Shown: positions 1-64,000 of the stretch, in pieces
How positions within the stretch are numbered: position 1 is the stretch's first letter
Layout of the letters: the number at the start of each line of letters is the position of its first letter
Source: Erythrobacter litoralis
GTDB lineage: Bacteria > Pseudomonadota > Alphaproteobacteria > Sphingomonadales > Sphingomonadaceae
Length of the DNA: 64,000 nucleotides
Reading direction: 5' to 3'
Assembly: GCF_001719165.1 (NCBI RefSeq)
Contig: NZ_CP017057.1
Span: 1,364,001-1,428,000, forward strand
Notes under the pieces: generated by a model
The model's input: the letters and a program-made list of their open reading frames with translations, nothing else
Told to the model about the DNA's origin: nothing
Database searches by the model: none
Made by a program: the position numbers and the translations under genes

Positions 1-360
1 GTCGGTTTCTGGAAGCACGGCCTGCATTTCTTTTCGCTGTTCGTGCCGCACGGCACGCCGCTCTGGCTGATCTGGCTGATTCCGGTGATCGAGCTCATTT
101 CCTTCCTCGTGCGCCCCTTCAGCCTCGCACTGCGACTGTTCGTGGCGATGATGGCGGGCCACGTCCTGCTCAAGGTTCTGTCCAGCTTCGTGATCGACAG
201 CGTCAATGCCGGGCCGATCTTCGGCGGATTCATCGGCATTCCGAGCTTCGTTCTGATGATCGCCATCAGCGCGCTCGAAATCCTCGTCGCGGGGATCCAG
301 GCCTATGTCTTCGCGCTGCTCACGTCGCTGTACATCAACGACGCCGAGAACCTTCACTAA
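1..360 (+). CDS. atpB: F0 ATP synthase subunit a (5'-truncated by window)
   Basis: Only the last 119 codons are present; the reading frame is open from base 1, so the start lies upstream. Subunit a forms the proton half-channels beside the c-ring. The fragment contains the diagnostic segment SLALRLFVAMMAGH, whose Arg (residue 45 of the fragment) matches the essential stator arginine of E. coli subunit a, and it ends in two hydrophobic helices. It is followed 51 bases later by atpE and then b' and b, the usual alphaproteobacterial F0 operon that is separate from the F1 genes. Confidence 0.96.
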   Translation, partial: VGFWKHGLHFFSLFVPHGTPLWLIWLIPVIELISFLVRPFSLALRLFVAMMAGHVLLKVLSSFVIDSVNAGPIFGGFIGIPSFVLMIAISALEILVAGIQAYVFALLTSLYINDAENLH

Positions 361-411
361 GTCACTCCCTTTCCCCTCCAAACAGTTTTGAATCCAAAGG
401 AGTTTTTCAAA

Positions 412-639
412 ATGGAAGCAGAAGCAGCCAAGCTCGTCGGCGCCGGCCTCGCAGCGATCGGTGCCGGTATGGCCGCGATCGGCGTGGGCAACGTCTTCGG
501 TTCGTTCCTCGAAAGCGCGCTGCGCAATCCGGGTGCGGCCGACGGTCAGCAGGGTCGTCTGTTCATCGGCTTCGCCGCGGCGGAACTTCTGGGCCTCCTG
601 GCCTTCGTCGTCGCGATGATCCTGATCTTCGTCGCCTGA
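412..639 (+). CDS. atpE: F0 ATP synthase subunit c
   Basis: A 75-residue, two-helix proteolipid that forms the rotating c-ring. The first helix is rich in Gly/Ala with the spaced glycines typical of c-subunits; the second holds the ion-binding carboxylate Glu58 in FAAAELLGLL. I chose the ATG at 412 because an AAAGGAG ribosome site (396-402) lies 9 bases before it; an in-frame TTG at 388 would add eight residues and has no such site. Family length (about 75) agrees. Confidence 0.97.
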   Translation: MEAEAAKLVGAGLAAIGAGMAAIGVGNVFGSFLESALRNPGAADGQQGRLFIGFAAAELLGLLAFVVAMILIFVA

Positions 640-712
640 CGCCTTTCGGGGGCGCGAGGCGCATCGCGCCGAGCGCCCCCTCGTATTTCCTCACGCTGAC
701 CGGGACCGGCCC

Positions 713-1207
713 ATGCCTCAGATATCCCAGCTCGCCGAATTCTACTCCAGCCAGATCCTCTGGACGCTGGTGTTCTTCAGCATCACCTTCTTCCTGATCG
801 GGCGCGGCATGGTGCCCAAGGTGATGGACACCGTGCAGCTGCGCGACCGCCAGATCGCCGACGACCTCGCCGCCGCGCAAGCTGCGCGCGATGCCGCCGA
901 CGAGCAGGAAGAGGCATGGAAGGCCCGCGAGGCCGAAAACCGCAGCCGCGCCCAGGGCCTGATCGCCGAAGCCAAGTCGAAAGCCGCTGCCGAGACCGAG
1001 GCGAAGCTCGCCAAGGCGCAGGAGCGGCTCGATGCGCGTCTTGCCGAGGCTGAAACCACGATCGAGGCTGCCCGCGCCGAGGCGCTGGCCGAACTCGAAG
1101 ACGTTGCCACCGAGGCGAGCCAGGACATCGTCGCCCGCCTCACCGGCGCGAAGGTGGACAAGCGTTCGGCCCGCTCGGCGGTGAAGAAGGCAATGACCCA
1201 TGCGTGA
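713..1207 (+). CDS. atpF': F0 ATP synthase subunit b' (peripheral stalk)
   Basis: 164 residues: a membrane helix near residues 14-34, then a long Ala/Glu/Lys-rich coiled coil that forms the peripheral stalk as a heterodimer with subunit b. Alphaproteobacteria and cyanobacteria carry two b-type genes; this is the first one, placed between atpE and atpF. Its stop overlaps the start of the next gene by 8 bases, so the two are probably translated in a coupled way. The assignment b' rather than b rests on gene order. Confidence 0.9.
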   Translation: MPQISQLAEFYSSQILWTLVFFSITFFLIGRGMVPKVMDTVQLRDRQIADDLAAAQAARDAADEQEEAWKAREAENRSRAQGLIAEAKSKAAAETEAKLAKAQERLDARLAEAETTIEAARAEALAELEDVATEASQDIVARLTGAKVDKRSARSAVKKAMTHA

Positions 1208-1727
1208 CACCCTCACGATCCTCGCCACGTCCTCCGACTATGCCGAACCGGCGGCGATGGGGCTCGATTCCTACCAGTGGGTCGGGCTTTCCATGCTGGT
1301 CCTGCTCGCCGTCTTCATCTGGAAGAAGGTTCCCGGTATCGTCACCGGCGGGCTCGATGCGCGCATCGCCGAGATCCGCCAGCAGCTGGACGAGGCCAAA
1401 TCGCTCCGCGCCGAGGCAGAGTCGCTCCGCGACGAATATGCCGCCAAGATCGCGAATGCCGAAAAGGACGCCGAGGCCATGATGGACGGCGCCCGGCGCG
1501 AGGCCGACGCGGTCCTCGCCAAGGCCGAGGAGGACGCCGCCGCCATGGTCGCCCGCCGCGAGCGGATGGCCGAAGACAAGATCGCCGCCGCCGAGCGCGA
1601 GGCGATCGAGGACGTGCGCGCCCGTGCTGTCGAAGCGGCGACCGCCGCCTCCGGCCAGCTTATCGCCGCGAGGCACGACAGCGAAGCCGACGCAAAGCTC
1701 GCCGACGAGGTAATCGGCTCGCTCTGA
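1200..1727 (+). CDS. atpF: F0 ATP synthase subunit b (peripheral stalk)
   Basis: 175 residues with one membrane helix (about 26-44, ending near the WKKVP boundary) and a long charged helix of heptad type. It is the last gene of the F0 operon; a strong hairpin terminator follows within 30 bases. The start overlaps the end of the b' gene. The first 20 residues before the helix are not conserved in composition, so an internal start at the Met of MGLDSY is possible. Confidence 0.92.
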   Translation: MRDTLTILATSSDYAEPAAMGLDSYQWVGLSMLVLLAVFIWKKVPGIVTGGLDARIAEIRQQLDEAKSLRAEAESLRDEYAAKIANAEKDAEAMMDGARREADAVLAKAEEDAAAMVARRERMAEDKIAAAEREAIEDVRARAVEAATAASGQLIAARHDSEADAKLADEVIGSL

Positions 1728-1752
1728 GCGAATAGCCGATAGGAACAAGGGA

Positions 1753-1779
1753 AGGGCGCTCCACCGGGGCGCCCTTTTT
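1753..1779 (+). terminator. Rho-independent terminator of the F0 ATP synthase operon
   Basis: A 7-bp perfect stem (AGGGCGC at 1753-1759 with GCGCCCT at 1769-1775) and a 9-base loop run into a T5 tract. It sits between the end of atpF and the convergent oxidoreductase gene that ends at 1784. On the minus strand there is no comparable T tract, so it serves mainly the plus strand. Confidence 0.85.
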
Positions 1780-1783
1780 GCAT

Positions 1784-2758
1784 TCAGGGTTCGAACACGA
1801 CCTTGCCGACGAGTTCGCGGCGGGCCATCGCCTCGAAGCCCGCGCGCCAGTCGGCCAGCGGCAGGGTGCGGTCGACCGCGGGCGAGATGCGCCCAGCCTC
1901 GGCCAGCTCGCGCACCGCCGCGTTGATCGCCCGGCCCCGTTCGGGAAAGCGCCGCGCATATTCGCCCGCGCGCAGGCCGACCACGGAAAAGCCCTTGATC
2001 AGCGGGATGTTGGTCGCGATCTCGGCGATGCGTCCTGAGGTGAATCCGACCACGACGAGCTTTCCGCCGAAGGCGACGCAGCGGGTCGATTCGTCGAACA
2101 CGTCGCCGCCCACGGGATCGATCACGATGTCCGCAAGCGCGCCCTCGGTGATCTCGCTGACGGCCTCTCGAAAGCGGCCCTCGGCGATGATGACACGGTC
2201 CGGCCTGGCCCTGGCCATGATGCCCTCGCGCTTTGCCGCCATGCCCGTTGCCGCGATCACCCGCGCGCCGAGTGCTTTCGCGAGATCGCAGGCCGCAAGC
2301 CCCACTCCGCCGCTCGCCCCGTGAACGAGCACCCACTGGCCCTCTTCCAGTCCGCACAATTCGACGAGGCCGGTATAGGCGGTAGAGTAGGCAGCCCCCA
2401 TTGCCGCGCCCTGCACGAAGGACAATCCCTCCGGTATGGGCGAGAGCCCGCGCGCGGGAATGGCGGCGATTTCGGCAAAAGCGCCGGTCTTGTTGCCGCC
2501 CATCACCCGGTCGCCGATCGCAAAGCCGCTATCGGCATCCGCCTCGATCACCTCGCCTGCGCATTCGAGCCCGCTTACGAAGGGCAATGGCGGTTTGAAC
2601 TGGTATTCGCCGCGCGTCATCAGGAGGTCGGGATAATTGAGCGAGGCCGCACGGACCCGCACCAGCACTTCGCCCGAAGCGCGTTGGGGTTCGGGCACGT
2701 CGGCCAGCGACACGCCCGACAGGTCGCCCGAAAGGCGCTCGACCAGCAGAGCCTTCAT
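1784..2758 (-). CDS. Zinc-independent MDR oxidoreductase (NADPH:quinone oxidoreductase family)
   Basis: 324 residues, the normal length for QOR-type medium-chain dehydrogenases. The N-terminal GroES-like half has the MDR pattern (SLNYPDLLMTRGEY, residues 39-52) but lacks the zinc-binding Cys cluster, and the nucleotide-binding half has HGASGGVG at 146-153, as in NADPH-dependent quinone or enoyl reductases. The substrate cannot be read from sequence. It follows gloB after a 6-base gap on the same strand, so the two are likely one transcript; a link to detoxification of reactive carbonyls is inference. Confidence 0.88.
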   Translation of the reverse strand: MKALLVERLSGDLSGVSLADVPEPQRASGEVLVRVRAASLNYPDLLMTRGEYQFKPPLPFVSGLECAGEVIEADADSGFAIGDRVMGGNKTGAFAEIAAIPARGLSPIPEGLSFVQGAAMGAAYSTAYTGLVELCGLEEGQWVLVHGASGGVGLAACDLAKALGARVIAATGMAAKREGIMARARPDRVIIAEGRFREAVSEITEGALADIVIDPVGGDVFDESTRCVAFGGKLVVVGFTSGRIAEIATNIPLIKGFSVVGLRAGEYARRFPERGRAINAAVRELAEAGRISPAVDRTLPLADWRAGFEAMARRELVGKVVFEP

Positions 2759-2764
2759 GAGGGG

Positions 2765-3520
2765 CTAGAACGCGTCCTTGGCGGCCCTGAGCGCCGCGAA
2801 GGTTTCATGCGGCGCATTCCCGCCCCAGCGTGCGGCGAGGGCCGGGTCGTCCGCGCGCAGGAAGGGGTTGGTCTCGAGCTCGCGCTCCAGCACCGTCGGC
2901 ACGGTCGGCTCGCTGCGCGCGCGCTTGGCTTCGATCTCCCTGGCATAGGCCTTGAGCGCCTCGTTCTCGGGATCGGCATGGAGCGCGAATTTTGCGTTCG
3001 CCGCGGTGTATTCGTGCGCACAGTAAAGCGTCGTGCGCGTCGGCAGGCGGCGGATCCGGTCGAGGCTGGTCCAGAACTGCTCGGGCTGGCCCTCGAACAT
3101 CCGCCCGCAGCCGAGCGCGAAGACCGAATCGCCGACAAAGGCGAGGCCTTCCTCGGGGATGTGATAGGCGATGTGGCCATTGGTGTGGCCGGACACGTCG
3201 ATCACGCTTGCGATATGCTCGCCCAGGCTCACGGTATCGCCATGCTCCACGACCTCGTCGATGGCCGAGAGCCGCTCGACCTCCTTGGGAGCGATCACTT
3301 TCGCGCCGGTCGCCGCGACGATTTCGGCGTTGCCGCCGGCGTGGTCGGGGTGCCAGTGGGTGTTCCAGATATGGGTGATGGTCCACCCCTTCGCCTTGGC
3401 CTGCCTTAGATATTCCTTTGCATCGGGGGTATCGATCGCGGCGGTTTCTCCGGTCACCGAATTGTGCAGCAGGAAGCCGTAATTGTCGGAGAGGCAGGGG
3501 AATTGGTGGACTTGCAGCAT
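2765..3520 (-). CDS. gloB: Hydroxyacylglutathione hydrolase (glyoxalase II)
   Basis: 251 residues of the metallo-beta-lactamase fold. The binuclear metal motif THWHPDH is at 54-60 (H55, H57, D59, H60), with later ligands in GHTNGHI and the C-terminal helical domain that ends in a short form typical of proteobacterial GloB. It hydrolyses S-lactoylglutathione to lactate and glutathione in the methylglyoxal pathway. It is upstream of the MDR gene in a two-gene unit. The rpsA terminator lies just in front of it, so it needs its own promoter in the 33-base gap or depends on read-through. Confidence 0.94.
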   Translation of the reverse strand: MLQVHQFPCLSDNYGFLLHNSVTGETAAIDTPDAKEYLRQAKAKGWTITHIWNTHWHPDHAGGNAEIVAATGAKVIAPKEVERLSAIDEVVEHGDTVSLGEHIASVIDVSGHTNGHIAYHIPEEGLAFVGDSVFALGCGRMFEGQPEQFWTSLDRIRRLPTRTTLYCAHEYTAANAKFALHADPENEALKAYAREIEAKRARSEPTVPTVLERELETNPFLRADDPALAARWGGNAPHETFAALRAAKDAF

Positions 3521-3553
3521 GTCGCGCAGTCTACGCGCTCATGCGCGCATAGA

Positions 3554-3588
3554 AAAGGCCCGCCTGCCGATGGGGCAGGCGGGCCTTT
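3554..3588 (-). terminator. Strong hairpin terminator after rpsA
   Basis: A perfect 15-bp stem (3554-3568 with 3574-3588) around a 5-base loop. Read on the minus strand it ends in TTTTC and closes the rpsA transcript about 115 bases beyond the stop codon. The A/T-rich feet make it potentially bidirectional. It separates rpsA from gloB. Confidence 0.88.
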
Positions 3589-3670
3589 CTCATGTCCCGG
3601 GTCGCGATCGACACCGCAGGTGTCGCAAGGCCGCCCGGCCGCCGGAGCGAAGCACGGGAACTGCGCCGAG

Positions 3671-3696
3671 GAGGCGCGCCCGGATGGGCGCGCCTC
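3671..3696 (-). other. GC hairpin directly after the rpsA stop
   Basis: A perfect 11-bp inverted repeat (3671-3681 with 3686-3696) with a 4-base loop begins 6 bases past the rpsA stop codon. There is no T tract, so it is not a standard terminator by itself; it could protect the mRNA 3' end or act before the true terminator at 3554-3588. Confidence 0.6.
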
Positions 3697-3702
3697 ACAC
3701 GA

Positions 3703-5406
<1,704 letters not shown>

Positions 5407-5707
5407 AAGGTTGTTACTTCCTAAGGTTCGTTTTGCTACCGGCCACCGGTTTTTCCGGGGTCTTTCTCCGTCTCCATCGCACCATTGCGGTGGCTGACGG
5501 GGCAAGAGGCCGTTCGTCTTCGCAGCGCCGGATGCGCATGCGAAGGTCCGCAGGCCATCTTTCATGACGGCTCGGGACGGCGGCGCGCGTAGGCCAAAGT
5601 GGTCCGAAAGGCAAGGCGAATCGCGCGCCGGCAGCCCGCCGGTAATCGGTTTGTAAGCCATTGAGGCTAGCCTCCCGTGCATCGAAATGGCCAATCGGGG
5701 ACCGACC
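5407..5707. promoter_or_regulatory. Divergent intergenic region between rpsA and a lipoprotein gene
   Basis: About 300 bases without a supported gene. It must hold the rpsA promoter/leader (minus strand) and the promoter of the lipoprotein gene (plus strand). I see no clear sigma-70 boxes. A perfect 12-bp palindrome, GAGGCTAGCCTC, is at 5663-5674, 34 bases before the lipoprotein start; it could be an operator, but one site alone is weak evidence. Confidence 0.45.
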
Positions 5708-6316
5708 ATGACGAGGATTTGCGCAGGCTCGCACAGTGCGAAGGGATGGACGCGAGCGCTTGCGATGCCGCTCGCGCTGCTGGCGGTCGCGGCCTGTTCG
5801 GGTGAGGCGGAGCAGAACGTCTACGAGATCAAGCTTGCTGATGCGAAGGCGAAAATCGGGCGGACCCAGTCGCAATACGACACCGGTTCGGGACTGCGCA
5901 CCATGCGTCCCGCCGGCACCCTCGCGGGCGGCGTACGCGTCAGCCTCGCGAATTCGGGCGCGTTCGGTTCGGCATGCACGGTTCGGTTCGAGGCCGTGGA
6001 CGACCGCCGGACGCGCGTCATTCCGGACTGCGGATCCACGGGGGCGGCCACGACCGATATGCTCGCCGAGTTCTTCGAGCTCGAGGTCGCGGCGCATGTC
6101 CGCAAGATCCTGACCGGGGAGCCGATCGACGGCGAGGCGCTCGGCAAGAGGATGGCGGTGGTCATGGCCAAGAACATGCCGGCCATGCAGAAGGAAGGCT
6201 TCAGGCCCGATTCCGACTGGGTCGAACAGCAGCGATCGGCGGCGATCCAGCGGGTCGAAAACCAGCAGGATGGCTGGGGCGACGATGCCTCCGCCATGGA
6301 CGGCTGGAACGATTGA
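5708..6316 (+). CDS. Putative lipoprotein of unknown function
   Basis: 202 residues. A basic n-region, a hydrophobic stretch and a lipobox ending at Cys30 (LAVAAC) indicate export and lipidation. The mature part has two further cysteines (in SACTVRF and IPDCGS) that may form a disulfide, and a charged C-terminus with Asp/Trp-rich tail. No family recognised. ATG 5708 was preferred over ATG 5687 because a GGGG tract lies 8 bases in front of it. It is on the opposite strand to rpsA and cmk, and interrupts that conserved pair. Confidence 0.75.
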   Translation: MTRICAGSHSAKGWTRALAMPLALLAVAACSGEAEQNVYEIKLADAKAKIGRTQSQYDTGSGLRTMRPAGTLAGGVRVSLANSGAFGSACTVRFEAVDDRRTRVIPDCGSTGAATTDMLAEFFELEVAAHVRKILTGEPIDGEALGKRMAVVMAKNMPAMQKEGFRPDSDWVEQQRSAAIQRVENQQDGWGDDASAMDGWND

Positions 6317-6346
6317 GCTGGCCAAGGTCGAGCTGGCCAGGGGAGC

Positions 6347-6982
6347 CTAGCCCCGCAGTTTCTCCTCGACCGCCTCGAGCACCGTCTCGAAGGCCTCCTC
6401 CTTGCCAAAGCGGGTCGTGTCGATGACCATCGCATCGGGCGCGGCCTTGAGCGGCGCGTCCGCGCGGTTGATGTCGCGCGCGTCGCGCCGCACGATGTCC
6501 TTCTCGATCTCGGCCAGCGGAATCTCGTCCTCCCGGCCGATATGCGCGCTCGTCATCTCGAGCCAGCGGCGCCGCGCGCGCTCCTGCACGCTGGCGGTGA
6601 TGAACAGCTTCACGTCGGCATCGGGCGCGATCACCGTGCCGATATCCCGCCCGTCCAGCACCGCGCCGCCGGGCTGTTCGGCAAAGGCGCGCTGGCGCTC
6701 GAACAAGGCTGCGCGCACCGCAGGATGGACCGAAACCCGGCTGGCGAGGCCGCCGACTTCCTCGCTGCGCAGGATCGGATCCGCCAGCAGCGCGTCCGGA
6801 AAGGCGCAGGCTGAAAGTGCGTCCGCCTCACGGTCGGGATCGCCGCCGCCAAGTGCGACCTGCTGCCCGACCGCGCGGTAGAGCAGGCCGGTGTCGAGAT
6901 GCGGCACGCCGAAATGCGCGGCGAGCTGCTTTGCGATGGTCCCCTTGCCCGAAGCAGTCGGTCCGTCGACGGCAATGATCAT
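6347..6982 (-). CDS. cmk: Cytidylate kinase
   Basis: 211 residues. It starts MIIAVDGPTASGKGT, with the P-loop at 7-14, and has the CMP-kinase signature LDGRDIGTVIAPDA for CMP binding. It phosphorylates CMP/dCMP with ATP. Its ATG overlaps the stop of the preceding small membrane gene by 4 bases (ATGA), so cmk is the last gene of the aroA-initiated series here, although rpsA, its usual next neighbour, lies beyond an opposite-strand gene. Confidence 0.95.
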   Translation of the reverse strand: MIIAVDGPTASGKGTIAKQLAAHFGVPHLDTGLLYRAVGQQVALGGGDPDREADALSACAFPDALLADPILRSEEVGGLASRVSVHPAVRAALFERQRAFAEQPGGAVLDGRDIGTVIAPDADVKLFITASVQERARRRWLEMTSAHIGREDEIPLAEIEKDIVRRDARDINRADAPLKAAPDAMVIDTTRFGKEEAFETVLEAVEEKLRG

Positions 6983-7221
6983 CGGAAAGTGTCCCTGATA
7001 GTCCGCGGCGTGAGCGCGCGCTTTTCGCGCCTGCGCCAGCGGAAATGGAGAAAGACGAGAGCCGCGAGCGCGGCGAGGAGGTTGAAGGCAAGGTCGATCC
7101 CGCCCGGATCGCCCCCGGTGCGCAGCACCGACACCGCTATGGCCGTGCCGATCAGAAGGAGCGCCGCGACGAGCCGGCGGGCCAGCGGCGTGCGTCCGAG
7201 CAGGAGCAGCGTGCGCTTCAC
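6979..7221 (-). CDS. Small membrane protein, unknown function
   Basis: 80 residues with two predicted membrane helices (about 18-34 and 43-60) and strongly basic ends (HFRWRRREKR). No family recognised. It overlaps the gene before it by 4 bases and cmk after it by 4 bases, so it is firmly part of the aroA-cmk transcript. The strict ATGA junctions argue that it is a real gene in spite of its size. Confidence 0.7.
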   Translation of the reverse strand: MKRTLLLLGRTPLARRLVAALLLIGTAIAVSVLRTGGDPGGIDLAFNLLAALAALVFLHFRWRRREKRALTPRTIRDTFR

Positions 7222-7508
7222 CTCTCCTCTACCTCGACCGGTTCGCCCGTTCCATCGGTGCGGCGCGCCTGCACCGCCTTGATCAGCCCGGTGATCGCGA
7301 TCGCCGCCCAGAAGCCTTCGAGCACGAGGCTTGGCCAGTTGGTGTGCACGACGAGACTGACGGTGAGCAGCGCCGCCCCGGTGAGATTGGTGCCATGAAG
7401 GAGGAACGGATTGGCCCGCTCGGCCAGCGTCAGATAGGCATAGGCGCCGATGATGCAGGCCGTCCCGAAAAAGCCCATCAGCGAATAGATGTCGAGCGGA
7501 GTGGTCAT
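7218..7508 (-). CDS. CBU_0592-like small membrane protein
   Basis: 96 residues with three hydrophobic segments; the pattern MGFFGTACIIGAYAYL and the spacing of helices resemble the CBU_0592 family of uncharacterised membrane proteins. The start at ATG 7508 was chosen because the upstream open extension is rich in Arg/Ser and looks like a shadow of the DUF411 gene. It follows the DUF411 gene by 16 bases and overlaps the next gene by 4. Confidence 0.75.
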   Translation of the reverse strand: MTTPLDIYSLMGFFGTACIIGAYAYLTLAERANPFLLHGTNLTGAALLTVSLVVHTNWPSLVLEGFWAAIAITGLIKAVQARRTDGTGEPVEVEER

Positions 7509-7524
7509 CGGCTGTGAGCTCTCC

Positions 7525-7968
7525 TCAGCCGTAGCGCGCGAAAACGAAGCGGCTGCCGTCTGCGCGGAAGGCGATGACTTCGTAGGGCTGCACCCGATTG
7601 CCCATCTCCATCCCCGGAGAGCCGATCGGCATGCCCGGAACGGCAAGGCCGACCACGCCCTCGGGGCGCTCTTCGAGAAGGCGCTCGATCTCGGCGGCGG
7701 GGACGTGGCCTTCGATCACATAGCCGCCGACCGTCAGCGTGTGGCAGCTCCACAGGTCCTGCGGGACGCCGTGTTCGGCCTTCACCAAAGCCATGTCCGG
7801 GGTGATCGTTTCGGCTACAGCGACCTCGTTTTCGGAACGGACGTGCTCGGCCCATTTGCCGCAGCAACCGCAATTGGGGTCGCGGAACATCTCGTAGGTC
7901 GCGGCCTGCACCGCCGAGGAACAGGCGGCGAGCGCGAGCAGGGCGGAAGCGAGAAGGGGGTGTTTCAT
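7525..7968 (-). CDS. DUF411 family exported metal-binding protein
   Basis: 147 residues. A signal sequence with a possible lipobox (LALAAC, Cys16) is followed by the CGCCGKW motif at 33-39 and the PGMPIGSPGME segment that define DUF411 proteins, which are often encoded with copper resistance genes. Cys and Met clusters suggest periplasmic copper binding, but this is family-based inference; no copper genes are next to it. It lies between aroA and cmk on the same strand. Confidence 0.88.
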   Translation of the reverse strand: MKHPLLASALLALAACSSAVQAATYEMFRDPNCGCCGKWAEHVRSENEVAVAETITPDMALVKAEHGVPQDLWSCHTLTVGGYVIEGHVPAAEIERLLEERPEGVVGLAVPGMPIGSPGMEMGNRVQPYEVIAFRADGSRFVFARYG

Positions 7969-8003
7969 CCAGGTTCTCCGATTGGGCAGGGCGAAGATGG
8001 GGG

Positions 8004-9326
8004 TCAGGACATTGCCTGTTCAAGCAGTGTCGCGAAACCGGGAAAGCTCGTCGCGATCGGCGCGACGTCATCGACCGCGACGCCGCTGCGGCTCGAAAGC
8101 CCCGCCACGGCCATGCTCATGGCGATGCGGTGGTCGAGCCGTGTCGCGATCTCGGCGCCCTCGGGCGTGCCGGCAAGCGGCTCGCCGCCGGTGCCCTGGA
8201 TGACGAGCCCGTCCCCGCGCTCATCCACCCGCGCGCCGGCGAGCGTCAGCGCGGCGGCCATGGTCGCAAGACGGTCGCTCTCCTTGACGCGCAATTCCTC
8301 CAGCCCACTGGTGGTCGTGGTTCCCTCAGCCAGCGCGGCGGCGACGAAAAGGATCGGGAATTCGTCGATCATGGCAGGCGCAAGGGCAGGGTCGATCGCC
8401 GCGCCCTTGAGCGCCGCGTGGCGCACGCGCAGGTCCGCGACCGGTTCGCCGCCTACCTCCCGGCGGCTCTCCTCGGCAATGTCCGCGCCCATGCTGCGCA
8501 GCGCCTCGATCAGGCCGGCGCGGGTGGGATTGATGCCGACATTTTCGACCACAAGGTCGCTTCCCGGAACGAGCGTTGCTGCGACGATGAAGAAGGCGGC
8601 GGACGACGGATCGCCCGGCACGGTCACGTCGAGCGGGGTCAGTTCCGCCTCGCCATGCACGCCGACCACCCGCTCTCCGTCCTCCTCGCCGATCTCGAGC
8701 CGCGCGCCAAAGCCTTCCAGCATCCGTTCGGTGTGATCGCGCGTCGGCACAGGCTCGATCACGCGGGTTATGCCGGGCGTATTGAGCCCTGCGAGAAGCA
8801 CGGCGCTTTTCACCTGCGCGCTCGCGACCGGCAGGCGGTAGGCGATCGGCACGGCGGGGAGGGCGCCGCGCACCATCAGCGGCAGCGTGCCGCCGGGCGA
8901 TGCCGTTATGTTCGCGCCCATCTGCGCCAGCGGCGTGATGACCCGCTCCATCGGCCGGCGCGAAAGACTGGCGTCTCCGGCAAAGGTCGCGGTGATGCCA
9001 TGGCTCGCGACGAGGCCCATCAGGAGCCGCGTCGAGGTCCCCGAATTGCCCATGTCTAGCGCCTGCGCGGGTTCCAGCAGGCTGCCGAGCCCCGCGCCCT
9101 CGACGATCCAGGTCCCGCCCTCGCAGCGTTCGACATGTGCGCCGAAAGCCCGCATCGCCGCCGCCGTGGCGAGCACATCCTCGCCTTCGAGCAGGCCCGC
9201 GATCGTGCTGCGCCCGACCGCGAGCCCGGCGAACATCAGCGCGCGGTGGCTGATCGACTTGTCGCCGGGCACGGCGATCCTGCCGGTGAGCGGCGCGATC
9301 GCGGGAAGGAAGGTGTGGGCGGGCAT
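8004..9326 (-). CDS. aroA: 3-phosphoshikimate 1-carboxyvinyltransferase (EPSP synthase)
   Basis: 440 residues. The N-terminal PGDKSISHRALM and the later NSGTSTRLLMGL and ESDRLATMAAAL blocks are hallmarks of AroA; these bind shikimate-3-phosphate and PEP. It makes EPSP in the chorismate pathway in the cytoplasm. The start at ATG 9326 (MPAHTFLPA) fits the family; the frame stays open far upstream but that part has no similarity. It heads the minus-strand series aroA-DUF411-CBU_0592-small membrane-cmk. Confidence 0.96.
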   Translation of the reverse strand: MPAHTFLPAIAPLTGRIAVPGDKSISHRALMFAGLAVGRSTIAGLLEGEDVLATAAAMRAFGAHVERCEGGTWIVEGAGLGSLLEPAQALDMGNSGTSTRLLMGLVASHGITATFAGDASLSRRPMERVITPLAQMGANITASPGGTLPLMVRGALPAVPIAYRLPVASAQVKSAVLLAGLNTPGITRVIEPVPTRDHTERMLEGFGARLEIGEEDGERVVGVHGEAELTPLDVTVPGDPSSAAFFIVAATLVPGSDLVVENVGINPTRAGLIEALRSMGADIAEESRREVGGEPVADLRVRHAALKGAAIDPALAPAMIDEFPILFVAAALAEGTTTTSGLEELRVKESDRLATMAAALTLAGARVDERGDGLVIQGTGGEPLAGTPEGAEIATRLDHRIAMSMAVAGLSSRSGVAVDDVAPIATSFPGFATLLEQAMS

Positions 9327-9536
9327 CGTCTGCGTGGGGCTCCTTGGCGCGCGCGGGGCGGATCTTGGTTGCGGCGGTGCTTTGACAGCGCCTCCCCCTT
9401 CTGGCAAGGCGCGCCGCCACGTGCAGGCCCGTGCTTGATTCAGGCAGGGGGCGCGCCCACTTTCCACGACTGACTTGACGGATACAACGGCACTCGCAAG
9501 GACATCGGGCGAGGCCAATTCGAGGACTATAAGAGC

Positions 9537-9872
9537 ATGGCTAAGCCGGAATGGGGTACCAAGCGTACCTGCCCCAAATGCGGGGAACGCTTCTATGACC
9601 TGGGTAAGGAAGACCCTGTGACCTGCATCGAATGCGGCGAGCAGTGGACGCCGGAGCCGGTTCTGAAGTCGAAGCAGCCGATCCCCTTCGAGGAAACCGA
9701 GAAGAAAGAAAAGGATACCGAATCCGATTCCGATCTGTCCGGCGATGACGATCTCGAGGACATCGACATCGACGACGATGACGATTCGCCCGACAACGAT
9801 GTCGATCTCGGCGGCGACGACGATCTCGGCGTGTCCAAGGGCAAGGGCGACGACGAGGAAGAGGACAGCTGA
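9537..9872 (+). CDS. FYDLN-acid (TIGR02300) family protein
   Basis: 111 residues. The N-terminus MAKPEWGTKRTCPKCGERFYDLGK with two CxxC pairs (CPKC at 13-16, CIEC at 31-34) is a zinc ribbon with the FYDLN signature, and the C-terminal half is almost all Asp/Glu/Ser. This family is widespread in Alphaproteobacteria and has no known role. It is divergent from aroA (210-base gap) and precedes tRNA-Ala. A CGAGGA ribosome site lies 10 bases before the ATG. Confidence 0.92.
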   Translation: MAKPEWGTKRTCPKCGERFYDLGKEDPVTCIECGEQWTPEPVLKSKQPIPFEETEKKEKDTESDSDLSGDDDLEDIDIDDDDDSPDNDVDLGGDDDLGVSKGKGDDEEEDS

Positions 9873-9954
9873 TCGGGCCGCCCATCCGCATCGCGCGGGG
9901 GCGGGATCGGCGGGCGGCGGGCTTGATCGGAGCCGCCGCCTCCCCAAATACCTC

Positions 9955-9981
9955 TTGCAAATGGGAAAGCGCGCTTATAAT
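9955..9981 (+). promoter_or_regulatory. Sigma-70-type promoter of tRNA-Ala
   Basis: A perfect -10 box TATAAT (9976-9981) is preceded by TTGCAA (9955-9960) with a 15-base spacer. Transcription would begin near 9988, about 50 bases before the mature tRNA. The spacer is short, but an exact TATAAT is rare in this GC-rich DNA. Confidence 0.6.
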
Positions 9982-10036
9982 GGCCGCTTCCCGCGGGCGG
10001 GCCCTATTCGGGCATGTTCGCAATCTGACTGGCTCG

Positions 10037-10111
10037 GGGCCTTAGCTCAGCTGGGAGAGCGCAACACTGGCAGTGTTGAGGTCAGCGGTTCGATCCCGCT
10101 AGGCTCCACCA
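10037..10111 (+). tRNA. tRNA-Ala (anticodon GGC)
   Basis: A complete cloverleaf of 75 bases: acceptor GGGGCCT pairs with AGGCTCC (one G-T pair), D arm GCTC...GAGC, anticodon stem CAACA/TGTTG with loop CTGGCAG and anticodon GGC at 10069-10071, T arm with GGTTCGATCC, and an encoded CCA end (10109-10111). It reads GCC (and possibly GCU) alanine codons. It sits between the FYDLN-acid gene and ffh. Confidence 0.96.
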
Positions 10112-10243
10112 GTCAAAGACATTCGTGGTGACAGCCGCATGGGAAATGCGGCAGTGATCCGCACGCTGGCCGACGAGGTTTCGTCCGCCGGCGTTTTCGC
10201 GTTTACCGGGCCTTCTGGATGGTCCGCGAGGAGTGACGAGGCG

Positions 10244-11686
10244 ATGTTCGACAATCTGTCCGACCGGCTTGGCGGCGTCTTCGATCGTCTCAAGGGCCGC
10301 GGCGCGCTCAAGGAGCAGGACGTGCGCGATGCCATGCGCGAAGTGCGCGTGGCCCTGCTCGAAGCCGACGTCGCACTTCCCGTCGCCCGCCGCTTCATCG
10401 ATTCGGTCACCGAAAAGGCCGTTGGCCAGGACGTTCTCAAATCGGTCACGCCGGGCCAGCAGGTCGTCAAGATCGTCCACGACGAACTCGTCGAGATGCT
10501 CGGCGGGGCCGATGTCGAGGGACTGAACCTCGAGGCGAAGCCGCCGGTCGTCATCATGATGGTCGGGCTTCAGGGTTCGGGCAAGACGACCACCACCGCC
10601 AAGCTCGCCAAGCTGATCCGCGAACGCCATGGCAAGAAGGCACTGATGGCCTCGCTCGACGTCAACCGTCCGGCGGCGCAGGAACAGCTTGCGGTGCTGG
10701 GCGAGCAGGTGAGCGTCGCGACGCTGCCGATCGTCGCGGGGCAGCAGCCGGTGGACATCGCCCGGCGCGCGATGGAATCGGCGCGGCTCCAGAATGTCGA
10801 CGTGCTCCTGCTCGACACCGCGGGGCGCCTGCATGTCGATGAAGCGCTGATGGCCGAAATGAAGGCCGTATCCACCGTCTCCGCACCCAATGAAGTGCTC
10901 CTCGTCGTCGACAGCCTCACCGGCCAGGACGCGGTCAATGTTGCGCAGAGTTTCAGCGGAGAGGTCCCGCTCACCGGCGTGGTCCTCACCCGGATGGACG
11001 GCGATGCGCGCGGCGGCGCGGCGCTCTCGATGCGCGCGGTCACGGGTAAGCCGATCAAGTTCGCTGGGACCGGCGAAAAGCTCGACGCGATCGAGACCTT
11101 CCGCCCGCAGGGCGTTGCCGACCGCATCCTCGGCATGGGCGATGTCGTCAGCCTCGTCGAAAAGGCGGCGGCGACGATCAAGGAGGAAGAGGCCGAACAG
11201 CTCCAGCGCAATTTCGAAAAGGGCAAGTTCGATCTCAACGACCTGCGCATGCAACTGCGCCAGATGCAGAACATGGGCGGGCTCGGCATGCTCGCCGGGA
11301 TGCTCCCGGGCATGAAGAAGGCGAAGGCCGCGATGGCCGCCTCGAACATGGACGACAAGGTGCTGGTTCACATGGACGCGATCATCGGTTCGATGACGCC
11401 CAAGGAACGCGCCAATCCCGCGCTGATGAACGCCAAGCGCAAGAAGCGCGTCGCGGCCGGCAGCGGGACGGACGTGCAAACCGTCAACAAGCTGCTCAAG
11501 ATGCACCAGGAAATGGGCCGGGCGATGAAGCAGATCAAGAAGATGGGCGGATTGAAGGGCCTCGCCGCGATGTTCGGCGGCGGCGGAGGACCGGGCGGTC
11601 CCGGCGGTATGCCCGGGCTTGGCGGGCCGGGCGGTATCGGCGGGCAGGGCGGCCTCCCCGGCCTTGGCGGGCCAAAGAAGAAATAG
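10244..11686 (+). CDS. ffh: Signal recognition particle protein Ffh
   Basis: 480 residues: N domain, G domain with GLQGSGKTTTT at 108-118, DTAGR and TRMDGDARGG motifs, and a Met-rich M domain (from about 300) that binds SRP RNA and signal sequences. The C-terminus is an unusual Gly/Pro/Leu-rich tail of some 35 residues ending PKKK. Start ATG 10244 has GAGGAG 10 bases upstream; longer starts lack family similarity. It begins the ffh-rpsP-rimM series. Confidence 0.97.
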   Translation: MFDNLSDRLGGVFDRLKGRGALKEQDVRDAMREVRVALLEADVALPVARRFIDSVTEKAVGQDVLKSVTPGQQVVKIVHDELVEMLGGADVEGLNLEAKPPVVIMMVGLQGSGKTTTTAKLAKLIRERHGKKALMASLDVNRPAAQEQLAVLGEQVSVATLPIVAGQQPVDIARRAMESARLQNVDVLLLDTAGRLHVDEALMAEMKAVSTVSAPNEVLLVVDSLTGQDAVNVAQSFSGEVPLTGVVLTRMDGDARGGAALSMRAVTGKPIKFAGTGEKLDAIETFRPQGVADRILGMGDVVSLVEKAAATIKEEEAEQLQRNFEKGKFDLNDLRMQLRQMQNMGGLGMLAGMLPGMKKAKAAMAASNMDDKVLVHMDAIIGSMTPKERANPALMNAKRKKRVAAGSGTDVQTVNKLLKMHQEMGRAMKQIKKMGGLKGLAAMFGGGGGPGGPGGMPGLGGPGGIGGQGGLPGLGGPKKK

Positions 11687-11732
11687 TTTCAGTTCACGAT
11701 TACAAACACTTCCATTCGAAAGGTAAGATAAA

Positions 11733-12230
11733 ATGGCAATTGCAATGAGGCTCTCGCGCGGCGGCGCCAAGAAGCGTCCCTATTATCGCATCGTCGTCGC
11801 CGACAACCGCGCCCCGCGCGACGGCAAGTATCTCGAGCAGATCGGGACCTACAATCCGCTGCTGGCCAAGGACGATCCCGCCCGCATCAAGCTCGACGAG
11901 GACCGCGCGCGTCACTGGCTTTCGGTCGGCGCGCAGCCGTCGGACCGCGTCGCCCGCTTCCTCGATGCCGCCGGCATCATGGAGCGCAAGGCCCGCAACA
12001 ACCCGCAGAAGGCCGAGCCGGGCGAGAAGGCCAAGGAGCGCGCCGAGGAGAAGGCCGAGAAGGCCCGCGAGGCCGAGGAAGCCGCCAAAGCCGCCGAAGC
12101 CGAAGCGAGCGAGGCCCCGGCCGAAGAGACGCCGGCTGAAGAGGCTCCGGCTGAAGAAGCTACGGCCGAAGAAGCTGCCGCCGAAGAGGCTCCGGCCGAA
12201 GAGGCGGGTGAGGAAAAGGCCGAGGGCTGA
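11733..12230 (+). CDS. rpsP: 30S ribosomal protein S16 with long acidic tail
   Basis: 165 residues, about twice the usual 80-90. Residues 1-85 are a normal S16 ([20 protein letters not shown] at the start, [11 protein letters not shown] near 75). The rest is a charged tail: first Lys/Glu/Ala helix-like, then an AEEAP pentapeptide repeat. Such tails occur in some alphaproteobacterial S16 proteins. A GAAAGG ribosome site lies upstream of ATG 11733. Second gene of the ffh-rpsP-rimM series. Confidence 0.95.
12120..12206 (+). repeat. 15-bp tandem repeat in rpsP (AEEAP pentapeptide)
   Basis: Five full copies and one partial copy of a 15-base unit starting at 12120, 12135, 12150, 12165, 12180 and 12195, each encoding A-E-E-(A/T)-(P/T/A). 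Copies differ mainly at third codon positions, so the array is not very recent. Length changes in steps of 15 bases would keep the frame. Confidence 0.85.
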
Positions 12231-12248
12231 TCCCCTCGATCCGCTCGC

Positions 12249-12271
12249 GCCGGGCCGGATGACGGCCCGGC
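12249..12271 (+). other. Intercistronic hairpin between rpsP and rimM
   Basis: A perfect 8-bp stem (GCCGGGCC with GGCCCGGC) and 7-base loop lie 19 bases after the rpsP stop and 18 bases before the rimM start. No T tract follows, so it is more likely an mRNA stability or partial attenuation element than a full terminator. Confidence 0.5.
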
Positions 12272-12289
12272 GGGGGTGGGGAGCGCGCT

Positions 12290-12790
12290 GTGGCGACAGA
12301 CCGGATAGAACTCGCCGCGATCACCGGCGCGCATGGCGTTGCCGGAGAAGTCCGGCTCAAGCTGCTGGGCGAGGGCATGGAGGCCCTCGCCGCGCATCAC
12401 ACCTTCAACGGGGGGGCGCTGACCCTTGCCAAGCTGCGCTCCGACAATAAGGGCGGCGCGATCGCGCGTTTTGCCGAGATCGCCACTCGCACCGAGGCTG
12501 AGAGGCTGCGCGGCACCGCGCTCACCGTCCCGCGGGCCGCGCTCCCCCCTCTCGGGGAAGGCGAATATTACCATGCGGACCTGATCGGCCTCGCGGTCGA
12601 GACCGATGCGGGCGAGAACGTGGGCGAGGTTATCGCGGTCGCCAACTTCGGCGCCACCGATATCGTCGAGATCCGCCGCGACCCGGCTCCTGACAAGGGG
12701 CCGGCGACCTTCATGGTGCCGATGACGGAGCAGGCGGTGCTGCGCTGGGACGAGACACGGATGGTGATTGCCGCCGCCTTTGCCGAATGA
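12290..12790 (+). CDS. rimM: 16S rRNA processing/30S maturation factor RimM
   Basis: 166 residues with an N-terminal RimM beta-barrel (AAITGAHGVAGEVRLK) and a C-terminal PRC-barrel (EGEYYHADLIGL, then GATDIVEI and FMVPMT). It helps assemble the 30S head and binds S19. Start is GTG at 12290, the only one that gives the conserved N-terminus. Normally trmD follows at once; here 3.2 kb of other genes intervene. Confidence 0.94.
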   Translation: MATDRIELAAITGAHGVAGEVRLKLLGEGMEALAAHHTFNGGALTLAKLRSDNKGGAIARFAEIATRTEAERLRGTALTVPRAALPPLGEGEYYHADLIGLAVETDAGENVGEVIAVANFGATDIVEIRRDPAPDKGPATFMVPMTEQAVLRWDETRMVIAAAFAE

Positions 12791-12829
12791 TTTCGGGAAC
12801 CCGGGGCCGCGCGCATGCGCTGGTGAGGC

Positions 12830-13522
12830 ATGAGACCCAACCCCGCCGCCCTTGCCAGCGCGCTTTTCGCGATCGGCGTGACCGGCTGCGACACCGCCCC
12901 GAGCGAGCAATCCGTCGAACCTTCGCCCAGCCCTGTTGAGGCAGAGATGATCACCGTCGAAGAGCGGATCATGGAAGGGACCGAATGCCCGGTCCTCGTG
13001 ACCCCTGACGGCGCGCGCTATGCCCTTGCGCTGGGCGAAGCCGACTTCGGCCCCGGCGATTATGTTCGCTTCACCGGCCCGCGTGCCCAAGCGAGTGTCT
13101 GCATGGAAGGCGAGGCGACCCTAACGCCCGACTATATAGAAAGCATCGATCCTCCCGCGCGCGACCGCGACCCGGCCCGTGCGGGAGGCATCGCGCTCGA
13201 CGTCGCCTATGTCACCGGGGCCTGGGCCGCCAAGGGGGTCGATGCGACCTGCGACCGGCCCGATTTCGAGATCAGCGAAAGCCCCGGCGCGATCGTGATC
13301 GAGACGCGGGTGAACGGGACGCCCGAGACCGCGCGCGTCGTTCTGGGCGACTATCCGCGCATCGACTGGGACGACCCGCTTCCCGACACCCCGATCGAGG
13401 CGCGCGGCCCCGACGGGCTCGCCGTGCTGCGCCCCGCGACCGACGCGGCCTATGATTCGATGGAGATTGCCGGGCACAGGATCGCGGGCGATGGGGCGGT
13501 CTTCGTGAAATGCGCAGGCTGA
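12830..13522 (+). CDS. Putative lipoprotein of unknown function
   Basis: 230 residues. Signal sequence with a lipobox ending at Cys20 (IGVTGC). The mature protein has a compact segment at about 40-105 (GTECPVLVTPDGARYAL ... GPGDYVRF) that looks like a small beta-barrel, perhaps DUF5818-like, then a second domain with two Cys (CDRPDF and the last CAG). No role can be assigned. It lies 39 bases after rimM and is the first of the genes placed between rimM and trmD. Confidence 0.75.
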   Translation: MRPNPAALASALFAIGVTGCDTAPSEQSVEPSPSPVEAEMITVEERIMEGTECPVLVTPDGARYALALGEADFGPGDYVRFTGPRAQASVCMEGEATLTPDYIESIDPPARDRDPARAGGIALDVAYVTGAWAAKGVDATCDRPDFEISESPGAIVIETRVNGTPETARVVLGDYPRIDWDDPLPDTPIEARGPDGLAVLRPATDAAYDSMEIAGHRIAGDGAVFVKCAG

Positions 13523-13835
13523 TGCGTCAAGAAGGACGCGATTCTCGCAAATTCAAAGATTTAACCTTTGTTACACCGCGTAATCCTGCTTCGCGAGAGA
13601 CCAGTCTCGGCCAAGATGCTTGCGGCGCGTCATAAGGTGATTGCGTCAGACGCAATTATCTTGCGTTTTTCCCGAAAGGCTCCGCTTCGGTTGAGATAAG
13701 TGCGGCACCGTGTTCTAATTCGCGCACTCGACAATTCGGGATCATCGCTTCGCGAGGGCAGCCTCCGCCGGAGCGTGTTCCCACGCGCCTGCAACGCTTT
13801 GTCAGAACGGGGAATGGACTGTGGAGAAGACCACG
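13523..13835 (+). promoter_or_regulatory. Upstream region of the betaine methyltransferase genes
   Basis: 313 bases without a supported gene, and more A/T-rich than its surroundings in 13545-13580 and 13635-13690. It contains a perfect inverted repeat ATTGCGTC-A-GACGCAAT (13640-13656), and an imperfect relative, GCGTC-N6-GACGC, at 13524-13539. I could not fix a convincing -35/-10 pair. The region most likely holds the promoter and control sites of the two methyltransferase genes. Confidence 0.5.
13640..13656. promoter_or_regulatory. Candidate operator: 8-bp perfect inverted repeat
   Basis: ATTGCGTC and GACGCAAT flank a single central A. It is about 180 bases in front of the methyltransferase start and could bind a dimeric regulator. 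The GCGTC/GACGC core recurs at 13524-13539. Function is inference only. Confidence 0.4.
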
Positions 13836-14654
13836 ATGAGCACCTTCGCGCCCGAACGCCAGCAGGATTACGGGGAGGATCCTCATGCAGTGCGCGAATC
13901 CGATGTCTATGTGAACGAATATGTCCGCGGCTTCGTCGAGAAGTGGGACGAGCTGATCGACTGGGAAGCCCGCGCCGAGAGCGAAGGCAAGTTCTTCATC
14001 GACCTTCTGCGCGCGCGCGGCAAGAAATCGGTGCTCGATGTCGCGACGGGCACGGGGTTCCATTCGGTCCAGTTGCTCAAGGCCGGGTTCGACGTGTTTT
14101 CCGCCGACGGTTCGGCCGAGATGCTCGCCATGGCGTTCCAGAACGCGGCCGACCACGATTTCGTGCTCAAGACCGTCCATGCCGACTGGCGCTGGCTGAA
14201 CAAGGACGTGCACGGCAAGTTCGACGCGATCATCTGCCTCGGCAACTCCTTCACCCACCTGCACGACGAGAAGGACCGCCGCCGCACGCTTGCCGAGTTC
14301 TACGCCGCATTGAAGCATGACGGGGTGCTGATCCTCGATCAGCGCAATTACGATGAGATCCTCGACAACGGCTTCAGCTCGAAGCACAAATATTACTATT
14401 GCGGCGACCAGGTCACGGCCGAGCCTGAATATGTGGACGACAGCCTCGCGCGGTTCAAATATTCCTTCCCAGACGGTTCAGACTATCATCTCAACATGTT
14501 CCCGCTGCGCAAGGAATATGTCCGCGGGCTGCTGAGGGATGTCGGCTTCCAGCGCATCCACACCTATGGCGACTTCCAGGATGACCACGAGGATGCGTGT
14601 CCCGACTTCTTCATCCATGTCGCCGAGAAGGAATATCTTGCAGATGACGAGTGA
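13836..14654 (+). CDS. Glycine/sarcosine N-methyltransferase (betaine synthesis)
   Basis: 272 residues. It closely resembles GSMT of halophiles such as Ectothiorhodospira: the block YVNEYVRGFVEKWDELIDW (25-43) with RAESEGKFFIDLL, the SAM motif VLDVATGTGFHS (66-77), and LDQRNYDEILDNGF later. The enzyme methylates glycine to sarcosine and dimethylglycine with SAM. ATG 13836 has a GGAGAA site 7 bases upstream; GTG 13821 is a weaker choice. The next gene, encoding the enzyme for the following steps, overlaps by 11 bases. Assignment is from family resemblance recalled, not a search. Confidence 0.88.
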   Translation: MSTFAPERQQDYGEDPHAVRESDVYVNEYVRGFVEKWDELIDWEARAESEGKFFIDLLRARGKKSVLDVATGTGFHSVQLLKAGFDVFSADGSAEMLAMAFQNAADHDFVLKTVHADWRWLNKDVHGKFDAIICLGNSFTHLHDEKDRRRTLAEFYAALKHDGVLILDQRNYDEILDNGFSSKHKYYYCGDQVTAEPEYVDDSLARFKYSFPDGSDYHLNMFPLRKEYVRGLLRDVGFQRIHTYGDFQDDHEDACPDFFIHVAEKEYLADDE

Positions 14655-15543
14655 CGCGATGACGGGCGAAGCGGGCGTCGCGGTCGCGCGCGACTATTAC
14701 GACAGCAGCGATGCGATCGAGTTCTACTCCACCATCTGGGGCGGCGAGGACATTCATGTCGGCATCTATGACGACACGCGCGACATCCGCGAGGCGAGCG
14801 CGACCACGGTCGATACCATGGCGCGATTGCTTTCCAGTGTGACAGGGGCCAGTGAGAGAGTGGCCAGTGATAGAGGGGCCAGTGAGACAGGGAGCAACCT
14901 GTCGCAGGCCCATGTGCTCGACATCGGTTCGGGCTATGGTGGCGGGGCGCGGCGGCTCGTCTCGAAACACGGCGCAGGTCATGTCACATGCCTCAACATC
15001 GCGGAGGAGGAGAACGCCCGCAACCGCAAGCTCACCGGCGAGGCGGGGCTGCTCGACCGGATCGATGTCGTCGACGGCTCGTTCGACGCGCTGCCTTTCG
15101 ATGACGGGGCTTTCGACGTTGTGTGGAGCCAGGACGCGATCCTGCACGCACCCGACCGCGGCGCGGTTCTGGACGAAGTCGCGCGGGTGCTGAAGCCCGG
15201 GGGGCGCTTCATCTTCACCGACCCGATGCAGGCCGACGGGCTTTCCGACCCCAGCGCACTCCAACCGATCTATGACCGCATCCATCTCCAGAACCTCGCC
15301 AGCTTCGGCTTCTACCGCGAAGGATTGAAGGCGCGCGGGTTTCAGGAGGTCGAAGTGCAGGATCGCTCGCGCCAGTTGCGCAACCACTATGCCCGCGTCG
15401 CCGAGGAACTCGACTCGCGCCGGGGCGAACTTTCGGCGAGCGACGAATTCGTCGACCGGATGATCGCCGGGCTCGGCCATTGGGTGCGCGGAGCGGACGA
15501 GGGCCGGCTGACGTGGGGGATCATGCTCTTCCGTAGGATCTGA
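14644..15543 (+). CDS. Sarcosine/dimethylglycine N-methyltransferase (betaine synthesis)
   Basis: 299 residues. The N-terminus ARDYYDSSDAIEFYSTIWGG (15-34) with EDIHVGIYDD and the SAM motif VLDIGSGYGGGAR (91-103) match SDMT, which converts sarcosine and dimethylglycine to glycine betaine. Residues 64-83 are a four-fold pentapeptide repeat just before the SAM motif, an insertion not expected in the family. ATG 14644 is used (AAGGA upstream, overlap with the GSMT gene); ATG 14659 is the alternative. A hairpin terminator follows. Confidence 0.87.
   Translation: MTSDAMTGEAGVAVARDYYDSSDAIEFYSTIWGGEDIHVGIYDDTRDIREASATTVDTMARLLSSVTGASERVASDRGASETGSNLSQAHVLDIGSGYGGGARRLVSKHGAGHVTCLNIAEEENARNRKLTGEAGLLDRIDVVDGSFDALPFDDGAFDVVWSQDAILHAPDRGAVLDEVARVLKPGGRFIFTDPMQADGLSDPSALQPIYDRIHLQNLASFGFYREGLKARGFQEVEVQDRSRQLRNHYARVAEELDSRRGELSASDEFVDRMIAGLGHWVRGADEGRLTWGIMLFRRI
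14832..14891 (+). repeat. 15-bp tandem repeat (x4) inside the dimethylglycine methyltransferase gene
   Basis: Four head-to-tail 15-base units start at 14832, 14847, 14862 and 14877; the last three all begin GGCCAGTGA. They encode S-S-V-T-G, A-S-E-R-V, A-S-D-R-G and A-S-E-T-G, in frame. The array forms a Ser/Ala-rich loop between the N-terminal part and the SAM-binding motif. Confidence 0.9.
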
Positions 15544-15576
15544 CGGGCTGGCGACACCGTTCGTCCGAGGCTAAGG

Positions 15577-15613
15577 AACGGGCGGGGCAGCGCTTGGGCG
15601 CGCCCCGCCCGTT
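15577..15613 (+). terminator. Terminator-like hairpin after the betaine methyltransferase genes
   Basis: A 12-bp perfect stem (15577-15588 with 15602-15613) and 13-base loop start 34 bases after the second methyltransferase gene. The 3' side reads GTTTCGTGTT, a weak T tract, so termination may be partial and allow read-through into the membrane protein and trmD. Confidence 0.65.
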
Positions 15614-15638
15614 TCGTGTTCCGAGGAGGAAAGCCGCC

Positions 15639-15968
15639 ATGTTCGAAGCGCCCGAATGGCTGTGGTGGGTGATGCTGGTCTCGCCGCTGATCCTGACGCC
15701 GATCGTCGCCAATATCGCGCTTGCCCGCGCCAAGGAGCGGCCCGGGTTCGGCGCGATGATGGGCATCGGCGCTTTGGGTGCGGTTCCGCTCGCTTTGTTC
15801 ATGGCCGCGACCCGAGAGGGCGGGCTGGGGGGCGGGTTCGTCTTTGCGCTTATCGTGCTTGCGGTCTGGGGCAGCACGGTCGGCGCGGCGCTGGCGAGCT
15901 ATGTCGACTGGCTGCGGCGCGAGGATGCCAAGCGGCGGCCGCCGCAGGATCTGACCGAAGCCGAATGA
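15639..15968 (+). CDS. Small membrane protein, unknown function
   Basis: 109 residues with three predicted membrane helices (about 6-25, 40-56, 63-88) and a basic C-terminal tail. ATG 15639 has a very good GAGGAGG site. Its stop overlaps the trmD start (ATGA), so it heads the trmD-rplS unit. Family not recognised; it resembles the short uncharacterised membrane proteins found before trmD in this group, but I cannot name one. Confidence 0.72.
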
Positions 15969-16714
15969 GTTTCGCCGCCACTATCCTGACGCTCTACCCC
16001 GAGATGTTTCCGGGGCCGCTCGGCACGAGCATGGCGGGCCGCGCGCTCGAGCGGGGGGACTGGACCTGCGAGGCGGTGCAGATCCGCGATTTCGCAACCG
16101 ACAGGCACCGCACGGTCGATGATACGCCCGCAGGCGGCGGGGCGGGAATGGTGCTCAAGTGCGACGTGATCGCGCGCGCGGTCGATCATGCCACCGCGCT
16201 GCAACCCCAAGCCCCGATCCTCGCCATGACCCCGCGTGGCAGACCGATCACGCAGGCGCGCATTCGGGAACTCGTCGAAGGGCCGGGCGTCACGATCCTG
16301 TGCGGCCGGTTCGAAGGCTTCGACGAGCGCCTGTTCGAGGCCCGCCCGCAAATCGAGGAAGTGAGCCTTGCCGACATCGTGCTTTCGGGCGGAGAACCCG
16401 CCGCGCTCGCCATACTCGACGCTTGCATTCGGCTGCTTCCCGGCGTAATGGGCGCGGCTTCTAGCGGCGAGGAGGAATCCTTCGAGGACGGCCTCATCGA
16501 ATATCCGCATTACACCCGACCTGCGACATGGGAAGGGCGCACGATCCCCGAAGTGCTGCGATCGGGGGATCATGCGAAAATCGCCGCCTGGCGCAAGTCC
16601 ATGGCGCGCGAGACGACACGGTTACGCAGGCCCGATCTATGGGAGCGTCATGGGGACGCTCCGGACCGGTCTGCCTCTGGCGCGCAGCGTGAAAAGAAGG
16701 AATGGGACCAGTGA
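15965..16714 (+). CDS. trmD: tRNA (guanine-N1)-methyltransferase
   Basis: 249 residues of the SPOUT family. It has [11 protein letters not shown] at the start, [13 protein letters not shown], the knot segment [13 protein letters not shown] and the [20 protein letters not shown] block. It methylates G37 of tRNAs that read CCN, CUN and CGG codons, using SAM. It overlaps the upstream membrane gene by 4 bases and rplS by 4 bases. The C-terminus is extended by some 20 polar residues. Confidence 0.95.
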
Positions 16715-17079
16715 ACCTGATCCAGCAAATCGAAGCCGAGGAAATCGGCAAGGTCGAACGAGAAATTCCCAGCTTCCGGGCCGGCGACACCGTGCGTGTC
16801 GGCGTCAAGGTCAAGGAAGGCAACCGCGAGCGTGTGCAGAACTTCGAAGGCGTGGTGATCGCGCGTTCGAACCGCGGCATGGGCTCGAACTTCACGGTGC
16901 GCAAGATCAGCTTCGGCGAGGGCGTCGAGCGCGTCTTCCCGCTCTACTCGCCGATCATCGACGACATCACCGTGGTCCGCCGCGGCGTCGTGCGCCGGGC
17001 CAAGCTGTATTATCTGCGCGGCCGCACCGGCAAGCGCGCGCGCATCGCCGAACGCCGCGAGAACGCGCCCAAGGCGTAA
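16711..17079 (+). CDS. rplS: 50S ribosomal protein L19
   Basis: 122 residues with the L19 core [32 protein letters not shown] and the C-terminal [20 protein letters not shown] chose the GTG at 16711 because AAGAAGG at 16694-16700 is ideally spaced for it; an in-frame ATG at 16702 is only 1 base past that site. The GTG overlaps the trmD stop (GTGA). A strong terminator follows. Confidence 0.95.
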
Positions 17080-17101
17080 GCCTCGCGCTCCAAGCGAATT
17101 C

Positions 17102-17135
17102 AAAAAGGGCGGCTCCGCGAGGGGCCGCCCTTTTT
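17102..17135 (+). terminator. Rho-independent terminator of trmD-rplS
   Basis: A 12-bp stem (AAAAAGGGCGGC with GCCGCCCTTTTT) and a 10-base loop, 22 bases past the rplS stop. The arms end in A5/T5, so it could act in both directions. Confidence 0.9.
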
Positions 17136-17216
17136 CGTGCGCGAGCCTTTGCAATTCGCGCGCGCTTTCGTCATGTCGGCTGCCAGCAATGACGAAACGA
17201 AGGGGCCGTCCTTGAA

Positions 17217-19442
17217 ATGCGCTTGTCGATACTTGCAGCCGCAGGTGCTGCGATCCTTTCTTCCCAGCCCGCTCTTGCCGACGACACCATGATGGCAGAG
17301 CCCGAACTCACCTTCGAGCGGGTCTTCGCCTCGCCCTCCCTGAATGGCCCCACGCCGCGCCAGGCGAAGCTGTCGCCTGACGGCAAGTACCTCACGCTGC
17401 TCAGGAATCGCGAGGACGACCTCGAACGGTACGACCTGTGGGGCTACGACACCGCGACGCGCGAATGGCGCATGCTGGTCGACAGCGAGGCGATCGGCAC
17501 GGGCCGCGAACTGTCCGAGGACGAGAAGATGCAGCGCGAACGCGCGCGGGTCGGGAACCTCAAGGGCATCATCTCCTATCAATGGGCAAGCGACGGGTCG
17601 GGCGTGCTCGTGCCGCTGGACGGCGACCTCTATTTCGCCAATCTCGACGGCAGCGTGACGCGGCTGACCGACACCGAGGGCAGCGAACTCAATCCCAAGC
17701 TTTCGAGCAAGGGCGGGTACGTCTCCTTCGTGCGCGACCGCCAGCTGTGGGTCGGCCCGTTCGGAGAGGAAGCGCGCCCGATCACGCCAAGGGAAGCGGA
17801 CACGATCCGCTGGGGCGAAGCGGAATTCGTCGCGCAGGAGGAAATGGGCCGCCTCACCGGTTACTGGTGGTCGCCCAACGACCTCAGGATTGCCGTCCAG
17901 CGCACCGACGAAAGCCCGGTCGGCATCGTCACCCGCGCCGCGATCGGGGCGACGGGTACGAAAGTGTTCGATCAGCGATATCCGGTGGCGGGCTCGGACA
18001 ATGCGATCGTCCAGCTTTACGTGATGGACCCCGACGGCGGCAACCGGGTCAAGGTCGATCTGGGAGAGGAAACCGACATCTATCTCGCCCGCGTCGATTG
18101 GGGACCGGACGATTATCTGTATGTGCAGCGCCAGGACCGCGCGCAGACAAGGCTCGACATGCTGCGCGTCGATCCCGAGACGGGCGCAAGCGAGATCTGG
18201 TTCACGGAGAAATCCGCCCGGCCCGATTACTGGATCAACCTGTCGGACAATTACCGCTTTCTGAAAGACGGCAGCCTGCTGTGGTGGTCGGAGCGGTCGG
18301 GCTTTGGCCAGTTCTATCGCTTCGATGGCAGCGAATGGACCCAGCTGACCCAAGGCAATGCGCCCGCGACCAGCCTCGACGGTGTCAACGAGGAGGAGAA
18401 CGCGCTGTTCTACACCCGGGTCGACGACGTGCTGACGACGCAGGTCTACCGCGCCGCACTCGATATGGCGGTGGAGCCCCAGCGTCTGACCGATCCCGAC
18501 TACACCAACAGCGCCAGCATGGACGCAAAGGGCCGCGCATTGCTCGTGACGAGGTCGAAACCCGACCAGCCGCCGCAGAGCTATCTCGCAGGGCGCGAAG
18601 GGCAGCGGATCACCTGGATAGAAGAAAACGCGCTCGACGCCGATCACCCCTACACGCCGTTTCTATTGAGCCATGTCATGCCCGAATACGGCACGATTCC
18701 GGCCGAGGACGGGACGGAACTTCACTACATGATGCTCAGGCCCGAGATGGAGCCGGGGAAGCGATATCCCGTGTTCTACTACCACTATTCCGGCCCGGGC
18801 CCGCAGCTGGTGAACAAGGGCTGGACCGGCGCGCTCGCGCAGGCGGTGGTCGATCGCGGCTATATCTGGTTCGCGCTCGACAATCGCGGGTCGGCCAATC
18901 GGGGCGTCGATTTCGAGCAGCCCATCTACCGTGCGATGGGCGGCGTCGAAGTGCGTGACCAGAAGGCCGGGGCCGAATGGCTGAAAAGTCGGTCCTTCGT
19001 AAATCCCGACAAGATAGCGATCTATGGCTGGTCCTATGGCGGCTACATGACGATCAAGCAGCTCCAGGCCGATCCGGGCCTCTACGCCGCGGGCATTTCG
19101 GGCGCGCCGGTGACCAAGTGGGAGCTTTACGACACCCATTACACCGAGCGCTACATGGGCGATCCGAACGAGGTTCCCGAAGCCTATGCAACGGCGAGCG
19201 CGATCGCGAATGCGGGGACGATCAGCGACCCGCTGCTCATCGTCCACGGAATGGCGGACGACAACGTCGTATTCGAGAATTCCTCGGAGATCATCGCCGC
19301 GCTGCAGGAAGGCAACGTCCCGTTCGAAATGATGCTCTATCCCGGCTACACGCACCGCGTATCGGGCGAGAACATCTCGCCCCATCTGTGGAACACGATC
19401 TTCCGCTTCCTCGAAAGCCACGATGTGACGCCGCCGGAATGA
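17217..19442 (+). CDS. Exported S9 family peptidase (dipeptidyl-peptidase IV type)
   Basis: 741 residues. A signal peptide (cleavage near AlaAsp at 21-22), an N-terminal beta-propeller rich in WSPNDLRIAVQR-type blades, and a C-terminal alpha/beta hydrolase domain. The catalytic triad can be seen: Ser606 in GWSYGGYM, an Asp in DDNV (681/682) and His713 in YTHRV. DPP IV-type enzymes release dipeptides after proline or alanine; substrate is not known here. It stands alone after the rplS terminator. Confidence 0.92.
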   Translation: MRLSILAAAGAAILSSQPALADDTMMAEPELTFERVFASPSLNGPTPRQAKLSPDGKYLTLLRNREDDLERYDLWGYDTATREWRMLVDSEAIGTGRELSEDEKMQRERARVGNLKGIISYQWASDGSGVLVPLDGDLYFANLDGSVTRLTDTEGSELNPKLSSKGGYVSFVRDRQLWVGPFGEEARPITPREADTIRWGEAEFVAQEEMGRLTGYWWSPNDLRIAVQRTDESPVGIVTRAAIGATGTKVFDQRYPVAGSDNAIVQLYVMDPDGGNRVKVDLGEETDIYLARVDWGPDDYLYVQRQDRAQTRLDMLRVDPETGASEIWFTEKSARPDYWINLSDNYRFLKDGSLLWWSERSGFGQFYRFDGSEWTQLTQGNAPATSLDGVNEEENALFYTRVDDVLTTQVYRAALDMAVEPQRLTDPDYTNSASMDAKGRALLVTRSKPDQPPQSYLAGREGQRITWIEENALDADHPYTPFLLSHVMPEYGTIPAEDGTELHYMMLRPEMEPGKRYPVFYYHYSGPGPQLVNKGWTGALAQAVVDRGYIWFALDNRGSANRGVDFEQPIYRAMGGVEVRDQKAGAEWLKSRSFVNPDKIAIYGWSYGGYMTIKQLQADPGLYAAGISGAPVTKWELYDTHYTERYMGDPNEVPEAYATASAIANAGTISDPLLIVHGMADDNVVFENSSEIIAALQEGNVPFEMMLYPGYTHRVSGENISPHLWNTIFRFLESHDVTPPE

Positions 19443-19562
19443 TGCGCGAAGGTGCCTGCTGCCCCATTATCCGGGCGGAATGACCTGAGGCGCGCAAGAC
19501 ATGGTTGTCGCAGCGGCGCGAGTCGCTATCTCGCTCACGGCAACACAAAAGGAGAATGCGAA

Positions 19563-20588
19563 TTGGGCTATCGGGTGGCCATCGTCGGGGCGACCGGCAA
19601 TGTCGGGCGTGAAATGATGCAGATCCTCGCCGAACGCGAGTTTCCGGTGGACGAGGTCGCTGCGGTAGCCTCCGGTCGCTCCACCGGGACCGAGGTCGAA
19701 TATGGCGACACCGGCAAGATGCTGAAATGCCGGAACATCGAGCATTTCGATTTCGCGGGCTGGGACATCGCGCTGTTCGCGGCCGGAAGCGGCCCGGCCA
19801 AGGAATACGCGCCCAAGGCCGCGGCGGCGGGATGCGTCGTGATCGACAATTCCTCGCTCTACCGCATGGATCCCGACGTGCCGCTGATCGTGCCCGAGGT
19901 GAACCCGGACGCGATCGACGGCTATACCAAGCGCAACATCATCGCCAATCCCAACTGCTCGACCGCGCAGCTCGTGGTCGCGCTGAAGCCGCTCCATGAT
20001 TTCGCGACGATCAAGCGGGTGGTGGTCTCGACCTACCAGTCGGTCTCCGGCGCGGGCAAGGCGGGGATGGACGAGCTGTTCGAACAGTCGCGCGCGATCT
20101 TCGTCGGCGATCCCGTGGCCCCGGCCAAGTTCACCAAGCAGATCGCCTTCAACGTCATTCCCCATATCGACGTCTTCCTCGAGGACGGCTCGACCAAGGA
20201 GGAATGGAAGATGGTGGTCGAGACGAAGAAGATCCTCGATCCCAAGATCAAGCTGAACGCGACCTGCGTGCGCGTGCCGGTCTTTGTCGGCCATTCCGAG
20301 GCGATCAACATCGAATTCGAGAACGAGATCTCCGCGGAACAGGCCCAGGAAATCCTGCGCGAGGCCCCCGGCATCATGCTCGTCGACAAGCGCGAGGACG
20401 AGGGATACGTCACCCCCGTCGAATGTGCGGGCGACAGCGCGACCTACATCTCGCGCGTGCGGGAGGACCCGACGGTCGATAACGGGCTGACCCTGTGGTG
20501 CGTTTCCGACAACCTGCGCAAGGGCGCGGCATTGAACGCGGTGCAGATCGCCGAACTGCTCGGGCGGCGGCATCTCCAGAAAGGGTGA
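19563..20588 (+). CDS. asd: Aspartate-semialdehyde dehydrogenase
   Basis: 341 residues: NADP-binding GATGNVGREM at the N-terminus, active-site Cys132 in NPNCSTAQL, and STYQSVSGAGKAGMDEL. It makes aspartate semialdehyde for lysine/DAP, threonine and methionine. The start is a TTG at 19563 with an AAAGGAG site 8 bases upstream; the ATG that overlaps this site is out of frame. First gene of a compact operon in which each next gene starts within a few bases of, or overlaps, the one before. Confidence 0.95.
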   Translation: MGYRVAIVGATGNVGREMMQILAEREFPVDEVAAVASGRSTGTEVEYGDTGKMLKCRNIEHFDFAGWDIALFAAGSGPAKEYAPKAAAAGCVVIDNSSLYRMDPDVPLIVPEVNPDAIDGYTKRNIIANPNCSTAQLVVALKPLHDFATIKRVVVSTYQSVSGAGKAGMDELFEQSRAIFVGDPVAPAKFTKQIAFNVIPHIDVFLEDGSTKEEWKMVVETKKILDPKIKLNATCVRVPVFVGHSEAINIEFENEISAEQAQEILREAPGIMLVDKREDEGYVTPVECAGDSATYISRVREDPTVDNGLTLWCVSDNLRKGAALNAVQIAELLGRRHLQKG

Positions 20589-20593
20589 GCGCG

Positions 20594-21148
20594 ATGCGGC
20601 CTGCCATTCTTGCCGGGGCCATGCTGGCGCTTGCCGCCTGCGGAAGCGAACCCGAGGAAGCGTCGCTCGAGGAGACGCCGGCCCGGCAGGCGATCGAGGC
20701 CAATGCCGTGCGCCTTTCTGGCGAGGGCCTGGCGGTCGGGGGCGAGGCGTTCTTCTTCAATGCCGGACGAAACGAGGTCGAGACCGCGCTTGCGAAAGTG
20801 CTGGGTGAGCCGAGCCGGAGCGACACCAACACCGAATGCGGTGCAGGCCCGATCGATTTCACCGATTTCGACGGCGGGCTGACGCTGCATTTCCAGGAGG
20901 CTGCGCTCGTCGGGTGGAACTGGCACCTGCCCTATGAGGGCGATGCTCCCACGGCCGAGAATGTCGCGCTTGCGGGCGGAGAAACCCTCGGCGCCTCGCG
21001 CGCCTCGGTCGAGGGGCGCGAGGGTTTCGTGCTTGTCGAAGGCAGCACTCTGGGCGAGGAATTCGTGCTCGCCAGCGGTGTGGGCGGCTTCATCGAGGAA
21101 GGCGAGGTCGCGATGCTGCACGCCGGAACCCAATGCTTCTTGCGATGA
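20594..21148 (+). CDS. Putative lipoprotein of unknown function
   Basis: 184 residues with a short signal and lipobox LALAAC (Cys16). The mature part has a Cys in NTECGAGP and one near the C-terminus (TQCFLR), perhaps a disulfide. No family recognised. It begins 5 bases after the asd stop and is part of that operon. The frame is open upstream into asd but only from this ATG is there a signal peptide. Confidence 0.78.
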   Translation: MRPAILAGAMLALAACGSEPEEASLEETPARQAIEANAVRLSGEGLAVGGEAFFFNAGRNEVETALAKVLGEPSRSDTNTECGAGPIDFTDFDGGLTLHFQEAALVGWNWHLPYEGDAPTAENVALAGGETLGASRASVEGREGFVLVEGSTLGEEFVLASGVGGFIEEGEVAMLHAGTQCFLR

Positions 21149-21161
21149 GGCGGGACAGGCG

Positions 21162-21821
21162 ATGACACTGGCTTGCGACCTCTATTTCAGTTTCCGTTCG
21201 CCCTATTCCTATCTTGCGATCGGCCGCTACCGCGCGATGATGCAGGAATACGATCTCGACATTACGCTGCGTCCGGTCTGGCCGCTTGCCGTGCGCCAGC
21301 CGGATTTCTTCGAGCGCAATCACCCCAACTGGCTCGGTTACACGATGCGCGACATGATGCGGGTGGCGCAGTTTCACGACATTCCCTTCGGTCCGCCCAT
21401 GCCCGATCCGATCGTGCAGGACGTCAACACCCGCCAGATCAGCGCCGACCAGCCTCATATCAGGCGGATCACCCGGCTCGGTCAGGCTGCGGCGCGGCGG
21501 GGCAGGGGGATCGCCTTCGCGCACGAGGCGGGCAAGCTCATCTGGGGCGGGGCCACGGGCTGGAACGAGGGCGAGCATCTGAAAGGCGCGGCCGAGAGGG
21601 CCGGGCTCGATTTCGCGCAGATGGAGGCCGAGGCCGTGGACGATGCCGAAGCGCTCGATGTCGAAATCGCCGCCAATCAGGCTGCGCTCGAAGCCGCTGG
21701 CCATTGGGGCGTGCCGACCCTCGTCTTCGAGGGCGAACCGTTCTTCGGGCAGGACAGGATCGAGATTGTGAAATGGCGGATGAAGCAGAAGGGCCTCGCG
21801 CCGAGGGCTGCGGAGCAGTGA
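21162..21821 (+). CDS. 2-hydroxychromene-2-carboxylate isomerase-like, DsbA-fold protein
   Basis: 219 residues. The N-terminus LYFSFRSPYSYLAI (7-20) is the glutathione-binding motif of HCCA isomerases and kappa-class GST relatives, with Ser13 in place of the redox Cys of DsbA; the C-terminal GVPTLVFEGEPFFGQDRIE is also typical. The natural substrate is unknown; no aromatic degradation genes are near. It starts 13 bases after the lipoprotein gene and overlaps the next gene by 4 bases. Confidence 0.88.
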   Translation: MTLACDLYFSFRSPYSYLAIGRYRAMMQEYDLDITLRPVWPLAVRQPDFFERNHPNWLGYTMRDMMRVAQFHDIPFGPPMPDPIVQDVNTRQISADQPHIRRITRLGQAAARRGRGIAFAHEAGKLIWGGATGWNEGEHLKGAAERAGLDFAQMEAEAVDDAEALDVEIAANQAALEAAGHWGVPTLVFEGEPFFGQDRIEIVKWRMKQKGLAPRAAEQ

Positions 21822-22279
21822 ACGTCAGCCTCTTTGCGATCGGCCATGTGCGCGGCGGGCGCGATAGGGTCGAGGACGATCAATGGGGCCATGTCGAGGC
21901 GGTCATCGAACTCGACCCCGCCCGTTTCGGGCCAGAGGCGCTGGAGGGGCTCGACGAATTCAGCCATGTCGAGGTGATCTTCCTCTTCGACCGGGTCGAC
22001 GAAAACGCGGTTCACACCGGCGCGCGTCACCCGCGCGGGATGAGCGACTGGCCGTGCGTCGGTATTTTCGCCCAGCGCGGAAAGGACCGTCCCAACCGGC
22101 TTGGCCTGACCACCTGCGAGGTCATCGGGATCAAGGGCCTGTCCGTTTCCGTGCGCGGGCTCGATGCGGTGAACGGCACGCCCGTTCTCGACCTCAAGCC
22201 GGTGATGAGCGGCTTCCGCCCGCGCGGAGAGCTGCGTGAGCCGCAATGGGCGCGCGATATCATGAAGGATTACTGGTGA
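21818..22279 (+). CDS. TrmO/TsaA-like tRNA methyltransferase
   Basis: 153 residues of the UPF0066/TrmO fold: ARHPRGMSDWPCVGIFAQRG and DRPNRLGLTTCEVI carry the SAM-binding and active-site pattern, and DVxDLKPV appears as VLDLKPVMSGF. E. coli TrmO methylates t6A37 of tRNA-Thr; this shorter form lacks the extra C-terminal domain, so the exact substrate is open. The GTG start overlaps the previous stop (GTGA); the end overlaps the next gene in the same way. Confidence 0.85.
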   Translation: MNVSLFAIGHVRGGRDRVEDDQWGHVEAVIELDPARFGPEALEGLDEFSHVEVIFLFDRVDENAVHTGARHPRGMSDWPCVGIFAQRGKDRPNRLGLTTCEVIGIKGLSVSVRGLDAVNGTPVLDLKPVMSGFRPRGELREPQWARDIMKDYW

Positions 22280-23040
22280 GCGATCACACGACCACCCATT
22301 TCGCCTCGTTCGACGGCACGAAGCTCGCGCTTCACCGGCAGGGCGAGGGGCGGCCCGTCCTGCTGCTCCACGGCCTGTTCTCGAGCGCGCAGATGAACTG
22401 GCTCAAATGGGGCCATGCCGCACGGATCGCCGGTGCTGGTTTCGAGGCGATCATGCTCGATTTCAGGGTCCATGGCGAAAGCGAAAGCCCACGCGAGCCG
22501 GAACGTTATCCAAAGGACGTGCTGGTGCGCGACGTCGCGGCCCTGGCGGAACATCTCGGGCTGGAGGAGGGCGACTTCGACCTCGTCGGCTTTTCCCTCG
22601 GCGCCCGCACCGCGCTTCATGTCGCCGCACGCGGGGTTCTGTCGCCCCGGCGCATGGTCGTGTGCGGGATGGGCGTCACCGGGCTGACCGGGTGGCAGCA
22701 GCGCGCGGCGTTCTTCAAGCGGGTGATCGACGAGTTCGACACGATCGAGCGCGGCGATCCCGCCTGGCAATCGCGGCAATTCCTCAAATCGCAGGGCGTC
22801 GATCGGGTCGCGGCGCGGCTGCTGCTCGATGCGATGGGCGATCTCGAACTCGAGGCGCTCGAGAACGTCGCCTGCCCCGCACTCGTGGTGTGCGGCGTCG
22901 ATGACCGCGACAACGGTTCGGCGAGCCACCTTGCGCAATTGCTGCCCGATGCGCGCTACGAGGAAGTGCCCGGCGCACATCTCGACAGCGCGACCCGGCC
23001 CGAACTGGGCGAGGCAATCGTGGATTTCCTGAAGGACTGA
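22276..23040 (+). CDS. Alpha/beta hydrolase
   Basis: 254 residues. Oxyanion region LLLHGLFSS, nucleophile Ser in DLVGFSLGART, an Asp in VCGVDDRDNG and a His in GAHLDSATR complete a standard triad. The substrate is not evident. GTG 22276 overlaps the TrmO-like stop by 4 bases, making it the last gene of the asd operon; an ATG 30 bases upstream is a less likely start. A GC-rich hairpin follows. Confidence 0.88.
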   Translation: MSDHTTTHFASFDGTKLALHRQGEGRPVLLLHGLFSSAQMNWLKWGHAARIAGAGFEAIMLDFRVHGESESPREPERYPKDVLVRDVAALAEHLGLEEGDFDLVGFSLGARTALHVAARGVLSPRRMVVCGMGVTGLTGWQQRAAFFKRVIDEFDTIERGDPAWQSRQFLKSQGVDRVAARLLLDAMGDLELEALENVACPALVVCGVDDRDNGSASHLAQLLPDARYEEVPGAHLDSATRPELGEAIVDFLKD

Positions 23041-23058
23041 CGTCGAAGGGAAATTAGT

Positions 23059-23091
23059 GGGCCCCCGCCGCAGACGGATCGGCGGGGGCCC
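23059..23091 (+). terminator. GC-rich hairpin at the end of the asd operon
   Basis: A perfect 12-bp stem (GGGCCCCCGCCG with its complement) and 9-base loop, 18 bases after the hydrolase stop. No T tract follows, so it may need Rho or may act as an mRNA end-protecting structure. A second, weaker CCGGCC/GGCCGG repeat comes directly after it. Confidence 0.6.
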
Positions 23092-23287
23092 GGGCTCTCC
23101 GGCCTCACGGGGGCTATGGCCGGTGAGCGTACCGATCGTCGCAAGGATCGGTATCAGTTTTCGTTGTCCAGTGGAAGCAACATTATCTCATGTCATTCAA
23201 GGAATCCAGCAAAATGCGATGCGACCTGCTTAGCAATAGAGACAGGGCGTTCGCGAACTGCGCTTTGACGCGGCTCCGTCACCCGTT

Positions 23288-24331
23288 ATGCTCATCTCCA
23301 TGAGATCGAGGGACATGCCGGGGCTGCTCGCACTGACGGGGGCAATGCTGCTAGCAGCCGGATGCGCAGCCGCACCAAAGCCGGACGGGGCGGCGGGCGC
23401 GGGCAGTGTCTCCGCCCCGGCGACGCTGTTCGTCGCGGGCAAGCGCGGCAACACCCTGTCGAAAATCGCTCTTGAAAGCGGCGAGGAAGTCCTGCGCAAG
23501 GACAGCTGCACCAATCCGCACGAACTCGCGACTTCGCCCGATGGCATGTTCGTGGCGCTCGCCTGTTATGGCGGGACGACCGTGGACCTGTTCTCGGCAG
23601 CCACGCTCGAACGGGTCGCCAGCATCGATCTCGGCGAAAATGCCCGCCCGCACGGGATCGTGTGGCACGAAAGCGGCGACATCTTCGCCACCGCCGAGGG
23701 ACGAGGCTCCCTTTTCCGCATCGCGGGCCCGCTGACGGACGAACGGGCCCTGTTCGAATTCGCCACCGGCAAGGAAGGCAACCACATGCTCGCCGTCAGC
23801 GCTGATGCGAAGACGGCATGGACCACCGATCTCGGCTCGCGCACGGTGACGCGGATCGACCTCGTCACCCGCCGCGCGCCTTTTTCGGTGACGGTGGGGG
23901 AGGAGCCCGAAGGTATCGCGCTCACCCCTGACGGAGGCGCACTGTGGGTCTCAGCGCGCGGATCGAACCAGGCCTTCGCGCTCGATCCCGTAACAATGAA
24001 AGTGCGCGAGACGGTCGCGACCGGGCGCTTCCCGCTGCGGATCGCGATCCGGCCCCAGGGCGATGTCGCGGTCACGTCGGACCTGATGGACGGCTCGCTC
24101 TCGGTCATCGACCTCGACGGGGCCGAGGTGATCCGTACGATCCGCGTCTCCGGTCCCGAGGCGGCGCAGGACCGGTTCCAGGTGACGATCCTGTGGTCGG
24201 ACGACGGCCGGCGCATCTATGTCGCGGAGACCGCGAGCGACACCATCGCCGAGGTCGATTACGCCAGTGGCACCGTCCTGCGCCGCCTTGCGGCAGGTGA
24301 GGGCGGGGACGGGCTGGCCATCCTGCCGTGA
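23288..24331 (+). CDS. YncE-like beta-propeller lipoprotein
   Basis: 347 residues. A hydrophobic signal with lipobox LLAAGC (Cys26) and then repeated blades such as ATSPDGMFVALACYGGT, ALTPDGGALWVSARGSN and SDDGRRIYVAETASD, the pattern of YncE/lactonase-type seven-bladed propellers. Likely anchored in the envelope; ligand unknown. Starts at 23300 or 23315 are also possible, since no clear ribosome site is seen. Its stop overlaps the GTG of the RimB-like gene. Confidence 0.85.
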   Translation: MLISMRSRDMPGLLALTGAMLLAAGCAAAPKPDGAAGAGSVSAPATLFVAGKRGNTLSKIALESGEEVLRKDSCTNPHELATSPDGMFVALACYGGTTVDLFSAATLERVASIDLGENARPHGIVWHESGDIFATAEGRGSLFRIAGPLTDERALFEFATGKEGNHMLAVSADAKTAWTTDLGSRTVTRIDLVTRRAPFSVTVGEEPEGIALTPDGGALWVSARGSNQAFALDPVTMKVRETVATGRFPLRIAIRPQGDVAVTSDLMDGSLSVIDLDGAEVIRTIRVSGPEAAQDRFQVTILWSDDGRRIYVAETASDTIAEVDYASGTVLRRLAAGEGGDGLAILP

Positions 24332-24795
24332 ACCCCTTTCCCGATCCCCCCCGCATCCTGCCCGTCGTCGGCTGGCGCGAAATGGTCGATCTGCCCGAGC
24401 TCGGCCTTGCGCGGATACCGGCCAAGATCGACACAGGCGCGCGCACATCTTCGCTTCACGGGCAGGTGATCGACGAATTCGCGCGCAACGGCGAGAAATA
24501 CGTGCGTTTCGCGGTCGACTGGGACGGCGAGCGGCACGAATGCGAGGCGGTTCATGTCGATATTCGCGGTGTCACCAGTTCGAATGGCGAAACCCAGCGC
24601 CGCTATGTCATCAAGACCCCGCTGACGATCGGCGAGGTTCGCTTCCGCGCCGAGATCAGCCTGGCCGACCGGTCGGACATGAAATTCCCGATGCTGGTCG
24701 GCCGCTCGTCGCTGCGTCGCCGCTTTGTCGTCGATAGCGGATATTCATGGCTGCAATCTCGCGGCATGGAGGCGGTGAAGGGACATCGGCCCTGA
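24328..24795 (+). CDS. rimB: RimB-like retropepsin-fold protease (ATP-dependent zinc protease family)
   Basis: 155 residues of PF05618. The motif [13 protein letters not shown] (33-45) carries the retropepsin-type Asp35-Thr-Gly. In Pseudomonas the homologue RimB works with RimK and trims the glutamates that RimK adds to ribosomal protein S6. Here it is 49 bases upstream of a rimK gene, which supports this role. The GTG start overlaps the propeller gene (GTGA). The symbol is given on context plus family; the older family name is misleading. Confidence 0.82.
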
Positions 24796-24844
24796 CCCGC
24801 CGGCCCGATTCGCCCCCGTTTCACTCAGACCAAGGTTTGCCTTC

Positions 24845-25750
24845 ATGAAAATCGCGATGCTGGCCCGCAATCCGAACCTCTATTCGCATATCCGGCTGAA
24901 GGAAGCGGCGGAGCAGCGCGGGCACGAGCTCGACATTCTCAACACGACCCGCTGCACGGTCCATATCGCGAGCCATCGGCCGGAGGTCTATTACAACGGC
25001 GAGCCGATGATCGGTTATGACGCGGTGATCCCGCGTATCGGGGCCTCGATCACCAATTACGGCCTCGCGATCCTCAGGCAGTTCGAGATGCGCGGCTGCT
25101 GGCCGCTGAATGAAAGCGTCGCGATCGGGCGCAGCCGCGACAAGCTGCGCAGCTTGCAGATCCTCGCCAAGCACGGGTTAGGACTGCCGCTCACTGCCTA
25201 TGCCAATGATCCCAAGCAGGCCGAAGAGATCATCAAGGCGGTCAAGGGCCCTCCGGTCGTCATCAAGCTGCTCGAGGGAACGCAGGGTATCGGCGTCGTG
25301 CTCGCCGAGACGATGTCGAGCGCGAAGTCGGTGATCGAGGCGTTCCGCGGCGCGAACGTCAACATCCTCGTGCAGGAATTCATCAAGGAAGCGGGCGGGA
25401 CCGACATCCGTGCGCTTGTCGTCGGGGGCAAGGTGGTGGCCGCGATGAAGCGCACCGGGGCGGCGGACGATTTCCGCTCCAACCTCCATCGCGGCGGCAG
25501 TGCGCAGGTCATCAAGATCACGCCAGAGGAACGCTCCACCGCCGTGCGCGCGGCCAAGCGGATGGGGCTGAACGTGTGTGGGGTCGACATGCTGCGGTCC
25601 AATCACGGCCCCGTCATCATGGAAGTCAATTCATCACCCGGCCTCGAAGGCATCGAAAGCGCGACGGGGAAGGACGTTGCAGGCCAGATCATCGCCTTCA
25701 TTGAGGCGAACGCGAAGGTAGGCAGGACCAAGACGCGCGGTCAGGGGTAA
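24845..25750 (+). CDS. rimK: RimK-type ATP-grasp ligase (S6 glutamate ligase)
   Basis: 301 residues, the length of E. coli RimK (300). ATP-grasp features include [40 protein letters not shown] and the metal-binding [14 protein letters not shown]. RimK adds glutamate residues to the C-terminus of ribosomal protein S6 with ATP; some relatives make other peptide bonds. The neighbouring RimB-like gene and the S6 gene 4.4 kb away favour S6 modification. A convergent chemoreceptor pseudogene follows. Confidence 0.92.
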
Positions 25751-25925
25751 GGGGCCGGGGCGCCTTCTCCGCCCGAGCCCTGGCCGGTCTATCCAACGGT
25801 CATCCAGCGCCGGGCGGTCCAGACCGGACCCGACAGCTCGCGTCTTGAAATGAGCATGAATGGCGCTCGCGAGCGGCTTCATGCCGGTTTCCTTCGAGCG
25901 CTGATGCGCAAGCGGAACGCTTGGA

Positions 25926-27428
25926 TCATGCCGCTCGCAATTGCCCCACGAACCGCGTGGTCGAGCTTTCGAGCCCCTCGACATGCTTGAGCAGGGCGGC
26001 GGCGGCGCGGTCGATTTCGGCGGCGAGTTCGCGCGTCGTTTCGGCGGTCCCTTCGAGCGAGCGGCTGCGCTGTGCCATCGTGCCGATATCCTCGGCGGCG
26101 CTGCGGGCGTAGTTCTCGATCGTGTCGGCCGATTTGCGCTGGCCTTCCACGTCCCAACGGATCGCGTGCGCGGCCTGATCGAGTTCGGCGATGACCTCGG
26201 CGATATTGTCGAAACTGGTCTGCGCATCCATCGTGCCAGAGCGGATGCCGGACAGAAAGGCGTCGATCTCGGTCGCAGCGTTGCCGGCCTGCCGGGCGAG
26301 CGACTTCACCTCCTGGGCGACGATTGTGAAACCCTTGCCCTGCGCACCTGCGGAGGCGGCCTCGATCGCGGCATTGAGAGCGAGCAGATTGGTGCGCTCT
26401 TCGATGCGGGCGATGGCGCGGGTCGCCTCGCCGATCGTGTCGGAATGCTGGGCAAGCGAGCCCACCGCCTCACCGCCCGAGGAGGAACGCTCGGTCGCGC
26501 GGGCGGTGAGTTCCTTCTGCTGGCTGACATTGCCTGCAATGCTGGCGATCGCGCCCGAAAGGTCCGCGATCCCGCGCGCGACGGTACCTGCCGCCTTGTT
26601 CGCCTTTTCGGCCGCCCCTGCGACTTCGCCCGCGCGCACGCCCGCCTCCCGCGCCACCGCGTCGAGCGCCTTGGTCGTGCGTTCGAGCAATTGCGCAGTC
26701 GCCACCAGCGAGTTCGTAAGTCCGCCGATCGTGTTTTCGAAATCGCGCGCGATGCCGGCAAGGGTGCTGCGGCGTTCCTTTTTGGCGGCGCGTGCAGCTT
26801 CTTCGCGTGCCTCGCGCTAGTGCGCGATGAGCTTGCGCGCTTCCCTGAGCGCAGCGCCCTTTTCGCTGAGTTGTTCGGCCAGTTCGACGCCATTCGCGCG
26901 CGTCTCTCCCAATACGGTGAGCGAACGGCGCAGCACGTCCGCTATGAGCGCCAGCCTTACCGACGCGGCGGCGAGAGCGATCACGTGGATGGAGATGTCG
27001 CCCATGTGGACCTCGCGGCCATAGGTCCATTCGGGCGCGAGCAGGCCGAGCGCAACGTGGTGGAACGCTATAAGCGCCCCGGACAGCATGATGGGCCGGG
27101 AATCGCACGTCCAGACGAGCGCGGCGAGGGCGGGGAAGAAATAGAGATGCATCTCCATCTGAAGCCCGCCTGCATCCATCACGGCGATGAGGAGGGCCGG
27201 TTGGGCCGCGGGCACCACCGCGACGGCAAGCCGGGCGGCGCCGTCCGTGCGGCCCGTGCGCTGGTGAAGCGTAGGCAGGGCGTTGGCGAGCGCGCTCAGG
27301 AGGGCGGCAATGATCGCCTCGCGGCCAAGCGGAAAGGCCAGCACGGCAAGCATGGCGGTGACCGTCCAGCCCGCGATGACGATAGAGACGAGACCGCGCT
27401 GCCTGACGCGCCCCACTTCGCTGTCCAT
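25926..27428 (-). pseudogene. Methyl-accepting chemotaxis protein, interrupted by an in-frame amber codon
   Basis: One frame of 500 codons is broken only by TAG at 26817-26819. Before it are 203 residues with several membrane helices and a short linker; after it, 296 residues in the same frame (beginning [16 protein letters not shown]) carry the MCP signalling hairpin [19 protein letters not shown] and [18 protein letters not shown] single CAG to TAG change would explain the break (expected LIAHQREA). A GGAGG site precedes ATG 27428. Possible causes are recent mutation, sequencing error or suppression; an internal start at 26705 could make a soluble fragment. Confidence 0.85.
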
Positions 27429-27582
27429 CCTGTCCGCCTCCCACCCTTTGGCTTGCCCATCTCGTGATGAGCGCCGGGCGGGCGGGCCCTGCAGGGGATC
27501 GAGTGGCCCGCCCGGATACCCCGGACAGGCCCATTGTGACGCAATCGGGTTAGCGCGCCCGAGCCGCGGTCCTGCGTATGTT

Positions 27583-27619
27583 TGCGGTGTGGGGCGGCCT
27601 GCGGGCTCGCCACACCGCA
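27583..27619 (-). other. Hairpin downstream of the AMP nucleosidase gene
   Basis: A 10-bp perfect inverted repeat (TGCGGTGTGG with CCACACCGCA) and 17-base loop, starting 7 bases past the minus-strand stop. No T tract on either side; it is a terminator-like or mRNA-end structure. Confidence 0.5.
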
Positions 27620-27626
27620 GCCGGCG

Positions 27627-29075
27627 TCACCGGAAAGGCGGTTCGTTGAATGCGCGCAGTTTCCTGCTGTGCAGCCGGTCGCCTTCGTCGCGCAGGCGCT
27701 TGCACGTCTCAAGCCCGATCTGGAGATGCGCCGCGATCGCTTCCTCGTAGAACTTGTTGGCCTGCCCCGGCAGCTTGATCTCTCCGTGGAGCGGCTTGTC
27801 CGAGACGCACAGCAGCGTGCCGTAGGGCACGCGGAAGCGATAGCCCTGCGTCGCGATGGTCGCGCTTTCCATCTCGATCGCGATCGCGCGGCTCTGTGAG
27901 AAGCGGAAGGCCGAAGAGGAATAACGCAGTTCCCAGTTGCGATCGTCGGTGGTGACGACCGTGCCGGTGCGCATGCGCTGTTTGAGGTTCGCGCCCTGGA
28001 CGCCCGACACTTCCTCCGCCGCGCCGGCAAGCGCCTGCTGCACTTCGGCGATGGGCGGGATGGGAATCTCGGGCGGCAGCACGTCGTCGAGCACGTGATC
28101 GTCGCGCAAATAGGCATGGGCGAGAACGAAGTCGCCGATCTTCTGGCTCGAACGAAGCCCGCCGCAATGGCCGATCATGAGCCAGGCATGGGGGCGCAAC
28201 ACGGCAAGGTGATCGCAGATCGTCTTGGCGTTGGACGGACCCACGCCGATATTGACGAGCGTGATGCCGCGCCCGTCCTCGCGGATGAGGTGATAGGCGG
28301 GCATCTGGTGGCGACGCCAGGCGGTGTCGCTGAGCTGCTCCTGCGCGTTCTCGGCCGCATCGGTAATGTGCAAGCCGCCCGCGCCGGTCAGGTCCGTGTA
28401 GCCGCCCTTGCCGATCTGTTTCGCGCCCCAGTTCACGAATTCATCGACATAGCGGTGATAGTTCGTGAAGAGGATGAAATCCTGGAAATCCTCGACCCGC
28501 GTGCCGGTGTAATGGGCGAGCCGGGCAAGCGAATAGTCGGTGCGCAGAGCGTCGAACAGCGAGAGCGGCATGTCGCGCTCCTCGTCGAACTCGATCCCGT
28601 CGGCGAGCTCGTCGCCGATGAGGGCAAGGTCGGTCGACGGGAAATATTGCGCGATTTCCTGCGGCGCGATGCCGACCATCGCCGCACCCGCCTCGCCGTC
28701 GAGGACATAGGGGAAGGGGATTTCCTGGCGCGACCGGCCGACGGTGACATTGATCTCGTATTCGGCCGCGATCAGGTCGAGCTGTTCCTTGAGGTAGGGC
28801 GCGAACAGGTCGGGCCGGGTGATCGTCGTGGTATAGGTCCCCGCCATTTCGAGCCGCCCGAAAGCGCGGGTGCGGTCGTCGGCGTCGGCTCCGCTCGAAT
28901 CCCGGCCCGAATAGCGCAGGGTGAGTTCGGGATAGGCATAGCTTCCGTCCTGCCGCTTGCGTGCCGGCGGGATCGTACCGTCGCGGCCGAAGGCGATCAC
29001 GTCCTCGCGCAGGGTCTTCACCGCGTCGGAATAATGCTGCTGCAATTGTTCGAGGATGCTGGAGATCGGGGTCAT
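27627..29075 (-). CDS. amn: AMP nucleosidase
   Basis: 482 residues (E. coli Amn 484). The N-terminal AMN domain is followed by the phosphorylase-like domain with LVNIGVGPSNAKT, IGHCGGLRSSQ and the nucleoside-binding AIEMESATIATQGYRF, then CVSDKPLHGEIK. It splits AMP to adenine and ribose-5-phosphate and helps hold adenylate levels. Stands alone on the minus strand between the chemoreceptor remnant and rplI. Confidence 0.95.
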   Translation of the reverse strand: MTPISSILEQLQQHYSDAVKTLREDVIAFGRDGTIPPARKRQDGSYAYPELTLRYSGRDSSGADADDRTRAFGRLEMAGTYTTTITRPDLFAPYLKEQLDLIAAEYEINVTVGRSRQEIPFPYVLDGEAGAAMVGIAPQEIAQYFPSTDLALIGDELADGIEFDEERDMPLSLFDALRTDYSLARLAHYTGTRVEDFQDFILFTNYHRYVDEFVNWGAKQIGKGGYTDLTGAGGLHITDAAENAQEQLSDTAWRRHQMPAYHLIREDGRGITLVNIGVGPSNAKTICDHLAVLRPHAWLMIGHCGGLRSSQKIGDFVLAHAYLRDDHVLDDVLPPEIPIPPIAEVQQALAGAAEEVSGVQGANLKQRMRTGTVVTTDDRNWELRYSSSAFRFSQSRAIAIEMESATIATQGYRFRVPYGTLLCVSDKPLHGEIKLPGQANKFYEEAIAAHLQIGLETCKRLRDEGDRLHSRKLRAFNEPPFR

Positions 29076-29195
29076 GGGCGCAAAGCCTAACGCTGGAATG
29101 TGAAGGATCGAAGGGGAGGGGGCCCGTTTACAAGAAGGGCGCGAAAGCCGATCGACCTCCGCGCCCGTCCCGTGTTCGTCGTAAGGCGAGGAGGC

Positions 29196-29873
29196 TTACA
29201 GCTCTTCCTCGTCGTCGCGGTCCGGATCGGTCGCTTCGATCTTGGCCTCGGTCTCGCTCATGCCCTCGGGCGTGTCGACGCCGTCCTCGAGCAGTTCGGC
29301 CGGGATCTCGCCGGGTTCGAGGTTCGGGTCGACGCGATTCGCCTCGGCCTGTTCCTCGATTTCGCGCTGCTCTTCCTCGAACAGCTGGGCGAGCACATCG
29401 ACGCCCTGCGACTGCAGTTCCGCCTCGTCGTCCGAGCGCGCCACGTTCGCCTTGACGGTGACGTGGACCTCGGGGTGGAGGGCGACAGTCACCTCGTGCA
29501 TGCCGATCGTCTTGATCGGCGCGCCCATGATGACCTGCTTCTTGTCGATCCCGTGGCCCTGCGCTTCGAGTCCGGCGACCATGTCGCGGACATTGACCGA
29601 GCCATAGAGCTGGCCGGCATTGGACGCGGCGCGGATCAGAACGACCTCTGCACCGGCGACCTTTTCGCCCTGCTTTTCGGCGGCTTCGCGGCGCTCGGCG
29701 TTTTCCTTCTCGAGACGTTCCCGGTTCGCTTCGAAGACCTTCTTGTTAGCGTCGTTCGCGCGCAGCGCCTTCTTCTGCGGAAGCAGGAAGTTGCGGGCAT
29801 AGCCGTCCTTCACGGTGACGATGTCGCCGATCGAACCGAGCTTCTCGATGCGTTCGAGGAGAATGATATCCAT
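29196..29873 (-). CDS. rplI: 50S ribosomal protein L9 with acidic C-terminal extension
   Basis: 225 residues against about 150 in E. coli. The N domain [19 protein letters not shown] with [14 protein letters not shown] is typical, as are the long helix and the C domain. The last 60-70 residues are an acidic, Glu/Asp-rich tail ending in DRDDEEEL. Third gene of the rpsF-rpsR-rplI operon, 14 bases after rpsR. Confidence 0.96.
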
Positions 29874-29887
29874 GATTGCCTCTCCTC

Positions 29888-30112
29888 TTACTTCACGATG
29901 TAGGGCAGCAGGCCGATGTGACGCGCGCGCTTGATGGCCTTGGCGAGTTCACGCTGCTTCTTGGCCGAAACGGCGGTGATGCGCGAAGGCACGATCTTGC
30001 CTCGCTCGGACATGAAGCCCTGCAGCAGGCGCACGTCCTTGTAATCGATCTTGGGAGCGTCGTTGCCGGAAAACGGGCAGGACTTGCGGCGGCGGAAAAA
30101 CGGGCGTGCCAT
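29888..30112 (-). CDS. rpsR: 30S ribosomal protein S18
   Basis: 74 residues with the conserved [19 protein letters not shown] and [23 protein letters not shown]18 pairs with S6 on the 30S platform. Its start overlaps the rpsF stop by one base (TGATG), so the two are translated together. Confidence 0.97.
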
Positions 30113-30477
30113 CAGTCACGATCCTCCCTGTCGGAACGGCGCTTACGGTCACGCTCGTTCTTGCGCATCATCACGCTGGGGCCTTCCTCGTGCTCGTCGA
30201 CGCGGATGGTCATGTAGCGGATGACGTCTTCGTTGATGCGGGTCTGGCGCTCGAGCTCCTCGACGACCGTGCCCGGCCCGTCGATGTTGAGCATGACGAA
30301 ATGCGCCTTGCGATTACGGTCGATCTTGTAGGCGAGCGACTTAAGACCCCAGGTCTCGGTCTTGGTGACCTTGCCGTTGTTCGCTTCGACGATTTCGGTC
30401 GCCGTGGCCGCCAGCGCGTCGACCTGGGCCTGCGAGAGGTCCTGACGCGCGAGGAACACATGCTCGTAGAGAGCCAT
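30112..30477 (-). CDS. rpsF: 30S ribosomal protein S6
   Basis: 121 residues starting [14 protein letters not shown], with the S6 fold and a C-terminal tail rich in Arg/Asp/Glu (last residues SDREDRD). S6 C-termini are the site of RimK glutamylation. An AAAGGA site precedes ATG 30477; the open frame beyond it is not S6. The leader upstream (30478-30600) has a short hairpin and a GGGGCCCC palindrome that could belong to the S6:S18 autoregulatory leader. Confidence 0.96.
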
Positions 30478-30643
30478 GCCTTTTCCTTTCACTTTCCTGC
30501 CGATCGCTGGCTTGTCCGTCCGGATGACGGGGCCCCTCCGGCTTTCTTCGTTCCGCTCCAGTTGAAGCGAAGCGCGCCACATACCGATTTCGTCGGGGAA
30601 TGCAAGCGCGGATGGCCGCTTGTCTCGCGCGCGCGGTTTCTTC

Positions 30644-31036
30644 ATGACGCCGGTGATGACCCGCTCGCGTTTAACCCCCGCCGCCTGCCTCGCGTGCCTT
30701 GCCGCGGGCTGTTCGGCCGGTGACGTGATCGACACGGGCCGCACGCGGGCGACGATGTATTTCGCCGAGGCCGAAGTCGAACGCTGCGTCGAAATGGCGC
30801 GCGATCCAGGCGATGCGATCGCCAACGAACCGGTCGAGATCGGCTCGTTCACCTACGCGCACTATCCCGAAAGCGGCCTTGTCTGCCGATCCGACGACCT
30901 AGGCCGACCGGTTGCAGCGTTCCTGCCTGAATCGAACCGCACCGCAAGCCATCGCTGGGTCACGGAAACGGGCTTCGGCATCCTCGGCGAACGGCACACT
31001 TTCGGACCCTTCCCCGGCGAACGCCCGCAATCGTAA
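30644..31036 (+). CDS. Putative small lipoprotein
   Basis: 130 residues from ATG 30644 (or 126 from ATG 30656). A short basic n-region, hydrophobic stretch and lipobox LAAGC (Cys23) indicate a lipoprotein. The mature part has two Cys (ERCVEM, LVCRSD). No family recognised. It is divergent from rpsF; the start codon lies 167 bases away, so both promoters share that gap. Confidence 0.65.
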
Positions 31037-31058
31037 GCCCCAGTTGTAAGGAAGTCTG

Positions 31059-32006
31059 ATGCCCACAGGTCTTGTCGCGCTCCTCGACGATGTTTCGGTG
31101 ATCGCCCGCGCCGCCGCCGCCTCGGTCGATGACATCTCGGTCGCGGCGGGCAAGGCAGGGTCCAAGACCGCGGGCGTTGTGATCGACGATGCCGCCGTCA
31201 CGCCGAGTTATGTCACCGGCCTGTCGCCATCGCGCGAATTGCCGATCATCTGGTCGATCACCAAGGGGAGCCTGTTCAACAAGCTCGTCCTGCTGCTGCC
31301 CGGCGCGATCCTGCTGTCCGAATTCCTGCCGGGCGCGATCATCTGGATATTGATGCTGGGCGGAGCCTTCCTGTCCTATGAGGGCGCCGAAAAGGTGATG
31401 GAGAAACTGGGCGGAGCCAAGCATGGCAAGACGGTCGAGGACGAGATTCGAGACCCCGCCGAATTCGAGAAGAAGCGCGTCGCCGGCGCGATCCGCACCG
31501 ACCTCATCCTCTCGGCCGAGATCATGGCGATCACGCTGAACGAGCTCGACCTGCCGAGCTGGTGGGAGCGTGCGCTCGCGCTCGCGCTGGTCGGCGTCGC
31601 GGTGACGGTCGCGGTCTATGGCGCGGTCGCGGTGATCGTGAAGCTGGACGATATCGGCCTGCACCTCACCAAGCGGGACAACCCGGCATCGCAGCGCTTC
31701 GGCCGGTTCCTTGTCGATTCCGTGCCGAAGCTGCTTACGCTGCTTTCTGTGGTCGGTACGGTGGCGATGCTGTGGGTCGGAGGCGGCATCATCGTCCACG
31801 GGACACACGAAGTCGGTTTCGACGTGCTCTACGACTTCGCGCACGGGGTCGAATATGCGGTCAAGGGCGCGACCGGCGCGCTTTCGGGCGTTCTCGGCTG
31901 GGCGAGCTATGCCGCGGTCTCGGCGCTGATCGGGCTGGTGCTGGGCGCGGTCATCGCCTTCGTCCTGCACAAAGTGCTGGGTGTGGGCGCGGAGGAAGCG
32001 CACTAG
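31059..32006 (+). CDS. DUF808 (YedI-like) inner membrane protein
   Basis: 315 residues. The N-terminus GLVALLDDVSVIARAAAASVDDIS and the segment TAGVVIDDAAVTPSYV are the DUF808 signature, followed by six or so membrane helices. The family occurs in many proteobacteria and has no proven function. It starts 22 bases after the small lipoprotein gene and ends 10 bases before the GST gene. Confidence 0.92.
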   Translation: MPTGLVALLDDVSVIARAAAASVDDISVAAGKAGSKTAGVVIDDAAVTPSYVTGLSPSRELPIIWSITKGSLFNKLVLLLPGAILLSEFLPGAIIWILMLGGAFLSYEGAEKVMEKLGGAKHGKTVEDEIRDPAEFEKKRVAGAIRTDLILSAEIMAITLNELDLPSWWERALALALVGVAVTVAVYGAVAVIVKLDDIGLHLTKRDNPASQRFGRFLVDSVPKLLTLLSVVGTVAMLWVGGGIIVHGTHEVGFDVLYDFAHGVEYAVKGATGALSGVLGWASYAAVSALIGLVLGAVIAFVLHKVLGVGAEEAH

Positions 32007-32016
32007 GACAAATCCC

Positions 32017-32676
32017 ATGACCGAGCCGATCCTCTGGACCTGCGCCCGTTCGCGCGGGCTTCGCGCCACCTGGGCCGCCGAGGAGGCGGGAGTGGACATC
32101 GACCTTCGCATCCTGCCGTTCCCGCCGCGCTACAGGGCGCCCGAGTTCCTCGAGGAGAACCCGCTCGGCACGGTGCCGCTGCTGATCGACGGCCCAGGGG
32201 ATAAAGGTGCGCGCATGACCGAAAGCTGCGCCATCGCGCATTACCTTGCGACGCGCGAGGGCTACACCGACCTCGCGATTGCGCCGGGCGAGCGGGACTA
32301 CGCCGAATACTGCGATTACACCTACCACGCCGATGCGACGATCACCTTCCCGCAGACGGTCTTCATGCGCTTTGCCATCTTCGAGAAGGACAAGGGGCTG
32401 GAGGAAGCGGGCCACGCCTATGCCAAGTGGTTCCACAAGCGGCTCGTCAAGGTCGAGCAGCGGCTGGAGGGGCGCGAATACCTGTGCGCCGACCGTTTCA
32501 CCGTGGCCGATATCTGCGTCGGCTATGCGCTGATCCTCGCGCAGAGCGTCGGTCTCGACGAGGGTGTGCCGGACAGCCTCAAGGCCTACCGCGAACGCCT
32601 GACCGCGCGCCCTGCCTACAGGCGTGCTTTCGAGCGCGAGGAAGAGCAGCGCAAGGCGCTGGAGGCGAATGGCTAG
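32017..32676 (+). CDS. Glutathione S-transferase family protein
   Basis: 219 residues. An N-terminal thioredoxin-like domain (CARSRGLRATWAAEEAG, then ENPLGTVPLLID and MTESCAIAHYLA) and a C-terminal helical domain with FTVADICVGYAL. Substrate unknown. Start ATG 32017 fits the domain; it follows the DUF808 gene closely and may be co-transcribed. About 250 bases without a gene follow it, in which I see no clear terminator. Confidence 0.92.
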   Translation: MTEPILWTCARSRGLRATWAAEEAGVDIDLRILPFPPRYRAPEFLEENPLGTVPLLIDGPGDKGARMTESCAIAHYLATREGYTDLAIAPGERDYAEYCDYTYHADATITFPQTVFMRFAIFEKDKGLEEAGHAYAKWFHKRLVKVEQRLEGREYLCADRFTVADICVGYALILAQSVGLDEGVPDSLKAYRERLTARPAYRRAFEREEEQRKALEANG

Positions 32677-32925
32677 GGCGACGGCTCCGTTCGTCAAGTG
32701 AGGCGTGGCCCGGTTAAGGCCGGAAGTGGGCTCTCATCCGTCCGCTCCGTCCGGCTCAGTGACCATCCGGACCGCGTGTCAAAGCGAATGACCTTGTCCT
32801 TAAGTGAGCCGCAAACGCTCGTCGCGACCTATGGCCACGCGTATTCCGCGTTGCGGTTCATAGACTTGAAAGCGTCCATCGGGCATTTTGACAGGATCGA
32901 TAATCGTTAGCGGAGGCCAGGCCTG

Positions 32926-33795
32926 ATGAGCGAAACGGGTTTCGGAAAAACCCCTTTCTCTTCAAGGATGGCTGCGAGAGATGATGTTTCTCCCGCCTCG
33001 CCTCCTTTTGTCGGCGGTTTCGCGCGGAATAGATCCCGGCCAAGGCCTCTCGCCCTTCTGTTTGCCTTGCTCGTCAGCGGTGGGCTGTTCGGCCTCATGC
33101 TTTTCGTGTCAGTCGGAAACGAGCGCGCGAGCCCGTTGCCAGAGACGCCGGTCTTGTTCAGCGCGAAACACATTTCAGCGCAGGACAGCGCAAGGCCGGA
33201 AGAGGAACCAGTTCAGCAAGAGGAAGTCTTCGCCGACAGTCCCGAGGAAGCTGCACCGGCCAGCCGCCCGCACACCCTTGCTCCTGCCCCCTCTCTCCCG
33301 GTCATGCCTCCACCTGCAATCGATTTGATCACTCTTGAGCGACCACAGGTCCAGATCAGCGACGAAGGGCTGAATACCATTATCGCGGAAAAGAGCGAGG
33401 GCAACGACCGGCTGGGTTCGCCAGGCCGCGGCGGCAAGGGAGGAGATGGTATCGCCGGGGACGGCAGCGGCGGCGCGGGCGAGGGCAAGGGAAGCGGCAG
33501 CCAGTTGATCGCCTCGTGGGCGCCCCAGATGGATTTCTCCCTGAATTATCGATATTATCCGCCACGGGCGCGGCGCGAAGGTGTCGAGGGTGTGGTCCTG
33601 CTCGAATGTTTCGTTTTGCGCCGCGACCGTGTGCGCGATTGTACGCTCGTCGCGGAGAAACCTGCCGGCTATGGATTCGGCAAGGCGGCGCTCAGGACCG
33701 AGCGCGGGATGCGGGTCCGTGTTCATAACCAGGCCGGGCGGCGGATCTATGACGAATGGGTCATGATCAAGACCTTCTTTCATCTGCCAGAGTAA
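32926..33795 (+). CDS. TonB-like energy transducer
   Basis: 289 residues. A cytoplasmic N-terminus of 40 residues (longer than usual), one membrane helix (41-63), a Pro/Glu/Ala-rich spacer, a Gly-rich stretch near 165-190, and a C-terminal TonB-type domain (RYYPPRARREGVEGVVLLE ... FGKAALRT). TonB links the proton gradient to outer-membrane transporters. There are no exbB/exbD genes or receptors next to it, so this is an orphan copy and may have another role, since C-terminal TonB domains also occur in other envelope proteins. Confidence 0.8.
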   Translation: MSETGFGKTPFSSRMAARDDVSPASPPFVGGFARNRSRPRPLALLFALLVSGGLFGLMLFVSVGNERASPLPETPVLFSAKHISAQDSARPEEEPVQQEEVFADSPEEAAPASRPHTLAPAPSLPVMPPPAIDLITLERPQVQISDEGLNTIIAEKSEGNDRLGSPGRGGKGGDGIAGDGSGGAGEGKGSGSQLIASWAPQMDFSLNYRYYPPRARREGVEGVVLLECFVLRRDRVRDCTLVAEKPAGYGFGKAALRTERGMRVRVHNQAGRRIYDEWVMIKTFFHLPE

Positions 33796-33930
33796 GATTA
33801 GAGGGGGGCGAGAGCGCTGGCTTCGCCGGATGTCCGCGCAGCTTCATCATGCGCGAAGGCTTCTTCTCCCCATTCGCTGGCGGAAAGCCCTGTTTCAAGC
33901 GAACTTCCGCGAAATCCGTCATATGCGCGC

Positions 33931-35475
33931 TCACGCCGCCTGGTCCTCGCTGACGGGCCGCGCCGACAATTCTCGCCGCAGCAGCTTGCCGATTGGGTCG
34001 CGCGGCAGCTTGTCGACGAACTCGATGTAGCGCGGGCGCTTGTAGCCCGCGATTTTTCCCTTGAAGCGCGCCGTGATCTCTTCGCGCGTCAGCTCCATGC
34101 CGGGTTTCAGCACCACGAAAGCCTTTACCGCCTCGCCCCATTGCCTGTCGGGCACGCCGCAGCAGCCCGCATCGGCGACCTCGGGCATTTCGGCGAAGAC
34201 CGCATCGACCTCGGCTGGATAGACGTTCTCGCCTCCGGTCTTGATCAGCTCCTTGGCCCGCCCCAGCAGGTAGCCGAGCCCGGCCGAGTCCATCGTGCCG
34301 AGATCGCCGGTGCGCAGCCAGCCGTGGCCGAGCGCCGCCTCGCTCGCTTCTTGGTTGCGCCAATAGCCGAGCATGACCGAAGGCCCGCGCAGGGCAATCT
34401 CGCCTTCCTCGCCCGGGGGAAGCTGGTTGCCGTCCGGATCGAGTATGGTCATCTCGACGTGCGGCATCGGCCAGCCGATCGAGCGCGGGTGGTCGAGCAT
34501 GTCGGGATAGTCGATGAAGGTCGCAAAGCCGCACACCTCGGTCTGGCCGTAGCCGCCGACGACGCGCGCGTCCCAGTCCCTTTCGATGAATTCGTAGATC
34601 TGCGGGCGCCCCATCCCCGACCCGCCGGTGTAATTGGTGAGCGGCATGATCCCCTCGCGGATCGGTTGCATGGCCTGCCACGGGAAGGAAATCTGCGGGA
34701 AAGCGCTGGTCGTGGTGCAGCCTTCGCGGTGGAGGAGATCGAGGATCGCCGCGCTGTCGTCGTCGCGGCCCGCAAACACGCTTGTCCCTCCGCAGGCGAG
34801 CATGGCGGCGACCTGCTGCATGCCGACGACGTGGAACATGGGGTTGACCGAGAGCAGGCGTTCGGCGGGCGAGAAACCGCGGCGCACGCAAAAGCCCAAG
34901 GCAGAGGAGGCGACCGCGCTTCCCGCCTGCAGGCATCCCTTGGGCCGGCCGGTCGTGCCGCTCGTATACATCATGTAGAGCGGCCGTTCGGGGGGGAGGT
35001 CGGGCCAGGCCGGAGGGTCGTAAGTGCGGGTGACGATCTCCTCGAACGCGCCATGCGGGTCGTGACCCTCGTCGACCTCGATCATTTCGCCCGCCTCGGC
35101 CTCGGCCAGCAGAGCGAGGAAGCGCGGATTGGCGAAGGTCATGGCGGGTTCGGCATTGCCTGCGATCCAAGCGATTTCGCCGGGGGCGAGCCGCCAGTTG
35201 AGCAGCACCGCGATGGCGCCGATCCTGCCGCAGGCGAGCAGCACGGTGAGGAAGGGCGCGCCGTCGGTCAGGAGGAGCGCAACCCGGTCGCCCGGAACGA
35301 TGCCCTTCGCCAGCAGCCAGCGCGCCAGCGCCTCGACCCGCGCGTCGAGATCACCATAGGTCAGGCGCTGGGAGCCGTCGACCGCCGCCTCGCGGCCTGC
35401 GAGACGGGTGGCGCAGGCGCGCAGCAGCGTGTCCATCGACAGATCGCGCGGATGGGAAGCGGGGACGTGTGACAT
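33931..35475 (-). CDS. AMP-dependent acyl-CoA synthetase/ligase family protein
   Basis: 514 residues of the ANL superfamily: phosphate loop YTSGTTGRPKG, GYGQTEVCGF, the WLRTGDLG hinge region and the C-terminal RAKELIKTGGENVYPAEVD with the catalytic Lys in DPIGKLLRR. It activates a carboxylic acid as acyl-AMP and passes it to CoA. The acid is not known. ATG 35475 has an AAAGGAG site 11 bases away; the ATG at 35499 overlaps that site and is less likely. Confidence 0.9.
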   Translation of the reverse strand: MSHVPASHPRDLSMDTLLRACATRLAGREAAVDGSQRLTYGDLDARVEALARWLLAKGIVPGDRVALLLTDGAPFLTVLLACGRIGAIAVLLNWRLAPGEIAWIAGNAEPAMTFANPRFLALLAEAEAGEMIEVDEGHDPHGAFEEIVTRTYDPPAWPDLPPERPLYMMYTSGTTGRPKGCLQAGSAVASSALGFCVRRGFSPAERLLSVNPMFHVVGMQQVAAMLACGGTSVFAGRDDDSAAILDLLHREGCTTTSAFPQISFPWQAMQPIREGIMPLTNYTGGSGMGRPQIYEFIERDWDARVVGGYGQTEVCGFATFIDYPDMLDHPRSIGWPMPHVEMTILDPDGNQLPPGEEGEIALRGPSVMLGYWRNQEASEAALGHGWLRTGDLGTMDSAGLGYLLGRAKELIKTGGENVYPAEVDAVFAEMPEVADAGCCGVPDRQWGEAVKAFVVLKPGMELTREEITARFKGKIAGYKRPRYIEFVDKLPRDPIGKLLRRELSARPVSEDQAA

Positions 35476-35549
35476 GGCGCTCGCATCTCCTTTGGACATG
35501 AATTAGTCAGGAAAGGCGCACGGCTTCCATTCGCGGTTTTGGGGGGATT

Positions 35550-35828
35550 TCAGGGGCGCGTCCGGTCGAGCGCCGCGCCGCATTTCCCGCACGTCCGGTT
35601 GGGCCAGGGCACGACGAACAGCCCGCGGAAGAACAGGTTCTTGCCGCAATGCGGGCAATTGTACGAAAGCATCCGCCGGTTGGCGACGACGAGCCCGACG
35701 ATCGCGGCGGCAAAAGCGAGGGTGGAATGGCCGTAGAACCGGTCGACCACGGCGACGAACAGCACCGAGACAGTCAGCGCGCCCAGCATCCACCAGGCAT
35801 GCCGGCTCGCGCGATCATAGATGGTCAC
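35550..35828 (-). CDS. Small membrane protein with C-terminal zinc ribbon
   Basis: 92 residues. Two membrane helices (about 11-29 and 32-47) are followed by a CPHCGK ... CGKCG zinc ribbon. The GTG start overlaps the stop of the mpl-like gene (GTGA), so it is translated with it. No family recognised. Its link to murein recycling is inference from the junction alone. Confidence 0.7.
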   Translation of the reverse strand: MTIYDRASRHAWWMLGALTVSVLFVAVVDRFYGHSTLAFAAAIVGLVVANRRMLSYNCPHCGKNLFFRGLFVVPWPNRTCGKCGAALDRTRP

Positions 35829-37276
35829 GAAAGCCGTCCCAGCACATCCTTCGCGAAATCGCTCAGCGTGTCGTCGCGCGCGCCCATGATGACCACGCGG
35901 TCGCCTGCTTTGGCAATGTCGACGATCCGCGTGCCGCAATCCTCGCGCGCCGGGACATGTTCGGCCTTTCCGCCTGCCGCCGCGATCAGTTCGACGATCC
36001 GCTCGATCCCGACGCTGCGGTCGACCGTGCCGCCGAAATAGACCGGGTCGCACATGATGGTGACGTCCTCGTCATCGAGTTCGCGGGCGAATGTCTTGGC
36101 GAGTTCGGCTCCCATCTGCTTGAGCGGGCCATAGCCATGCGGCTGGAAGAACGCGATGACCCGTCCCGGCGTCGCCTTCAATGTGCGCAGGGTTGCCGCG
36201 CATTTCTCCGGATTGTGGCCGAAATCGTCGATCACGGTGATGCCGCTTTCGCTCGTCCCCACCACATCGAAACGGCGCGCGAGTCCTTCGAAGCTGCGCA
36301 GCGCATAGGTCGATTTCGCCACATCGATCCCCGCCGCATCGGCAGCGGCGATCGCGGCGAGCGCGTTGGACAGGTTGTGCAGCCCGGGCATGGGCAGGAT
36401 CAGCGGGAAAACCCGGCGGCTGCGATTGTCCATGATCGCCGCGCGGATGCCGAAGGCGCTCTGGTCGATCGAATCCGGCTCGACCGTGATGTCCGCCTTC
36501 GCATCGCGCAGCCCGAAACTGGTGCGATTCGCGAACTTTTCGGCGAGGAATCGCGCCTCCTCGCTGTCGGTGTTGACGACCGCGCGGCCAGAAGCCTTGA
36601 GGAAATTGCCGAAGAGCACGCGCAACTCCTCGATGCTCTTGTGGTCGAGGCTGACATTGAGCAGCACGCCGATGGTCGGCCGGTAGAGCGCGATCGAACC
36701 GTCGCTTTCATCGACCTCGCTCACGAACAGGCCCGATGAGCCGACACGCGCGCTGGCGAAAGGATTGTCGGCCTGGGCAAAGTTTTTCATCACCGCCCCG
36801 TTCATGACGGTCGGATCGTGGCGGCCTTCGTGGAGGATCCAGGCGATCATCCCGGTGACGGTCGACTTGCCGCTCGTGCCGCCGACCGCGATCGAATAAT
36901 CCGCTTCGTTGAACAGCGCGGAAAGCAGCTCGGCCCGGCTCATTCGCTCGCAGCCCAGTTCCTTCGCCCGCGCGACCTCCGGGACCGTGTCCTCGATCGC
37001 GGCTGAGGCGATCAGGATCTGATCGCGCGAGGTGATGCCGCTGCCGTCCTGCGGGAAGAGATCGAAGCCGTGGCTCTCCAGCCAGGCGAATTTTTCGGGG
37101 GTTCGGCCCTGGTCGCGGCTGCGGTCGGAGCCTGCGACCGGGTGCCCCCGGCCATGCGCGATCTGGGCGAGCGGGAGCATCCCCGATCCGCCGATCCCGC
37201 AGAAGAACAGGGGGCGCTCCGCGAGCGACCCCGACCCGACGCTCTCAACCTCGACCCCGTCAACCATGGTCTTCAT
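35825..37276 (-). CDS. mpl: Mur ligase family protein (Mpl/MurC-like)
   Basis: 483 residues. FFCGIGGSGMLPLA at the N-terminus (MurC/Mpl type), the ATP loop AVGGTSGKSTVTGM, EVDESDGS, and the ligase C-domain with DDFGHNPEKCAATL. Mpl attaches recycled L-Ala-gamma-D-Glu-DAP tripeptide to UDP-MurNAc; MurC adds L-Ala. The divergent LD-carboxypeptidase gene next door, which trims recycled tetrapeptide, favours the Mpl role, and MurC would be expected in the dcw cluster. The symbol is therefore tentative. Confidence 0.8.
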   Translation of the reverse strand: MKTMVDGVEVESVGSGSLAERPLFFCGIGGSGMLPLAQIAHGRGHPVAGSDRSRDQGRTPEKFAWLESHGFDLFPQDGSGITSRDQILIASAAIEDTVPEVARAKELGCERMSRAELLSALFNEADYSIAVGGTSGKSTVTGMIAWILHEGRHDPTVMNGAVMKNFAQADNPFASARVGSSGLFVSEVDESDGSIALYRPTIGVLLNVSLDHKSIEELRVLFGNFLKASGRAVVNTDSEEARFLAEKFANRTSFGLRDAKADITVEPDSIDQSAFGIRAAIMDNRSRRVFPLILPMPGLHNLSNALAAIAAADAAGIDVAKSTYALRSFEGLARRFDVVGTSESGITVIDDFGHNPEKCAATLRTLKATPGRVIAFFQPHGYGPLKQMGAELAKTFARELDDEDVTIMCDPVYFGGTVDRSVGIERIVELIAAAGGKAEHVPAREDCGTRIVDIAKAGDRVVIMGARDDTLSDFAKDVLGRLS

Positions 37277-37323
37277 GGTTATGGACTTGCAGAGCCCAAG
37301 ACAAGCGGCATAGGGTCGTGCGC

Positions 37324-38154
37324 GTGACGAATATCGCGATCTGCGCCCCGGCGACCCCGATAACCCGCGACCATGCGCGCGCGCTGAAGGAACTCGTCGC
37401 CGCCGAGTTCCCGCAGCATCGGGTCCATTTCCACGAACAGTGCTTCATGCAGGCGGGTCATTTCGCGGGCGATGATCTGGCGCGCCTCACCGCCTTCGTC
37501 GAATGCGCCAACGATCCCGACTTCGACGTCGTCTGGTTCGCGAAGGGCGGATACGGGTCCAATCGCATCGCCGAAGCCGCCATGGTGCGCATGAACGCCG
37601 CCGCGCGGGCCAAGACTTTTGTCGGCTTTTCGGATTGCGGATACCTGCTCGCCGCGCTGTACAAGGCGGGCGTGGGACAATGCGTCCACGGCTCGATGCC
37701 GGTGAGTGCAAGGTCGGAACGTGGGCGCGAGGCGGTGCGCCGGGTGATGCGCTGGATCGGCGGCGATACGAGCGGGGTGGAACCCAGCCTCGACGGGACG
37801 ACGCCCGCGGTCGCCTTCAATCTCATCACTCTTGCCATGGTCGCGGGCACGCCGATGATGCCGGACCTTTCGGGCCATGTCGTCATGGTCGAGGAAGTGA
37901 GCGAGCATCTCTATGCGGTCGACCGGCTGTTCTTCCACCTGGCCGGGACCCTGCCGCGCATTGCCGGCCTGAGGCTCGGCGCGATTACCGACGTTCCGGA
38001 GAACTATGTCGAATTCGGGCAGAGCCCCGAAGAGATCGCGCGCTATTGGTGCGACCGCGCCGGCATCCGCTATCTCGGCCGGGCCGAAATCGGCCATACG
38101 CCTGCCAACAGGGTCGTACCCTTCGGGCTTGCCAGCCCGCCCAGCGGCTCCTAA
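37324..38154 (+). CDS. ldcA: LD-carboxypeptidase family protein (peptidase S66)
   Basis: 276 residues. The S66 triad is visible: nucleophile Ser in FVGFSDCGYL, Glu in VVMVEEVSEH and His in IGHTPANRVVPFG. The enzyme removes the terminal D-Ala from murein tetrapeptide in recycling. GTG 37324 is chosen because AGGG lies 8 bases before it; GTG 37318 is too close. It is divergent from the mpl-like gene with only 47 bases between, so the promoters overlap. Confidence 0.87.
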   Translation: MTNIAICAPATPITRDHARALKELVAAEFPQHRVHFHEQCFMQAGHFAGDDLARLTAFVECANDPDFDVVWFAKGGYGSNRIAEAAMVRMNAAARAKTFVGFSDCGYLLAALYKAGVGQCVHGSMPVSARSERGREAVRRVMRWIGGDTSGVEPSLDGTTPAVAFNLITLAMVAGTPMMPDLSGHVVMVEEVSEHLYAVDRLFFHLAGTLPRIAGLRLGAITDVPENYVEFGQSPEEIARYWCDRAGIRYLGRAEIGHTPANRVVPFGLASPPSGS

Positions 38155-38303
38155 CCCGCGCGGAATTTTCGGAAGCAGGCCGCGCGCCGCCGAGCTCCTA
38201 TGTCCCGCTCTCGCTTATCCGGGCGGACCGCCCCCAAGCAGCGAAGCGCCGGGGCGGGGACGGCTTCGGGGACGCTGGCGGTGCGGCGAGACAAGGAACA
38301 GAA

Positions 38304-39245
38304 ATGCGCGCATTCGTTTTTCCCGGGCAGGGCAGTCAGAAGGTCGGCATGGGCAAGGACCTAGCCGAAGCATCCCCCGCCGCGAGGGAGGTGTTCGAGG
38401 AAGTCAACGAGGCGCTTCTCCAGAACCTTTCCGGCATGATGGCCGAAGGGCCCGAGGACGAGTTGACCCTGACCCAGAATGCCCAGCCCGCGATCATGGC
38501 CAATTCGATCGCGGTGCTGCGCGTGCTGGAGCGCGAATTCGGGGTGAGGATCGCGGACCATGCGTCCTGCGTCGCGGGCCATTCGCTCGGCGAATATTCG
38601 GCGCTGTGCGCGGTCGGCGCGTTCGACCTTGCCACCACGGCGCGGCTCCTGAAGCTGCGCGGGCGTTCGATGCAGGCGGCGGTCCCGGTGGGCGAGGGCA
38701 CGATGGCGGCGCTGCTTGGGGCGGACATCGAAAGCGCAAGGGCGCTTGCCGAAGCCGCCGCGGGCGAGGGCGAGGTGTGCGAGATCGCCAATGACAACGA
38801 CCCGACGCAGGTCGTCATCTCCGGTCACCGCGCGGCGATCGAACGGGCGGTCGGCATGGTCAAGGAGCATGGGATCAAGCGCGGCATTCTGCTGCCGGTT
38901 TCCGCGCCCTTTCATTGTTCGCTGATGCAGCCCGCCGCCGATCGCATGGCGGACGCGCTGTCCCACACGCCGCCCGCCGCGATGGCGCTGCCGGTCTATG
39001 CCAATGTCACCGCAGGCAGGGTCGAGGATTCGGAAGAGGAACGCGCGCTGCTGGTCGAGCAGGTCACGGGCCGCGTGCGCTGGCGCGAAAGCGTGATGGC
39101 GATGCGCGAGGACGGGGTGGAGAGCTTCGTCGAACTGGGCGGCAAGGTGCTTGTCCCGATGATCGGCCGGATCGACAAGGAGGCGGAGACGGTGAGCCTC
39201 ATCTCCATGGAAGATTGCGAGAATTTCGCCAAGTCGCTCGGCTGA
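38304..39245 (+). CDS. fabD: Malonyl-CoA:ACP transacylase
   Basis: 313 residues. FVFPGQGSQKVGMGKDL at the N-terminus, nucleophile Ser94 in AGHSLGEYSA, Arg in LLKLRGRSMQ and the His in SAPFHCSLMQPAA. It loads malonyl groups on ACP for fatty acid synthesis. An AAGGAA site precedes ATG 38304. fabG follows after 74 bases. Confidence 0.96.
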   Translation: MRAFVFPGQGSQKVGMGKDLAEASPAAREVFEEVNEALLQNLSGMMAEGPEDELTLTQNAQPAIMANSIAVLRVLEREFGVRIADHASCVAGHSLGEYSALCAVGAFDLATTARLLKLRGRSMQAAVPVGEGTMAALLGADIESARALAEAAAGEGEVCEIANDNDPTQVVISGHRAAIERAVGMVKEHGIKRGILLPVSAPFHCSLMQPAADRMADALSHTPPAAMALPVYANVTAGRVEDSEEERALLVEQVTGRVRWRESVMAMREDGVESFVELGGKVLVPMIGRIDKEAETVSLISMEDCENFAKSLG

Positions 39246-39319
39246 CCGACCGGCGCGCGGTTGACCCTGCGGCCTGCCGGGCGCACAGGGACAGCCGAAA
39301 GGCTTGAAGGAGGAAGGCC

Positions 39320-40072
39320 ATGTTTTCGCTCGACGGGATGAACGCGCTGGTGACCGGCGCAAGCGGGGGAATCGGCTCGGCCATCGCGACCGCGCTGGCG
39401 AAGCAGGGCGCTCGGGTCGCGCTGTCGGGCTCGAACGGGCAGAAGCTGCGCGGCTTTCGCGAACAATTGCACGAGGAGATCGGAGGCGATCATGTCGAGA
39501 TCACCTGCGACCTGTCGAACACGACGCAGGTCGAGGAGCTGATCCCCGCGACGCTCGATACGCTGGGAAGCATCGACATCCTCGTCAACAATGCCGGGAT
39601 CACGCGCGACAACCTCGCCATGCGGATGAAGGACGAGGAATGGGACGATGTCATCCGCGTCGACCTCGAAGCCGCCTTTCGCCTGATGCGCGCCGCTGCC
39701 CGTCCGATGATGAAGGCCCGTTTCGGCCGGATCGTCAACATCACCAGCGTCGTCGGCACGACGGGCAATCCGGGCCAGATGAACTATTGCGCCGCCAAGG
39801 CGGGTCTTACCGGCATGACCAAGAGTTTCGCGCAGGAAGTGGCTTCGCGCGGCATAACCGCCAATTGCCTCGCTCCCGGTTTCATCCGTTCGGCGATGAC
39901 GGCGGCGCTCGATGAAAAGCAGACCGACGCGATCAATGCCCGCATCCCGATGGGACGTATGGGCGAGGGTTCGGATATCGGGGCTGCCTGCGTCTACCTT
40001 GCCAGCCGCGAGGCCGGCTATGTCACCGGCCAGACGCTCCACGTGAACGGCGGGATGGCGATGACGGGCTAG
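39320..40072 (+). CDS. fabG: 3-oxoacyl-ACP reductase
   Basis: 250 residues, classical short-chain dehydrogenase: TGASGGIG NADPH site (14-21), NNAGITRDN, catalytic Ser in ITSVVG, Tyr-x3-Lys in NYCAAKAG, and FIRSAMT. It reduces 3-oxoacyl-ACP. The pairing fabD-fabG (without acpP directly after) is common in this group. GGAGGAAGG lies before the ATG. Confidence 0.95.
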   Translation: MFSLDGMNALVTGASGGIGSAIATALAKQGARVALSGSNGQKLRGFREQLHEEIGGDHVEITCDLSNTTQVEELIPATLDTLGSIDILVNNAGITRDNLAMRMKDEEWDDVIRVDLEAAFRLMRAAARPMMKARFGRIVNITSVVGTTGNPGQMNYCAAKAGLTGMTKSFAQEVASRGITANCLAPGFIRSAMTAALDEKQTDAINARIPMGRMGEGSDIGAACVYLASREAGYVTGQTLHVNGGMAMTG

Positions 40073-40255
40073 GAGTCCTGCTGCTCGCGCCCCTTATCCC
40101 CAAACGAATCGACCCGCGCGAAGGCATTGATCTTGCCCGGGACACTGACCGCGCTAAGGTTTTCCGGACTGTTCCGGCGCTGGAGGGGCGATTCCGGCTC
40201 TCTCCCTGCCACCACGAGACAAGCGATAGGTTCCACAAATGAAGGCTAGGGGCAC

Positions 40256-41383
40256 ATGAAGGCTACGATCGAACGCGCGACGCTCCTGCGTTGCCTGTCC
40301 CACGTGCAGTCGGTGGTCGAACGCCGCAACACGATCCCGATTCTCTCCAATGTCCTGATCGAGGCCAGCGAAGGCGGCGCGGTCAAGGTGATGGCGACCG
40401 ACCTCGATCTGCAGGTGGTCGAGACCATGACCGCCGCATCGGTCGACAGCCCGGGCGCGATCACCGTTTCCGCCCATCTCCTGTTCGACATCGCCCGCAA
40501 GCTGCCCGACGGCAGCCAGGTCAGCCTCGAGACCGCCGACAACCGGATGGAGGTCAAGGCCGGGCGCAGCCGTTTCAAGCTTCCGACCCTGCCGCGCGAC
40601 GATTTCCCCGTCATCGTCGAGGGCGACCTGCCGACCAGTTTCGAACTGCCCGCGCGAACGCTCGCCGAACTGATCGACCGCACCCGTTTCGCCATCTCGA
40701 CCGAGGAAACGCGCTATTACCTCAATGGCATCTTCCTCCACGTCACCGACGAGGACGAGCCGGTGCTGAAAGCCGCCGCGACCGACGGCCACCGCCTCGC
40801 CCGCTTCACCATCGCCCGGCCCGAGGGCGCTTCCGGAATGCCCGACGTGATCGTTCCGCGAAAGGCCGTGGGCGAACTCAGGAAGCTGCTCGACGAGGCA
40901 TTGGACGGCAACGTCCTCGTCGACCTGTCGGCGAGCAAGATCCGCTTCACCCTTGGCGGTGAGGGCGGGGTGGTCCTCACCAGCAAGCTGATCGACGGGA
41001 CGTTCCCCGATTACAGCCGCGTCATCCCGACCGGGAACGACAAGCTCCTCAAGGTCGATCCCAAGCTGTTCTTCGCCGGCGTCGACCGCGTCGCGACGAT
41101 CGCCACGGAGAAAACCCGCGCGGTCAAGATGGGCCTCGAACCGGACAAGGTGACGCTTTCGGTCACCTCGCCCGACAACGGCACCGCGACCGAGGAACTG
41201 GCTGCCTCCTATGCGAGCGAGAGCTTCGAGATCGGCTTCAACGCCAATTACCTCAAGGACATTCTCGACCAGATCGATGCCGATGAGGTCGAACTGCACC
41301 TTGCCGATGCGGGCGCGCCGACATTGATCCGCAAGGATGAAAGCAGCCCCGCGCTCTATGTGCTGATGCCGATGCGGGTGTGA
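40256..41383 (+). CDS. dnaN: DNA polymerase III sliding clamp (beta subunit)
   Basis: 375 residues with the three clamp domains; starts MKATIERATLLRCLSHVQSV and has RNTIPILSNVLIEA, RDDFPVI and the C-terminal VLMPMRV that is diagnostic for DnaN. It encircles DNA and tethers polymerase III. No dnaA or recF is adjacent. The 183-base region in front has a TTATCCCCA sequence (40094-40102) one base off a DnaA box, but a single copy is not convincing. Confidence 0.96.
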   Translation: MKATIERATLLRCLSHVQSVVERRNTIPILSNVLIEASEGGAVKVMATDLDLQVVETMTAASVDSPGAITVSAHLLFDIARKLPDGSQVSLETADNRMEVKAGRSRFKLPTLPRDDFPVIVEGDLPTSFELPARTLAELIDRTRFAISTEETRYYLNGIFLHVTDEDEPVLKAAATDGHRLARFTIARPEGASGMPDVIVPRKAVGELRKLLDEALDGNVLVDLSASKIRFTLGGEGGVVLTSKLIDGTFPDYSRVIPTGNDKLLKVDPKLFFAGVDRVATIATEKTRAVKMGLEPDKVTLSVTSPDNGTATEELAASYASESFEIGFNANYLKDILDQIDADEVELHLADAGAPTLIRKDESSPALYVLMPMRV

Positions 41384-41452
41384 TTTCGGGCGCCTCGCGG
41401 GTGGGAAAGCCGCCCGCAAGGCTGTAAGGGGTTCTCCGCAAGAGGAGAGCCC

Positions 41453-42535
41453 ATGACCACCACCCGCATCCATGTCCGCAAGGACGCGCTAGAGCGCGCC
41501 GAACTCGTCCATGTCGAGCCGATGGACCTTGCCGACGGCGCGGTCCGGCTTGCGATCGAGAGCTTTTCGGTCACTGCCAACAACGTGACCTATGCGGTCG
41601 TCGGCGACGGCTTCAAATACTGGGACTTCTTCCCCGCGCCCGACCCCTATGGCATCGTCCCGATGTGGGGCCATGCGCGGGTGGTCGAAAGCAATCATCC
41701 CGACATCGCCGTGGGCGAACGGGTCTATGGCTACCTGCCGATGGGAAGCTCGCTCGACATGGTGCCGGGCAAGGTGAGCGCCTCCGGCTTCACCGACATG
41801 AGCGAGCATCGCCAGCCGATGAGCCCGGTCTACAACCAGTATTCGCGCCTCGCCGACGATCCCGAGCATGATCCTGCGCGAGAGGCGGAGCGGATGATTT
41901 TCGGGCCGCTTTTCCGCACGGGTTTCCTGATCGCCGACTTCATGAAGCGCGAGAACTGGTTCGGCGCTGGCCAGGTGCTTCTCACCAGCGCCTCGTCAAA
42001 GACAGCCATGGCCCTTGCCAGCGTGGCGAAGGCGAATTCGCCCGCGATCCGCCGGGTCGGCCTTACCTCGAAGGGGAACGTCGATTTCGTGCGCGCGACC
42101 GGGCTTTACGATGACGTGGTCGCCTATGACGAGTTGGAGCAGATGGAGAAACGCGCGAGCGTCGTGGTCGATTTCGCCGGCAATGCCTCGCTGCTGGGCC
42201 GGGTCCACGATCATTTCTCCGACGCGCTCGAATACAGCTGCCTCGTCGGCGCGACCCACAAGGAGGCGCGCAGCACCTTTGGCGGGGGCGAGGCAATGAC
42301 GGGGCCGAAGCCGCAGCTCTTCTTTGCGCCCGACCACATGATCGCCTTCGCCCGCGACCATGGCCGCGAGGAGGCCTCGCGCCTTGTTGCCGAGGCGTGG
42401 CGCACCTTTCTGGGCGAGGTCGCGGGCACGGTCGAGATCGACCGGCGCGAAGGCCTTTCCGCCGCGCGCGAGGTGTGGCTCGAAATGGTCGCGGGAAAGG
42501 TCGACCCGGCCCGGGGCATCGTGATCGAGCCCTAG
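41453..42535 (+). CDS. DUF2855 family protein
   Basis: 360 residues. The pattern FSVTANNVTYAVVGDGFKYWDFFP and GIVPMWGHARVVES is typical of DUF2855, a family distantly similar to medium-chain dehydrogenases but without a clear nucleotide-binding GxGxxG. Function not established. It follows dnaN after 69 bases with an AGAGGAGA ribosome site and is convergent with the amidohydrolase gene (22-base gap). Confidence 0.85.
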   Translation: MTTTRIHVRKDALERAELVHVEPMDLADGAVRLAIESFSVTANNVTYAVVGDGFKYWDFFPAPDPYGIVPMWGHARVVESNHPDIAVGERVYGYLPMGSSLDMVPGKVSASGFTDMSEHRQPMSPVYNQYSRLADDPEHDPAREAERMIFGPLFRTGFLIADFMKRENWFGAGQVLLTSASSKTAMALASVAKANSPAIRRVGLTSKGNVDFVRATGLYDDVVAYDELEQMEKRASVVVDFAGNASLLGRVHDHFSDALEYSCLVGATHKEARSTFGGGEAMTGPKPQLFFAPDHMIAFARDHGREEASRLVAEAWRTFLGEVAGTVEIDRREGLSAAREVWLEMVAGKVDPARGIVIEP

Positions 42536-42557
42536 GCCAGGGCCTTGCCCGAGCCCG

Positions 42558-44324
42558 CTATTCGGCCGCTTCGGCGAGTTCGACCCGCTGCGGCCCGCGA
42601 ACGAGGCCGCCCGGCGTCGTGCCGGTCCACTTTCCGTTCTCGAAGGTCACCTCGCCTGACTTGATCGTGAAGCAATAGCCATCGGCCTTCTGCAGCAACC
42701 GCTTGCCGCCTGCGGGCAGGTCGAAGGCGAGCCACGGCTTGCCGAGTTTCAGGGCATCCATGTCGATCACGTTGATGTCGGCGAGATAGCCCGGTGCGAT
42801 CAGCCCGCGATCCTCGAGCCCGTAGAGAACCGCCGTATCGCGGCACTGACGCTTGATCGCGTGTTCGAGGGCAATGCGCTCGCCCCGGCGGCGCCCCTTG
42901 ACCCAGTGTTCAAGCATGAAGGTTGGCGAGGCCGCGTCGCAGATCGTCCCGCAATGCGCGCCGCCGTCGGACAGCGAATTGACCGTGTCCTGGGCGAGCT
43001 GGAGCGGGTGGAGGAAATCGAGATTGCCGTCGGCGTAGTTCAGGATCGGCAGGTAGATGAAACCGCGCCCGTCATCGCGGCACAGCATGTCATAGGCGTA
43101 TTCCTGCGGGTCCATCCCGGCCTTCTGGGCGCGGGCATTGACGCTTGCCTCCGGCCCCGGCTCGTAGTCGAAATCGGGGTCCATCTCGTATTGCAGCGCC
43201 CAGCCCTGGGTGATGACCATGACCACGCCGAGAATGTCCTTGGGCGCCTCGGTGTAGTCGTTGGGTTCGGACAGGAGCTGTTTCTTGAAAGCCGGATCGA
43301 GCAGTTTCGCCTTCTGCTCTTCCCACGAAAGGTCCTTGATCGCCTGCCAGCTCGGGCGGAACGCAAAGGGGTTCACCGTACCCTGCCAGGCCATGATGAC
43401 GCCGTTTCCGCGCAGAGCGATCTGGGCGACGATGTTCGCGCCGTTGTCGTTTTCCGCGCGCATTTCGGCGATTTGTTCGTCGAGCGGGAGTTCCTTCGCG
43501 ATCGATTGGAGCGCGGCGAAGGTGACGGGGATACCCGCCTCGCGGCTCAGCTTGCCCATCCAGGAAAACTCGTTCCATTCGCGGTTGAGATCGCTCGCCA
43601 TTTCGAAAACGGCATGGCCGCCCGCCGCCTTGGCGCGGCCCATGGCGAGGCCGATCGCAACCAGTTCCTCCTCGGTCGCGGTGGTGCCGGGGACAAGTTC
43701 GCCGTCGACCGATTTGTGCAGGACGGTGCGCGAGGTGGAAAAGCCGAGGGCGCCCGCGCGAACGCCTTCCTCGACGATCCGGGCCATCTGCTCGATGTCC
43801 TCCGGCGTAGGCACGGCGCCGGGCTGTTCGCGCTCGCCCAGCACGTATGCGCGCACCGCGCCGTGGGGCACGTGGGTTGCGACATCGACGGTTCGCGGTA
43901 GCTTTTCCAGCGCATCGAGATATTCGGGGAAGGTCTCCCAGTCCCATGTGATCCCTTCTGCAAGGGCCGTGCCGGGAATGTCCTCGACCCCTTCCATCAG
44001 GCTGATCAGCCATTCGTGGCGGTCGGGTTTGGCAGGCGCGAAACCGACCCCGCAATTGCCCATCACGACCGTCGTGACGCCGTGCCAGCTCGACGGGGCC
44101 ATTTCCTGGTCCCAGGTCGCCTGCCCGTCATAATGGGTGTGAATGTCGACGAAGCCGGGGGCGACCACCTTGCCCGCGGCGTCGATTTCCCGCGTGGCCG
44201 AACCCTCGATCCGGCCGACGCCGGCGATGAGCCCGTCCTTGACCGCCACGTCGCCGGTGAAGGCCTGCGCCCCGCTGCCGTCGACGATTGTCCCCCCGCG
44301 AATGATCAGATCATATTGCGCCAT
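42558..44324 (-). CDS. N-acyl-D-amino-acid deacylase-like amidohydrolase
   Basis: 588 residues. Typical start DLIIRGGTIVDGSGAQAF, metal site FVDIHTHYDGQ, and the C-terminal GLIAPGYLADINVID of D-aminoacylase/dihydroorotase-type amidohydrolases. Many such proteins in this group are annotated as D-aminoacylases or dihydropyrimidinase relatives; the real substrate is not known. Alone on the minus strand, divergent from the GDPD gene (114-base gap). Confidence 0.85.
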   Translation of the reverse strand: MAQYDLIIRGGTIVDGSGAQAFTGDVAVKDGLIAGVGRIEGSATREIDAAGKVVAPGFVDIHTHYDGQATWDQEMAPSSWHGVTTVVMGNCGVGFAPAKPDRHEWLISLMEGVEDIPGTALAEGITWDWETFPEYLDALEKLPRTVDVATHVPHGAVRAYVLGEREQPGAVPTPEDIEQMARIVEEGVRAGALGFSTSRTVLHKSVDGELVPGTTATEEELVAIGLAMGRAKAAGGHAVFEMASDLNREWNEFSWMGKLSREAGIPVTFAALQSIAKELPLDEQIAEMRAENDNGANIVAQIALRGNGVIMAWQGTVNPFAFRPSWQAIKDLSWEEQKAKLLDPAFKKQLLSEPNDYTEAPKDILGVVMVITQGWALQYEMDPDFDYEPGPEASVNARAQKAGMDPQEYAYDMLCRDDGRGFIYLPILNYADGNLDFLHPLQLAQDTVNSLSDGGAHCGTICDAASPTFMLEHWVKGRRRGERIALEHAIKRQCRDTAVLYGLEDRGLIAPGYLADINVIDMDALKLGKPWLAFDLPAGGKRLLQKADGYCFTIKSGEVTFENGKWTGTTPGGLVRGPQRVELAEAAE

Positions 44325-44438
44325 TGTCTCTCTCCCTTATTGGCTGAAATGATGTCGCAAAGCGCGCCTGCCTACAAGGGGGCGATCGCGGACCGGACCT
44401 TGGTTGACGAAAGTCATACCCCCTCAAGGAGGACGAAA

Positions 44439-45380
44439 ATGATTGCGAGGCTTGTCGCGGCGGCGGCGCTTGTAGGACTTGCTGGATTGGCCCCGGGCGA
44501 ATCCAACGCGCGCGGCGGGTGGCGGCTGGTGCCGGAAACCTCGCTTTCGGCCATGCTCGACTGCCTCGAGGCGGAAGGGCGCACGCTGGTGTCCGCGCAT
44601 CGCGGCGGGCCTTCGCCGGGCCTTCCCGAAAACGCCATCGCGACGATGGACGCGGTGCTGACGGCGATCCCGGCGGTGATGGAAGTCGATGTCGCGCAGA
44701 GCGCGGACGGCGTCCTCTTCCTGCTTCACGACGACAGGCTGGACCGGACCACTACGGGCGAGGGGGTCGCTGCGGAAAAGCCGTGGGCGGATCTTGCCGC
44801 GCTCCGCCTCACCGACGGCGCGGGCTGGGTCACGCCCTATGGCATCCCCACGCTTGCCAAGGCGCTCGACTGGGCGAAGGGCCGCACCGTGCTCCAGCTC
44901 GATTTCAAGCGCTCCGCCCCTCACGAGGCCGTGATCGACATGGTGCGCGAAAAGGGCATGGAGGACAGCGTCATCCTGATCGCCTATTCCGTGCCTGCCG
45001 CGAAAAAGCTCCACGACCTCGCCCCCGAAGCCATGATCTCGCTATCGGTCGAAAGCCCCGGCGCTCTCGCCGAGGCGGTTGCCGCGGGCATCCCGGCGGA
45101 ACGCATCATCGCCTTCACCGGCACGCGGCTGGCGCGGCCCGATCTCTACGCGGCGCTGGACGAGGCGGATGTCGAGGTGATCTTCGGCACGCTGGGCCGC
45201 TCGCCGAACTCGATCGACAACGTGATCGCGCGCTTCGGGACGGACGAACGCTATGCCGAATTGTCGCAGGGGGGCGTCGACGTGATCGCCACCGACCGCC
45301 CGCGCGAAGCGGCCGCCGCTCTGGCCGCAGCGGAGCGGCTGCCCGAGGCGGGAGTGTGCGGGGTGGAACAGGGCGGATAA
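44439..45380 (+). CDS. Exported glycerophosphodiester phosphodiesterase family protein
   Basis: 313 residues. An N-terminal signal peptide (about 1-25) and a GDPD TIM barrel: SAHRGGPSPGLPENA (active-site His, Arg and Glu) then MEVDVAQSADGVLFLLHDDRLDRTT. The barrel ends with a GVDVIATDRP motif. It probably hydrolyses glycerophosphodiesters in the periplasm. AAGGAGG lies 6 bases before ATG 44439. Two Cys are in the mature part. Confidence 0.9.
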   Translation: MIARLVAAAALVGLAGLAPGESNARGGWRLVPETSLSAMLDCLEAEGRTLVSAHRGGPSPGLPENAIATMDAVLTAIPAVMEVDVAQSADGVLFLLHDDRLDRTTTGEGVAAEKPWADLAALRLTDGAGWVTPYGIPTLAKALDWAKGRTVLQLDFKRSAPHEAVIDMVREKGMEDSVILIAYSVPAAKKLHDLAPEAMISLSVESPGALAEAVAAGIPAERIIAFTGTRLARPDLYAALDEADVEVIFGTLGRSPNSIDNVIARFGTDERYAELSQGGVDVIATDRPREAAAALAAAERLPEAGVCGVEQGG

Positions 45381-45543
45381 TCTGCGCGGACAAATGCAAG
45401 CGCCGCCGGCAAACCCATGAGGCAGGGCAGGTTTTTCTCGACAGGGCGGGGCGGGGCAACGGTGCGTCGCGCTTTAGCGCCGTGCGATTTGACGATCGAT
45501 CCGGCTGCGTTTAGTTTTTTGCAATATAACAAGGGGGATGAGA

Positions 45544-46125
45544 ATGTCGAAGAGAAGCCGCCGCCCAGTGACGGGTCGTCTCGCGCTGCTGTTCGGCGCC
45601 TTGGCCATGGGCATCGCACCCCTTCCGGCACACGCGCAGCTTGAGAGCATCGTGCGCGATGGCGTGCGCGGGGCTCAATCGGTCGAAACCTGCGAGGATG
45701 GCGAAAAGGCAGATACCGGGCGCAAGGTTCTCGGGGGCATCCTGGGCGGCCTTGCGCGCAGGACGGCCCGCAAGGCGCGCCTGCCCAGCTTTACCCCGGT
45801 CGCGGAATTCTCGGGCGAGCTCACCACCGCGATCGCCTGTAAGCTCGATCCCGAAGAACAGAAACAGGCCGCCGAGGCGACCATCAACGCGACCCGCGGC
45901 TCCGAGACCGAACTTCGCCCCGCAGTCGGATCGAGCGCTTCTTGGGAATCCGAAAGCCGGGACGCGGTCAGCGGCACCTCGACCGTTACCGGGGTCGAGG
46001 AGCTCAGCGAAGATGCCGACTGCATCACCGTCACCGACGTCGTGATCGTGAAAGGCGAGGAAACCCGCGCCGAAAAGCGCATGTGCCGGCCTCCGGGATC
46101 GGCACGCTATTCGATCGTCGCGTGA
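45544..46125 (+). CDS. Secreted protein of unknown function
   Basis: 193 residues. A clear signal peptide (basic start, hydrophobic core, cleavage near AHA-QLES). The mature part has a glycine-rich hydrophobic stretch (LGGILGGLARR) and Cys residues in pairs (ETCEDG, IACKLD, DCITVT, RMCRPP). The C-terminal pattern of a Trp, then spaced Cys and a final CRPPG segment recalls rickettsial 17-kDa-type surface antigens, but I am not sure. ATG 45544 has AAGGGGG 8 bases upstream; ATG 45538 is too close. Coupled to the next gene. Confidence 0.65.
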   Translation: MSKRSRRPVTGRLALLFGALAMGIAPLPAHAQLESIVRDGVRGAQSVETCEDGEKADTGRKVLGGILGGLARRTARKARLPSFTPVAEFSGELTTAIACKLDPEEQKQAAEATINATRGSETELRPAVGSSASWESESRDAVSGTSTVTGVEELSEDADCITVTDVVIVKGEETRAEKRMCRPPGSARYSIVA

Positions 46126-46127
46126 TC

Positions 46128-46847
46128 ATGCGACCCCATCGCCTCCTGTTCCGCCCGTTCGCCGCGATCGCGGCGGCAGCCATGCTGGTGGGTGCGGGCG
46201 AGATGGATCCCGACAATCCCACCTGCCCGGCCGAGCCTGACTGGGGTCCCGCCGAGCGCATGACGCTGACCCCCGCTGACCGGGACGGCAAGCGCGTACT
46301 GCTTGCCGAAGGCGTGATCGATTTCACCTTGCCCCGGCGGCTGAGGGAGGCGATCGAAGCCGACGAAAGGATTTCGGAAATATGGCTGCGCTCGCCCGGC
46401 GGGGATGCGGTCGCGGGCAACGATGCAGGCAAGGTGATCCGGTCCTTTCCCGGCATGCTGACCCGAATTCCGGCGGGCTGGACCTGCTTTTCTGCCTGCA
46501 ATTTCATCTTCATGGGGGGCGACCGCCGCCACATCGACGAGGGCGGGATCTTCATGGTCCACATGTTCACCCATACCCAGGACCGGTTCACCATCAAGGA
46601 AGCGGTCCGCGAAGGTGAGGGTGCGACAGCCGAGTTGATCGCGGAAATCGAACAGTCCTCGGCCCTGCTGGCGAGCCAGGACAACGATTTCCTGATCCGC
46701 ATGGGCGTGAGCCGCAAGCTTCTGACCGACATCATGTACCGGGTGCAGGCGGTAGAAAGCGAACGCGACAGCCAGACCCGCTATTGCCTGAGCCAGGCCG
46801 AAGCGCGCGAATACAACGTCGTCCCGGTCGAACGGCCCGCCGGCTGA
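46128..46847 (+). CDS. ClpP-like periplasmic protein (COG3904 type)
   Basis: 239 residues with a signal peptide (1-23). LRSPGGDAVAG (88-98), Ser122 in TCFSACNFIFMGG, and His145 in FMVHMFTH follow the Gly-rich turn, Ser and His of the ClpP/crotonase fold seen in COG3904 proteins. Protease activity is not proven for this family. It starts 2 bases after the previous stop; an in-frame GTG at 46122 overlaps that stop (GTGA) and is an equal alternative. Both genes probably act together in the envelope. Confidence 0.72.
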   Translation: MRPHRLLFRPFAAIAAAAMLVGAGEMDPDNPTCPAEPDWGPAERMTLTPADRDGKRVLLAEGVIDFTLPRRLREAIEADERISEIWLRSPGGDAVAGNDAGKVIRSFPGMLTRIPAGWTCFSACNFIFMGGDRRHIDEGGIFMVHMFTHTQDRFTIKEAVREGEGATAELIAEIEQSSALLASQDNDFLIRMGVSRKLLTDIMYRVQAVESERDSQTRYCLSQAEAREYNVVPVERPAG

Positions 46848-46898
46848 AACACGCGCGAGGTATTCGGCGCAGCCAGGAGCGCGCGGGGCTCCGTATCC

Positions 46899-47822
46899 TC
46901 AGGCCGCGAAGGCGCTCGTGCGGCCCGCTTCCTTCTCGCTTTCGGGCGCGTCGAGGAATTCGCGGATTGCCGCCACGCTTTCGTCCGCATGGGTCAGCAG
47001 GAAGAGGTGCCCGCCGCCCTCGACCGTGACGAGGCGCGAATTGGGGATCATCGCTTTCAGGATCTTGCCGTTGGCCAAGGGCACGATCTGGTCGTCCTCT
47101 CCCATCATGATCAGCGTTTCCTTGCTCATGAAGGGCAGTGCCGGAAGGCTCGTCCAGCCGATCATGCACATCAGCTGGTAGAGATAGCCGCGCGGGGAAG
47201 GAGGCTTCAGCCGCCCGATATGGCTGTCCTTCTGGTGCTCGGCCCCGTCCTTGTCGACCCCGCCATAGAGCGTGGCGAAATGTTCGTTCATGAACTCGGG
47301 ATCGATGTAGCGGCGCGGGTTCGCCATCTTGGTGAAGGCGGCGGGGTTCCCGGGAATCATCGCCATGCCCGGTGTCGTCGCGATCAGGGTGAGCCGGCGG
47401 GTGCGCTGAGGATGCTGGAGCGCGAAATGCTGCGCCATCGCGCCGCCCCAGGACACGCCCATCACATCGACTTCGCCAAGACCGTAGCGGCCAAGGATCT
47501 GGGCCGCGGTCCAGCTCATCGTGAAGGGGTTGTAGGGGATCAGCGGTTCGGGCGATTCGCCCACGCCCGGCATGTCGAACATGATGAAGCCGCGTTCGGG
47601 CAGCGCGTCCGCCAGCGGGGCCACCGCCTCGATGTTCGCGCCGATGCCGTTGAAGAACAGGATGGGCAGATGATCGGAGGGCTTGTCGAGCCTCCACGCA
47701 GCGGTCCGTAGCGTCCGGCCGCCGACCTCTTCCATGGTCACGACCGCGTCTTTCATGGGCTCAGACAAGTATTTTCCGTCCTTTCGTGCGCGCCTTTCGA
47801 TCCCCCGGTCGGGCGCATTCAT
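46899..47822 (-). CDS. phaZ: Intracellular PHA depolymerase (Pseudomonas PhaZ type)
   Basis: 307 residues from ATG 47822. LLFFNGIGANIEAVAPL-like sequence (PILFFNGIGANIEAV), FDMPGVGESPEP, nucleophile Ser in MGVSWGGAMAQH, ATTPGMAMIPG, RRYIDPEF, Asp in MGEDDQIVPL and His in GGGHLFLL all follow the mcl-PHA depolymerase of pseudomonads. It breaks down stored polyhydroxyalkanoate. A GTG at 47837 lies within a stable hairpin, and ATG 47756 would also give the full domain, so the start is uncertain. Lies 69 bases after phaC on the same strand. Confidence 0.87.
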   Translation of the reverse strand: MNAPDRGIERRARKDGKYLSEPMKDAVVTMEEVGGRTLRTAAWRLDKPSDHLPILFFNGIGANIEAVAPLADALPERGFIMFDMPGVGESPEPLIPYNPFTMSWTAAQILGRYGLGEVDVMGVSWGGAMAQHFALQHPQRTRRLTLIATTPGMAMIPGNPAAFTKMANPRRYIDPEFMNEHFATLYGGVDKDGAEHQKDSHIGRLKPPSPRGYLYQLMCMIGWTSLPALPFMSKETLIMMGEDDQIVPLANGKILKAMIPNSRLVTVEGGGHLFLLTHADESVAAIREFLDAPESEKEAGRTSAFAA

Positions 47823-47828
47823 TGGGGT

Positions 47829-47867
47829 GGGAGGCACGCGCGCGGATCCCTCGCGCCTGTGCCTCCC
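47829..47867 (-). other. Hairpin between phaC and phaZ
   Basis: A perfect 9-bp stem (GGGAGGCAC with GTGCCTCCC) with a 21-base loop in the intercistronic gap. No T tract follows on the minus strand. It may reduce read-through from phaC or protect the phaC mRNA, giving different levels of synthase and depolymerase. Confidence 0.55.
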
Positions 47868-47891
47868 GTAAGGTGTTGCGGGCGGCCTCTA

Positions 47892-49586
47892 TCAGACTTC
47901 CTCGACGACGTAGAGTCCCGGCGCGGGGCCGACGGGCTTGTATTTCGCATTGCCGAGCTTTGCGGGCGCCGCCTTTTTCTCTCCGGCGCGCGCCTGCAGC
48001 CATTCGATCCAGAACGGCCACCAGCTTCCCTTGACCTCCTCGACGCCCTTGAGCCAGTCGTCGGCGGTGGCGGGGAGCTTGCCCGCCTTCTTCTGGACGA
48101 AATACTTCGCCTTGGGATTGGTCGGCGGGTTGAGGATCGCCTGCATGTGGCCCGATTGCGAAAGGACGTAGGTCACGTCCTTCGAACCGAACAGCTGGGT
48201 CGAACGATAGGTCGCCTTCCACGGGGTGATGTGATCGGTCACCCCGCCGAGGATGAACAGGTCGCTCGTCACCTTCGACAGGTCGACCTTGTGATCGGCC
48301 ATCTCGACCTCGCCCTTCTTCGTGAAGGCGAGCGTTTCGTAGAGGGTGAGGAAATCGGCCATGAGGCTCGCCGACAGGTTGGTCGCGTCCGCGTTCCAGA
48401 ACAGCACGTCGAAGGCGGGCGGATCTGCGCCGAGCAGGTAATTGTTGATGACGTAGTTCCAGATGAGGTCGTTGGGCCGCAGCCAGGCGAAGCCGCGCGC
48501 GAGGTCGTCCGCCTCGATCACGCCCGCTTTCATCGCGCGCTGACGGGCGAGCTGCATTCCGTTCTCGGAGACGAGCGAGCCTGCCTCGATGTCGGTCGCC
48601 TTGGGGTGGAGCACGCAGACCATCAGGGTGAGCGTGCCCATGAGGTCGGACTTCTCGGCGGCGAGTTTCGAGGCCAGCACGCTCGCGGTCTGTCCGCCCG
48701 AACAGCCCGCGGACACGTTGACCGTCTTCGAGCCGGTGATCGCTGCGACCGCCTCCATCGCTTCGGCGCAGGAGGCGACGTAATCCGCCATGCCCCACTT
48801 ACCCTGTTCCTTCGTCGGGTTGCGCCACGAAATGACGAAGGTCTGGATGCCGTTGTCGACCTGCCATTTGACCACCGATTTTTCGGGGCTGAGGTCGTTG
48901 ATGTACATCTTGTTGATCTGCGGCGGGATGGTGAGCTGGGGGATCTCGTAGACCTCGTCCGTCGTCGGCGCGTAGTGAATGAGCTCCATCATCTCGGTCC
49001 GCAGCACGACTTCGCCCTTGGAAGTGGCGATGTTCTCGCCCAGCTTGAACGGGCGCTTGTCGACCTGGCTGACCATCCCCTTGTTGTGGACGATGTCGTT
49101 GTAGGCGTTCTGCAGGCCCTTGATGAGGCTGAGGCCGCCCGAATCTATCAGCCGCTTCTGCGCGGTCGGGTTCCCGGCGAGCGTGTTGGTGGGGCTGAGC
49201 CCGTCGAGGATGATCTGCGCGATGAAATTCGCCCGGTTGCGCTCCAGCTCGTCGAGTTCGAGGTCCTCCAGCCAGCCGCGCATCCCCTTTTGCACGGCGA
49301 GGTAATATTGCACCCCGGCGCGGAAGAACGGATTGAACTGCCAGGCCGGGTCCATGAACCGCTTGTCGCGGGGATCGGGGGCAAGCTCGCTCTTGCCGGT
49401 CATGATCTTGACCATGTCCTCGCCCATCGCCTGCGCGTGGCGAAAGGTGCGCGCCGGGTCCGACGCCGTCTCGCGCAGCAGCAGCGCGACCGCGCCGACG
49501 AAATCCTCGCGCGCGACGCCGATCAGCGGCCCGAGCGCATTGGTCGATTGCGCCGCCTCGTTCTCCAGCCTGACACTGTCCGCCAT
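47892..49586 (-). CDS. phaC: Polyhydroxyalkanoate synthase, class II-like
   Basis: 564 residues. The lipase-like box is AGCSGG (293-298) with nucleophile Cys295; class II enzymes of pseudomonads have GACSGG, class I usually GYCxGG. Other blocks also fit class II: PPQINKMYINDLSPEKS, FVISWRNPTKEQ, RPNDLIWNY, FDVLFWNAD and TDHITPW. PhaC polymerises 3-hydroxyacyl-CoA. ATG 49586 has an AAGGGG site; phaZ follows. The class call is from recalled family motifs, and substrate range (medium chain) is inference. Confidence 0.9.
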   Translation of the reverse strand: MADSVRLENEAAQSTNALGPLIGVAREDFVGAVALLLRETASDPARTFRHAQAMGEDMVKIMTGKSELAPDPRDKRFMDPAWQFNPFFRAGVQYYLAVQKGMRGWLEDLELDELERNRANFIAQIILDGLSPTNTLAGNPTAQKRLIDSGGLSLIKGLQNAYNDIVHNKGMVSQVDKRPFKLGENIATSKGEVVLRTEMMELIHYAPTTDEVYEIPQLTIPPQINKMYINDLSPEKSVVKWQVDNGIQTFVISWRNPTKEQGKWGMADYVASCAEAMEAVAAITGSKTVNVSAGCSGGQTASVLASKLAAEKSDLMGTLTLMVCVLHPKATDIEAGSLVSENGMQLARQRAMKAGVIEADDLARGFAWLRPNDLIWNYVINNYLLGADPPAFDVLFWNADATNLSASLMADFLTLYETLAFTKKGEVEMADHKVDLSKVTSDLFILGGVTDHITPWKATYRSTQLFGSKDVTYVLSQSGHMQAILNPPTNPKAKYFVQKKAGKLPATADDWLKGVEEVKGSWWPFWIEWLQARAGEKKAAPAKLGNAKYKPVGPAPGLYVVEEV

Positions 49587-49776
49587 GGTCCCCTTGCATC
49601 CTGTTTTCGGCGTGCCCACCGGGCCGCTCTACGCCCGGCAGAGTGGCGCGCCCCCCTTCGCTTTGCAAGCGTCTCGCGCCCGATGCCGCGCTGGCCCCGG
49701 GGGCGTTACCGTTTTTTTATCCATGATGGTCTAGCACGGCCCCGGATCGCGCCTAATCGAACAGGACTTCATTCAG

Positions 49777-51975
49777 GTGGCAGGGCTTTTCTCACGGATC
49801 AGGAAGCAGGGCGATGAGCCCGCAGCCGCCGGTCGTGCGCCCCCAGCGGCCGTCCCGATCGTGCCGAGCGACCTTGCGCGCCGGGTCGAACTGCTCGACA
49901 GCCTCGAGGAAACCGGCGTCGGCTGGTTCTGGGCGAGCGATGCCGAAGGACGGATGATCTATTGTTCGCCCGCCGCGCTTGCCCCGTTCGAAATCGGGCC
50001 GGATGAACTCGCCAGCCGCACGATCAACCAGATGTTCGAACAGGAACGCAAGGAGGAAGGCAAGGGCGAGGGCAGCGCCCGCCCGCTCAAGTTCCTCCTC
50101 GCCGCGCGCGCCACGCTCGGCCCGACGCCGGTCCGGGTCAAGCTGGGCAACGGCGAGACCTGGTGGGAAATCGCGGGCAAGCCGCGCTTTGCCGGGGACG
50201 GCAGCTTCACCGGCTATCGCGGGACCGCAAGGGACATCACCGGCACGCACGAGGAACGCCGCAAGGCCGAGCGCGCCTCGCAATACGATTCGCTCACCGG
50301 CCTGGCCAATCGCTACCGCATGAGCCGCCAGCTCGAACAGACGCTCAAGGCCTTCACCCATGCCAAGCGGTCCTGTGCGCTGCTGATGATCGATCTCGAC
50401 CGGTTCAAGCAGGTCAACGACACGCTCGGCCACCCGGCGGGCGACGAATTGCTCAAACAGGTCGCCGCGCGCATTCGCCGCGTGCTGGGCGAGCGGATCG
50501 AGATCGGACGGCTGGGGGGCGACGAATTCCAGGTCATCCTGCCCGATCACGACGATCGCGGCGATCTGGGCGACATCGCCCAGCAGCTCATCCAGATGGC
50601 CTCGCAGCCCTATTCGATCAACGGCAGCCGCGCGGTCATCGGCGTGTCGGTCGGCATTGCCGTCGCGCCCTATGACGGGGTCGAGCCCGAGGAGCTGACC
50701 AAGGCCGCCGACCTTGCGCTCTACGCGGCGAAGGGGGGCGGGCGCGGCCAGCATCGGTTCTATTCGCGCGACCTGCGCGACCAGGCGAGCTTTCGTCACC
50801 AGATCGAACAGGACCTGCGCGACGCGCTCGTCGGCGAACAGCTGCGGATGCATTACCAGCCGATCGTCGATGCGAAGACCCACGAGGTCGCCTGCATGGA
50901 GGCGCTGATGCGGTGGGAACACCCGGAACGCGGCATGATCTCGCCTGCCGATTTCATTCCCGTCGCCGAGGAAGTCGGCCTTATCCGCGAACTGGGCACC
51001 TGGGCGCTGAACGAGGTCTGCCGCGAGGCCGCGACGTGGCCGGGCAAGGTCAAGGCTGCGGTCAATGTCTCGGCGGTGCAATTCGCCGCCGACGATTTCG
51101 TCGATATCGTGCGCAAGGCGCTGAAAAGCTCGCGCGTCGATCCGGCGCGGATCGAGCTCGAGATCACCGAAAGCGTTTTCATGGGCGATGTCGAACGTTC
51201 GCAGCGTGTCTTCGCCGCGCTCAAGAAGCTCGGCGTGCGGCTCGCGCTCGACGATTTCGGGACCGGCTATTCGTCATTGAGCTATCTGCGCGATGCGCCG
51301 TTCGACAAGATCAAGATCGACCAGGGCTTCGTGCGCGGCTGCGCCGGCAAGGACAGCAACAATCTCGCCATCGTCGCCGCCGTCGTCAGCCTGGCGGACG
51401 CGCTGCGAATGGAAACCGTCGCCGAAGGGGTCGAGACCCAGGACGAACTCGCCGTGGTCACCCGGCAGGGGGCGAGCCATGTCCAGGGCATCCTCTTCTC
51501 GCGCGCCATCCCGGGAGAGGAGGCGCTGCGCCGGTTCGAGGAGGGGGACCTCATCCTCACCCCGCGCGGACCGGAGAAATACCGCGCCGAACGACGCACC
51601 GAATTCCGCCGCGTCGGGCTGATCCATGGCGATCATCGCTACAACGTGTTCCTGCGCAACCTGTCGAAGACCGGGGCCAAGATCGAGGGCCTGCTGGGCG
51701 TCGAGGTCGGGACCGAGATCGTGCTCGACCTGGGCGGCGGGCAGCTTGCCGTGGCGGTGGTGCGGCGTTCGGAAGGGGCGGCGCAGGGGGTCGAATTCGA
51801 AACCCCGCTGATCAGCGACGGGGCCGACGGGCTGTGCACCCGCCACCGGGTCTCGCCCTACCAGATCGAGCTTGCCGGAAAGCCGCTCCAGGCGCTGGGC
51901 GATGATCCCTATGCGGCGCTGATGACGATGCAGAATCGCACCCCCAAGGCCTTCATGGAAGTGCAGCCGAATTAA
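49777..51975 (+). CDS. PAS-GGDEF-EAL-PilZ protein, first of three
   Basis: 732 residues, no membrane helix. PAS at about 35-165 (SLEETGVGWFWASDAEGRM), GGDEF motif at 247-251, EAL motif at 375-377 (MEALMRW), and a C-terminal PilZ-like domain (about 605-705). The EAL domain keeps its catalytic set: NVS, ELEITES, DDFGTGYSS, IKID, AEGVET. So it may both make and break cyclic di-GMP. GTG 49777 is the start. The three neighbours share the same domain order, so they arose by duplication. Confidence 0.92.
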   Translation: MAGLFSRIRKQGDEPAAAGRAPPAAVPIVPSDLARRVELLDSLEETGVGWFWASDAEGRMIYCSPAALAPFEIGPDELASRTINQMFEQERKEEGKGEGSARPLKFLLAARATLGPTPVRVKLGNGETWWEIAGKPRFAGDGSFTGYRGTARDITGTHEERRKAERASQYDSLTGLANRYRMSRQLEQTLKAFTHAKRSCALLMIDLDRFKQVNDTLGHPAGDELLKQVAARIRRVLGERIEIGRLGGDEFQVILPDHDDRGDLGDIAQQLIQMASQPYSINGSRAVIGVSVGIAVAPYDGVEPEELTKAADLALYAAKGGGRGQHRFYSRDLRDQASFRHQIEQDLRDALVGEQLRMHYQPIVDAKTHEVACMEALMRWEHPERGMISPADFIPVAEEVGLIRELGTWALNEVCREAATWPGKVKAAVNVSAVQFAADDFVDIVRKALKSSRVDPARIELEITESVFMGDVERSQRVFAALKKLGVRLALDDFGTGYSSLSYLRDAPFDKIKIDQGFVRGCAGKDSNNLAIVAAVVSLADALRMETVAEGVETQDELAVVTRQGASHVQGILFSRAIPGEEALRRFEEGDLILTPRGPEKYRAERRTEFRRVGLIHGDHRYNVFLRNLSKTGAKIEGLLGVEVGTEIVLDLGGGQLAVAVVRRSEGAAQGVEFETPLISDGADGLCTRHRVSPYQIELAGKPLQALGDDPYAALMTMQNRTPKAFMEVQPN

Positions 51976-52075
51976 CTCCTTTTGCCCCGCAAACCCCGGA
52001 AAAGGGTCGGTCTTCACGGCGCGTTAACTCTTGGTCTTAGCCAGAATGCAAAAGGATTTGCCCTAGGACTGCGCA

Positions 52076-54787
52076 ATGGTTGCGCGTGCAGGCATTTCTG
52101 GATCGGAAGGGGGGAGACAGATCGTCCCCGTACCCGATCGCGCGCCCGAATCCCCCGATTGCGAGCGTCGCGAAGGCGAACGACGCGAGACGCTGCGCGC
52201 AGGCGAGCGGCACACCACGCTAAGAGCCGCGCATCCCGCGCCGGTCAGGCGCAGCCACGAACATTTCCTGCCGCGCCATTCGCGCGCGCTCGCGCTGCTT
52301 CTGGGGCTCGCCTACGTGCCTTCGGCGATCGTCGCGGGCGGCCTGCCCGATGGCATCGCGCTTGCGGCGGGCTTCGCCTCGGTGATCCTGCTTACGATCG
52401 GATCGGTCTTTTCCCGGATCGAGCGGCGCGAAGGCACGGGGCTTGCCCTGCGGCTCGCGCTGGTCGGGGTCGGCGTGGTCCTGCCGATGGGCTGCGCAGG
52501 CTACACGGTCGCGCACTGGGTTGCCGACGGCCTGCCGTGGCAATGGGCAGTGGCGACGCTGCTGTCGATCAATGCCGCCTCGGCGACGGTCTATCGCACG
52601 CGGGTCATCTCGCTGTTCGCGGCCAAGATCGCGACCTGGGTGCCCTTTGCGCTTGTCGATCCGAGCCGGCTGACGATTTCGGCCATGATCGCCGCGGGGA
52701 TCGCGCTGATGCTGATCGCGCGCTTCGAATGGAAGGACACCCAGCGCCGCCGGGCCAGCAGCGAGGCACGCGAGCGGGTCGCGGCGCGGGCCGAGGACAT
52801 CCTCAGGAGCTTCGAGGAGACGGGCGAGGGCTGGTTCTGGGAAACCGACCGGCGCGGCCAGCTCACCTACATCTCGCCCAAGGCGGCGCATGTGCTGGGC
52901 AAGCGGCCGGGTCAGGTGATCGGCCGCCCGCTGACCGAGATCGTTCATCCCGCGCCCGGCGCGTCCGATGCCGAGCGCACGCTTGCCTTCCACCTTTCGG
53001 CGCGCTCTGCGTTTCAGGACATCGAGCTTCGCGCGGCGACCCTGGGTTCGGGCGGCGAGGATCGCGAAGACGCGCGCTATTGGGCGCTGACGGGGCGGCC
53101 GGTCTACGATTCCTACAAGAATTTCTGCGGTTTCCGCGGCCACGGCACCGATCTCACCGAAAAGCGGCGGAGCCAGCAGCAGGTCTCGCGCCTCGCCCAT
53201 TACGATTCGCTCACCGGCCTTGCCAACCGGGTGCAGATGAGCCGCGCGCTCGAACAGATCCTTGCCGCCCCGCGCGAACGCGACCGGGCCTGCGCGCTCT
53301 TCCTGCTCGACCTCGACCGGTTCAAGCAGGTCAACGACACGCTCGGACATCCGGTCGGCGATGCACTGCTCAAACAGGTCGCGCAGCGGCTCGAACGGGT
53401 GATCGGCCCGGCCGGGCGCTGCGGGCGGCTGGGCGGCGATGAATTCCAGGTCATCGTACCCGCGCCGCAGACCCGCCGGCATCTCGCCGATGTCGCGCGC
53501 GAGATCATCGCCTCGCTCTCGCAGCCCTATACGGTCGAAGGCCATGCGGTGGTGATCGGCGCCTCGGTCGGCGTCGCGGTCGCCCCCGATCACGGCACCA
53601 CGAGCGAGGACCTGATGCGCAATGTCGATCTTGCGCTCTATGCCGCCAAGGATGCGGGGCGCGGCTGCCACCGGTTCTATTCCGATGAACTGCATTCGGC
53701 GGCCGAGGAGCGTGCCGAGCTCGAAAAGGACCTGCGCGAGGCGATCGCGCGCGGCGAGCTTGAACTGCACTACCAGCCGGTCGTCCATGCCGCGAGCGAG
53801 ACGATCGTCGCGTTCGAGGCGCTGATGCGCTGGAACCACCCCCGCCGCGGGAGCCTTGCGCCCGACAAGTTCATTCCCATCGCCGAGGATGCCGGGCTGA
53901 TCGACCAGCTCGGCCAGTGGGCGCTGCGCACCGCCTGCGAGGACCTCGCCCGCTGGCCCGTCGCAACAAGCTGCGCGGTCAATGTCTCGCCGCTGCAATT
54001 CGCCAATCCCGAACTGCCCAATGTCGTCGCCAATGCGCTCGCCCATGCGGGGATCGAACCTGCGCGGCTCGAGCTCGAAATCACCGAAAACGTCTTCGTC
54101 GGCGACGGCTCCGCCACCGAGTCGATGTTCGCGGCGCTCAAACGCGTCGGCGTGCGGCTCGCGCTCGACGATTTCGGGACCGGCTATTCCTCGCTCGGCT
54201 ATCTCAAGAAAGCGCCTTTCGACCGTATCAAGATCGACCAGAGCTTCGTGCGCGGCGCAAGCGAGAAGGGCAGCCGCAATGGCGCGATCATCGCCTCGAT
54301 CACCAGCCTCGCCGATGCCCTGGGCATGGACACGACCGCGGAAGGGGTGGAGACGCTGGACGAGCTCGAACTGGTCAGGGTGCTGGGATGCAGCCACGTC
54401 CAGGGCCATGTCTATCACCGGGCGATGGACGCATCGGAGGCCGGAAAGCTGGTCGAGAGCGACACCGCGGTCTGCCCCGAAGGCCCGCGCGCGGCCCGCT
54501 CGTCGCGGACCAACCTGCTGCGCCGCGTGCTGATCATGCATGCAGGCGGCACGGTGAGCGCCACCTTGCGCAACATTTCCGAAGGCGGCCTGCTGCTCGA
54601 TGGGGTCCGGAACATCCCGGCGGGCAGCGAGGTGGAAATCGAATTCGCCGGCGGCCAGCGCGCGAGCGGAGTGATCCGCTGGAACCGCGACGGGCGCACC
54701 GGGATCGAGTTCGACCAGCCTCTTGAGCGCCGCACGGACGGCTCCTTCGCCATCCTCGCCGGCGCTCCGGCGCGGCTCGCCGGATGA
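52076..54787 (+). CDS. Membrane PAS-GGDEF-EAL-PilZ protein, second of three
   Basis: 903 residues. A polar N-terminus of 60 residues, about five membrane helices (65-215), PAS (240-375), GGDEF at 453-457, EAL at 581-583 (FEALMRW) and a C-terminal PilZ-like domain. Both catalytic domains look intact (NVSPLQF, ELEITEN, DDFGTGYSS, IKID, AEGVET). The membrane part suggests an envelope or ligand signal. It starts 100 bases after the first gene and shares long blocks of sequence with it. Confidence 0.92.
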   Translation: MVARAGISGSEGGRQIVPVPDRAPESPDCERREGERRETLRAGERHTTLRAAHPAPVRRSHEHFLPRHSRALALLLGLAYVPSAIVAGGLPDGIALAAGFASVILLTIGSVFSRIERREGTGLALRLALVGVGVVLPMGCAGYTVAHWVADGLPWQWAVATLLSINAASATVYRTRVISLFAAKIATWVPFALVDPSRLTISAMIAAGIALMLIARFEWKDTQRRRASSEARERVAARAEDILRSFEETGEGWFWETDRRGQLTYISPKAAHVLGKRPGQVIGRPLTEIVHPAPGASDAERTLAFHLSARSAFQDIELRAATLGSGGEDREDARYWALTGRPVYDSYKNFCGFRGHGTDLTEKRRSQQQVSRLAHYDSLTGLANRVQMSRALEQILAAPRERDRACALFLLDLDRFKQVNDTLGHPVGDALLKQVAQRLERVIGPAGRCGRLGGDEFQVIVPAPQTRRHLADVAREIIASLSQPYTVEGHAVVIGASVGVAVAPDHGTTSEDLMRNVDLALYAAKDAGRGCHRFYSDELHSAAEERAELEKDLREAIARGELELHYQPVVHAASETIVAFEALMRWNHPRRGSLAPDKFIPIAEDAGLIDQLGQWALRTACEDLARWPVATSCAVNVSPLQFANPELPNVVANALAHAGIEPARLELEITENVFVGDGSATESMFAALKRVGVRLALDDFGTGYSSLGYLKKAPFDRIKIDQSFVRGASEKGSRNGAIIASITSLADALGMDTTAEGVETLDELELVRVLGCSHVQGHVYHRAMDASEAGKLVESDTAVCPEGPRAARSSRTNLLRRVLIMHAGGTVSATLRNISEGGLLLDGVRNIPAGSEVEIEFAGGQRASGVIRWNRDGRTGIEFDQPLERRTDGSFAILAGAPARLAG

Positions 54788-54909
54788 GATTTGGCGCCCG
54801 GATTGGCGCCGGCGTCTTAGCGAAAAACTAACCAACCGCCTTTACGCCGGGGTGAGATCAGGAACAGCTTTCGCGCGCGCCATGCCCCGGAAAGGGGGCC
54901 GCGTGCGCG

Positions 54910-57195
54910 GTGGACCAAAGCCGGGAGGACATAGGCGACGTGCCCTTGAAGGGTCTGCTGTCTTCGAGAAGCGGGAACATTGCCGCGAACCCGGGCGCAA
55001 GAGGCGCCGGGGCCGGATCGTCGCTGTCCGACGCGCAGAAGCTCGCCATGCTCGAGGATCTCGAACGCTCGGGCCTAGGCTGGTTCTGGGCAAGCGATAC
55101 CGATGGCCGCCTCGCCTATCTTTCCGCGACCATCGCCGAACGGCTCGACGTGCCGATCGACGAACTGGTCGGCCACCCGGTCGCGCAGATATTCCAGCCG
55201 GCCGCGAGCGACGGGCGCGAAAAGCCGCTCGCCTTGAGGCTCGGCGCGCACAAGGCGTTCACCGGCCTCGCCGTGCGCGCCGCGAGGCGTCCCGACGGCG
55301 CGGTCCTGCGGCTTGCCGGGCATCCGGTGTTCGAGCCGTCCGGGCGGTTCCTCGGCTTTCGCGGCACGGGCGCGGACATCACCGAGGAATGGTACCGCGA
55401 GGAGGAGACGGAGCGCCTCGCCAAGTTCGATTCGCTCACCGGCCTCGCCAATCGCCACCGCATGGCGCAGTTCATCGAATCGACTCTCACCGCGTTCAGG
55501 GCGGCCAAGCGCAATTGCGCGGTGATGATGCTCGACCTCGACCGGTTCAAGCAGGTCAACGACACGCTCGGCCATGCGGCCGGCGATGAATTGCTCAAAC
55601 AGGTCGCCGACCGCCTCAAGCGCGCGATCGACCGCGAATGCGAAATCGGGCGGCTTGGGGGCGACGAATTCCAGGTCATGCTGCCCGACCTCGACGATCG
55701 CGGCGTTCTGGGCGAGATCGCGATGAAGGTCATCGCCATGCTCAAGCAGCCCTACAGCCTCGCCGAAGGACGCTGCGTGATCGGATCCTCGGTCGGCATC
55801 GCGATTGCGCCGCATGACGGGGTCACGCGCGAGGAAGTGGTGCGTTCGGCCGACCTTGCGCTCTATGCCGCGAAGAATGGCGGGCGCGGGCAGTTCCGGT
55901 TCTATTCGGGCGAACTCGAGAACGAGACGATCTTCCGCCGCCGCCTGGAGGCCGATCTCGGCACGGGGCTTTCGGAAAACCAGCTCTTCGTCAAATACCA
56001 GCCGGTGATCGAGGCGAAGAGCGGCAAGGTGACGACGCTCGAGGCGAAGATCTGCTGGAATCATTCGCAGCGCGGCGAGATCGACGAGGAGGAATTCGCC
56101 AGCATCCTCGACGGCTCCTCGCTGGTCGGCGATGTCGGACGCTGGGCGATCCGCGAGGCGTGTTCGCATGCCGCGCTATGGCCCGAAAGCGTGCGCGTCG
56201 CGATCGGCGTGCCGGTTGCTCTGTTCAGCGAGCAAGGATTCGTCGACACGGTCGCCGAGGCGCTTTCGGAGGCCGATCTGCCTGCGAACCGGGTCGAACT
56301 GGGAATCAGCGAGGCGGTCTTCTTCGGCGATGCGAACGAGGTCGACCGCACGCTGGGGCGCCTGTTCAAGCTCGGCGTGCGCCTGACGCTCGACGAATTC
56401 GGCTCGGGCTATTCAAGCCTCGCCTATCTGCGCCGCGCGCCGTTCGACACGATCCGCATCGACAGCCGCCTCGTCGCCGAGGCCGACCGCGAGACCAATG
56501 GCGGCGAGAGCCGCGAACTGGGCCTTGTGCGTGCGATCGTCGCGCTTGCGGGCGCTCTTGGCATGGACACGCTGGCAGGCGGGATCGAGACGATGTCGCT
56601 CAACCATGCACTGACCGAATGCGGGATCGGTTTCGTGCAGGGGCCGATCTATTACGAGGCCGCCCCGCGCGAGACGGTCGAGGCCGAGATCATGGGCGAG
56701 GGCTGGCGGATCGACCCGTCGAGCGACCGCACCGCCCGCGCGCGCCGCCGCACCGTGCTGCGCAAGATCAACGTCATCCACGACGACCATTCCTACGAGG
56801 TGACCCTGCGCAACCTGTCGCGCACGGGGGCTCTGATCCAGGGGCTGATGGACGTGCCCAAGGGGACGCAGTTCGTGGTCGACCTTGGCGGCGGGCAGCT
56901 TGCCGTTGCGACCGTGACGCGCACCAATGGCGACACGCAGGGGCTCGAATTCGAACAGCACCTCGTCGATGACGGCTCGGGCGGTCTCGTCACGAGGAAC
57001 CGCGTCAGTCCCTATGCGCTCGCCGCCGCCGGGGCGCCGCTCGCCGCGCTGTCGCCGGGAAGCTACAAGGCGATGGGCGGAATGTCGCGCCAAGGCGGGC
57101 ACGGCGAAGGGGGGCACGGCGAAGGCGGGCAGGGCGAAGGCCAGTCGATCCCGCAATTCGGCTATGCGAAAAGCGCGCGGGTCGAACAGGCCTGA
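54910..57195 (+). CDS. PAS-GGDEF-degenerate EAL-PilZ protein, third of three
   Basis: 761 residues, no membrane helix. PAS (about 45-160), intact GGDEF at 250-254, then an EAL-like domain that has lost its key residues: EAL is EAK (378-380), NVS is IGV, ELEITES is ELGISEA, DDFG is D495-E496-F-G, IKID is IRID and AEGVET is AGGIET. It should not hydrolyse c-di-GMP; it may be a cyclase or a sensor. A PilZ-like domain follows and a GGHGE repeat ends the protein. The start is GTG 54910. Confidence 0.9.
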   Translation: MDQSREDIGDVPLKGLLSSRSGNIAANPGARGAGAGSSLSDAQKLAMLEDLERSGLGWFWASDTDGRLAYLSATIAERLDVPIDELVGHPVAQIFQPAASDGREKPLALRLGAHKAFTGLAVRAARRPDGAVLRLAGHPVFEPSGRFLGFRGTGADITEEWYREEETERLAKFDSLTGLANRHRMAQFIESTLTAFRAAKRNCAVMMLDLDRFKQVNDTLGHAAGDELLKQVADRLKRAIDRECEIGRLGGDEFQVMLPDLDDRGVLGEIAMKVIAMLKQPYSLAEGRCVIGSSVGIAIAPHDGVTREEVVRSADLALYAAKNGGRGQFRFYSGELENETIFRRRLEADLGTGLSENQLFVKYQPVIEAKSGKVTTLEAKICWNHSQRGEIDEEEFASILDGSSLVGDVGRWAIREACSHAALWPESVRVAIGVPVALFSEQGFVDTVAEALSEADLPANRVELGISEAVFFGDANEVDRTLGRLFKLGVRLTLDEFGSGYSSLAYLRRAPFDTIRIDSRLVAEADRETNGGESRELGLVRAIVALAGALGMDTLAGGIETMSLNHALTECGIGFVQGPIYYEAAPRETVEAEIMGEGWRIDPSSDRTARARRRTVLRKINVIHDDHSYEVTLRNLSRTGALIQGLMDVPKGTQFVVDLGGGQLAVATVTRTNGDTQGLEFEQHLVDDGSGGLVTRNRVSPYALAAAGAPLAALSPGSYKAMGGMSRQGGHGEGGHGEGGQGEGQSIPQFGYAKSARVEQA
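57094..57138 (+). repeat. 15-bp tandem repeat (x3) near the end of the third GGDEF gene
   Basis: Three in-frame 15-base units (57094, 57109, 57124) encode G-G-H-G-E, G-G-H-G-E and G-G-Q-G-E. They lie in a low-complexity tail after the PilZ-like domain. Confidence 0.85.
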
Positions 57196-57292
57196 TACGC
57201 ACCTCCGAAGCTTCCCCCTGAAACGCCCCGCGCGCTGACTTGCGTTTTTCTCGCATGACACTGCGCGAGAGCGGCGCTATTCGCGTGCGCAA

Positions 57293-59110
57293 ATGACCGA
57301 CCTTTCAAAGATCCGCAATTTCTCCATCATCGCGCATATCGACCATGGCAAGTCGACGCTCGCCGACCGGTTGATCCAGGTCTGCGGGGGCCTCACCGAA
57401 CGCGAGATGAAGGAGCAGATCCTCGACAACATGGATATCGAGCGCGAGCGCGGTATCACCATCAAGGCGCAGACCGTCCGGCTCGACTACACCGCGAGCG
57501 ACGGGGTGACCTACCAATTGAACCTGATGGACACGCCGGGCCATGTCGACTTCGCCTACGAAGTCAGCCGCAGCCTCGCCGCGTGCGAGGGTGCGCTGCT
57601 GGTGGTCGATGCGGCGCAGGGGGTCGAGGCGCAGACTCTCGCCAATGTCTACCAGTCGATCGAGCACGACCACGAGATCGTCCCCGTCATCAACAAGATC
57701 GATCTGCCCGCCGCCGATCCGGACAAGGTCCGCGCCGAGATCGAGGACATCATCGGTCTGGATGCGTCCGATGCGGTGCTCACCAGCGCGAAATCGGGCA
57801 TCGGCATCGAGGACGTGCTCGAGGCGATCGTCAGGCGCATCCCGCCGCCTGTCGGCACGCGCGAGGCTCCGCTCAAGGCGAGCCTGGTCGATTCCTGGTA
57901 CGATCCCTATCTCGGCGTCGTCATCCTAGTGCGCGTGCTCGAAGGAACGCTCACCAAGGGGATGGGCATTCGCTTCATGCAGGGCGGCACGCAGCATCTC
58001 GTCGACCGCGTCGGCTGCTTCACCCCCAAGCGCACCGATCTGCCCGAACTCGGCCCCGGCGAAATCGGCTTCATCACCGCCCAGATCAAGGAAGTCGAAC
58101 AGGCCCGCGTCGGCGACACCATCACCACGGTCAAGAACGGCGCGGACAAGGCGCTGCCCGGTTACCGCGAACCGCAGCCCGTCGTCTTCTGCGGCCTGTT
58201 CCCGGTCGACGCCGCCGATTTCGAGAAATTGCGCGAGAGCATCGGCAAGCTGCGCTTGAACGACGCGAGCTTTTCCTACGAAATGGAATCGAGCGCAGCG
58301 CTCGGCTTCGGCTTCCGCTGCGGGTTTCTCGGCCTGCTGCACCTGGAAATCATCCAGGAGCGGCTGAGCCGCGAATACGACCTCGACCTCATCACCACCG
58401 CGCCTTCGGTCGTCTACCGCGTCCATCTCGGCCATACCAAGACCGAGGACGCGAAGGTCATCGACATCCACAATCCCGCCGACTGGCCGGACGTCAACCG
58501 GATCGAGATGATCGAGGAGCCGTGGATCAAGGCGGTGATCTACACGCCCGACGAATATCTCGGCGCGATCCTGAAACTGTGCCAGGACCGGCGCGGGGTC
58601 CAGACCGACCTCACCTATGTCGGCGGGCGCGCGCAGGTGACCTACGAATTGCCGCTGAACGAAGTGGTGTTCGATTTCTACGACCGCCTGAAAAGCATTT
58701 CGCGCGGCTATGCGAGCTTCGACTACGAACAGATCGGCAATCGCGAGGGCGATCTCGTCAAGATGAACATCCTCGTCAACAACGAGCCGGTCGATGCGCT
58801 TTCGCTCATCGTCCACCGCTCGGTCGCCGAGGAGCGCGGGCGCGGCATGTGCGAGCGTCTGAAGGACCTCATTCCGCGCCACCTGTTCAAGATCCCGATC
58901 CAGGCCGCGATCGGCGGCAAGATCATCGCCCGCGAAACCATCGCCGCCCTGCGCAAGGACGTCACCGCCAAGTGCTATGGCGGCGACATCAGCCGCAAGA
59001 AGAAGCTGCTGGACAAGCAGAAGAAGGGCAAGGCGCGGATGCGGGAATACGGCAATGTGTCGATCCCGCAGGAAGCGTTCATCGCGGCGCTGAGGATGGG
59101 CGAGGAATAG
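57293..59110 (+). CDS. lepA: Elongation factor 4 (LepA)
   Basis: 605 residues. GTPase motifs AHIDHGKST (14-22), MDTPGHVDF and NKIDLPAAD, followed by the LepA-specific C-terminal domain ending [22 protein letters not shown]. It acts on ribosomes, in back-translocation or in 30S biogenesis. It stands alone between the GGDEF triplet and a convergent lipoprotein gene. Confidence 0.97.
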
Positions 59111-59122
59111 CGCCCCGCGCCT

Positions 59123-59139
59123 CGATTGCGCGGCAATCG
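59123..59139 (+). other. Small hairpin after lepA
   Basis: A 7-bp stem (CGATTGC/GCAATCG) with a 3-base loop, 12 bases after the lepA stop, in the convergent gap. No T tract; a possible weak transcript end. Confidence 0.3.
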
Positions 59140-59187
59140 GCAATCGGGCCGCGGGACGGCTTCACTTCCGTAGCAGGCTAACCCGCC

Positions 59188-59763
59188 TCAGCCCTCGGGC
59201 ATCTCCACATAGTCGCCCAGCCGCGCCAGCACCGCGCTCGCATCGAACGTGTCCTCGGCGCTTGCAGGGGCGTTCCCGCGATACATCTCAATCACGGCCG
59301 AGGCGCTGTACTGGTCGCTCGCGCTGATCCGCGCGGCGGGGAAGGGCGTCCCGCCAAGGGGATTGTACACGCCCCAGCCGAAATCGGCGTTGTAATAGCG
59401 CCAGCCGGGAGCCCAGCCCGGATAGGTCGTGGGCAGCGTGTCGATATCGATATCCGCCTCGGTCTGCTCTCGCACGACATAGAAGCCGTCATAGCCCTTC
59501 TGCCGGGTCAGTTCGGCGGCGCGGTAGAGGAGATATTCCTCGACCGTCTCGCGCGCCGTCACCTCGTTGCCGGAAAAGCTCACGCGGTAACGGTCGGCGG
59601 CGATCTGCTCGCTCTGGTAACCGAATTGCTGGCCGGCGACTTCGGCCGACTGGTAGGGCGTCGAGGTGGCGCAGGCCCCGAGCGAGACGGTCATTCCAAG
59701 CGCGGTGGCGGCAGCGAGTGCGTTGCGGGTTCCTAAAATATGTAACCTCCTGAAATATAACAT
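59188..59763 (-). CDS. CC0125/CC1285-type lipoprotein
   Basis: 191 residues. Lipobox SLGAC (Cys31) after a hydrophobic stretch. The mature part has the family pattern DRYRVSFSGNEVTARETVEEYLLYRAAELT and GYDGFYVV, then a Trp/Tyr-rich segment. Function unknown; common in Caulobacter and sphingomonads. An ATG at 59763 gives the longest form, but a perfect AGGAGG (59746-59751) lies inside it, 6 bases in front of an in-frame ATT (59737-59739). Divergent from bamD. Confidence 0.85.
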   Translation of the reverse strand: MLYFRRLHILGTRNALAAATALGMTVSLGACATSTPYQSAEVAGQQFGYQSEQIAADRYRVSFSGNEVTARETVEEYLLYRAAELTRQKGYDGFYVVREQTEADIDIDTLPTTYPGWAPGWRYYNADFGWGVYNPLGGTPFPAARISASDQYSASAVIEMYRGNAPASAEDTFDASAVLARLGDYVEMPEG

Positions 59764-59895
59764 TCTTTTTCAGGAACGAGATCGGGAGGGGCGAAGTTCC
59801 GAAATCCGTCAGGGGAAAGGTGATCGGGAATGTCCCCGCACCGCTCGCCAACCTTCACTTGGCGTTCAGCGAGGGCGCAGCTATACGCTCGCCCC

Positions 59896-60690
59896 ATGAC
59901 GACCCGGATCACGACCAAGCTTTCGCGCGCTGCTCTTCTCGGCGCCGCCGTCCTTGCCACGAGCGCCTGCGGCGGCGGCTCGGCCAACGAGGATGTCGCC
60001 TATGTCGCGCGCGACGTCGAATCGCTCTATGCCGAAGCGCAGCGGCGGCTCGATCGCGGCAATACGATCCTTGCCGCGGCCCTGTTCGACGAGGTCGAAC
60101 GCCAGCACCCCTATTCGCCCTGGGCGCGCCGTGCGCAGCTGATGAGCGCGTTCAGCTATTACCTCGCGCGCGATTACAACAAGGCGATCCAGAACGCGCA
60201 GCGTTTCCTGTCGATCCACCCGGGGAACAAGGACGCGCCCTACGCCTATTACCTGATCGCGCTGTCCTATTACGAACAGATCAGCGACGTGAACCGCGAC
60301 CAGAAGATCACCGAACAGGCGCAGACCGCGCTCGAGGAGGTCAACCGCCGCTTTCCGCAGAGCGAATACGCCGCCGATGCGCGGCTGAAGCTGGATCTCG
60401 TCGCCGATCACCTCGCGGGCAAGGAAATGGAGATCGGGCGATTTTACCAGCGTTCGGGCCAGTGGCTTGCCGCCGCGATCCGGTTCCGCAACGTGATCGA
60501 GGAATTCGACACGACCAGCCACACGCCCGAGGCGCTCTATCGCCTGACTGAAAGCAATCTCGCGCTCGGCATCCCGGACGAAGCGGTGAAATACGCATCG
60601 GTGCTGGGGGCGAACTATCCCGGCAGCGAGTGGTATGAAAAGGCGTACAAGCTGATCGACAAGCACGCCGACGGCGTCAGGCCGAGCTAG
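59896..60690 (+). CDS. bamD: Outer membrane assembly lipoprotein BamD
   Basis: 264 residues. Signal with lipobox LATSAC (Cys25), then tetratricopeptide-like repeats: YAEAQRRLDRGNTILAAALF, HPYSPWARRAQLMSAFSYY, DYNKAIQNAQRFLSIHPGN. BamD is an essential part of the BAM complex that folds outer-membrane beta-barrels. ATG 59896 is preferred, since the upstream frame has no signal sequence. recN follows, after a short opposite-strand gene; the pair is usual in Alphaproteobacteria. Confidence 0.95.
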   Translation: MTTRITTKLSRAALLGAAVLATSACGGGSANEDVAYVARDVESLYAEAQRRLDRGNTILAAALFDEVERQHPYSPWARRAQLMSAFSYYLARDYNKAIQNAQRFLSIHPGNKDAPYAYYLIALSYYEQISDVNRDQKITEQAQTALEEVNRRFPQSEYAADARLKLDLVADHLAGKEMEIGRFYQRSGQWLAAAIRFRNVIEEFDTTSHTPEALYRLTESNLALGIPDEAVKYASVLGANYPGSEWYEKAYKLIDKHADGVRPS

Positions 60691-60703
60691 GTTCCCTTCA
60701 CGC

Positions 60704-61147
60704 TCACACCGCGAGCCTCGCGCGCAGGTCTTCGACGCGCGCCGCGTTGACGCCATTGTCCGAATGACCGACCCGCGAGGCCGAGCGCACGTGCACCGCG
60801 TCTTCGGCCCTGCGCAGTTCGAGGTCATCGACGAAGCCGAAGGTGCGCGAGGTGAATTCGGCCGCGATGTAATCCGCCTCCTGCCGGGTCACGGTGCCGC
60901 CCATTTCAGCGATCGCGCCGGGCAGGACCTCCCAGTTTTCCAGCGGGAGCGGCGGGGTTCGCCTGGCCGGCGCCGTCCCCGCTTCGCTGGAGACGCAATT
61001 GGGGCTGTCGGGACAGGGCGCCAGCGCGCCGTCCACCCGTCCGGGCGCGCTCCCGCGCTTCGAATACTGCCCGAGCGCGGCGAAACCTCCCACGGCCAGC
61101 GCCGCAAGGCCGATCAGCGTGACGGTGCCCGTTCGGATGATGCTCAT
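60704..61147 (-). CDS. DUF1499 family protein
   Basis: 147 residues. A membrane helix or signal anchor (8-28), then the DUF1499 signature CPDSPNCVSSEA (44-55) and later YIAAEFTSRTFGFVDDLELR. Function unknown. A GGAG site lies 6 bases before ATG 61147. It is on the minus strand between bamD and recN, so it separates this conserved pair. Confidence 0.88.
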   Translation of the reverse strand: MSIIRTGTVTLIGLAALAVGGFAALGQYSKRGSAPGRVDGALAPCPDSPNCVSSEAGTAPARRTPPLPLENWEVLPGAIAEMGGTVTRQEADYIAAEFTSRTFGFVDDLELRRAEDAVHVRSASRVGHSDNGVNAARVEDLRARLAV

Positions 61148-61260
61148 GCATTCTCCAAATACCGGCGATCGTAACCGTTCCCGGCGCGGTTCGATAGCTG
61201 TTCGCAAAGGGCCTCTCCACGCGTGACCGGCGGCCAAGCTTGGGTTAACAGGATCGCGCC

Positions 61261-62928
61261 ATGCTGACCCGGCTTTCGATCCGCAACATCGTCCTCATCG
61301 AAGCGCTCGATCTCGAGTTTCGCGGCGGGCTCGGCGTGCTCACCGGCGAAACCGGGGCGGGCAAGTCGATCCTGCTCGATGCGCTCGGCCTCGTGCTCGG
61401 CGACCGCGCGGAAACCGCGCTGGTGCGCGCCGGTGAGGACAAGGCGAGCGTGACCGCGAGTTTCGTCTTTCCCGCGCTTCCCGCAGGGATAGCCGAAACG
61501 CTCGACGATGCGGGCATCGAGATCGAGCCGGGCGAGCCGCTGCTGATCCGGCGGCAGGTCAAGGCCGATGGCGGCTCCAAGGCCTTCGTCAACGATCAGT
61601 CCGCCAGTGTCGCCCTGCTGCGCGCGCTTGCCCCGGCGCTGGTAGAACTGCACGGCCAGCACGACGATCGCGGCCTCGTAAACCCGCGCGGCCACCGCGA
61701 ATTGCTAGACCGCTATGCCGGCACCGACCTTGCCGCGCTCGCCGCCGCATGGCGCGACTGGGCGAAGGCCGAGGCGCAGCTGGCCGAGGCGCGGGCCGAG
61801 GTCGAACAGGCGAAGGCGGACGAGGACCTGCTCACGGCGCATCTCGCCGAACTCGACGCGCTCACGCCCGAGGTGGGCGAGGAAGAACGCCTCGCCGCCC
61901 AGCGCATCGACCTGCAGAAGGGCGAGCGGCTGTCGGGCGAACTCGAGGAATTGCGCCACATCTGGGAGGGTTCGGATTCGCCGCTCGCGAGCCTGCGGGT
62001 GGCGGCGCGCAAGCTCGACCGGATCGCCGAGGAACACCCGCTGCTGGCCGAGGCGCTGGCCGCGCTCGACCGGGCGGTGATCGAGGCGGGGGAGGCGGAG
62101 GAAACGCTCGAACGCGCGGCCGAGGCGCTGGTGCATGACCCTGCCGCGCTCGAGGCGGCGGAGACGCGCCTGTTCGACCTGCGCGCGCTCGCCCGCAAGC
62201 ACCGCTGCGAGGTCGATGAACTGCCCGCACTGATGGAGGAAATGCGCCGCAAGCTCGCCGCGATCGAGGGCGGGGAGGCGGAACTGGGCGCGCTCGAACG
62301 CGCCGCGACAGAGGCGCGCGCGGCTTACCTCGCAGCGGCCGATGCGGCGCACGAGGCGCGCGCCAAGGCGGCGGCGCGGCTCGACAAGGCGGTGGCGGCC
62401 GAGCTAGCGCCGTTGAAACTCGACGCGGCGCGGTTCAGGACGGCGATCACCGGCCTGCCGGAGGACAAGTGGGGCGCGCTGGGCCGCGACGCGGTCGAAT
62501 TCCTGATCGCCACCAATCCCGGCGCCGATTTCGCGCCGCTCGCCAAGATCGCGAGCGGCGGCGAATTGTCGCGCTTCATCCTCGCGCTGAAAGTGGCGCT
62601 GGCGGAAAAGGGCGGGGCGGCGACGATCATCTTCGACGAAATCGACCGCGGCGTGGGCGGCGCAGTGGCGAGCGCCATCGGCGAACGGCTGGCGCGGCTG
62701 GCCAGCGATGAGGGGCAGCTTCTGGCGGTGACCCACTCGCCCCAAGTCGCGGCGCGCGGGGGCCAGCACTACCTCATTGCCAAGGCGTCGTCCGGCACGG
62801 TGACGAAGACGAGCGTGGTGCTGCTCGGCGCTGAAGGGCGGCAGGAGGAGATCGCGCGGATGCTTTCCGGGGCGGAGGTCACGCCGGAGGCAAGGGCGCA
62901 GGCGGATCGGCTGCTGGAGGGGGTGTGA
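61261..62928 (+). CDS. recN: DNA repair protein RecN
   Basis: 555 residues, an SMC-like ATPase. Walker A GETGAGKS (29-36) near the N-terminus, a long coiled-coil middle rich in Ala/Glu/Arg, and the C-terminal signature IASGGELSRFILALK with Walker B TIIFDEIDRGVGG. It acts in double-strand break repair. Its stop overlaps the start of the next gene by one base (TGATG). Confidence 0.96.
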   Translation: MLTRLSIRNIVLIEALDLEFRGGLGVLTGETGAGKSILLDALGLVLGDRAETALVRAGEDKASVTASFVFPALPAGIAETLDDAGIEIEPGEPLLIRRQVKADGGSKAFVNDQSASVALLRALAPALVELHGQHDDRGLVNPRGHRELLDRYAGTDLAALAAAWRDWAKAEAQLAEARAEVEQAKADEDLLTAHLAELDALTPEVGEEERLAAQRIDLQKGERLSGELEELRHIWEGSDSPLASLRVAARKLDRIAEEHPLLAEALAALDRAVIEAGEAEETLERAAEALVHDPAALEAAETRLFDLRALARKHRCEVDELPALMEEMRRKLAAIEGGEAELGALERAATEARAAYLAAADAAHEARAKAAARLDKAVAAELAPLKLDAARFRTAITGLPEDKWGALGRDAVEFLIATNPGADFAPLAKIASGGELSRFILALKVALAEKGGAATIIFDEIDRGVGGAVASAIGERLARLASDEGQLLAVTHSPQVAARGGQHYLIAKASSGTVTKTSVVLLGAEGRQEEIARMLSGAEVTPEARAQADRLLEGV

Positions 62929-63446
62929 TGGACAAGACATCGGTCGTCGGCCTAACCGCAATTGCCGGATTTGTGGCGGGAGGCGTTTGGCTCTCCGCCC
63001 TGCTGGACCGCAGCCCCGATCCGACCGAGCCGGTCGCCGCAGCGATCAAGGCGGATTTTTCCGAATATATCCCCTATCTGAAGGATCCAGTCAGAAGGGC
63101 GGAAGCCGGGATCGACAAGGCCGCGATTTGTATCCAGACCGAAGAATTGCTCGATTACCCAATCCTCGCGGATCGGCTCGCGGACAGTTTCCTACACCCG
63201 ATACCGGTTGCGGATTGCACCAGCAAAACCGTCGAAGGCGATTTCGGGATGTTCACCGCGCTGACCTACTGGTTCGACAAGGACGGCGCGGAGGCTGGGA
63301 AGATCGACGTAGTTGCGGTCCGTTGCCCAACGCCCTCGCGCTGCTTCGTCGATATCGACCACCGAGGCGGCGGCAATCGTTACGAGGCGATACGTTCAGA
63401 TGGCAGATGGATGGCGAAATGGCACAAGATGCGCTGGGTGGTCTGA
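62928..63446 (+). CDS. Small membrane-anchored protein, unknown function
   Basis: 172 residues. An N-terminal helix (8-27) would anchor it or serve as a signal. The rest has four Cys (AICIQT, VADCTS, VRCPTP, SRCFVD). It is clearly less GC-rich in parts than recN. No family recognised. The ATG overlaps the recN stop by one base, with a GGAGGGGG site, so it is co-translated. It separates recN from ligA. Confidence 0.72.
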   Translation: MDKTSVVGLTAIAGFVAGGVWLSALLDRSPDPTEPVAAAIKADFSEYIPYLKDPVRRAEAGIDKAAICIQTEELLDYPILADRLADSFLHPIPVADCTSKTVEGDFGMFTALTYWFDKDGAEAGKIDVVAVRCPTPSRCFVDIDHRGGGNRYEAIRSDGRWMAKWHKMRWVV

Positions 63447-63493
63447 ATGACAAGAAAGAAGGATCGGAGCGCTCGTCCGGCCGCCTTCATTGA

Positions 63494-64000
<507 letters not shown>

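Follow-up and report, generated by a model that had tools for sequence, protein, structure and literature searches.

Why a pair of genes resembling those for betaine synthesis from glycine should lie between rimM and trmD, inside the rpsP-rimM-trmD-rplS operon, is the question raised by this locus of Erythrobacter litoralis. In the window (the whole stretch of 64,000 nucleotides that was analysed), rimM ends at 12790 and the ATG of trmD lies at 15965, so that the intervening stretch runs exactly from 12791 to 15964. The first-pass annotation had placed four genes there, encoding a lipoprotein, a GSMT-like and an SDMT-like methyltransferase and a membrane protein overlapping trmD, and the coordinates, open reading frames and family scores agreed with this layout (Table 1). 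The outermost genes of the table are presumably rpsP and rplS, names assigned from the order of the operon. The start of the SDMT gene overlaps the end of the GSMT gene by 11 bases, and the GC3 of the pair (0.80-0.82) resembles that of the flanks. The small membrane-protein-like ORF had no Pfam or NCBIfam match, and a relative was found in none of the 42 sources compared.

Table 1. Features in and around the rimM-trmD interval (positions within the window).
Feature	Position	Strand	Basis or remark
rpsP (ribosomal protein S16), upstream flank	11733..12230	+	ORF; tblastn to same-order relatives
rimM	12290..12790	+	GTG start; TIGR02273 113.5 bits, cut-off 66.2
Lipoprotein-like ORF with DUF5818 domain	12830..13522	+	PF19135 50.5 bits
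Terminator-like site, strong hairpin then TTTTT, upstream of GSMT	13625..13666 (site 13633-13663)	+	
Promoter-like site TTGAGA-N17-TCTAAT	13691..13719	+	110 bp before GTG, about 125 before ATG of GSMT
GSMT, glycine/sarcosine N-methyltransferase	13836..14654 (alternative GTG start 13821)	+	NF051855; PDB 5h02/5gwx
SDMT-like sarcosine/dimethylglycine N-methyltransferase	14644..15543	+	NF041675 below cut-off; PDB 2o57
In-frame 20-residue insert in SDMT	14845..14907	+	about three copies of a 15-bp repeat
Terminator-like site, strong GC-rich hairpin and short T-rich tail, just after SDMT	15575..15615	+	
Small membrane-protein-like ORF, 109 aa	15639..15968	+	stop overlaps trmD start by 4 bases (ATGA)
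trmD	15965..16714	+	NF000648 280 bits, cut-off 220; TIGR00088 242, cut-off 195
rplS (ribosomal protein L19), downstream flank	16702..17079	+	ORF; position conserved in relatives

Against NCBIfam NF051855, whose curated threshold is 350 bits, the GSMT scored 476.3 bits; the PDB sequences 5h02 and 5gwx were matched with 420 and 415 bits, respectively. All 14 residues named for the crystallised M. portucalensis GSMT are kept here, with identity at eight of eight active-site positions (Y26, R43, N134, H138, R167, Y185, Y206 and M218) and at six of six positions of the betaine feedback pocket (D35, I38, D39, W40, N100 and H104), according to the list given for MpGSMT in PMC5146677. In the account of that paper, D35, W40 and N100 are conserved in GSMT and not in mammalian GNMT.

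For the SDMT, NF041675 was the best of all families matched, although its 308.7 bits lie under the equivalog cut-off of 550 bits; we do not assign the protein to this equivalog, and regard it as a putative SDMT in the wider sense of one that would work like it. It scored 225 bits against PDB 2o57, the SDMT of Galdieria sulphuraria, and four of four substrate residues (D164, H168, P194 and M195) are kept and invariant in 28 sequences. These correspond to Galdieria Asp158 and His162 and to Aphanothece Pro171 and Met172, as named in PMC3176816, the equivalence being read from the 2o57 alignment. The predicted structure had a pLDDT of 89.5, and four 2o57 chains ranked 1-4 in the fold search (TM 0.89-0.91 by target length, 44% identity), with the next family at E 1e-19. 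The GSMT-like and SDMT-like assignment was thus borne out by the search against characterised enzymes, which gave NF051855, 5h02/5gwx and 2o57 as best matches, and membership of another methyltransferase family was rejected by the PDB and NCBIfam profile matches.

The presence of a GSMT-like and an SDMT-like methyltransferase makes betaine synthesis from glycine the best, and by sequence well-supported, reading of the pair, which probably encodes two enzymes turning glycine into this salt protectant. GSMT would convert glycine to sarcosine and dimethylglycine by SAM-dependent methylations and SDMT would carry dimethylglycine, and sarcosine, on to betaine, with three such methylations in all from glycine; the glycine betaine would serve as a compatible solute. 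Enzyme activity and salt induction of the pair are presumed. Among the best 80 of 291 named loci, an SDMT gene was linked to GSMT in 79, and the exception stops at a contig end. In genome G000, ectoine synthase gave no match and BetA was found only under its cut-off (485 of 732 bits). The earlier statement that this route is mostly known from halophiles holds in a weakened form only, as the 291 encoding stretches (best 80 kept) are largely alphaproteobacterial by database names and the pair is in print for marine phototrophs.

The placement of the pair would be accounted for by the nature of the gap. The gene order around the insertion is like that of the rpsP-rimM-trmD-rplS operon, whereas the rimM-trmD gap is variable in the host family (Sphingomonadaceae). 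Measured on the same strand in 133 of 149 genomes, it had a median of 996 bp, being shorter than 200 bp in 30 of the 133 and at least 2 kb in 26; the 16 genomes dropped had the genes on different contigs or strands, rearranged, or with a match missing. In this family, therefore, rimM and trmD are not the usual neighbours that they were expected to be. Among the 35 intervals inspected for cargo, a FAD oxidoreductase was found in 11, a TIGR04222-type protein, its 183-aa partner and a nitrilase-like protein in 10 each, GSMT-SDMT in nine, relatives of the DUF5818 lipoprotein-like gene in nine and PIN in six. These counts are approximate in interval ends and ORF picks, the ORFs being chosen by a GC3 rule and not from gene annotation, and each label rests on one representative; the 26 non-carrier intervals were hand-picked, chiefly because their gap was large, and do not represent a random sample, and for G115, whose trmD lies upstream, the stretch after rimM was taken. 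No integrase or transposase gene was found among the cargo representatives by Pfam search, and the one tRNA of the window is at 10036-10111. The gap would thus be a variable slot for accessory genes, which would explain why the pair is located there. A plasmid origin was also considered and rejected: 72,556 plasmid records yielded a single match, partial and distant.

The distribution of the pair is patchy. GSMT was over the cut-off in 15 of 397 host-family genomes and in one of 11 of its own genus, so the same insertion is not universal. It follows rimM in eight of the 15 carriers, while in the other seven the sequence fetched around the pair contained no rpsP, rimM, trmD or rplS. In the GSMT-SDMT tree (83 loci, from 95 with GSMT minus four with a short or absent SDMT and eight identical to an already included genome), the nine slot copies all fell on one side of one branch, with a support of 53. 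For eight slot copies, the tree of the pair was accepted by the rpoB data (p-AU 0.37) and by the ffh+rpsP+rimM data (0.21), the best rpoB tree was rejected by the pair's own data (p 7e-5), and the identities of the pair followed those of rpoB (Spearman 0.77, 28 non-independent pairs). When four other carriers were added, the pair and rpoB trees rejected each other (6.5e-11 and 1.3e-13). The pair also occupies the slot of SAT22, which the ffh tree places outside the main clade, so that the insertion would be older still or transferred. Import of the trmD flank into the window genome was considered and rejected, as monophyly of its own genus was not rejected (p-AU 0.128). We infer a single insertion for the slot copies, which fit one old event behind rimM that would have been inherited in the group and since then often lost or replaced, in most lineages.

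Signals around the pair point to transcription as a unit of its own. The hairpin upstream of GSMT had -17.8 kcal/mol (z -4.0, one of 200 shuffles as good) and that after SDMT -38.6 kcal/mol (z -6.1, none of 200), a downstream hairpin being found in just six of 12 clade members in a count made without shuffle control. The promoter-like motif, first spotted by eye, corresponds to TGTTCTAAT, found with at most one mismatch in eight of 11 clade upstream regions at -105 to -133 and absent from three (G102, G115 and G358); G249, whose site has two mismatches, was left out of this set as a near copy of G358. The motif was not above shuffles in an 8-mer test of the clade upstream regions, and an automated scan found no promoter upstream of GSMT. 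An Rfam search of 9000-18000, up to E 1, gave only the tRNA and two weak sub-threshold matches, hence no match to a SAM or SAH riboswitch in that region. As predicted from these elements, the first terminator would end transcription from rpsP-rimM-lipoprotein, a promoter of the pair would restart it, and the second terminator would close the unit ahead of the small membrane gene and trmD.

This arrangement bears on the proposal of the first-pass annotation that the position beside trmD, whose product likewise uses SAM, could couple betaine synthesis to the growth-linked expression of a translation operon. All the genes share one orientation, with an overlap between the membrane ORF and trmD; moreover, in G115, G175, G249, G337 and G358 GSMT starts shortly after rimM with no intervening gene, so read-through is possible there. 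In the window, however, the two hairpins and the promoter-like site would isolate the pair, which in almost half of the carriers is not accompanied by rimM or trmD within the sequence fetched; rimM is near the pair in only four of the best 80 named loci (of 291; 22 of these 80 are under 15 kb), and unrelated genes occupy the slot in relatives. Co-regulation with trmD was therefore rejected as the best reading, and we consider it highly improbable. A defective second enzyme is little more credible. The SDMT insert, made from the 15-bp repeat at 14847-14890, lies just before the SAM-binding strand and expands a region of 26-29 residues in 82 other SDMTs to 46, unique among the 83 compared; low model confidence is confined to it. 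As this insert is absent from the 82 others and the family score is under the equivalog cut-off, SDMT activity is less sure, and in this strain the pair might yield sarcosine or dimethylglycine, or be decaying. Against this, the reading frame is intact, the positions invariant across the 28-sequence alignment are all kept (by definition), and the rest of the structure is modelled with confidence and agrees with 2o57, which makes the insert look like a loop that the protein tolerates, and impairment seems improbable.

A more serious competitor of the single insertion is repeated exchange of slot copies between lineages, in which homologous recombination through the conserved flanks ffh-rpsP-rimM and trmD-rplS would swap the middle segments. 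In the rpoB tree, carriers and non-carriers are intermingled, with seven changes, as many as for shuffled labels; genera g1, g7, g9, g33 and g66 each include both among those fetched; cargo combinations differ; G280 and Stakelama, outside the clade or off-site, are as close as slot copies (GSMT 80-85%); and the pair conflicts with rpoB once off-site carriers are included. Nevertheless, the acceptance of the pair's tree by the rpoB and flank data for the eight slot copies, the correlation of their identities with rpoB and the non-significant test for an imported trmD flank (p-AU 0.13) argue against exchange, which we judge rather unlikely. Slightly more plausible, and still tentative, is that in the Erythrobacteraceae-type clade the gap serves as a permanent site of exchange within an essential translation operon, where complete, self-insulated metabolic modules (betaine synthesis, nitrilase, FAD oxidoreductase, the TIGR04222 membrane pair and a PIN toxin-like gene) would be swapped via the flanking genes without an integrase or a tRNA target; close strains would then exchange salt protection for other traits at a single locus. 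The account that we favour, and hold to be likely as a whole, is that of a betaine-making pair forming a self-contained transcription unit in a variable slot, derived from a single old insertion with frequent later loss or replacement.

Two expectations are thereby corrected: rimM need not directly precede trmD, and a location next to the gene of a SAM-using enzyme does not imply being regulated together with it. A clear case emerges of an entire osmolyte pathway whose position within a core operon is fixed while its presence is optional, and congeners are devoid of it. Two non-carriers, G008 and G066, which belong to the same genera as the carriers G102 and G136, have ectoine synthase instead, which makes loss versus exchange testable in culturable strains.

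Among known systems, the GMT-DMT (GSMT-DMT) pair was reported in marine phototrophs including Erythrobacter litoralis (Imhoff 2020, PMC7824335), as a small cluster in E. litoralis DSM 8509, Novosphingobium malaysiense and Altererythrobacter atlanticus. It is like the one described here in bacterial order and two-gene make-up, but the cluster description in that paper is of just two genes, with no chromosomal position, whereas here the placement between rimM and trmD is known; this placement was not found in the published literature. The GSMT-SDMT systems of Halorhodospira halochloris and Methanohalophilus portucalensis share with ours the adjacent genes and the catalytic, substrate and betaine-feedback residues, and ours, a predicted one, differs in its location in the rimM-trmD gap and in the unique insert of its SDMT. 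The Galdieria SDMT (2o57) is the closest solved structure by sequence and fold and has the same Asp, His and Pro-Met substrate residues, but not the repeat-made insert. The enzymes are of a familiar type; what is newer is the slot that they occupy, and not their chemistry.

The interval between rimM and trmD, whose bounds in the first-pass annotation proved exact, spans 3,174 bases of a complete 3.25-Mb chromosome and holds four open reading frames, all on the plus strand, with the genes for a glycine/sarcosine N-methyltransferase (GSMT) and an SDMT-like sarcosine/dimethylglycine N-methyltransferase (SDMT) overlapping each other. The rpsP ORF (11733-12230) encodes a 165-aa protein whose tail is long and rich in Ala/Glu; its alignment spans ~97-103 residues in most relatives and 152 in the carrier genome G102.

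Features of the rimM-trmD interval (window positions)
Feature	Position	Strand	Remark
rimM	ends 12790	+	
Lipoprotein-like ORF	12830-13522	+	DUF5818 domain
Hairpin, then TTTTT	13625-13666		5' of the pair; z -4.0
Promoter-like TTGAGA-N17-TCTAAT	13691-13719		between first hairpin and GSMT
GSMT	13836 or 13821 to 14654	+	
SDMT	14644-15543	+	
GC-rich hairpin	15575-15615		3' of the pair; z -6.1
Small membrane-protein-like ORF	15639-15968	+	ATGA common to its end and trmD
trmD	starts 15965	+	

The initial assignment of both enzymes as GSMT-like and SDMT-like agreed with family scores, PDB matches and conserved residues. In a profile search the GSMT scored 476 bits with NF051855 (cut-off 350), and it gave 420 and 415 bits with two PDB GSMT sequences and ~85-88 bits with mammalian GNMT; the residues that PMC5146677 names in the M. 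portucalensis enzyme, eight in the active site and six in the betaine pocket, were all identical. The best family for SDMT was NF041675, to which equivalog it was not assigned because its 308.7 bits fall under the 550-bit cut-off. Galdieria SDMT (2o57) matched it in sequence at 225 bits, the four 2o57 chains were fold matches 1-4 of its predicted structure (mean pLDDT 89.5), and substrate residues D164, H168, P194 and M195, named in PMC3176816, were kept. Moreover, SDMT was present at 79 of 80 named GSMT loci (the best 80 of 291), the single exception running out at a contig end. On sequence and structure model, the pair is best read as a putative pathway of betaine synthesis from glycine. The window SDMT carries a 20-residue in-frame insert (14845-14907), derived from a 15-bp tandem repeat and missing from the 82 other SDMTs compared; the motif occurs once elsewhere in the genome, with one mismatch.

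Of 397 family genomes, 15 had a GSMT above cut-off, and these carriers span 9 of 96 genera. It lies behind rimM in eight carriers (the own genome G000, G102, G115, where trmD is relocated upstream, G136, G175, G249, G337 and G358), and likewise in the named MAG SAT22 (L065), while the other seven showed no rpsP, rimM, trmD or rplS within the 5.5-19 kb fetched around the pair. Both proteins were identical to those of our numbered genomes in eight named loci among the best 80 of 291, including two Citromicrobium and Altericroceibacterium endophyticum. A stretch of a Roseinatronobacter plasmid (NZ_CP121116.1:18103-19467) is 71% identical to part of the window GSMT-SDMT region.

Regarding other osmolyte functions, the own genome encodes a single BCCT transporter, which does not adjoin the pair; its BetA-like proteins scored only under the curated cut-off, and ectoine synthase gave no match. 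A BCCT gene adjoins the pair in three of six carriers searched with the pair away from rimM/trmD (G195, G270 and G300; loci L157, L159 and L161). Ectoine synthase was detected in none of 13 carriers and in two of nine non-carriers searched, G008 (C2:567193-567570) and G066 (C14:119614-119991), which come from the same genera as carriers G102 and G136.

The rimM-trmD gap itself is a variable slot. Measurable on the same strand in 133 of 149 family genomes, it has a median of 996 bp (<200 bp in 30, 200-1000 bp in 37, 1-2 kb in 40, 2-3.5 kb in 21 and larger in 5). In 35 intervals, nine with the pair and 26 without it, the latter mostly picked for size, cargo types combined differently: FAD-dependent oxidoreductase (11), TIGR04222-type protein (10), a 183-aa partner (10), nitrilase-like CN hydrolase (10), GSMT-SDMT (9), DUF5818 (9) and PIN protein (6), each label resting on one identified representative. 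GSMT was absent from 10 other genomes of the own genus, of which, with ~1.5 kb before trmD viewed in eight of the ten, eight had CN hydrolase by trmD, one DUF5818 plus oxidoreductase and one no clear cargo match. As to trmD, its matches were broken around model residue 77-80, a pattern suggestive of an in-frame insert, in genomes G023, G108, G033, G092, G004, G089, G002, G098, G054, G121, G100, G026, G006, G116, G103 and G104; within the own genus this concerns G121 and apparently G223, and the window trmD has no split. One in-frame stop, which might mark the true end of the gene or reflect a sequencing error, was present in the matches of G292 (TGA, locus L226) and G101 (TAA, C12:218136-218804).

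In an 83-row tree of the pair, the nine slot copies fell on one side of one branch (support 53) inside a 12-row clade (98) that also contains two Stakelama and G280. By rpoB, the eight carriers with a slot copy were scattered within a 21-row clade. For these eight, the pair's tree was accepted by the rpoB (p-AU 0.37) and flank (0.21) data, although the pair data rejected the best rpoB tree (7e-5). When four off-site carriers were added, pair and rpoB strongly rejected each other, and grouping G270 and G300 with the slot copies was rejected (6e-6). These acceptances and rejections argue that off-site pairs have moved between lineages, while the copies in the slot are consistent with a single old insertion that was lost many times afterwards, repeated exchange at the slot being less likely. 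The pair's GC3 resembles that of its flanks, which argues against a recent insertion.

The proposed coupling of the pair to trmD was replaced by another reading, in which the pair is probably a self-contained transcription unit, with hairpins on both sides and its own promoter-like site between the first hairpin and GSMT. A general scan gave 10 terminator-like sites in 5.7 kb vs. 3.7 expected, and no promoter came out of a stock scan whose -10 pattern demands A as its second base. Allowing one mismatch at most, TGTTCTAAT occurred between -105 and -133 in 8 of the 11 upstream regions taken from the clade, and in none of five from other carriers; in a 9-mer test, 8 of 11 was reached by no set of 60 shuffles and 7 by 29, and the 8-mer version was not beyond shuffles.

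The GSMT-SDMT pair of this group is already in print (Imhoff 2020, PMC7824335), and no published title on its placement between rimM and trmD was found among the matches listed. Thus, the pair itself is known, and the slot is the interesting part.
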